From: a virus | Virus record (IMG/VR): IMGVR_UViG_3300021185_000090 | Span: 1-25,813 of that record | Strand: one strand, 5' to 3' | DNA: 25,813 bases | Part shown: piece by piece, positions 1-25,813 of the stretch | How positions within the stretch are numbered: the stretch's first letter is position 1 | Layout: every line of letters starts with the position of its first letter | Program-made: the position numbers and the translations under genes | Notes under the pieces: model-generated | The model's database searches: none | Seen by the model: the letters and a program-made list of their open reading frames with translations, nothing else | What the model was told of the DNA's origin: nothing

Positions 1-91
1 GAGCGCCTTTAGCGCCTTTTTTACGCATTTTTTCGCCACTACCAGCTTTTATGCGTTTACGCTTATTATTAATATTATCGTATAATGACAT
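1..91 (-). CDS. Small basic phage protein, 3' part outside window
   Basis: Thirty codons are visible, starting at an ATG overlapping the holin-like gene's stop (TAATG). The sequence begins MSLYDNINNKRKRIKAGSG, followed by EKMRKKGAKGA to the window edge. This basic, glycine-containing start resembles short proteins common in marine phages (type MSLYDNIxxKRKRIKAGSGEKMRKxGxKGAP), of unknown function. Whether it is virion-associated cannot be judged. The frame stays open to base 1. Confidence 0.75.
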   Translation of the reverse strand, partial: MSLYDNINNKRKRIKAGSGEKMRKKGAKGA

Positions 92-453
92 TATTTTTTA
101 CTCCCAAAATATTTACTTACACCACGCATCCCAATTGATGCACTCACAATACCACCAAGGCTGTATTGATACCAATCAGGCATATTAGACAGCGCGGCAA
201 AACCAGCTTGCACAATGCCATTTCCCCAATCGCCACAAAACGCTAAAATTAATGGTATCGAAAAGAGCAGAGTTATCCACTCGTCTTTCCAGCTATTCTC
301 AGTGGCTTTCATGGCGGCAATATCCCAATCGATCTCGCCAGTAGCTATTTTCATTTTTGTTTGGGCTTCAGCCTGCTTCACAGCAGTCTTGCCCTCGATC
401 ATAGTTCCAGCAAGATCTGCAACTTTGCCTAATAATCCTAGTCCAGCTATCAT
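91..453 (-). CDS. Holin-like membrane protein
   Basis: A 120-residue protein with AAAGGAAAAG before the start and an ATGA overlap with the EF-hand gene. After an N-terminal helix it shows NSWKDEWITLLFSIPLILAF (first membrane segment from about residue 60) and a second hydrophobic segment near 97-113 (YSLGGIVSASIGMRGV), ending FGSKK. The SWKDEW/LLFSIP pattern is like the 3TM GTA/phage holin group (Pfam PF11351-like) and similar small tail-end proteins in marine phages. A pore-forming lysis role is plausible; it needs confirmation, as no endolysin gene is seen nearby. Confidence 0.7.
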   Translation of the reverse strand: MIAGLGLLGKVADLAGTMIEGKTAVKQAEAQTKMKIATGEIDWDIAAMKATENSWKDEWITLLFSIPLILAFCGDWGNGIVQAGFAALSNMPDWYQYSLGGIVSASIGMRGVSKYFGSKK

Positions 454-767
454 TTATCTTTTCCTTTCGCTAATGCGTTTGCCCCAAAGAATACAGATAC
501 GATGCCAGCAACAGACACAAAGTAAATGCTTGCCATTGAACCTAATATTTTGGCGGCTTCAATTAATCCAAATACATCTGCTAGAATGACCGCAAAGGGG
601 TATAGGAGCATCCCTGACAGGGCATACCATGTCATTCTGCGTTGTGCATCACGCTGGGCGTCTTCATCCTGCATTCGTAAACGCCTGTCTTCCAGCGCCA
701 TACGATCCCATTCAGCCTGATCAATTGATCCGTTACCATCTACGTCAAATTTTTTAAATTCATCCAT
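450..767 (-). CDS. EF-hand protein with two membrane segments
   Basis: A 105-residue protein with a complete EF-hand loop at residues 8-19 (DVDGNGSIDQAE; ligands D8, D10, N12, S14, D16, E19), a charged helix (about 22-45) and two membrane segments (about 46-68 and 77-99). It would bind calcium on one side of the inner membrane. Similar EF-hand/two-TM proteins are known from marine phages, as I recall, but the role is undefined. The position directly before a holin-like gene suggests a lysis or envelope function, perhaps calcium-controlled; this is inference. Confidence 0.8.
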   Translation of the reverse strand: MDEFKKFDVDGNGSIDQAEWDRMALEDRRLRMQDEDAQRDAQRRMTWYALSGMLLYPFAVILADVFGLIEAAKILGSMASIYFVSVAGIVSVFFGANALAKGKDK

Positions 768-768
768 G

Positions 769-1260
769 TTAATCCGCCAGAGGATTATCTAGCGCCCTTT
801 GTAGTTTTTTCGTTAATTTATCTTCCAGTTCTTTCATTTCGCCACTTTGTGAAATTCTAACACGTTCTCTCTGATTTTCAAAGCGCACCTCTGCCTTATC
901 AATCATCTCCCTAACTTTATCCTCAGATTTGCGTACCATGCCCTCAACTCTATCGGATTGGCGCTCAATGCTCAAAATATCATCACGCAATCCAGTTTTG
1001 ATCTCGCGTGTGTAATCCATAGTTTGTTGAATGTTAGCGTCCATCAATTCCATTTGAGTTTGGTATTCCTGCAAATCAAGGCCAGCAACCTCTTCGATCT
1101 TTTGCCACATTAGCAAGCCGCCATATAGTCCAGACCCAATTGTAGATAGAAACGCAAATATTGCCAATATTGACCCAGCCGTTAACTTCACGCCACCAGC
1201 TTTGATTTGGCGATCTGCCAGCCCATCAATACCATCTGCAATTTTCGTTGTATCGACCAT
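769..1260 (-). CDS. Membrane-anchored coiled-coil protein
   Basis: A 163-residue protein overlapping its neighbour as TAATG. One membrane segment (about 27-52, LTAGSILAIFAFLSTIGSGL and on) is followed by a long charged helical region (about 62-155), probably a coiled coil. I recall similar proteins beginning with KIADGIDGLADR in T4-like marine phages, annotated as virion or unknown proteins. It sits between the exported-protein run and the EF-hand/holin-like genes. It could be an envelope-linked structural protein or a lysis helper. Confidence 0.7.
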   Translation of the reverse strand: MVDTTKIADGIDGLADRQIKAGGVKLTAGSILAIFAFLSTIGSGLYGGLLMWQKIEEVAGLDLQEYQTQMELMDANIQQTMDYTREIKTGLRDDILSIERQSDRVEGMVRKSEDKVREMIDKAEVRFENQRERVRISQSGEMKELEDKLTKKLQRALDNPLAD

Positions 1261-1652
1261 TAGTTCTCAAATTCCATTTCTGAAGATTGCAAGTTTTTCA
1301 TGGCGTCCAGCTCTTCCTGCAACATGCGAATTTCCATTTTGCGTTGCAACAGCTCCACTTCAAATAATTTCTGGCACTCAATGCGCTTCCTTGGTGCATT
1401 CAGTGGAATAACAATGCGAGCATAAACGCCAATATCTTTGCCTCTCGCGTCAGTGTTAAGACCAGACAGCAGGCCAGTTAAGCCATATTCCAGAAGTGTC
1501 GAGCCTGAGATAGAGTTTGAGCATTCAATACTGCCAGATCTTATTCTGTCGGATTGTGTATTCAGATTTGGCGTCGGTAACGCCAGAGACAGTGACGAGC
1601 TATCGGCAAACGCACCGCCAGCAATTAAGGATAGAATGATTGCATATTTCAT
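1260..1652 (-). CDS. Exported protein with C-terminal coiled coil
   Basis: A 130-residue protein with a signal peptide (YAIILSLIAGGAFA, cut at residue 16), started by ATGA overlap with GGGGGA upstream. The mature region has a Ser-rich part, then GLNTDARGKDIGVYARIVIP with two cysteines (44, 93), then a charged helix (about 97-120) likely to form a coiled coil. The GVYARIVIP strand is compatible with an envelope-spanning or oligomeric protein. It ends the exported block and abuts a membrane-anchored coiled-coil protein, with which it could interact. There is no known family by eye. Confidence 0.7.
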   Translation of the reverse strand: MKYAIILSLIAGGAFADSSSLSLALPTPNLNTQSDRIRSGSIECSNSISGSTLLEYGLTGLLSGLNTDARGKDIGVYARIVIPLNAPRKRIECQKLFEVELLQRKMEIRMLQEELDAMKNLQSSEMEFEN

Positions 1653-2041
1653 TTAGTTCCCCCTGTAATCTTTGAACATACCATAGATCTTACAAATGGC
1701 TTAGAACCTCGTTCTTTCATAGTCTTTGATATTGTGCATATATACTGCGCCTCGTCCATATCGCTCTTTTTAACATATACATCAAAGTTTTTTCTAGTTT
1801 GGTAATCAACTTTTATTATTCTATGCCTTGTGGAAAATGGAAGCCCCACAAAATTTTTATCAAATAGTGCTATTCTGTAATATTTAACGCGCTCTCTCTG
1901 GTTAAATATAGACAGCTCAAATTTTACCACATCTTTAACTGTGGAATACTTCATCTTTGGGTAGGCTGGGGTCTGTTCGTGAGCAGATACGCCAGACCCC
2001 AATAACGTAATTATTACAAGTGCTTTTAATTTGGAATACAT
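1649..2041 (-). CDS. Exported small beta-protein, possibly chaperone-like
   Basis: A 130-residue protein with a signal peptide (LKALVIITLLGSGVSA, cut near residue 20). The mature part has alternating strands (VVKFELSIFNQRERVKYYRI, then ALFDKNFVGLPFSTRHRI and KNFDVYVKKSD), loosely like the N-terminal Ig-fold half of periplasmic pilus chaperones, plus two cysteines (102, 122). It overlaps the pilin-like gene by 16 bases and the next exported gene by ATGA. A chaperone role is a hypothesis from size, fold pattern and neighbour; the second domain of true PapD chaperones is missing. Confidence 0.65.
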   Translation of the reverse strand: MYSKLKALVIITLLGSGVSAHEQTPAYPKMKYSTVKDVVKFELSIFNQRERVKYYRIALFDKNFVGLPFSTRHRIIKVDYQTRKNFDVYVKKSDMDEAQYICTISKTMKERGSKPFVRSMVCSKITGGTK

Positions 2042-2523
2042 GATGCAGTCGTTTGGGCAATATAAGTGCCTCCCGTAAACGGCTTGTTACTTCCGCCGCC
2101 ATACTCAGCCACACTTGATACAGCAAACCATGTAGAACCAGCAGTTGTTAATGAGTACGATGTAGTCGCCCCAGAAACAGTTTTAGCGCTGTCATATCCT
2201 GACATGCCAGCGTCACTGGTATTGCTCACTGCAACAGATCCCGTCCACGTTACAACGTCATTTAGAGATGGTGATGATGTAAAACTTGTTGGGTATGTGA
2301 TGTTGGCTGTGTAACTGTTTGCTATCGCAACATCGATGCGGATCTCTGGCAATATTCCACCATCAGACGCCGATGTTGATAATTTGCTGGGCGTCGGATT
2401 TCCGTATGCGCCAGTTTTGGTTGTCTGGATTACACACTTAGCCGCCACATTGCCGACTATATCTACACTATTTGCAAAAGCTGGTGTGGCTAGTGCTAAC
2501 AGTGGAATTGCTAAATATTTCAT
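2026..2523 (-). CDS. Exported pilin/spore-coat-U-like beta-sandwich protein
   Basis: A 165-residue protein with a clear signal peptide cut at AFA (residue 17), preceded by GAGG. The mature part is small-residue-rich and beta, with one cysteine near the start (Cys30 in NVAAKCVIQTT) and one at the end (Cys162 in TASCIPN), the placement used by secreted pilin-like subunits such as the spore coat U family. Repeated strand motifs include YTANITYPTSFTSSP and YSLTTAGSTWFAVSS. It is adjacent to an exported protein of possible chaperone fold. Subunit status is inferred from fold-like pattern; no donor strand has been tested. Confidence 0.7.
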   Translation of the reverse strand: MKYLAIPLLALATPAFANSVDIVGNVAAKCVIQTTKTGAYGNPTPSKLSTSASDGGILPEIRIDVAIANSYTANITYPTSFTSSPSLNDVVTWTGSVAVSNTSDAGMSGYDSAKTVSGATTSYSLTTAGSTWFAVSSVAEYGGGSNKPFTGGTYIAQTTASCIPN

Positions 2524-2530
2524 ATTAACC

Positions 2531-3406
2531 TCACTTATTGTACTGCATGTCTACCATTTTTTCATGCTTTAGTTGTTGTGCTAAGTTATTACGCAACGCC
2601 CTCTTGTTTTCTGGCATCTGGTTTTGGCTTAACTGATACTTGTCTTTGTATATACCACCATTTATTGCAAGATCATAGTACGTTTGCATATTGGTTTGCA
2701 TGTTGATTATATTGATAAGCTCGTCTTGCTTATATTCTTGAAACATAGTCAAAGCATTTTCAGCAGACATCAGACCCAGCTCTATTTTAGTTGGCTTATC
2801 ATTATCTTCATCATCTTCTGGTATTTCAGCCTCGTCTGGATATTCGTATTCTTCCTCTTCAATAGTATCCACAACAGCGTCATCTTCTAATGCGTTATAA
2901 ACTTCAACTATAGGCACTTCTGGCACTGGCTTCACATAACCAGCACAACTTGGGTTTAGCTGTGGGTCATAGCACTCATCAACTCTAAATGTGTAAATTA
3001 CTGTGGCATCCTTGACGACGCCTTCGCCTTCAACTGTGATAGACCCATCGCCCCATCTCTCTAATGGTATGTTTGATAGTGGAAATGATTTTGTAATTGT
3101 ATTTGATGGAACGCCCGACCAATCGTCAGTCTCGCTAAACGCATACCCATCGCCATCAAAATTAAGATTGCCGACAGTGACTTTCATGTCTGCGTCAGTT
3201 TCTTTTTCTGTTCTATATCTGTAAATCAGGCCATTTATATCAATGCCACCAATAGGCGGAAAGACAGATGACATAGCCCAGTTTAGACCATTTCTGGCGG
3301 CGTTAGCACTTGCACCATACTTAAATGGATCTGCGCTAGAGTAAGAGCAACATAAACAAAGTGCCGATAATGACACCAAGCCCAATTTTAGTTTCAGCTT
3401 GTTCAT
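2531..3406 (-). CDS. Exported protein with acidic linker, unknown
   Basis: The start is the ATG at 3406 (AAAGG eight bases upstream); the frame extends one codon further as TTG. The 291-residue protein has a signal peptide (LGLVSLSALCLCCSYSSA, likely cut after residue 25), then a beta-rich domain (about 30-165) with YRYRTEKETDADMKVTVGNL, NTITKSFPLSNIPLERWGDG and VIYTFRVDECYDPQLNPSCA. An acidic Glu/Asp stretch (about 175-205) leads to a helical C-terminal domain. The first domain resembles, from memory, a protein of T4-like marine phages found in similar exported-protein neighbourhoods. A cell-envelope location is firm, the role is not. Confidence 0.75.
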   Translation of the reverse strand: MNKLKLKLGLVSLSALCLCCSYSSADPFKYGASANAARNGLNWAMSSVFPPIGGIDINGLIYRYRTEKETDADMKVTVGNLNFDGDGYAFSETDDWSGVPSNTITKSFPLSNIPLERWGDGSITVEGEGVVKDATVIYTFRVDECYDPQLNPSCAGYVKPVPEVPIVEVYNALEDDAVVDTIEEEEYEYPDEAEIPEDDEDNDKPTKIELGLMSAENALTMFQEYKQDELINIINMQTNMQTYYDLAINGGIYKDKYQLSQNQMPENKRALRNNLAQQLKHEKMVDMQYNK

Positions 3407-3890
3407 CAAAAAGCCTTTCTACTAGATTTTTCTGGTCTTCGCTAATACGCGCTTCCACAGCTTTCATCTCCCATTCAAGTCTGGCCTCATCTCCTATTTT
3501 ACCATTGATTGGGCAAAAACTGCCAGAATTTGCCATCGCAATTCTGACCCTTTCGTCTTGGCACAGAAGCGCCACACTAGCCACCTTCATGCCTAAATCG
3601 TACAATAATTTCGATGCTCTTAGGCGCTCACAGTTCAAATCTTTTACAGTCTTGCCACCAGAGATGCCTAATATCTGCGTTTGTACTGCGCCTGAGATCC
3701 CCACGACACATAAATCAGATCCGCTTGTGCTAACTTGTGGAGCTATAGCTGATGGTGGTGGGCTGTTAATCGTGGTATCCATAGACCCATCAGATATAAC
3801 CCTGCTTTCTGATCTTATTACATCATCATCTTCAGCATAAGCAAAACTGCCAAAAACAATGAAAAATCCAATTATTAATAAACGTAGCAT
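3336..3890 (-). CDS. Exported cysteine-containing protein with C-terminal anchor
   Basis: A 184-residue protein with a signal peptide (LLIIGFFIVFGSFAYA, likely cleaved after residue 19), a soluble part with four cysteines (61, 87, 110, 126), and a hydrophobic C-terminal helix (about 169-184). The segment NSPPPSAIAPQVSTSGSDLC and then GISGAVQTQILGISGGKTV look conserved; I recall close relatives in T4-like marine phages. The C-terminal region overlaps the start of the next gene by about 70 bases in another frame. It would sit in the periplasm or be tethered to a membrane. It is the first of five exported proteins in a row. Confidence 0.75.
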   Translation of the reverse strand: MLRLLIIGFFIVFGSFAYAEDDDVIRSESRVISDGSMDTTINSPPPSAIAPQVSTSGSDLCVVGISGAVQTQILGISGGKTVKDLNCERLRASKLLYDLGMKVASVALLCQDERVRIAMANSGSFCPINGKIGDEARLEWEMKAVEARISEDQKNLVERLFDEQAETKIGLGVIIGTLFMLLLL

Positions 3891-3891
3891 T

Positions 3892-4116
3892 TTACTTCCG
3901 TTCTAGTATGCGATCCATCTTTGCGTCGATCAAATCTAGCCTGCCGAACAATCTATTCATTGACGCACTATTATCAGATTTCGTCACATATTCCTCTCGC
4001 GTTCTGTTCAACAGAATTTGTAATCTATTCAACTCTAAAACATATCCGCGTAAAACAAAACCCACAAACGCCAATGCGAATGTGAGCGTGCCACTCCATA
4101 GGTCTGCCATTTCCAT
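3892..4116 (-). CDS. Single-pass membrane protein with short coiled coil
   Basis: I prefer the ATG at 4116, which overlaps the previous stop as TAATG, over the upstream ATG at 4134. The 74-residue product has one membrane segment (about residues 7-24, SGTLTFALAFVGFVLRGY) followed by a charged helix with KMDRILERK at the end, giving an N-out or N-in anchored coiled coil. That layout resembles small phage membrane proteins near lysis genes, such as spanin- or holin-associated proteins, but there is no specific family match. It directly precedes the run of exported proteins. Confidence 0.7.
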   Translation of the reverse strand: MEMADLWSGTLTFALAFVGFVLRGYVLELNRLQILLNRTREEYVTKSDNSASMNRLFGRLDLIDAKMDRILERK

Positions 4117-4415
4117 TAGTATTTGCCCTGCCATACTCTTAAATCCGCAAATTCTCCAGATGTTAATTTTCGTTTAACGACTTGATTAGCCGCTTCTGTG
4201 TCACTCCAGCTCACGCCAGCCTCTTTAAGCCAAACGCCAATTAAAGCCGCATCAACTTGTGCAATTAGCTTATGATCTGAGCCAAAAGTATTATCTGAAT
4301 TTTGACGAGCGTATTCTGCGTCACGCATCATTTGGCTACCATCAAACGTGCGTTTTATGTTAATTTCGCCATTGTCAGATATTTCAATTTTTTCGCCTAT
4401 TTTCGAGCTTGCCAT
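4116..4415 (-). CDS. Conserved small phage protein with WLKEAGVSW motif
   Basis: A 99-residue protein. The C-terminal half, LIGVWLKEAGVSWSDTEAAN then QVVKRKLTSGEFADLRVWQG, is a pattern I associate with a small protein that follows coat genes in many marine podovirus-like phages. The N-terminal half is beta then helical (SQMMRDAEYARQNSD). There is no transmembrane segment. Its stop overlaps the next start (TAATG). A head-associated or morphogenesis role is guessed from position only. Confidence 0.75.
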   Translation of the reverse strand: MASSKIGEKIEISDNGEINIKRTFDGSQMMRDAEYARQNSDNTFGSDHKLIAQVDAALIGVWLKEAGVSWSDTEAANQVVKRKLTSGEFADLRVWQGKY

Positions 4416-4416
4416 A

Positions 4417-4668
4417 TTACGTTCTCTTAGATTTAGTGCCAGAACATTTCCAGCGTTTGCGTGATAAATTTAATGGGCTATTCGGATTTTTAGCCGCTTT
4501 CGGAGATCTCTTCTTTTGACCAGCAGATCGGGCGCAATATGCGTCACCTTTTTTTGTGCCAGCTCTTACTCTCGGCTTACCATCACTCGCTAGACCAGCT
4601 TGTCCGTAACTAATTTTTCTTCCATTAACTACTTTTGCTTTTGCTTTGCCAGCTCTTGGTTTTGCCAT
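4417..4668 (-). CDS. Small Lys/Arg-rich protein, unknown
   Basis: An 83-residue, strongly basic protein preceded by AGGAG. After a Lys/Ala N-terminus it contains KKGDAYCARSAGQKKRS and NPNSPLNLSRKRWKCSG, two short conserved-looking cysteine motifs (one Cys each) that I recall in small proteins of marine phages. The charge and cysteines could support nucleic-acid or metal binding. It is the first gene after the coat-gene hairpin. The function is unknown. Confidence 0.75.
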   Translation of the reverse strand: MAKPRAGKAKAKVVNGRKISYGQAGLASDGKPRVRAGTKKGDAYCARSAGQKKRSPKAAKNPNSPLNLSRKRWKCSGTKSKRT

Positions 4669-4680
4669 AAATCACTCCTG

Positions 4681-4715
4681 ATAGTAAGTAAGGGAGGTTT
4701 CCCCCCCCTTACTAT
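4681..4715 (-). terminator. Hairpin directly after the coat gene
   Basis: The arms atagtaag and cttactat are exact complements, and an inner register pairs gtaaggg with cccttac around a run of eight C on the plus strand. The stem starts eight bases after the coat stop. No T-run follows on the coding strand, and an AGGAG ribosome site comes next, so it may be a partial terminator, an RNA-stability element or a processing site that raises coat mRNA over downstream genes. Confidence 0.5.
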
Positions 4716-4722
4716 AGTTAGT

Positions 4723-5676
4723 TTATGAAGTTGTGCAATCTGCTACCATGCCGTTTGCCGCTTCTGAAGTACATACCAATGTGAGTTCAGTGGTTAATTG
4801 TCTTTTTGAATTATCCCCTGTCTTACTTAGTTCAACATTTTTCATTGGACGTAGAGTAGCCACTTGCCATGTGTCGTTCTGCATTAAGAACACATCACGA
4901 GATCTGTTCTCTCTCGTTGGCCTTAGCGATATTTCGCCCCAAGGGGTTAAATATATGCTGATTGAATTGATAACACGCTCATCAGCGCCAACCACGTTTG
5001 CACGTTGGTTGTTGTTACCAGCAAATCCAAGACATTTTGTCATATTAAATGCTGACAAATATGCAGTCTTTGATCCTGTTCCGCCATTTTCCCAAACGCT
5101 TTGCATCACTGTATCAAACTTAGCTTGAGTGAATACTGTTTGTGTACCATCAGTACGAGCATTTGAACCTGTACCATTAGCATCAGCGCCGCCAGAACCT
5201 TTGACAGTGTTTGATGTTAACCATGTTGGCGCACCAGCAAGCTCACGAGCCGCAGTTGCAGAACCAGTTACTTTAGCATTGTTATCGAAAAGAGCCTTTT
5301 CTATATCAAGTTTCATGGTTTTACCAGCTTTGAGGATTTGATAGCTCATCTCCTTTGCCTTGGCTATTTTTGATAAGCCCTCATCAGTGTCACTGATAAT
5401 TATGGCGTCTTTAAAAATTTGAGTTCTATTGTTCAAACGAGTAACTCCAGAAACCGCAGTTGCAGTTGTGTCATCGCCCTCGATATGAGCATTAGCCGCA
5501 GACGCTCTTAGCGTGTCTGTTGACCATTCATGCAAAGTTGATTTTGCAGTTGTTTTTCTACACGCAGATAAAAATGGAGTTTCGTCTGGTGAAATATTAT
5601 AAATAATATCTTGGATGTCTTCCTTGATACTATTTGCGTTGTCATACGAATCGTATGTATTTGAAGGTTGCGACAT
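4723..5676 (-). CDS. Major capsid protein, SU10-type
   Basis: A 317-residue HK97-fold coat protein of the SU10 major capsid type (Pfam PF17236, formerly DUF5309). The start region NANSIKEDIQDIIYNISPDE then TPFLSACRKTTAKSTLHEWS is diagnostic, followed by TRLNNRTQIFKDAIIISDTD (the strand before the long helix), a Gly/Thr-rich loop at about residues 155-180, and a C-terminal half with EISLRPTRENRSRDVFLMQN then WQVATLRPMKNVELSKTGDN. AAAGGA lies about ten bases before the start. The gene stands slightly apart from its neighbours and is followed by a hairpin, as expected for a highly expressed protein. Confidence 0.93.
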   Translation of the reverse strand: MSQPSNTYDSYDNANSIKEDIQDIIYNISPDETPFLSACRKTTAKSTLHEWSTDTLRASAANAHIEGDDTTATAVSGVTRLNNRTQIFKDAIIISDTDEGLSKIAKAKEMSYQILKAGKTMKLDIEKALFDNNAKVTGSATAARELAGAPTWLTSNTVKGSGGADANGTGSNARTDGTQTVFTQAKFDTVMQSVWENGGTGSKTAYLSAFNMTKCLGFAGNNNQRANVVGADERVINSISIYLTPWGEISLRPTRENRSRDVFLMQNDTWQVATLRPMKNVELSKTGDNSKRQLTTELTLVCTSEAANGMVADCTTS

Positions 5677-5717
5677 ATTATTGTGTCCTTTCAGAGACTT
5701 AGAAGACTAACTTAATG

Positions 5718-6704
5718 TTAATCATTGTTTAACATCAGGCTCAATGCATCATCGATTGAACCTGTTTTCATTAAGCGCTGTTGCGCCTTTTGTTGCTCCG
5801 CTTGAACGCCAGTTGATTTTCGCTTCTTTACGCCAGCCTTAACGACAGGACGAGCTTTCTCGCCTTTTGTCTGCGTAGCCTTACGCTTAGATTTCAATTC
5901 CCGATATTTCCTCGCATCATTCAATGCCTCGATGTATCTCGCGTCAGTTACCATAGACATCTCGTCTTCAGTAAATCCGTAAGCTACACCAGTTTGAACC
6001 AGCGATTGCTTTAATGCTTCACCCTTAACAGGATCTGCAATTTCTGGAATACGCTTTCTAAGCACTTCGGCCTGCTCTTGCAGATACGACTGATGCGCCT
6101 GCGCCTGAGCTTGCTGTTGTTGCTGTTGTAAAGTTTGAACCTGATACATCGATTGATCATATGCAGTCTTCGCCTCGTCGTACTTCATTTTTTGTTCCAT
6201 GTATCCGATTGGATCACTTTCAAAAAGTTCAGAGCTAGGGGGCGTAGGTGCTACCAACGATCCATTTTGTATCTGATTTGCTAGACCAAGAGCTTGCGCT
6301 TCTCGCTTCGCTATTTCGGCTTCCTTCTGCTCAAACTGCTTTCGCACTTGGGCTATTTCTTGAAACCTTTTGTTAATCGCCTTCTGACCAGCCGCATCAC
6401 GTTGTAACTCAGCCTCTGTCCAATACTGCTTCTCTCCGTCTACTGTGACTTCGATCATTCTTTCTTGGTCAGGCTCAGTGTCATCAGCCTCTGTTTCTTC
6501 GTAGTCGATTTCGCTATCATCATCGCTGGATAGCTCTTCAGCGTCATCTGAACCCTCGTCTTCAGCTTCCATTTCTTCAGCTTCGCCGTCGCTAACTGCT
6601 TCCACTTGTTCTGGAGCTTCGTTCAAATTTTGTTCCTGATCATTTTCCGCGTCAGGTGATACGATCATGCTGTCTACAGCTTCTTCTAGGGTAGTCGATG
6701 GCAT
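5718..6704 (-). CDS. Scaffolding protein
   Basis: A 328-residue internal scaffold that would guide coat assembly and then leave the prohead. Residues about 17-80 are strongly acidic (runs of Glu/Asp such as DDAEELSSDDDSEIDYEE). Then come EVTVDGEKQYWTEAELQRDA, a helix often seen in phage scaffolds, and a long Gln/Glu/Lys coiled coil (about 105-220, including seven consecutive Gln). A basic segment (about 270-300, KSKRKATQTKGEKARPVVK) precedes a C-terminal helix, as expected for the coat-binding end. It is directly upstream of the coat gene. No protease domain is visible. Confidence 0.9.
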   Translation of the reverse strand: MPSTTLEEAVDSMIVSPDAENDQEQNLNEAPEQVEAVSDGEAEEMEAEDEGSDDAEELSSDDDSEIDYEETEADDTEPDQERMIEVTVDGEKQYWTEAELQRDAAGQKAINKRFQEIAQVRKQFEQKEAEIAKREAQALGLANQIQNGSLVAPTPPSSELFESDPIGYMEQKMKYDEAKTAYDQSMYQVQTLQQQQQQAQAQAHQSYLQEQAEVLRKRIPEIADPVKGEALKQSLVQTGVAYGFTEDEMSMVTDARYIEALNDARKYRELKSKRKATQTKGEKARPVVKAGVKKRKSTGVQAEQQKAQQRLMKTGSIDDALSLMLNND

Positions 6705-6709
6705 CGGTG

Positions 6710-6949
6710 CTACTTCCTTTGTTTATCAAGAATTAACTCTGCCGATATTGCGGCGTCGAGTGTAATTTCAATTTCATTTAAAGCCCTCACTATTGAATGA
6801 GCTTCCTCACGCACATCTACGTCTGATGCACTACTTTCTGCAAAGATCTTCATTTGATCTTCACGAACATTCTCTACAAATTTCTGAAAAGCAGTATCGT
6901 TTTTTAAACGTCTGGCCTCTTCAGCTTCTAATCTTATAACTTGCGCCAT
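6710..6949 (-). CDS. Small acidic helical protein between portal and scaffold
   Basis: A 79-residue protein beginning MAQVIRLEAEEARRLKND and helical throughout, with no recognised family. It starts in the portal's stop codon overlap and ends five bases before the scaffold start, so it is expressed with both. Position suggests a head-assembly accessory, for example something that helps the portal or scaffold nucleate. That is inference from context alone. Confidence 0.75.
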   Translation of the reverse strand: MAQVIRLEAEEARRLKNDTAFQKFVENVREDQMKIFAESSASDVDVREEAHSIVRALNEIEITLDAAISAELILDKQRK

Positions 6950-9027
6950 TATGACATATTTCCTTGTGCAATGCCACCAATCATGCGGTTTTTATCCTGC
7001 TCTGATTTTACTCTGGCAACGTCAACTCTAGTGCCATATTCGCCATAAATCTTGGCGGCGTCTACAAGTAAATCTTGCGCCATTTGATCGCGTTTCAAGT
7101 CGTCTGCCTGAGCATTCTTCGCCATATCCATTTGCAACTTAGCGGCGTCAGCTTGCATCTTGGCTTGCACTTTCATTTGCTCTGCCTGCAAGAATGCCGC
7201 GTTTGGATCTTGTGGTTGTCCCTGAGCCTCTTGTGCCGCCTGCTGTTGTTGTAGCATTTGCATCTCAATTTCTTCAGTTATTGGAGCAAAATACCTGTCA
7301 GCATTTCGTATTCCTGCAACTGCCAATTGGTCAGCTAATGTATTTCGAATATTGGTCATCGACACTAGACCATTTTGAGCGCCGTAATTTTGGTACACAA
7401 ATTGTTGCATTTGGAGGGCTTGGTTAAGCGCCATTGCTTTTTCCTCTTCCCTGCCAGTTCCTAATCCGACGTTTATCATCACGTCCATTGAGCCATCCCA
7501 GATGCGCGGATCTACAGGCACAAACGAGCCGTTCATTCGCATCATTTGCTCTTCATCAATATTCTTGTGGGTTAGGCGCAACATAAGGCCAAATAGGTCT
7601 TTCATGCCATCCGCAAGGTTTCTCACCATTACTTCGGTTTGACCAGCTCCAGCCTGTATTGTGGCCTGCACAGCCGCTTTAGTTGTAGACTGCATTGCAT
7701 CTGGGTCTAACCCCATAGAGGCTCTGGAGACGCCTGTTTTGCTCTCTACAAGCCCATCTAAGTAAGTTAATGCACTTAATGTCTGCCCAGCGTGGAATGG
7801 CACTGATAAATCTTGAACCTGACCCATTTGTTGCATACGCACGATTGCACCAATTTCGTTATTCAATAAATCATCGATATTAACGCCAGATGTCACTGCC
7901 AGACGCGGATTGTTTGTCATTGCGACGTTATCCAATATGCCTCGTAAAACTGATGTTGCCGCGTCCTGATCATCCATCACTATCTCAGCTAGAGATCTGC
8001 CATAAAAAGTATGTGGCTCTGGATCAATTTCAAATTTAGCAAATGGCACTTCATCGCATGGCTCTAAATCAAGTAATTTATACTTTGTGCCGCCACAAGT
8101 TAATTTGTGTAGGATTGGTATTCCCGTCCCGTCCGCGTCAATTCTCATATATGCTTGGGTAATTGTCACGCTTTTCATTGCTGGATCTGCTGGATCTTCA
8201 TCACTAAAATCAGTGTCGTATCCGCGTCGAGCAAATTCTTCACTTGATGATGTATCGCCGCCGCCCTCAAAGCTGTCTAATCCAAATATCTCATCATGGT
8301 CAAATCCCATTGCAACAACGTCGCCAGCTCTCATCTCAGTTCTGTGAGCTACCAGATATGCATCTTTCATTGTCCTTGCATCTCTGCTTATGAAAAATTC
8401 TTCTGGCGGTACGCTTTCTATACACAATTCACCTTTTTCTTTTTGCAGGCTAATCTTTGCGCTGTGAATAGGCATCTCCATTTCCATGCCTATAGCGTCC
8501 ATTTCAATGACCATTTCCATGCTGTGTTCCAACACTGTCACGTCATCGTCTTCGATCAGGTATGTGTATTCATCGTCAGATAAATCTGTATATGTGAATA
8601 TTTCTGCTTCTGGATATGTCATCCAGTATGCCTTTACGATACCTTGCTTCTTAACAAGTGCATCTTGGAACGCATCATTAATTACGCGATAACCATTTAA
8701 TCTGGTAAATTCGTGGTGCATAAATTCTGTGGCTTGGTCTGCCATAGCCACATCTTCTGCGCCTCGTGGTATATATTCCACTGGCTTTGCAGTGCTTAGG
8801 AAAATACGCATTAAACTTGGCTTAACAGCGCGTACTGTGTCACGCACTTTAGTCGCCACAACGCTACTGCGCCCATCCTCGTGACCTAAGTGAACCTCGC
8901 CATCGTAGTATTCTTGCGCCTTAATTCTATCTTCAGCAATCTCGCCCTCGACAAAAGAAACTGCATCCTCAATGGCATCCGAAACTATACCCTCGATTTC
9001 AATTATAGATTTTGGTTTTAGTTCCAT
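6949..9027 (-). CDS. Portal protein, P22/SU10-like
   Basis: A 692-residue portal, the dodecameric ring through which DNA is packaged and ejected. The N-terminal region has EDRIKAQEYYDGEVHLG, then GRSSVVATKVRDTVRAVKPS and LMRIFLSTAKPVEYIPRG, which is characteristic of P22-type portals in marine podovirus-like phages. The stem/wing region includes EVPFAKFEIDPEPHTFYGRS and the helix LAEIVMDDQDAATSVLRGIL. The C-terminal 100 residues are Gln/Ala-rich helix (from MLQQQQAAQEAQ), matching the helical barrel of P22-type portals. AAGGAAAA precedes the start. The length is near the family norm (about 700). The stop overlaps the next start (TAATG). Confidence 0.93.
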   Translation of the reverse strand: MELKPKSIIEIEGIVSDAIEDAVSFVEGEIAEDRIKAQEYYDGEVHLGHEDGRSSVVATKVRDTVRAVKPSLMRIFLSTAKPVEYIPRGAEDVAMADQATEFMHHEFTRLNGYRVINDAFQDALVKKQGIVKAYWMTYPEAEIFTYTDLSDDEYTYLIEDDDVTVLEHSMEMVIEMDAIGMEMEMPIHSAKISLQKEKGELCIESVPPEEFFISRDARTMKDAYLVAHRTEMRAGDVVAMGFDHDEIFGLDSFEGGGDTSSSEEFARRGYDTDFSDEDPADPAMKSVTITQAYMRIDADGTGIPILHKLTCGGTKYKLLDLEPCDEVPFAKFEIDPEPHTFYGRSLAEIVMDDQDAATSVLRGILDNVAMTNNPRLAVTSGVNIDDLLNNEIGAIVRMQQMGQVQDLSVPFHAGQTLSALTYLDGLVESKTGVSRASMGLDPDAMQSTTKAAVQATIQAGAGQTEVMVRNLADGMKDLFGLMLRLTHKNIDEEQMMRMNGSFVPVDPRIWDGSMDVMINVGLGTGREEEKAMALNQALQMQQFVYQNYGAQNGLVSMTNIRNTLADQLAVAGIRNADRYFAPITEEIEMQMLQQQQAAQEAQGQPQDPNAAFLQAEQMKVQAKMQADAAKLQMDMAKNAQADDLKRDQMAQDLLVDAAKIYGEYGTRVDVARVKSEQDKNRMIGGIAQGNMS

Positions 9028-9040
9028 GTTTTTTCCTTAA

Positions 9041-11224
9041 TTAATATCCGCGACCAAAAAAGCCCATAGCCTGTCTTTTCTTTTCTTCTATTAAATCTCT
9101 GCTTTCATCAGTTGGAACAACAGCTCCCCCAACACCTGAGCCTGTAACATTAGGTGGGTTTTTATTACCAGCAAAATTCATTGATTTAACTGCTCTGCCA
9201 GCAGAAATAGCTTCAGTACCACCTTTAATAATTGGCGCGGCTAAAACTGTTTGTGTTAAGCCTTTAGAGCCTAATACTATAGCTAACTTTTGTATTAATC
9301 CAGATACAGATGCGGCTGAATTTGATGAATTAACTGCGCTTCCTGTAGCCCTAGCTGTAACACTTGCAAATTGTGTAATTAATTTCATTTCGTCTGGATC
9401 AAATAACGCCTTTATTGCTTTTTCGTTTTTTTTCATAGCTTCCCAATTTTTTAAGAAGTTCATTCCAGAAAATGTATTTCCATCTGGGGTGGCTTTTTCA
9501 GCTTTACCCACTAAATTTAAGAATGCCTCTTGCTTAATTCCATTCCAATTTGCTCTAGGTAATCTCTTTTTAAGTGTTAATAGATCTCTGGCAATATTGC
9601 TGGGTTTCATAAGTTTGCTATTTGATACACCTAATATATAATTTGCCGCCGCCTCTGGAGCTACAGTTAATACCATATCACCATCACGACCACCAGTTTC
9701 GGTTAGTGATTTTAGTATGCCGCCCTTACTATCCCAAACACTTTTAAATTCGCTATAATTTGAAATAGCCTTATTCCAAGCCGCAACTGCATTTTGATCG
9801 CCAGAAATTAGTGCCTCATCCGCGTATTCTAATAGTTTTTGGTCAAATAAATCTCTAGCTTTTTGACCAGCTTTTTTGTCAACTTTATCACTAATATTAT
9901 TAAACTGTGTTCGAATTGCAAATAATTGTTTAATATCACCACCCTGAGCCAAGACATCATCAATATCATCCAATATTGAGTTTGTCATAGGCGTTGTTGA
10001 CAAATTAAACTCTTTTCTTATTCCACCCCTTAATGCGTCGCCAAAATCACCTCGGACAAGACCTAAATCAGCATTACCAGTTTCTCTGGCGGCTGTGTAT
10101 AAATCGTCTGCTTTATTACTAGCTTTTGTTTTTAATTGAACCAAGGCGTCTTGAGCCGCCTCGCCGCCAAGTCCTGCACTAGCTAAAACAGGATTATTGC
10201 CAGCAATCTTTTCCTGTATCTTTGGTATATTTGCTAATATAGCCTGTCTTTGCTTTTCTCTTTGGCCTGTCATTACAGCTTCAGCTAGTGAACCAGCTCC
10301 GCCACTAAGAGCGCTATCTTCAAATAATTGGTTTCCCTTTGACCCAGTAATTTGACCTTTGGTTAATGGAATATCTACTGGCAATGAAGATGCCTCAGCT
10401 ATTCTAGCCGCTTCTTTAGGATCTATATTTGCGTCAACTTGAGCTTTCATTGCTATTGCTAGTTCTTTGGTAACTCCATCAGGATCAATTCCAGCCTTTA
10501 TTAGCATTGCTTCAATTTGTGGATTTAATTTTCCGTCGCTACCAATAACAGATTGTGGGCTTTTCTTAAATGCCTTACCGACATACTGCAATAATTCCCC
10601 AGCTTTTGCGCCTAATGCGCCACCGCCAGCACCATATAATAAATCTGAATATTTATATTGATCGCCAGTTAGTGCAGAGCTTGCGCCTTCAATTAGGCCA
10701 GCTTCAGTTGTACCAATTGTAGCTCCACCTAATAGGCCACTTGTCGGCAAACCTATTGTCTTTAAAGCCTTACCAATGCCAGTTGCTGTTGCAACTGCTC
10801 CAGCGCCAATCATAGCGTCAGTTGCATCTAAGCCAGCAGGGTTTGGATAAAATCTGTTAAATTGCCCCGTTTCTTTTCCATCACGAAAAACTGGCGCTGT
10901 AACAACTAGATTGCCATATTGATCTTTATCAAATGTAGCGTTTGGCAATATCTTTTTTATGCCCATTTCTAGTCGATCATCACTTGCAGTAGTGGAAAGC
11001 AGTGCAACCATTTGCCTGCTTTTATCAGCAGGCAAGCCCAACTTTGCGTTAAACGCTGTCGGAATAAAATCTTCACGCTGTCCGCCCTTAAACCAATCAA
11101 CAGTCTTTTCAACCATTCCTTTTGGTGGCTCTAGAGTTTTTAATGCCGCTACTATTTCTTCCTCAGAAGTTCCATCTGGAAAATAAACTGGCTCGTCGTA
11201 TCCCTCTACTTCTATAGCTATCAT
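9041..11224 (-). CDS. Large internal virion / DNA-ejection protein (727 aa)
   Basis: The largest protein in the window. It starts with a short module IAIEVEGYDEPVYFPDGTSE then EEIVAALKTL, a compact N-terminal domain common on big phage internal proteins. Hydrophobic Gly/Ala-rich segments at about 135-160 (ATDAMIGAGAVATATGIGKAL) and 165-215 could insert into membrane during ejection. The rest is long-helical, with KTKASNKADDLYTAARETGN and similar charged helices, and it ends in a basic tail. It lies immediately before the portal gene in transcription. No lysozyme or transglycosylase signature was seen. The role as ejection protein is inferred from size, helicity and neighbours. Confidence 0.75.
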   Translation of the reverse strand: MIAIEVEGYDEPVYFPDGTSEEEIVAALKTLEPPKGMVEKTVDWFKGGQREDFIPTAFNAKLGLPADKSRQMVALLSTTASDDRLEMGIKKILPNATFDKDQYGNLVVTAPVFRDGKETGQFNRFYPNPAGLDATDAMIGAGAVATATGIGKALKTIGLPTSGLLGGATIGTTEAGLIEGASSALTGDQYKYSDLLYGAGGGALGAKAGELLQYVGKAFKKSPQSVIGSDGKLNPQIEAMLIKAGIDPDGVTKELAIAMKAQVDANIDPKEAARIAEASSLPVDIPLTKGQITGSKGNQLFEDSALSGGAGSLAEAVMTGQREKQRQAILANIPKIQEKIAGNNPVLASAGLGGEAAQDALVQLKTKASNKADDLYTAARETGNADLGLVRGDFGDALRGGIRKEFNLSTTPMTNSILDDIDDVLAQGGDIKQLFAIRTQFNNISDKVDKKAGQKARDLFDQKLLEYADEALISGDQNAVAAWNKAISNYSEFKSVWDSKGGILKSLTETGGRDGDMVLTVAPEAAANYILGVSNSKLMKPSNIARDLLTLKKRLPRANWNGIKQEAFLNLVGKAEKATPDGNTFSGMNFLKNWEAMKKNEKAIKALFDPDEMKLITQFASVTARATGSAVNSSNSAASVSGLIQKLAIVLGSKGLTQTVLAAPIIKGGTEAISAGRAVKSMNFAGNKNPPNVTGSGVGGAVVPTDESRDLIEEKKRQAMGFFGRGY

Positions 11225-12357
11225 TTATAAATCCACTTTTGCTCTGCTATATTCCATACTTTTTTAACTTTTTCTTCTGGCGCGTCTATTCCATATTTTG
11301 ATTTTAAAGTGTCCATCCTAGCTTCAATCTGTAGCTTATCTTCAAGTTCTCTTATACGTTTATTCATTTCTGGCAACTTAGACATATCAGCCCCACTTTC
11401 CCAGAAATCGTTTATAATTCTAGCTCTAGCAATGTTAAAGTTGTTCTTTTCTATCATAATGCCAACTATAGCTTGATTTGCCTCTTGTGAGTTAGTTAAT
11501 CTACCCAAGCCAGCAATCATACCTTCAAATTCTATATCTGATGTAGAGCCAGAACCTTCAACTCTTAATGTAGGCGCAACTCTTTTTATAATAGATTGCC
11601 TCACTGCGGAATAATCGTTAAATTCTGGGAACATTTCTGCAAATCTTCCCTTAACAGCTCCAGTTGGAGCTTCGCCTGCTAAATCAAATAAAACTTGTAA
11701 ATCATAATTAACTTCAGTCGCTTTAGCACCAGCCTCCATCTGAGCCGCTAATTCCGTACCTTTACCTTTATTTAATGCTTCGAGAAACTTTTGGTTGCCC
11801 TTTTCACCTAAATTTATTGTCGTACCAGATTTAATCTGAGCCAACGCCTCTTCATGGCTCAAACCCTTAGCCCTCATAAACTCATAATTTTTCATTAAGT
11901 TTGTGCTGTTGTCTTTTGGCGCTTTTAATCTGTTTGCCGCAATTGCAGATAATACGTTGCCAGCCGCGCTTGGGTTAGCCTTAATTATCGCCGCCATGTC
12001 AGCCATGCCGTTAGCTTCTAAGTATTCAATTGTCTTGTTAACATCACCAGCTTTTACTCTTTGAGCGCCACGCTCTCTAATAGCCTCACCAGCTCTTAGC
12101 TCTGGTAAAATTACTGCATCTAATGCTTGTGCAAAATTTTCTAGCCCAGATAATCCTGTTGTGCTAGATCTTTGGTTAAGTTTATCAAATAATCCAGCCA
12201 TGCCAGTTCTTGGAGGTTGTTGACCCTGCGTCTGGGTTTGACCACCGCCAGTTACCAAAGGATTAACTGGCTTTTGAATTACCTGTTGCTGTTGCAACGG
12301 GTAGTTTCTTTGCATATTTGTTTCTTCTAGTGGGTTTCTACTTGGAAATCCTATCAT
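11221..12357 (-). CDS. Helical internal virion-type protein (378 aa)
   Basis: The start overlaps the previous gene's stop (TAATG). The first 55 residues are Gln/Pro-rich and disordered. From about residue 58 a helical body begins (GLENFAQALDAVILPELRAG), followed by repeated short helices (TIEYLEANGMADMAAIIKAN), a central region with LFDLAGEAPTGAVKGRFAEM, and a charged C-terminal coiled coil (RIRELEDKLQIEARMDTLKS). There is no signal or membrane segment. Its position between the repetitive protein and the 727-residue protein suggests a component of the ejected internal core. The family is not recognised with confidence. Confidence 0.7.
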   Translation of the reverse strand: MIGFPSRNPLEETNMQRNYPLQQQQVIQKPVNPLVTGGGQTQTQGQQPPRTGMAGLFDKLNQRSSTTGLSGLENFAQALDAVILPELRAGEAIRERGAQRVKAGDVNKTIEYLEANGMADMAAIIKANPSAAGNVLSAIAANRLKAPKDNSTNLMKNYEFMRAKGLSHEEALAQIKSGTTINLGEKGNQKFLEALNKGKGTELAAQMEAGAKATEVNYDLQVLFDLAGEAPTGAVKGRFAEMFPEFNDYSAVRQSIIKRVAPTLRVEGSGSTSDIEFEGMIAGLGRLTNSQEANQAIVGIMIEKNNFNIARARIINDFWESGADMSKLPEMNKRIRELEDKLQIEARMDTLKSKYGIDAPEEKVKKVWNIAEQKWIYK

Positions 12358-13694
12358 TAGCTTCTTGCTCCCATTACATTAGCTCCGAGCTGTAAGTAGT
12401 TGAAAAGGCCAGGTTTCATGCTGTTTATGGTTGTTGATTGGTTGGGTGTTGCGCCCAATGCCGCCAGTGGTGCAGATAGCGCTTGCATTGGTGAACCAGT
12501 GTATCCTGCATATTGAGCCTTAGCCGCATCAATAAGTGCCTGTTGCATTCCCTGCTGTAGAATACCTTGTTGCGCTTGCTGATTTTGGATTGCTTGACCA
12601 GTGCCAAATGCCTGTTGACCTAATGCACCCATTTGATTTGCCGCCTGCAATCTCGCTTGGTTAGCCCCAGCTAATGCATTCTGGTTAGCCACTTGAGCCG
12701 CCATAGCTTGTGTTGCGCCAAACTGATTTGCTTGGTTTTGCGCCGCTTGGTTTGTGAGCGCCATTTGATTAGCGGCGCTTGACCCAAATTGCGCCGCTTG
12801 GTTTTGCGCCGCTTGGTTTGTGAGTGCCATTTGATTAGCCGCACTTGCTCCAAATTGATTTGCTTGGTTTTGAGCCGCTTGATTTGTGAGTGCCATTTGA
12901 TTAGCCGCACTTGAACCAAATTGTGCCGCTTGGTTTTGCGCCGCCATATTTGCCGCCGCCGCTTGATTTGCGGCTGTTGCTCCGAATTGACCAGCCTGAT
13001 TTAGTGCCGCTTGATTTGCTAAGTTTGACTGCTGACCAAATCCAGCAGTAGTTGTGCCAGCCGCTAAATTCGCCTGCTGGTTAGCCAATGCCGCTTGTTG
13101 GGCTGTTCCTATGTCCTGCATAGCCATCTGCTGTGCTTGCGTGTATCCAGCTTGTCTGAGGCCAGATGCAGTTCTTGCCGCCTGATCAGCGAATGCGCGA
13201 TTTGTTTCAGCTTCGGCAATACCCTGACGAGATCCGCCAAACGCATTCGCAGATGTCGCCTGAGCGCCTAATTGGTTTTGCGCCATTAATCTTGATCGCT
13301 CAATGTCTTGTAGTGACTGATTTACAACTTGGCTTTCAAATGGATTTGTGTATGCGCCTAGATTAGTATTTGCTAATTGACCAGCTTGCACGTTTTGAGC
13401 TGTGACTGTCGGAGATTGTCCGATAGTGGACGCCCCGTAATTTGCGCTAGTCATTGCGCTTGGATTGTATCCAGTGGCTGATGCGTTTGCCGCATTATAC
13501 CCAGTAGACTGAGAAATAGAAGGATTGTATCCAGTGGCTGATGCGTTTGCCGCATTGTATGCAGTTGGCCTAATTGCCGCTGGTGCAAAATTCATTGCCT
13601 GCTGAGTGCCTTGCATCGCCTGTTGTAATCCGCCAGCCGCCGCTTGATTTACGTTAAAGCCGCCTTGCGGTCTGATCTGTCCACCACCAGCCAT
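12357..13694 (-). CDS. Ala/Gln/Asn-rich repetitive internal virion protein
   Basis: A 445-residue protein in which Ala, Gln and Asn dominate. The N-terminal third has repeated NAANASATGYNPS blocks. A conserved-looking central part (LGAYTNPFESQVVNQSLQDI, then RSRLMAQNQLGAQATSANAF, GGSRQGIAEAETNRAFADQA) predicts long helices. The C-terminal half is a run of heptad-like NQAAQFGSSAANQMALT repeats, 22 residues each. Such proteins are typically packed in the head of short-tailed phages and ejected with DNA to help it cross the envelope. Position beside two other helical proteins and the portal supports this; no enzymatic motif is visible. Confidence 0.75.
   Translation of the reverse strand: MAGGGQIRPQGGFNVNQAAAGGLQQAMQGTQQAMNFAPAAIRPTAYNAANASATGYNPSISQSTGYNAANASATGYNPSAMTSANYGASTIGQSPTVTAQNVQAGQLANTNLGAYTNPFESQVVNQSLQDIERSRLMAQNQLGAQATSANAFGGSRQGIAEAETNRAFADQAARTASGLRQAGYTQAQQMAMQDIGTAQQAALANQQANLAAGTTTAGFGQQSNLANQAALNQAGQFGATAANQAAAANMAAQNQAAQFGSSAANQMALTNQAAQNQANQFGASAANQMALTNQAAQNQAAQFGSSAANQMALTNQAAQNQANQFGATQAMAAQVANQNALAGANQARLQAANQMGALGQQAFGTGQAIQNQQAQQGILQQGMQQALIDAAKAQYAGYTGSPMQALSAPLAALGATPNQSTTINSMKPGLFNYLQLGANVMGARS
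12734..12931. repeat. 66-bp tandem repeats, three full units
   Basis: Units starting with ggtttgcgcc-like ggttttg at 12734, 12800 and 12866, with a fourth partial copy from 12932. They encode the 22-residue AQNQ/FG(A/S)SAANQMALT repeat of the internal virion protein, alternating AAQFGSS and ANQFGAS forms. Confidence 0.9.
13462..13556. repeat. 60-bp spaced duplicate encoding ATGYNPS blocks
   Basis: The 35 bases beginning ggattgtatccagtggctga occur at 13462 and again at 13522, exactly 60 bases apart, within the N-terminal part of the same internal protein gene. Confidence 0.85.
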
Positions 13695-13695
13695 A

Positions 13696-15213
13696 TTATA
13701 TATCCTTCTTTACTAAGCCAATTACAAAGAATTGCGCTGTCCTTGCCGCAAAATGTATTGCGCCTTTTACTGTGCGTTTCTTACCATTAGCAAATGCGAT
13801 GTAATCTTTAAACTCGCCGTAATGCTCGCGAGCCTTGCCTTGTTCAATTTTCTTTTGACCTAAATATCTGTAGCCACGCCTAATAGCCTCACCCCACCAC
13901 TTGCCATGCAGTACATTCACACACCAAACAATTGCTTCGCGCTTATCTTTGGTAGAGAAGCCCCCAGAATTTACAGCGTGAGTTGCGATAACGCATGACC
14001 CACGATCTGGATCATTTGCTTTGTCATTTTGTGATTTTGCGCTTTCGTTTTGTATTCTCATATCAGCAGGAGCGTTAGCGCTTAATGTGGGCAAACCAGT
14101 GCTTTTGGAAGTCCAATTTCCTGTCGTGCTATTCCAGTATTGATCTCCAGCCCCATCTTTGACTGATTGTGGAATTGCTGTTCTTTCATTTCCAAATCTA
14201 TCGTAGTTCATATTGCGGCCTAAGCCACTCTCGTTAAAGTCGCCATATCCCTCTCCCAACTTGCGTCCACCCGAAACTCCAGATGCAAAAACTTGATCAC
14301 TTATAACGTCCTGAGTATCATACGGCTCATACTTACCAGTTCCAAATACCTTGCTAATAAAACTGTCGTCTTGTCCAGGATTTTGCTGTATGTAAGCAAT
14401 CTCTTCGGGTGTTTTAGCGCTCCCAGCAACCATAGAATTAAAAGCTCCGCTAAATGGCACAAATGGCGGCAACCTTCTGCCATAGGAAAGTGCCTTTTCC
14501 TCATATTCAGCCGCAGTAGGTGCTACAAAACCTTGTCCACCAATACCATCTTCATTATCATTTTTACCCATTCCAGCTAAATCTCCAGTAACAGGCGTAG
14601 GGATCTGAGGCGTACCAAGTATTGGGTCTACATATCCAGAATTTATTCCATAATCTCCAGCGCTTGGCATTCCAGATGTATTCATTGTTGTGCTAGATAC
14701 CTCTGGCTGTGTGTAATATGAGCTATTAGCGCCATAATCTGTAGTATTAACTGCTGGTTGTGCATCCATACTTAAAGGCATTACAGATCCACCAGCACGT
14801 CCTTGAAATTGTGCATATGGATCAAATCCAGCATTAGGATTTACAAAAAAGCTATCAATTAAATTAGCTTGAGCTGGCCTTAAATATCTCAATGTGTCAA
14901 CACTATCTTGGAACATTGGAGCTGATGAATAACCTGTTACACCATCTGCATAAACTGTAGGCGCACCCATGTTGCCCATAATATCTGTCTGACTTGTTGG
15001 TGTAGCCATACCAAATGCATTTGCAGTGTCAGCCGTATTTTGGAATGCCGCCTGTTGCATTGGGTTGAAAGCCGCAACATCTGCGCCGTAATATGGTGTG
15101 TATCCAACACGAGATATTGCGTCTGCCTTTGCTAAATTAGCTTTTGCCGCATTTTCTATGTATTCTGGTACTTTTACTTCTGATGTGGTTGAACCACCCT
15201 TGCCGCCTGACAT
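13696..15213 (-). CDS. Internal virion-type protein with CFI-box-like C-terminal domain
   Basis: A 505-residue protein with AAGGAG upstream of its start. The N-terminal part (STTSEVKVPEYIENAAKANL, then ADAISRVGYTPYYGADVAAFNPMQQAAF) matches the beginning of phage internal or ejection proteins. The middle (about 100-400) is low-complexity, Gly/Asn/Ser-rich and probably flexible. The last 101 residues form a distinct compact domain starting SCVIATHAVNSGGFSTKDKR, with Cys407 in a context like the CFIATAAYG box. It continues WCVNVLHGKWWGEAIRRGYR and a hydrophobic helix near the end (AARTAQFFVIGLV). CFI-box domains are known C-terminal modules of unclear, possibly processing, function. The role here is inference. 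Confidence 0.75.
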   Translation of the reverse strand: MSGGKGGSTTSEVKVPEYIENAAKANLAKADAISRVGYTPYYGADVAAFNPMQQAAFQNTADTANAFGMATPTSQTDIMGNMGAPTVYADGVTGYSSAPMFQDSVDTLRYLRPAQANLIDSFFVNPNAGFDPYAQFQGRAGGSVMPLSMDAQPAVNTTDYGANSSYYTQPEVSSTTMNTSGMPSAGDYGINSGYVDPILGTPQIPTPVTGDLAGMGKNDNEDGIGGQGFVAPTAAEYEEKALSYGRRLPPFVPFSGAFNSMVAGSAKTPEEIAYIQQNPGQDDSFISKVFGTGKYEPYDTQDVISDQVFASGVSGGRKLGEGYGDFNESGLGRNMNYDRFGNERTAIPQSVKDGAGDQYWNSTTGNWTSKSTGLPTLSANAPADMRIQNESAKSQNDKANDPDRGSCVIATHAVNSGGFSTKDKREAIVWCVNVLHGKWWGEAIRRGYRYLGQKKIEQGKAREHYGEFKDYIAFANGKKRTVKGAIHFAARTAQFFVIGLVKKDI

Positions 15214-15581
15214 TATGTTAGCTCCTTAATATACGACGAATGAAGCTGATCCCAGCCATGATCCGATAGTGGTTTTTTCCATCCAGCTCGACCCGTCATC
15301 GTCAGGGCTGAACACCCTTGAGCTTTTGCCCAATTAATTACGTCAGTGTGCATATCCATTATTTGATCCAACTCGCCGCCACCAAGAAAAATATTTAAAT
15401 GTTTCAAATTAGGATATAACACAATTTCTGACACGATGCACCCCCTCTGAGAAGGCCAAAGTTGCATTGTGCCTGCCTTAATGCCTTCAACTACATGGAT
15501 AAAATCGTGAGTGCCGCCAGAATACTCTAATGCGGCTTCGATCCATTCCCTGCAATTTTCGATTAATTCATCAATTACCAT
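15213..15581 (-). CDS. GNAT-like acetyltransferase-fold protein
   Basis: I place the start at the ATG at 15581, inside the previous gene's last codons, with AGGTGG five bases upstream; the longer frame to 15668 overlaps a conserved gene by about 90 bases and is unlikely. The resulting 122 residues show a short GNAT-type layout: N-terminal helix (MVIDELIENCREWIEAAL), strands around MQLWPSQRGCIVSEIVLYP and HLNIFLGGGELDQIM, then a helix and the segment WAKAQGCSALTMTGRAGWKK ahead of SDHGW. The usual acyl-CoA loop Q/RxxGxG is not evident, so activity is uncertain. Similar small proteins accompany tail genes in marine phages, from memory. It could modify a virion or host protein, or be a structural relic. 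Confidence 0.65.
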   Translation of the reverse strand: MVIDELIENCREWIEAALEYSGGTHDFIHVVEGIKAGTMQLWPSQRGCIVSEIVLYPNLKHLNIFLGGGELDQIMDMHTDVINWAKAQGCSALTMTGRAGWKKPLSDHGWDQLHSSYIKELT

Positions 15582-15940
15582 GAACCACCTGTCAATGTTA
15601 CGCGCTTCCAAATGTGAGCTGACCCATCGTGAGCCGCAGTGCATACATAAATATATGATGCATCCCAAGATATTAATCCAGCCTTATCGCCAGCTACACC
15701 CACACTAGATGCAGGGATTGCATTCTTTAATATAATTTCACGAAAAGCGCCTGATCTACTTATAATTGGGTATAGGTTTACCCTGTCCCACATAAGAGTT
15801 GCATCGTCAGATGCGTTTTCTTCGCCGTTCTGTTGAACCAATGCGGATCGAGTTTGTGATAAGTGCTGAACAAGCCTTCGACCCCACGTCCGCCAATCGT
15901 TGCCGATAACGTCTGGGGCTTTTTGTGGCTGTTCGCTCAT
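15575..15940 (-). CDS. Small tail-associated protein with Trp/Tyr-rich C-terminus
   Basis: A 121-residue protein overlapping the nozzle gene by four bases (ATGA). An N-terminal helical region (WRTWGRRLVQHLSQTRSAL) is followed by a beta region and a C-terminal motif DKAGLISWDASYIYVCTAAH ending in IWKRVTLTGGSW. This last motif is a short domain seen at the ends of many tail or fibre proteins in marine phages and is probably a beta-sheet module exposed on the virion. There is no enzymatic signature. Its location between nozzle and GNAT-like genes supports a tail role. Confidence 0.7.
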   Translation of the reverse strand: MSEQPQKAPDVIGNDWRTWGRRLVQHLSQTRSALVQQNGEENASDDATLMWDRVNLYPIISRSGAFREIILKNAIPASSVGVAGDKAGLISWDASYIYVCTAAHDGSAHIWKRVTLTGGSW

Positions 15941-17418
15941 CTCGCCCCACCAGCCGTAACATTAAGTCTATTTATACCAACACGCCAATCACCTAATGAA
16001 TTTGCGTCTATTCTTAATTTAACTTGCCTGCCCGTAAATCGCAGAGATGTTGGATTAGACATTGAAAATGCGCCATAGGAGCGTTCAGTTCCATTTGGAT
16101 AGAACCTTGTCTTGAATGTGACTGTCACGTCGCCCTGCGTCTTTTCATCTGGGATCATTTCTGTTACTGACATTACGCTCTCGCCAGTGCCTAGCGCAAT
16201 TGAACCGCTTTCAGCAAATGGTGTAAGTGAGCCATAATCAAATCCGATTTCATGCTCGTATAACTTGTTGTTTTCTGCGCTTGCCCATATTGGTTGTCGA
16301 TATGTACCCATATCATAACCAGCAGTTCTGCCTAGTTCGCCAATATACCAAGTATTCTCAACATAATTATAAACGCAATATCTGTCATTTTCTACAGATG
16401 ATCCAGATGGATAGAACCAGAATATCTCGCCGTATGTGCTGTTAGTCACTGCAAAAGTTTTTGATATTTGCGCTCGGTTTATATCTGAAAAGACATAATC
16501 TGATATTTCGCTTTCAATTTGCTGTACTGCGCCGCCTGCGTATGCATAGAATGAGTGATTACCCATCCAGAATGCACCTTTATCAACTGATGCTATGGCT
16601 TTGTTTGCAATTAATCCGCAACTAGCTCCAACACGCTCGATGCCATAAACATATGGCGCTCCAATGTAATTGGCTACATGGGCGTCCATGCTTGTTAATA
16701 TTAAAGTTTGGCCTTGCACTCGTATGCCAGCCATAATTCTGCCGCTTGTGTTTAGCTCTAAATCACCAGCTTCATTTGTTGCGGCTGGCGTCCATGTGGA
16801 GCTATCTTCCCTGTCACACCATTGCACCTTACGTTGATTTCCGCCAGCGCCTAATGCGAACAAAAATCGCTCCTCAGTCACAACGATGCTTTCATTGCTT
16901 GTCGGTGCATTTGCTAACACTGCGGCTGGTGTAGAGTTATTTATTTGCCACTCGTAAATTTTTCCATCATCTTCATTGCACGCAACAAGGTATTCACCCC
17001 AAGTATCTAGTGACCAAGTTGTTGCAGGCTGTATTCGCGCTGTATCTGGGCGAGCTACGCCGTAGGCATATTGACCAAAATAACTACCGCCATATCCTGT
17101 AAATGCCTCGGCGTCTTCACGGCCACTAACTAACCCTGTTGGCGTTATGTCGTGGCGAACACCCTGAGATGTCCAAGTATAAAGTTTATTATATGTTCCG
17201 CCAGCTATAAACCTGTCTTGGTTATTCCCAATCCAAGTAATTAATCCACGAATTTTAGCATTAGCCGCCGTGTCTGATCGAGTGCGCCAACCACCCATTG
17301 GACGCATCGTACCATCTACCCATCGGATTAGGTTAGCATCGCGCCATCGACCAGATGATTGCAATTCAGTGCCGTTGCGGTAAATGCCAGCAGGGATGTC
17401 TAGTGGTATTAGTGGCAT
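15937..17418 (-). CDS. Tail nozzle / gp10-like head completion protein
   Basis: A 493-residue beta-rich protein beginning MPLIPLDIPAGIYRNGTELQ and followed by GRWRDANLIRWVDGTMRPMGGW, the signature start of P22 gp10-like packaged-DNA stabilisation or nozzle proteins common in marine and SU10-type phages. Repeated blade-like motifs follow (RFIAGGTYNKLYTWT, EYLVACNEDDGKIYEW, YCVYNYVENTWYIGEL), consistent with a beta-propeller. It would plug or extend the tail below the adaptor. GAGG lies eight bases before the start. Its stop overlaps the next gene's start by four bases. Confidence 0.85.
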   Translation of the reverse strand: MPLIPLDIPAGIYRNGTELQSSGRWRDANLIRWVDGTMRPMGGWRTRSDTAANAKIRGLITWIGNNQDRFIAGGTYNKLYTWTSQGVRHDITPTGLVSGREDAEAFTGYGGSYFGQYAYGVARPDTARIQPATTWSLDTWGEYLVACNEDDGKIYEWQINNSTPAAVLANAPTSNESIVVTEERFLFALGAGGNQRKVQWCDREDSSTWTPAATNEAGDLELNTSGRIMAGIRVQGQTLILTSMDAHVANYIGAPYVYGIERVGASCGLIANKAIASVDKGAFWMGNHSFYAYAGGAVQQIESEISDYVFSDINRAQISKTFAVTNSTYGEIFWFYPSGSSVENDRYCVYNYVENTWYIGELGRTAGYDMGTYRQPIWASAENNKLYEHEIGFDYGSLTPFAESGSIALGTGESVMSVTEMIPDEKTQGDVTVTFKTRFYPNGTERSYGAFSMSNPTSLRFTGRQVKLRIDANSLGDWRVGINRLNVTAGGAR

Positions 17419-17483
17419 ATTTACCTCATTGGTCTAAGTTACTGGGACTATAACATATTTTTACACTTATTAACAATATACCT

Positions 17484-17873
17484 TTATGTGGGTTGCGTAG
17501 GCCAAGTAACTGAATTTGGAAATCCCGATTGCTGTGGTAAGTTTAGCAAATCAATTCTATACTGCGTCCACTCTGCTTGCTTGTCGTTTGTTAATTCACC
17601 CCATCGTATAGGGTTTGTAATTAAAGGATCTACATCATTAACGAGTAAAAAATGGCGCTCTTGCCTAATTTTAAATTCTTTATTTTGTTGAATTATTTCT
17701 TGGTCTTCAACTATAGTCAAATCACTTATTCTTACTTTATGTGTATATATGTCGTAATTTGTTTCAGAATTTATTATAGCTAATTCATCGCTTCCATTTG
17801 TTGAAATGGCATCAGCACTATCACAATTGCTATCAATTTTTCCTGTAGATTTATTATATAGATAATAATACAT
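17484..17873 (-). CDS. Tail fibre assembly chaperone-like protein
   Basis: A 129-residue protein directly after the tail fibre gene. The C-terminal half has the recognisable pattern IRQERHFLLVNDVDPL, then LTNDKQAEWTQYRIDLLNLPQQSGFP and a terminal WPTQPT, typical of the phage tail assembly chaperone family (Pfam PF16778-like), whose members help fibres fold or trimerise. The N-terminal half is beta-rich and variable, as usual. AAGGA lies about nine bases upstream of the start, inside an AT-rich spacer. Similarity by eye is strong in the C-terminal part. Confidence 0.8.
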   Translation of the reverse strand: MYYYLYNKSTGKIDSNCDSADAISTNGSDELAIINSETNYDIYTHKVRISDLTIVEDQEIIQQNKEFKIRQERHFLLVNDVDPLITNPIRWGELTNDKQAEWTQYRIDLLNLPQQSGFPNSVTWPTQPT

Positions 17874-17897
17874 TTTATTTTTTCCTTAATGTTTTTA

Positions 17898-19406
17898 TTA
17901 GGATATTTTAACCCATCTCATGTAAGAATTAGATCTATAGGTGCTTACAGTTAATGACCCACCTGATGCGATTGACACTACACCCGAAACATATTCTGTC
18001 TCATTTGAATAACCACTACAAATTGCACCGCTATGTATAGTTCCGTTACTAGAATACGCCGAACCTAACACACCAGTTATCCCCGAACCGCCCATTGTTG
18101 CGCTAAAATTATAATTTGGACTATTACTAGATACTTGATGGGCAATTAAATAAACACCAGAGCTACTTATATTTCCAGTGCCATTTGCCGAAGCTGTAAA
18201 TAGATTTCCTAAACCCCCACCACTAACTTCTGCCCAAGTTAAACCGCCAGTATTTCCTGACTGCGCTGAAAGATAATACCCATTAGTTGGGCTATTAGAA
18301 ACTTTAAGATTAGCTTCATCGACCACGTTATTAGCTATCGTTAATGATGTAGATCCTGTAACCTCACCTGTATGTGTTAGGTTAGTGTTAGTTACTGTTT
18401 CTGCGGCTGTAGCTAGTCCAGTGACGTGTCCGTAAGTATCAAGAGTAATATCTTGGATATATGTCCTGCCAGAGTTATTTGATGAGCCTTGAGATGATGT
18501 GTCGCTGTGACTTAAAGTTACATTACCAGTTCCGCCGCCCGATAGACCAGAACCAGCAGTAATTGTTTGATCATCTTTAGCTGATGTTTCAATTCCATCT
18601 AACTTGCTTTTAAGTGTAGTAGTAAAGTTTTTTTGTGTAAGACCGCCATCTCCTACGCTGTAGGTTGTGTTTGTATCTGTTGGCGTAGCCCATGTAAATG
18701 TACCATCACCATCAGAACGTAAAAACTGCGTGTTACTGCCATTACCTGTTACCTTCAAGTTGCCTGCATCAACAACATTATCTGCTATAGTTAAAGCTCC
18801 AGACCCTGTTACTTCGCCTGTATGAGTAGCATTATTTGATGAGCTTGTGCCTGCACCTATTAAGGAACGAACCTCAGATGCTGATATACCAGAAGCGAGT
18901 GAAGGTGCTGAACCATTTGTTGTTATTGCAGGGTCTGCGGTATTAGTAGCGCTTGCCTCAATCCCATCTAGTTTAGTATGGTCTGCATTTGTAAAATTTT
19001 GATCTGGTAATTCTGAAGCATTTGCTAATTCAACCCAACTACCATTATGGGCATAATAACCCTTACCAGTGGCATGAACGTGAGCAAACATGCCGTGATA
19101 AGTTGAAGCTGATGGAAGGTCATTTGTTGTTGCATACATATTGCCAAATAAAACTTTATTGCCATTTGCATTTATATCGCCTGATGTTGCTACAGTTGTA
19201 AATGAACCTGTAGACGCAGAGTTTGCACCAATTGGCGTTCCATCAATTGATCCAGAATTAATATCAATACCAGTAACAGGCGTCGTACCATCTAACAGAT
19301 TATCGACGTTATCTAGGTTGGTATTTATTTTTGTACCCCAAGTATCCTCGGACGCACCGACTTCTGGTTTTACCAAGCCATATGTGGTTGTTGTAGTATC
19401 TGCCAT
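17898..19406 (-). CDS. Tail fibre protein
   Basis: A 502-residue fibre likely to contact the host surface. The N-terminus ([20 protein letters not shown], then [13 protein letters not shown]) is the common virion-attachment start of short-tailed phage fibres. The middle has triple-stranded-fibre type modules: [13 protein letters not shown], then two related blocks [20 protein letters not shown] (about residues 190-210) and [20 protein letters not shown] (about 345-365), each followed by NLKV. The C-terminal 110 residues are Gly/Ser-rich beta and end in [13 protein letters not shown], probably the receptor-binding tip. AGGAGC precedes the start. The downstream gene is its probable chaperone. 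Confidence 0.9.
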
Positions 19407-19421
19407 GTTAAGCTCCTATAG

Positions 19422-19438
19422 TTAGCCTTTCGGCCTAA
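19422..19438 (-). promoter_or_regulatory. Hairpin before tail-fibre ribosome site
   Basis: On the coding strand TTAGGCCGAAAGGCTAA can form a six-pair stem with one bulged G and a GAAA loop. It is followed within a few bases by AGGAGC and the ATG of the tail-fibre gene. There is no T-run, so it is not a classic terminator. It may be an mRNA processing or stability element, or simply chance. Confidence 0.35.
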
Positions 19439-19518
19439 TATCGTTCATCAATGTAAGAGAAAGACGCAGTAGGCGCTGATCGCATACTGCCACAAAAATG
19501 CTTTAATTGCAACATCAT
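19435..19518 (-). CDS. 27-residue micro-protein coupled to the tail gene
   Basis: A short frame whose first ATG (19518-19516) overlaps the stop of the 568-residue tail gene as ATGA; a second ATG follows at once. It ends with TAG at 19437-19435. The peptide begins MMLQLKHFCGSMRSAPTA and ends SYIDERY. Its stop lies within a small hairpin directly before the ribosome site of the next tail-fibre gene. Start/stop coupling identical to neighbouring true genes, and full use of an otherwise empty 108-base gap, support translation. The function is unknown; a tail accessory peptide is possible but unproven. Confidence 0.5.
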   Translation of the reverse strand: MMLQLKHFCGSMRSAPTASFSYIDERY

Positions 19519-21221
19519 GCGGCTGTCCATATTTCTGTTACTTTTGGTACTGTCTGCCATGTTTCTGTTGCGTCTGGTAAGTCTTCCCATTTCTCAACTG
19601 CACTAGCTGTAAATGCAGATGTAATGCCTATTGTTGAAATAGCTGATTTTCTAATAGACGCACTTGTAAACACATTTAATTCACAATTTATTATACTGCT
19701 ACCCACTACTGTTCTTGCTCCAATTGCAGAAACTGACAACAGTAATGGAATGTTGACCGCAGTGTTTTGCAATCTAACAAAACTTATTGAACCGCTTGAA
19801 GTTGTAGATATAGCAGAGCCAGATTGATGTATTTTTAATCCAGATGCAGTTGCCGTTGAGCTGGCGGAAGTTGTTGAAGAACCTAGTAATATTTTTTCAG
19901 CAGAAGGCGCAACTGTAAGATTTGCTGGTAATGTTGCGGATGTTTGCTGTATTAATTCAGCGCTTGAAACTACAGAAGAAATGGTTGCTGTTATTGAAGA
20001 CGCTACTCGAACACGCTTTCCTGCTGATGCAGTAGATGAAATTGTTGAAACAGATATTGCAGAACCACGAACACGATTAAATCCAACGCCTGTTACAGTT
20101 GTCGTCGATATGTTTGAGCTGTTGTTAAACTCTACATTCGGAACAGTAGATAACGATAAATTTGTATTAACTGTAGAGCTATCATTTTGCACTCTATTTG
20201 CAGTAGTTGTAGAAGATAGGTTTGCGGATATTAAACAACTGCTTGTTCTATCTCTATCTGCATCTGCCGACGTTGATAAAATTGTAGATATAGCAGAGCC
20301 AGATTGATGTATTTTTAATCCAGAAGATGTAACGCTAGATGTCGCTGATACTGTAGCGGATGCATTTTGCTTTCGTATGCATGAAGCACTAACGCTAGAT
20401 GTCGCTGATACTGTAGCAGATGCATTTTGCTTTCGTATGCATGAAGCACTAACGCTAGATGTCGCTGATACTGTAGCGGATGCATTTTGCTCTCGTATGC
20501 ATGAGGCACTAACGCTTAAAGTGCAATCAATGAATGCTGACGTGCTTTCAGCAACAATAAAATTCACATTTAATGAAGATGTCGCTGATACTGTAGCGGA
20601 TGCATTTTGCTCTCGTATGCATGAGGCACTAACACTAGATGTCGCTGATACTGTAGCGGATGCAAGGCGTTTTCTTATACATGAGGCACTAACACTAGAT
20701 GTCGCTGATACTGTAGCGGATGCATTTTGCTCTCGTATGCATGAGGCACTAACACTAGATGTCGCTGATACTGTAGCGGATGCAAGGCGTTTTCTTATAC
20801 ATGAGGCACTAACACTAGATGTCGCTGATACTGTAGCGGATGCCAGACGTTTTCTTATACATGAAGCGCTAACGCTAGATGTCGCTGATATTGTAGAAGA
20901 AACATTCCTAGTTCTTGCCGCTTCAGAGACAACAGCAGAGACAGTTGCAACAGATATGCTTGAACCACGCACACGATTAAATCCAACGCCTGTTACAGTT
21001 GTGGATTGAGATGTGGCGCTTCCGCCTATAATATTGTTTGGCGTTGTGGCTACGCTTGATGTGGCTGATACTGTTGCTGTGCCACGCGCAGTTATATTCC
21101 CAGCCACAGAAACACTTGCGGCTGGTGAAATTGTTATTGAGGCGTCTTTGACTGATCCATCAAAACCGAATGTATGTTCGCCATATAGACTGTAGCCGTA
21201 GCCGCCTCGGTAAACTGTCAT
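19515..21221 (-). CDS. Tail protein made of about 26 strict 20-residue repeats
   Basis: A 568-residue protein rich in Ser, Ala, Thr and Val. After a short N-terminal segment with GGYGYSLYGEHTFGFDG (residues 6-22) it follows a 20-residue period from about residue 21 to 540 without any insertion or deletion. The consensus is roughly R-x2-S-S-x-V/I-x-A-x3-S-V followed by variable positions. Residues 115-300 are almost identical repeats carrying CIRKRL, CIREQN or CIRKQN at the variable spot, giving cysteines at 20-residue spacing. The C-terminus (about 542-568) is different, with Trp-containing EKWEDLPDATETWQ. The pattern suggests a beta-solenoid or fibrous shaft. Neighbours are tail genes, so a tail fibre or spike role is likely; no enzyme motif is seen. 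Confidence 0.85.
   Translation of the reverse strand: MTVYRGGYGYSLYGEHTFGFDGSVKDASITISPAASVSVAGNITARGTATVSATSSVATTPNNIIGGSATSQSTTVTGVGFNRVRGSSISVATVSAVVSEAARTRNVSSTISATSSVSASCIRKRLASATVSATSSVSASCIRKRLASATVSATSSVSASCIREQNASATVSATSSVSASCIRKRLASATVSATSSVSASCIREQNASATVSATSSLNVNFIVAESTSAFIDCTLSVSASCIREQNASATVSATSSVSASCIRKQNASATVSATSSVSASCIRKQNASATVSATSSVTSSGLKIHQSGSAISTILSTSADADRDRTSSCLISANLSSTTTANRVQNDSSTVNTNLSLSTVPNVEFNNSSNISTTTVTGVGFNRVRGSAISVSTISSTASAGKRVRVASSITATISSVVSSAELIQQTSATLPANLTVAPSAEKILLGSSTTSASSTATASGLKIHQSGSAISTTSSGSISFVRLQNTAVNIPLLLSVSAIGARTVVGSSIINCELNVFTSASIRKSAISTIGITSAFTASAVEKWEDLPDATETWQTVPKVTEIWTAA
19802..19844. repeat. 43-bp exact duplicate (copy 1), partner at 20282-20324
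   Basis: The 43 bases are identical in both places and lie exactly 480 bases (eight 60-base units) apart, encoding the same SGLKIHQSGSAIST segment twice. Flanking units differ, so this looks like transfer of a single unit between in-register positions in the tail protein gene. Confidence 0.9.
20062..20102. repeat. 41-bp near-exact duplicate (copy 1), partner at 20962-21002
   Basis: The 41 bases match the partner with one mismatch (position 20070 a, 20970 c). The copies are exactly 900 bases (fifteen 60-base units) apart and both encode TVTGVGFNRVRGS, so register is preserved over a long distance. Confidence 0.9.
20282..20324. repeat. 43-bp exact duplicate (copy 2), partner at 19802-19844
   Basis: Second copy of the segment described at 19802. 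It borders the homogenised 60-bp array directly. Confidence 0.9.
20341..20880. repeat. 60-bp tandem repeats, nine units in two main types
   Basis: Each 60-base unit starts with gtcgctgatactgtagcgga and ends in actagat or a close variant. Eight units are near-identical, and the fourth (20521-20580) is a diverged unit of the same length. The middle of the unit is either attttgctctcgtatgc-like or aaggcgttttcttatac-like. These forms alternate between 20581 and 20880, which suggests copying in pairs or gene conversion. The array is entirely coding and encodes the homogenised core of the 568-residue tail protein. Confidence 0.95.
20962..21002. repeat. 41-bp near-exact duplicate (copy 2), partner at 20062-20102
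   Basis: Second copy of the segment described at 20062, near the N-terminal end of the tail protein. Confidence 0.9.
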
Positions 21222-21226
21222 TTAAT

Positions 21227-21607
21227 TTACTCTAAAGTAATATCTAAATCACCAGCAGGGATGCGGAATACGTCGCCTGTAGCAATAGCTTTAGACGCAG
21301 ACAATGCCGCATATGCAATTAAGTTGCCGCCTGTTGTCGCATCAAATACTCCAACGTGCGTTACTGTTCCATAGCCTGCAGTGGCTGTGGGGTATTCAAC
21401 AGCGCCAGAATTAGTAGCTGTGTTACCAGATACAGAAAATGTTACAGCCTGACGGGCATAACCACCGCCAGATACTTCAGTACCGCCGCCAGTATCACTT
21501 GGTGCGCCTGTATATAATGCAACACGCCATGTTGTCGGCCTTGTTACAGATGATGTAGTAAACACATAGTTTAATACTCTTGTTTCAAATTCATTAGAAA
21601 AACTCAT
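21227..21607 (-). CDS. Small tail-fibre-type beta protein
   Basis: A 126-residue protein with the widespread phage tail pattern of an N-terminal helix (FSNEFETRVLNYVF), then RVALYTGAPSDTGGGTEVSGGGYARQAVTF, VTHVGVFDATTGGNLIAYAAL and a terminal GDVFRIPAGDLDITLE. Proteins of this kind occur singly or as domains beside tail-fibre genes and are predicted to be beta-sandwiches that decorate the tail or bind receptors. AAGGGC lies 8-10 bases upstream of the start. It sits five bases from the repeat-rich tail protein, with which it probably shares function. Recognition is good; the exact location in the virion is unknown. Confidence 0.8.
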   Translation of the reverse strand: MSFSNEFETRVLNYVFTTSSVTRPTTWRVALYTGAPSDTGGGTEVSGGGYARQAVTFSVSGNTATNSGAVEYPTATAGYGTVTHVGVFDATTGGNLIAYAALSASKAIATGDVFRIPAGDLDITLE

Positions 21608-21608
21608 T

Positions 21609-22229
21609 TTAATATGCCCTTATTTTTAAACGACGACCAGAGCCGCCGTATTTAGTTTGATCGCTGACAGCGTTTATAGCGTCAACAGCGCTTTGATACA
21701 AAGCCGCCCAAGTAGTAATTCGAGCGTCTTCTTTTAAATATGGGGCTGAGTGTACCAAAGCTCCATATAAATAAGCATCTGGATATTCGCCCAGAAGCCA
21801 ATTGGTTGTATTACTGTCAGATAATGCGGGAATTTTCTGATAGTAATATAATTCAGCATCGTAAACGCCATCTGGCGCTGGATGCACTTGTAACTCGCCA
21901 GCAGTCATTGCGTAGTATCTTGGATGGCCTGACACGTTGCCAGCTCTTCGCTGTCTGTCTAGCAATTCCGCCTGCGATATTAATTCTAATGGGTTTGTCT
22001 CGCCACTCGTAATATGAAATCGAATAGGCTCTAAAAGATCCGCAGGGATCGCGCTGTATTTTGTGTCAATCTCAGCAGTGGATCTAGTTTCCATTTTCCA
22101 GTGGCGTAACTTGCGATTTAAGTCAGCCTCGGCTAAACTTATGAATGTACTAGACACAGATGTAAGATCATCACGATTTAAAAAATCTGCGAGTGTCGTC
22201 TTTAATTCTGCGTATGTTGTTATTGGCAT
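21609..22229 (-). CDS. Head-tail adaptor, SU10-like
   Basis: A 206-residue protein that probably forms the ring beneath the portal, joining head to tail nozzle. The N-terminal half is helical with the pattern YAELKTTLADFLNRDDLTS then FISLAEADLNRKLRHW, typical of the phage adaptor family found beside SU10-type and other short-tailed phage tails. The C-terminal half includes beta strands (AELYYYQKIPAL) followed by helices ending in a basic tail (SGRRLKIRAY). AGGGG lies upstream of the start. The 74-base spacer before it is one of the longest non-coding gaps in the window. The family call rests on pattern recognition, not on a search. Confidence 0.8.
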   Translation of the reverse strand: MPITTYAELKTTLADFLNRDDLTSVSSTFISLAEADLNRKLRHWKMETRSTAEIDTKYSAIPADLLEPIRFHITSGETNPLELISQAELLDRQRRAGNVSGHPRYYAMTAGELQVHPAPDGVYDAELYYYQKIPALSDSNTTNWLLGEYPDAYLYGALVHSAPYLKEDARITTWAALYQSAVDAINAVSDQTKYGGSGRRLKIRAY

Positions 22230-22303
22230 TGTTTAGCCCCTAGTTTTATTTCTATATATCATATTTATTAACGAGATAGTAGCCCACGTTGTATATCTTT
22301 CTA

Positions 22304-23887
22304 TTAATCCAACAATCCCTGCATTTGGTATCTGTTTAAAGCGGCATCCATTGCATACATATCTGCGGCGTCTTTGCCTTGAGATTTTAAAATTTCATTA
22401 TACATCATATTCATATCTTCGTATTGATCATCTATCTTTTGAGAAACATTAGGATTCATTTGCATTGATCTTAATTCTTTAGGCATAGCATTTGGATTTA
22501 ACATATTTGAGCCAGATGGTGTGTTGTCTATCATCCTTGGAACGGCAAAATCAGGGAATTGCAAATACCAAGGGCGTACTTCACCCATTGTCATATTATT
22601 TCCAACACGTCCAATTGATGCATTGTATGTTGAATGTGGATTGCTGTAATCTAATAAACCATCAGGATCTATGTCAGGCTCAAACATTCTAAAGCCACCG
22701 CTAAGTAAAGGTTTTTCAGTTAGCTCTGGAGCAGTTCCAGCCCACCTGACAGCGCCCATACTTGGTACGTTTGCCTCAAGAGCTGGTGATGTATCTAAAG
22801 ATCTTACAAATGCAGATCTTTTCCCACCTTTTAAACCAGCAAGATAATTTGCAAGCTCTGGGTTAAGTAACCCCATGCCCTCTGGCAAAAGTCTATTATT
22901 GTTTTTAGCCGCACCTGATAATGGCACAAAGTTAGGATTAATATTATCTGCGTTTGATAAAATAGCTTGAGCCGCTAACATTGCTTGGTGAGCTGAAAAA
23001 TCCCCACCTTTTGCGCCCATTGTAAGTGGCGTAACTAGAGGGCGTCCACCAGCATCTATATTTCTAGCCCATGCATTTTGCTTAGATGCTAATGCCGCAT
23101 CATCAGAGGCAAATCCAAGCCCACCATCTCCATATTGGTGACCACCTTCAAACATTACTGGTCTATCAAGTTTTATACCATTAAACTCATCTACTATTGT
23201 ATCAGCGTATGTGCCATCTGCCGTAAAGCCAAATAAATCAGTAAAACCCTCTTTTCTTATATCTTCAACAGTTTTGTAATCTGGCGTCTCTATTCCAGAT
23301 GTAATTCTGCGACCCTTTACTTCCCAATCACTAGGTGAAACACCAGTTTGTTTTTTTGAAGAAAAGCTGTTAAATAAAGCTGGATCTTTTGCTCGCCCAC
23401 CGCCAACTCTAGGTTTGGCAAAATTAGAAGTTTTTGTAAATGGAACGGCAGTTTCCAGTTGTTCTTTTGATAAATTGTCAACTTTATCCAGCACATTATT
23501 TGCTGGCATATTGCGTGGAACATTGCTGGATTTTGGATTTAATTTAAGATTACCAAATGTAGACCCCAGCGCATTTGGATCAACTTCAACGCGATCAACT
23601 ACATCAAGTAAGCCTTTTGCAACTTTCTTAATGGGCGCGGCGGCGGCATCGCCAATAAGTGGCACTAAGCCAATTAGAGATGCACCAGCTAAAACTGCAA
23701 CCAATCCATAGTTAGGCTCTGGCTTTTGTAGCTCGTCGTATATTTCCTTAGCCGCCATAGCATCACCAATGATAGGTGTGGCCTCAGCTACAAACTTTGC
23801 GGCGTCCATTGCCGTAATGCCTTGGTATGGTGTAGCTGTCCTCTTTCCAGAAAAGCTCATTGGCCTTTGTTGATCAAGCAGTCCCAT
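22304..23887 (-). CDS. Large unknown virion-type protein (527 aa)
   Basis: I prefer the ATG at 23887 (protein begins MGLLDQQRPMSF) because GGA sits seven bases upstream; an ATG four codons earlier (23899) has no visible ribosome site. Both overlap the previous gene. A hydrophobic, glycine/alanine-rich stretch (about residues 45-85, with NYGLVAVLAGASLIGLVPLIGDAAAA) could be a membrane-interacting segment. The rest is soluble, with a region around residues 190-330 that has alternating beta/helix character (for example RPVMFEGGHQYGDGGLGF). That pattern resembles central domains of large polyvalent phage proteins, but I see no catalytic signature I can name. It could be injected with DNA or be an enzyme on the virion; the function is open. 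Confidence 0.75.
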   Translation of the reverse strand: MGLLDQQRPMSFSGKRTATPYQGITAMDAAKFVAEATPIIGDAMAAKEIYDELQKPEPNYGLVAVLAGASLIGLVPLIGDAAAAPIKKVAKGLLDVVDRVEVDPNALGSTFGNLKLNPKSSNVPRNMPANNVLDKVDNLSKEQLETAVPFTKTSNFAKPRVGGGRAKDPALFNSFSSKKQTGVSPSDWEVKGRRITSGIETPDYKTVEDIRKEGFTDLFGFTADGTYADTIVDEFNGIKLDRPVMFEGGHQYGDGGLGFASDDAALASKQNAWARNIDAGGRPLVTPLTMGAKGGDFSAHQAMLAAQAILSNADNINPNFVPLSGAAKNNNRLLPEGMGLLNPELANYLAGLKGGKRSAFVRSLDTSPALEANVPSMGAVRWAGTAPELTEKPLLSGGFRMFEPDIDPDGLLDYSNPHSTYNASIGRVGNNMTMGEVRPWYLQFPDFAVPRMIDNTPSGSNMLNPNAMPKELRSMQMNPNVSQKIDDQYEDMNMMYNEILKSQGKDAADMYAMDAALNRYQMQGLLD

Positions 23888-24488
23888 CAAATATTCCATC
23901 TAGCATTTGTTGTATTCTAGGTGACATTTCCCTGCTAGGCGTTCTTGCTTCATTTGTGGCGTTATACAGCGCCATTAATTCAGATAGGCCATCTGGGTTA
24001 AGCATAACCCTCTTATAATCTTCTGGCTCGTTATTCATCTTATATTCCAGTAGCTCTATAAACCCCTGCTTATTTGCAAGATTAGATCCTTGGATTATGC
24101 GAATTACTTCTGCTGGCAAAATGTTTGACATTTCAATAGGCTGATCTGGCTGGACGCCGTATGGCATTGAATAACCTTCAACCATATCGCTGTTTGCCAT
24201 CATGCTACCATCTGGCATTCTATGATACCCAGCAGATCCGCTAAATGAAAGTGGATCATTGCCAGCAAAATTGGCTTGGCCTAACGTGCCGTAGCTTGTC
24301 TTTTCGCCGATACGATCCATTGCAGACGTGCCATCTTGATTGACCAGCAACCCATCACGATATTCAAATTCGTCATTAGGCGTCAGGAAATTTGCAACAC
24401 GTTCCGCAAAACTATTGCGCTTGTTACGCTTGCCCTCGTCAAGTTGATTGAGGAAATTAAGTATGCCTTTATTTACCATAGCCGCCAT
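23874..24488 (-). CDS. Unknown late protein, probably structural (204 aa)
   Basis: The start at 24488 overlaps the micro-protein; an in-frame ATG three codons on (24479) is an alternative start. The protein is soluble-looking, with no membrane segment or signal. Its middle (about residues 80-100) contains the segment GYHRMPDGSMMANSDM, a PDG-type motif I associate with phage virion-linked proteins of unknown role, and its C-terminal third is helical. It overlaps the following gene, suggesting coupled expression. Placement just after the terminase and before another large unknown protein suggests a virion or morphogenesis role, but there is no family assignment. Methionine and asparagine are frequent. 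Confidence 0.75.
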   Translation of the reverse strand: MAAMVNKGILNFLNQLDEGKRNKRNSFAERVANFLTPNDEFEYRDGLLVNQDGTSAMDRIGEKTSYGTLGQANFAGNDPLSFSGSAGYHRMPDGSMMANSDMVEGYSMPYGVQPDQPIEMSNILPAEVIRIIQGSNLANKQGFIELLEYKMNNEPEDYKRVMLNPDGLSELMALYNATNEARTPSREMSPRIQQMLDGIFDGTA

Positions 24489-24549
24489 TCAAGCACATAC
24501 CTTTTGCCTTGCAGTTTGACTTGGTAGGACATCCCTTGCATGTTTTCAT
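24469..24549 (-). CDS. 26-residue four-cysteine micro-protein
   Basis: A very short frame with ATG at 24549-24547 and TAA at 24471-24469. It encodes a lysine-rich peptide with cysteines at residues 4, 7, 13 and 19 (pattern C-x2-C-x5-C-x5-C, beginning MKTCKGCPT). AAAAAGG lies about 7-12 bases upstream of the ATG. It fills the gap between the 61-residue gene and the next gene and overlaps the latter by 20 bases, matching the tight packing of the operon. The spacing of cysteines would suit a small zinc-binding or redox knuckle. I recall similar short CxGCPT-type peptides in marine phages, but that memory is unverified. No function is assigned. Confidence 0.6.
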   Translation of the reverse strand: MKTCKGCPTKSNCKAKGMCLNGGYGK

Positions 24550-24584
24550 GGTAAAACCTTTTTACTGTATATTATGCGACCATA

Positions 24585-24770
24585 TCACAATTCATCTATT
24601 GACGCCAGTATGTTACGCATTCTTTCTGAGAGCTTCCACTCGCCAGCTTTCCACCTCGCGGCGTGTTGTGCATCCTGCAAAGATAAACCGCGTTGCACAT
24701 ACTGCCTTATCCACTTAGCCATCAATAAATTTTTCATCTTAGGTGACAAATTTAAAAATTTTTTTTTCAT
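24585..24770 (-). CDS. Small basic helical protein downstream of terL, unknown
   Basis: A 61-residue lysine/arginine-rich protein predicted to be mostly helical, with no family I recognise. It starts at the ATGA overlap with the terminase stop and has AAGGG about 7 bases upstream of its ATG, which supports translation. Its first codons hold a run of nine A then five T on the coding strand (ATG followed by A9T5), an unusual homopolymer that could be slippage-prone. Position and charge would fit a DNA-binding accessory to packaging, but nothing in the sequence proves it. It could equally be a remnant of a regulatory protein. Confidence 0.65.
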   Translation of the reverse strand: MKKKFLNLSPKMKNLLMAKWIRQYVQRGLSLQDAQHAARWKAGEWKLSERMRNILASIDEL

Positions 24771-25813
24771 GCAATTCCCTTTAAATTGCGCTTAATAGAT
24801 TTATTCCAGTTATTGTTATTGCCAGATAATGCAGTCGTTGCGTCCGATGCCATTGTCAAACATAATGCATCTGCAAGGTCTGGCGATTTTAGGCCACGTT
24901 TTCGCATTGCGTCCTTGCTTTCGGCTTTCATCTTGCCCGACGATGTAAAACTATATCTAATGCTGGTTAACTCAGCCAAGAGCTGGTCATCCTTTGGCAA
25001 TTTGCAGGATCTATCTTCGAGCCAGCCCTTTGTCTTAAACCACAGCTCGCTACGCAAATTCATGTAAGTTTTGCCCAGAGCTGGAGCTTCGCCAACATTA
25101 ATGCCACGAACAGGCATACCCAGCTCACGCAGTCTATCAACTACACCGCCGCCAACACCAATGCTATCGACCAATATGTCTGATGGCCTCATGCTGGGCT
25201 GTAATCCCTCATATTCTGCCATAACCCTGCCCACAGTTTGCATGAGATCCAATCCCTGCCACGCATCAATATCTGTGACTACGTTACCATATCTTTTGCA
25301 AAGCGCAGTTTTATCAGTACCAAACCTCGCCACGTCCAAGCCCCACACTGGCTTTATATCTGGCGTCATCTCAATATCACGATGTGTCGCGCTCTGGGCT
25401 AGGTGAAATGGTATGATCGTATCGTCATCAGCCAATGGAAACTCGCCAAGTACGCGGATGCGAAATGCGTTGCTTTCTTCGCCATATCGCTCGCGCATCT
25501 CCTCAACAAACTCTGTAGACACAAGTGGGCTGTCGATACATGACCATCGCCTAGTCCACCAGCTCTTTGATAATCTGGTTTGTGTTTCGTAAAATGTGCC
25601 AGAGGATCTCGTCGGGTTTGACAATAATAACGTGGTTGCGCTGTGACCAGACATTGACCCAGCCGCCGCTTCGAAAACTTTCTCAGGCACACCAGACGCC
25701 TCATCAACTACCAATAGAACATTCTCAGAATGCACACCAGCTAATGCCTCTGGTGTTTCTGCGCGTGACGTTCTGGCAGATATAAAAGCCTCGGATGCGG
25801 CTGACGTTAATTC
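24767..25813 (-). CDS. terL: Terminase large subunit, C-terminal part (5' end outside window)
   Basis: DNA-packaging motor ATPase/nuclease that drives genome into the prohead through the portal. The frame is open to the window edge (348 codons visible), so the GTG at 25735 is internal and the Walker A end lies beyond base 25813. Visible motifs are a Walker B strand ending in two acidic residues (ENVLLVVDEASG), then an RNase H-like nuclease domain with the first catalytic Asp in VWGLDVARFGTDKTAL, a second acidic strand ILVDSIGVGGGVVDRL, and a C-terminal SPDLADALCLTMA helix carrying the third acidic site. This arrangement is the standard gp17/TerL architecture. The stop overlaps the start of the next gene (ATGA), so the two are probably co-translated. 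The identification is firm; packaging type (pac, cos or terminal repeats) cannot be judged from this part. Confidence 0.95.
   Translation of the reverse strand, partial: ELTSAASEAFISARTSRAETPEALAGVHSENVLLVVDEASGVPEKVFEAAAGSMSGHSATTLLLSNPTRSSGTFYETQTRLSKSWWTRRWSCIDSPLVSTEFVEEMRERYGEESNAFRIRVLGEFPLADDDTIIPFHLAQSATHRDIEMTPDIKPVWGLDVARFGTDKTALCKRYGNVVTDIDAWQGLDLMQTVGRVMAEYEGLQPSMRPSDILVDSIGVGGGVVDRLRELGMPVRGINVGEAPALGKTYMNLRSELWFKTKGWLEDRSCKLPKDDQLLAELTSIRYSFTSSGKMKAESKDAMRKRGLKSPDLADALCLTMASDATTALSGNNNNWNKSIKRNLKGIA

Follow-up and report, generated by a model that had tools for sequence, protein, structure and literature searches.

The viral genome recorded in IMG/VR as IMGVR_UViG_3300021185_000090 (positions 1 to 25,813, the 25,813-nucleotide stretch analysed here and called the window below) encodes a 568-residue protein composed almost entirely of 20-residue units, which raises the question of what such a protein does and whether it is peculiar to this virus. 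An initial annotation, made from the letters alone, had described it as a tail protein with a strict 20-residue period, suggestive of a solenoid or fibre with one turn per 20 residues, for which it could offer no named repeat family.

The 20-residue register and its genomic setting

The repeat gene and its parts are located as follows.

19515..21221, minus strand: 20-residue-repeat, tail-associated protein of 568 aa (complete ORF, stop included; lag-20 periodicity; relatives with quantised lengths)
21162..21221, minus strand: N-terminal segment, residues 1-20 (MTVYRGGYGYSLYGEHTFGF), near-invariant in close relatives; putative virion anchor, by inference
19602..21161, minus strand: residues 21-540, made up of 26 repeat units of 20 aa each; putative beta-solenoid arm (register, consensus core, AlphaFold2 strands)
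19518..19601, minus strand: Trp tail, residues 541-568, with W545, W555 and W565 at 10-residue spacing; proposed fibre dock by analogy with SU10 gp17
20330..20896, minus strand: 60-bp DNA tandem array of recently copied, near-identical units (Tandem Repeats Finder, 9.4 copies)

When the whole 568-residue protein was matched against itself, identity reached 38% at lag 20 and 34% at lag 40, with 16% at the next-best lag. Between about residues 41 and 320, almost all 80-residue stretches had 20 and 40 as their top two lags. Beyond residue ~320, single 80-residue stretches are noisy for lag; across residues 301-540 taken together, with near-identical copies excluded, lag 20 still came out on top and exceeded 2,000 of 2,000 shuffles over all lags (p ~5e-4). 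Residues 21-110, too short a stretch when taken alone, displayed no significant 20-residue period (p 0.30; shuffles), and among the 24 other ORFs of the window none had lag 20 as its top lag and none was significant. The register claimed for residues 21-540, comprising 26 units with no indel and maintained despite sequence divergence, thus holds in this self-comparison. Its repeat count also stands, but it had overlooked the 10-residue Trp repeat at the C-terminus (residues 541-568).

At the DNA level, the 60-bp tandem array is confined to its 20330-20896 interval within the repeat gene, where adjacent units reach 58/60 bp identity, and it is much shorter in relatives. Outside this array neighbouring units are mostly alike in 2-9 of 20 residues, and the register is nonetheless kept. 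A plus-strand ORF inside the repeat gene (20377-21009, 210 aa) was considered as a gene and rejected: its Pfam match to DUF807 contains no stretch that passes alone, and the frame is open because the 60-bp period keeps frames open, as a by-product of the repeat.

The surrounding genes identify the window, on Pfam matches to an SU10-type portal, major capsid protein and adaptor, as an SU10-like podovirus.

6949..9027, minus strand: SU10-type portal protein, lineage marker (PF23899, E = 1e-183)
4723..5676, minus strand: SU10-type major capsid protein, lineage marker (PF17236, E = 1.3e-78)
21609..22229, minus strand: SU10-type adaptor protein (PF24175, E = 1.8e-37)
21227..21607, minus strand: GP4 gp80-like collar protein (PF23140, E = 2.4e-41; profile match to PDB 8jou_a, E = 3.5e-23)
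17898..19406, minus strand: tail fibre with conserved N-terminus, proposed partner of the repeat protein (phrog_9729 tail fiber, E = 2.9e-16)
17484..17873, minus strand: tail fibre assembly chaperone (PF16778, E = 1.2e-9; phrog_4628)
15937..17418, minus strand: nozzle protein (phrog_3287, E = 9.5e-90; PDB matches 9nwi, 8zkm and 8zkk)

Along transcription the order is adaptor, gp80-like collar, repeat protein, tail fibre, fibre chaperone and nozzle. The gp80 homologue adjoins the repeat gene, as expected of a GP4 gp80 collar module, and this context, with the repeat gene lying between the collar homologue and a tail fibre, agrees with the earlier designation as a tail protein.

Three other genes of the window merit mention in their own right. 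At 12357-13694 (minus strand) lies a second repetitive protein (445 aa, 66/132-bp DNA repeat) made of 22-residue Ala/Gln/Asn-rich units with lags 22 and 44 and no PHROG match. The adjacent 505-residue protein (13696-15213, minus strand) resembles a DNA ejection protein at its N-terminus (weak phrog_4287), and its last 110 residues are Cys/Trp-rich and look like a separate fused domain. Finally, a 105-residue protein (450-767, minus strand) begins with an EF-hand-like motif, DVDGNGSIDQAEWDR, followed by membrane-like segments.

A widespread family that varies in length by whole units

Searches of Pfam and NCBIfam returned nothing above the curated cut-offs for the window protein, and the PDB gave no significant match to queries with the sequence, a family profile or the predicted fold. 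The one PHROG hit, family 31951 of unknown function, covers only the repeats (7.9e-8). These results agree with the initial annotation, which could match the unit to no named repeat family. Across 37 diverse family members, 0/37 matched a PHROG at E <= 0.001, and against Pfam there was one weak family match. A tblastn search of INPHARED with the window protein and a scan of genome contigs returned no relative, and the open-access literature yielded nothing on this 20-residue repeat as a phage tail repeat.

Relatives were instead reached through the neighbouring collar gene, which was the sole route to those in INPHARED. Viral contigs were searched with a gp80 alignment, the best 80 gp80 matches were taken, and the next ORF was examined; this sample is biased, with many near copies, and 39 remain at <85% similarity. 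Among these best matches, the ORF after gp80 was a 20-residue-repeat protein in 70/77 contigs, a count that includes a few with a related 10- or 40-residue periodicity and close relatives of periodic proteins. In most members the N-terminus is of YG type and the protein ends in a Trp tail. The next gene was a fibre with the N-terminus of the window fibre or a close form of it (WGxxxN-type) in 51/64 complete cases, and a nozzle in 11/64 (9 by script, 2 by eye in translations). The window protein itself combines the three marks by which we define the family, namely a significant 20-residue period, a place after gp80, and Trp residues at 10-residue spacing.

Among sequenced phages, the ORF after gp80 had a significant 20-residue period in ctjtQ328, C72C1, MEP401, ct2t2046, vB_OspP_OH, BcepIL02, POI1126 and PBC5, the last three being phages nearer to GP4. 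The period was weak or absent in phiM5, CRP-4, CRP-5, BcepMigl and Itty13, and the ORF after gp80 displayed no significant 20-residue period in DB2, ctvy9321, ctXG6705, PVJ1 and Lietuvens. The proteins of MEP401 (gp59, from a Methylophilales phage), C72C1 (gene 8) and ctjtQ328 (UOF82909) resemble the window protein in their place after gp80, significant 20-residue repeats and C-terminal Trp motifs, but have fewer units (~7-10), and the Trp spacing of MEP401 gp59 is ~13 rather than 10. BcepIL02 gp56, BcepMigl gp57 and their relatives, which follow the closest homologues of GP4 gp80, likewise sit directly after that gene with a detectable 20-residue period; unlike the window protein they have no Trp-decapeptide tail, and here and there their period lengthens to 22. 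The case for homology between these Burkholderia-type proteins and the marine ones is one of position and period, not of sequence. Taken together, sequence comparison places the window protein in a widespread family that carries no name in the libraries searched, and it is no isolated oddity.

Close relatives reveal how these proteins change in length. Ahead of the EKW motif, 11 complete IMG/VR relatives have exactly 12, 18, 19, 20 or 25 units, against 26 in the window protein. Because these counts are always whole numbers, the repeat regions differ in length by multiples of 20 residues, which supports the register independently. Two relatives of 558 and 278 aa are seemingly off by ten because the number of C-terminal Trp decapeptides differs (4 and 2 Trp, versus 3). 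Residues 1-20 are near-invariant in these relatives, and a YG-type N-terminus is found in most of the wider family. Length thus evolves by whole units, with both ends conserved and the middle units variable.

The survey also returned some unusual arrangements. One member (L170:4402-5508, plus strand) has a second YG-type segment mid-protein (GYGSYVYGVGVYD), as though the protein were a fusion of two arms. A clade of contigs (L140, L144, L156, L158, L164, L166, L169-L172 and L175) has mostly two Trp residues and a nozzle gene directly after the repeat gene. In L214 and L216, the gp80 homologues belong to phages of Gram-positive hosts and are located after a baseplate J gene, and no significant 20-residue-repeat protein follows them.

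Predicted fold and the tryptophan tail

From ~400 weighted units we derived the 20-position consensus S V T A S A x R V R x G S A T I S A T S, in which hydrophobic residues occupy positions 2, 9 and 16. Their spacing of 7, 7 and 6 fits a three-sided coil. AlphaFold2 predicted a solenoid-like fold for the window protein, with three short strands per unit, at a mean pLDDT of 52; values of ~70-83 were restricted to the near-identical units (residues 130-300), and one diverse family member reached 54. Since near-identical repeats can flatter such models, the solenoid fold is likely rather than proven. In Foldseek, no solved structure matched significantly, and three uncharacterised or unnamed viral models matched at E <= 0.001. 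The initial suggestion of a solenoid or fibre with one turn per 20 residues is therefore matched by the model, one coil per 20 residues, but without high confidence or a significant structural counterpart. We consider a predicted beta-solenoid with one coil per 20 residues to be likely.

Right-handed beta-helix adhesins of the filamentous hemagglutinin type have ~20 residues per coil, a coil size like the unit of the window protein, and solenoids are common among adhesins in general. The non-significant Foldseek matches to solved structures were mostly solenoids as well (S-layer RsaA, tapirin, hemagglutinin-type). These Foldseek matches and the prevalence of solenoids among adhesins would suit a decoration of the tail or collar, an adhesin-like surface solenoid that binds the host surface or particles and carries no fibre. 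We regard this as quite improbable, as it explains neither the strict 10-residue Trp tail nor why a fibre with one N-terminal motif is constantly encoded downstream. In Pfam the window protein matched neither DUF2807 nor filamentous hemagglutinin-type families; Venkman gp51 matches DUF2807 weakly, below the Pfam cut-off.

The model could alternatively be read as that of a homotrimeric tail fibre, in which three intertwined chains would form one shaft layer per unit and the Trp tail would be the receptor-binding tip. Strands rich in S, T, A and V with an alternating pattern are known from trimeric shafts, low monomer confidence in AlphaFold2 is usual for obligate trimers, and the tail-gene neighbourhood would be the expected one. 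Nonetheless, the genes immediately downstream encode a separate, dedicated fibre and a chaperone for its assembly, in an order that recurs in the family, and the core pattern fits a single-chain three-sided coil. In close relatives, moreover, it is the C-terminal end that is conserved and the middle units that vary, the opposite of a host-range tip. On balance a homotrimeric fibre appears unlikely.

The C-terminal Trp tail has a parallel in SU10, which shares the portal and capsid type of the window virus. There, W839, W847 and W857 in a loop of the gp17 nozzle form a star that holds the trimeric short tail fibre, with one fibre chain packed against each Trp (PMC9509320). The sequences of this dock loop (IWSDFQEITWDDPSIKELVW) and of the window tail (EKWEDLPDATETWQTVPKVTEIW) are alike: both have three Trp at 8-10 spacing with acidic residues and proline between them, and W545, W555 and W565 fit the pattern of an SU10-type dock. 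The two differ in setting, the SU10 dock being a loop inside the nozzle protein whereas the candidate dock of the window is the C-terminus of the repeat protein, and the window nozzle is a different protein from SU10 gp17 and much shorter (493 vs ~1005 aa). Across the family, the Trp spacing is exactly 10 in 168/169 instances. The number per tail is not always three: 22 proteins have 2, 18 have 6, 13 have 4, 9 have 3, and 1 has a single Trp. With members holding 2, 3, 4 or 6, a strict three-Trp star is not valid for every member, and we rejected a strict rule of one Trp per fibre chain, which the tails with 2, 4 or 6 contradict. As the three-Trp rule fails in some members, we class the Trp tail as working like the SU10 dock rather than as a member of that class.

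A proposed tail arm

Since the repeat gene lies between genes for a collar protein and a fibre, an arm joining both is the most economical reading of the locus, and a location of the protein between collar and fibre is likely. The N-terminal YG segment would anchor, as we infer, at a collar built of the gp80-like protein and the adaptor. The 26 units would form a narrow three-sided beta-solenoid, a rod of ~12 nm if the rise is ~4.8 A per coil, and W545, W555 and W565 would capture the trimeric product of the fibre gene that follows, possibly with each Trp packing on one fibre chain as in the SU10 nozzle dock loop; the docking step is proposed by analogy. Recombination may add or remove whole 60-bp units, so that under this proposal arm length would change while the fold stays unbroken. 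We give this complete scheme, in which a collar-anchored beta-solenoid arm captures the fibre of the next gene with its Trp tail, about an even chance.

A possibly comparable connection is described for GP4, where a dimeric fibril links the adhesin to the gp80 collar (PDB 8JOU; PMC13243795). The window has the collar homologue and a gene where such a connector would be expected, but no solved chain matches its repeat protein. A profile of the Burkholderia-type proteins, run against the PDB in search of the 8JOU fibril, gave no credible match, and the small protein encoded after them matches 8jou_D.

Evidence on presence in the virion points both ways. BcepIL02 gp56 and BcepMigl gp57 are annotated as virion-associated, which favours an arm. 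Conversely, the virion proteome of JC1 included the neighbours of JC1 gp54 but not gp54 itself (PMC9144972), and phiM5_18 lacks the proteome note that its neighbours carry. The same two observations would suit a non-virion protein, that is, a repeat ORF of low complexity that lies in the tail operon but serves a non-structural role; this is very improbable given the position, length quantisation and ends conserved over many phages, and the virion-associated annotations of the two Burkholderia phage proteins. Also weighing against the arm are the clade in which a nozzle gene, not a fibre gene, adjoins the repeat gene, the low overall confidence of both AlphaFold2 models, the absence of a significant solved counterpart in Foldseek, the variable number of Trp residues, and the placement of the SU10 dock in a nozzle loop. 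Set beside the known systems, the repeat protein is still most likely a beta-solenoid tail arm carrying a fibre, in a family without a library name.

More tentatively, and with some doubt, these proteins may represent a new class of tail part in many marine podophages: a quantised, length-tunable solenoid arm whose decapeptide Trp array offers interchangeable trimeric fibres a universal socket. The number of units would then set reach, and the number of Trp residues would set how fibres are held. For annotation, a gene after gp80 with 20-residue units and Trp every 10 residues offers a marker for products that are now mostly called "hypothetical". A rod whose length comes in exact units would be a natural test of the role of tail reach in infection, and a fixed Trp socket, if real, would explain fibre exchange between phages. 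The proposed arm, if correct, would account for the way in which host-binding fibres are attached in many uncultured marine short-tailed phages.

Follow-up and report, generated by a model that had tools for sequence, protein, structure and literature searches.

Fibre I of Ralstonia phage GP4 is reportedly assembled from five dimers of gp80, with an elongated rope protein connecting them. The structure of its gp80 (PDB 8JOU) contains ten gp80 chains (8jou_a) together with three chains of a 93-aa protein (8jou_D), numbers that would be consistent with a fifth of a particle and five gp80 dimers per fibre. Many repeated beads per fibre are also present in the neck fibres of Anabaena phage A-1(L) (its gp80–gp82; five fibres per virion, 16 beads per ~100 nm), but the available part of their description models the beads (gp81 trimers) as joined head to tail and leaves a rope unmentioned (PMC10966104); the common name gp80 in A-1(L) and GP4 reflects numbering only. 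In case of the Alishewanella phage LSH1, known here from part of the published description, gp35 of the gp34–gp36 module matches 8JOU_g and gp34 harbours a long stretch suspected by the authors to be repetitive; LSH1 differs in being a siphophage and in the lyase-like domain of gp34 (PMC13243795). The Lessievirus repeat proteins BcepIL02 gp56 and DC1 B862_gp29 are encoded directly after gp80 and are 20-residue periodic (lag-20 z 8.0 and 6.7, respectively), but consist of diverged units without a homogenised array. Mass spectrometry of JC1 virions names gp53 (gp80) as well as gp55, whereas gp54 (the rope) is missing, in the part of the report available (PMC9144972), and a proteome note is likewise absent for phiM5_18. 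A literature search returned no paper naming a 20-residue rope beside gp80; the GP4 fibre paper, which lay outside its reach, may name the rope.

The window, i.e., the whole analysed stretch of 25,813 nucleotides (IMG/VR record IMGVR_UViG_3300021185_000090), contains a related arrangement (Table 1). A gp80-like gene (Pfam family Gp80, titled 'Podophage GP4 fiber I protein gp80') is the immediate upstream neighbour, on the same strand, of a gene encoding a repeat protein, and the portal and capsid proteins are, as the adaptor, of SU10 type. As in GP4-type phages, a gp80-family gene is followed by a gene with repeats of ~20 residues; the repeat protein of the window differs from that of GP4-type phages in length (568 versus 325 aa), unit number (~26 versus ~11 diverged units) and by its homogenised core. 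The 60-bp array forming this core probably provides the expandable links of a rope that strings gp80 beads in a side fibre, gain or loss of units changing the rope by whole links.

Table 1 Features of the candidate rope locus in the window and of a fusion protein in phage PVJ1
Feature	Position	Strand	Match or remark
568-aa repeat protein, candidate rope	19515..21221	-	conserved N-terminus (YRGGYGYSLYGEHTFGFDG), ~26 20-aa units, C-terminal tail with spaced tryptophans
N-terminal non-repeat segment of candidate rope	21141..21221	-	kept in relatives
Homogenised 60-bp array	20341..20880	-	eight near-identical units (core types KRL, EQN, KQN) and one diverged cassette
Exact 147-bp repeat tract, offset 120	20577..20843	-	duplicated KRL-EQN pair; copies 20697-20843 and 20577-20723
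Diverged cassette	20481..20600	-	SLNVNFIVAESTSAFIDCTL; held within these two register units; related cassette in L002
C-terminal segment of candidate rope	19518..19595	-	tryptophans ~10 residues apart; 10-aa differences among relatives
gp80-like bead protein, 126 aa	21227..21607	-	Pfam Gp80, E 2.4e-41; PDB 8jou_a, E 6.4e-10
SU10-type adaptor protein, upstream of gp80	21609..22229	-	Pfam, E 1.8e-37
502-aa tail-fibre-like protein, directly downstream of candidate rope	17898..19406	-	PHROG 9729
Repeat and Mu gp48-like fusion protein	L113 4396-5421 (Psychrobacillus phage PVJ1)

The gene order adaptor, gp80, repeat protein and tail fibre is common to the window and phage phiM5, and the N-termini of the two fibre proteins are alike (phiM5: L111, 5973–7148). 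Elsewhere on the minus strand, a second in-frame tandem array with a period of 66 bp (12713–13018) is located in a 445-aa Gln/Ala/Asn-rich protein (ORF 12357–13694) that has no match in Pfam or PHROG. In a 105-aa protein (450–767, minus), hydrophobic segments accompany an EF-hand-like calcium motif whose Pfam match (E 2e-5) narrowly misses the cut-off.

Self-similarity of the 568-aa protein at a lag of 20 residues is pronounced over the entire length (z = 20.8 versus shuffles) and retained in the diverged part (residues 300–545, z = 6.9), i.e., the 20-residue period reaches beyond the array. The repeat is without a name in Pfam, tblastn yielded no match to the protein among named phages, and comparison of the repeat proteins with PDB sequences gave no useful direct match, no 8JOU chain matching any of the ropes tried. 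Tandem Repeats Finder reports 9.4 copies of a 60-bp unit (20330–20896). The homogenised array proposed in the initial annotation is real: it is in frame in the 568-aa ORF, with a near-identical centre and diverged flanks. Its description as two alternating unit types needs revision, since three core types occur (in protein direction KRL, KRL, EQN, KRL, EQN, the diverged cassette NFIVAEST.., EQN, KQN, KQN) and strict alternation is confined to KRL-EQN-KRL-EQN, i.e., to one duplicated pair.

DNA identity amounts to 100 % for the unit pairs at residues 128/168 and 148/188 and to 98 % for 248/268, the longest exact repeat within the array measuring 147 bp. Units beyond the array are mostly 30–50 % alike; the likeness of two distant pairs (68/368, 77 %; 288/448, 70 %) may hint at older exchanges between units. 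Units 128–188 have DNA variants in common which are absent from all other units of the window and from the listed units of relatives except the identical phage piece L003, a pattern that a recent local duplication would leave. Unit similarity within phages exceeds that between phages (0.877 versus 0.854, P 0.04; L003, L010, L012, L013 and L014 left out as duplicates or pieces), a signal of concerted evolution that is weak, since different phages have the KRL and EQN DNA types in common. From the originally suggested alternatives of recent amplification or conversion, the exact 120-bp duplication with its private variants argues for amplification; in view of the weak signal, homogenisation seems to stem from duplication on a local scale and not from conversion across the whole array. 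A 210-aa open frame opposite the array (plus strand, 20377–21009) is probably a by-product of the codon pattern of the repeat.

Linkage of such repeat proteins to gp80 was surveyed with gp80 loci gathered from rope, adaptor and gp80 scans as well as from cultured phages. Among 80 adaptor loci, 78 were examined (two cut-short loci were left out); in 72 of these 78, gp80 is present and the gene after it can be read, and 68 of the 72 next genes display, as judged by eye, a rope-type N-terminus, which the remaining four (L104–L106 and L108) lack on the same visual inspection. A downstream ORF of at least 80 aa follows 325 of 340 gp80 ORFs, corresponding to 271 distinct proteins. Overlaps on the same contig occur among the 340 loci, and deduplication of the proteins by sequence preceded the count. 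A z of at least 5 was reached by 184 of the 271, with the best lag being 20 in 145 and 40 in 25 (together 170/271), as compared to only 2 of 239 distinct ORFs in the upstream controls. The survey is uneven in that 204 of the 340 loci belong to one gp80 cluster. At the level of clusters (23 at 60 % identity), 19 have a gene at position +1; most loci show a 20-periodic +1 gene in 9 of these 19, the other 10 being without such a majority, and at the remaining positions (-4 to -1, +2 to +5) a 20-periodic majority is found in 0 to 2 clusters. The period-40 protein of cluster 7 (L327) resembles an ordinary tail fibre and is likely a false positive in the survey counts, which probably concerns at least this one of the clusters with hits.

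Lag-20 periodicity among named phages is not limited to the two Lessievirus proteins, but ranges from high z values in MEP401 (9.7) and POI1126 (6.7) via PBC5 (4.7), JC1 (4.4), phiM5 (3.4) and BcepMigl (3.3) to weak ones in CRP-4 (2.8), Itty13 (2.7) and PVJ1 (2.6, whole protein). In DB2 and Hocus, lag 20 is outside the top four lags, and of the three proteins inspected from positions 1–50000 of Slicko01, none was gp80-like or periodic. In the siphophage PVJ1, the protein after gp80 is 20-periodic over its first 128 residues (z 5.6) and continues with a Mu gp48-like baseplate domain (E 1.6e-21). This fusion ties the repeats to the tail, suggesting a possible attachment place of such a rope. A different layout is found in L289 (799–3969), where the 1056-aa protein after gp80 has a long N-terminal part and its strongest 20-residue repeats near the C-terminal end.

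Scanning with the gp80 of 8JOU retrieved one locus (L355) with 100 % identity to 8jou_a over 128 aa and four more with 98 %. In each of these GP4-type loci, a 325-aa protein is encoded directly after gp80. That of L355 (2206–3183) can be parsed by hand into ~11 units of 19–23 aa (lag-20 z = 5.9, residues 20–245); the closeness of this number to the ten gp80 subunits is suggestive only. The GP4-type protein belongs to the same PHROG as the DC1 protein (19041, 'virion structural protein') and has no PDB sequence match at E ≤ 10. A relative of 8jou_D is encoded two genes after the rope in L364 (same record as L357), and an HMM of six relatives detected none at E ≤ 10 in the frames of at least 50 aa of the window, which represents a partial genome.

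The period of the units would also suit a self-folding β-solenoid or trimeric β-helix as fibre shaft, with one coil per 20 residues and gp80 as a neighbour of separate function. AlphaFold2 indeed predicts repeated strands at residues ~130–300 of the window protein (pLDDT ~70–84; mean of the protein 51.7), with alternating strands of ~6 and ~10 residues in the near-perfect units. However, AlphaFold2 is described to produce confident but unrealistic solenoids for perfect repeats in the part of the report available (PMC11795689), and on account of this bias the models cannot decide between solenoid and rope. Moreover, pLDDT is low in the diverged half of the window protein (mostly <55) and in the diverged rope L205 (mean 42.4), and the linkage to gp80 would be left unexplained. 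A solenoid shaft is considered unlikely.

Relatives retrieved by scanning IMG/VR with the window repeat protein (29 loci) include complete proteins of 558, 448, 428, 408, 288 and 278 residues. The gp80 DNA of L002, L005, L006 and L008–L012 is 95–97 % identical to that of the window, and at this close relationship the CIR-type units per protein vary from one (L009–L012) up to seven (L002), compared to eight in the window. Unit order is KRL KRL EQN EQN, cassette, KRL EQN EQN in L002, KRL EQN KRL in L005, and KRL EQN KRL EQN followed by the contig end in L015. Number and order of units, in which strain variation was to be looked for according to the initial annotation, do vary among relatives, and the fixed number and order that it had named as a refuting outcome was not seen in the close ones. 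The 147 distinct complete periodic ropes form 160 pairs with both ends in common, 47 of them of unequal length; here, the length difference modulo 20 is 0 in 18, 1 in 11, 2 in 7 and 19 in 2 pairs (38/47 in total), and 10 in the other 9. Such 10-residue steps would agree with the changes seen in the W-spaced tail of relatives.

Variation in order and number among close relatives, together with the different charge of the unit types, could also be taken to reflect a receptor-binding or surface-variation device, in which unit shuffling alters the chemistry (RKRL versus REQN) shown to hosts or defences. Such a device appears improbable, since the protein terminates in a conserved tail of spaced tryptophans and not in a variable tip domain, a separate tail-fibre-like gene adjoins, and the same period is kept behind gp80 in unrelated phages. 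The place behind gp80 and the recurrence of this period in many unrelated phages favour a structural rope of changing length over the varying tail surface originally proposed; the KRL/EQN difference could still alter surface chemistry.

The unit consensus is roughly [ILA]-[ST]-x-x-[ST]-x-[VL]-[ST]-[AS]-x-[AG]-x-R-[VI]-x-x-[AG]-x-A-x. Aligned across clusters, units read, e.g., ISTTSSVSASciReRnASAT, aASESSLSVSAVRYAVASFT, ITGNATVTAdAiRVQFASAS and LTGTGTLSAvGlkTqfALAD, most of them with an arginine near position 13. The motif was tested on GP4 and 11 clusters, each cluster being represented by one best protein (z ≥ 6, at least 150 aa) after trimming of the ends; of 132 ordered pairs, 60 were significant at P ≤ 0.05 versus a column-permuted null that keeps the period. 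This motif test was used instead of circular correlation of hydrophobicity profiles, which gave inconsistent results (14 of 66 cluster pairs below 0.05). Profile homology between window and cluster-4 ropes spans the units and the W tail (hhalign probability 98.1 %, in another run 98.6 %; eight column shuffles ≤0.1 %). In case of the GP4-type versus window ropes, profile comparison yielded an hhalign probability of 0.1–0.2 %, equal to the shuffles, and the unit-level test gave P 0.36 and 0.68 versus cluster 0 (that of the window) as compared to P 0.004 and 0.002 versus cluster 4. Thus, the link to GP4 rests on gp80, position and period.

The low-complexity Ser/Thr/Ala sequence and the length range of 199 to 568 aa among the rope and adaptor scan loci might equally be expected from a neutral disordered linker drifting in length by slippage with no functional effect. 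This is hardly probable, as the 20-residue frame is kept even in diverged units and the motif with its arginine is kept across clusters.

Nine of the 29 IMG/VR contigs end inside the repeat gene. L014 ends and L003 starts inside the exact-repeat tract; both originate from one metagenome and are 100 % identical to the window in whatever gp80, adaptor and fibre DNA each holds. Likewise, the array holds the end of L015 and the start of L004 in another metagenome. Because contigs of the same phage break within the exact-repeat tract, the copy number in the window is unsafe and may be wrong. That the array as a whole is mis-assembled and its homogeneity a result of collapse, as such breaks might suggest, is very improbable, since L003, from another record, has the identical downstream part of the array and other metagenomes hold similar arrays with intact frames; doubt is limited to how many copies of the 120-bp pair there are.

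In a rope stringing gp80-type beads, the array would code for the central links, and the resulting flexible side fibre would belong to a phage whose head, portal and adaptor proteins are of SU10 type. A single gp80 subunit or dimer may dock onto each unit of 20 residues, and the rope may be anchored at one end by the conserved N-terminus and at the other by the tryptophan tail. Near-identity of the central units at the DNA level would allow recombination or slippage during replication to add, remove and reorder whole units with the frame kept, and by such in-frame changes the rope, and probably the fibre too, would change in 20-residue steps while the bead gene remains constant. The sequences show the repeat, its variation by whole in-frame units and its linkage to gp80; physical binding of gp80 to the rope, the bead count and an effect on infection are what we infer. 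Speaking against such a rope are the missing gp54 among the named JC1 virion proteins and the likewise absent note for phiM5_18, the lack of profile homology between GP4-type and window ropes, the undetected 8jou_D relative in the window, the 10 of 19 clusters without a 20-periodic majority, and the weak or lacking signal in DB2, Hocus, CRP-4 and Itty13. Tentatively, one may envisage a molecular ruler: with one unit docking one gp80 subunit or dimer, amplification or loss of 60-bp units would set bead number and fibre reach, and populations might keep a standing mixture of fibre lengths via recombination in the core, with the bead fixed.

The analysis proposes a candidate gene for the elongated rope that is said to lie between the gp80 beads in GP4. 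It would offer a simple route to study how phages set and change fibre length, and may aid annotation of the unnamed protein encoded behind gp80 in many metagenome phages and in several cultured ones.
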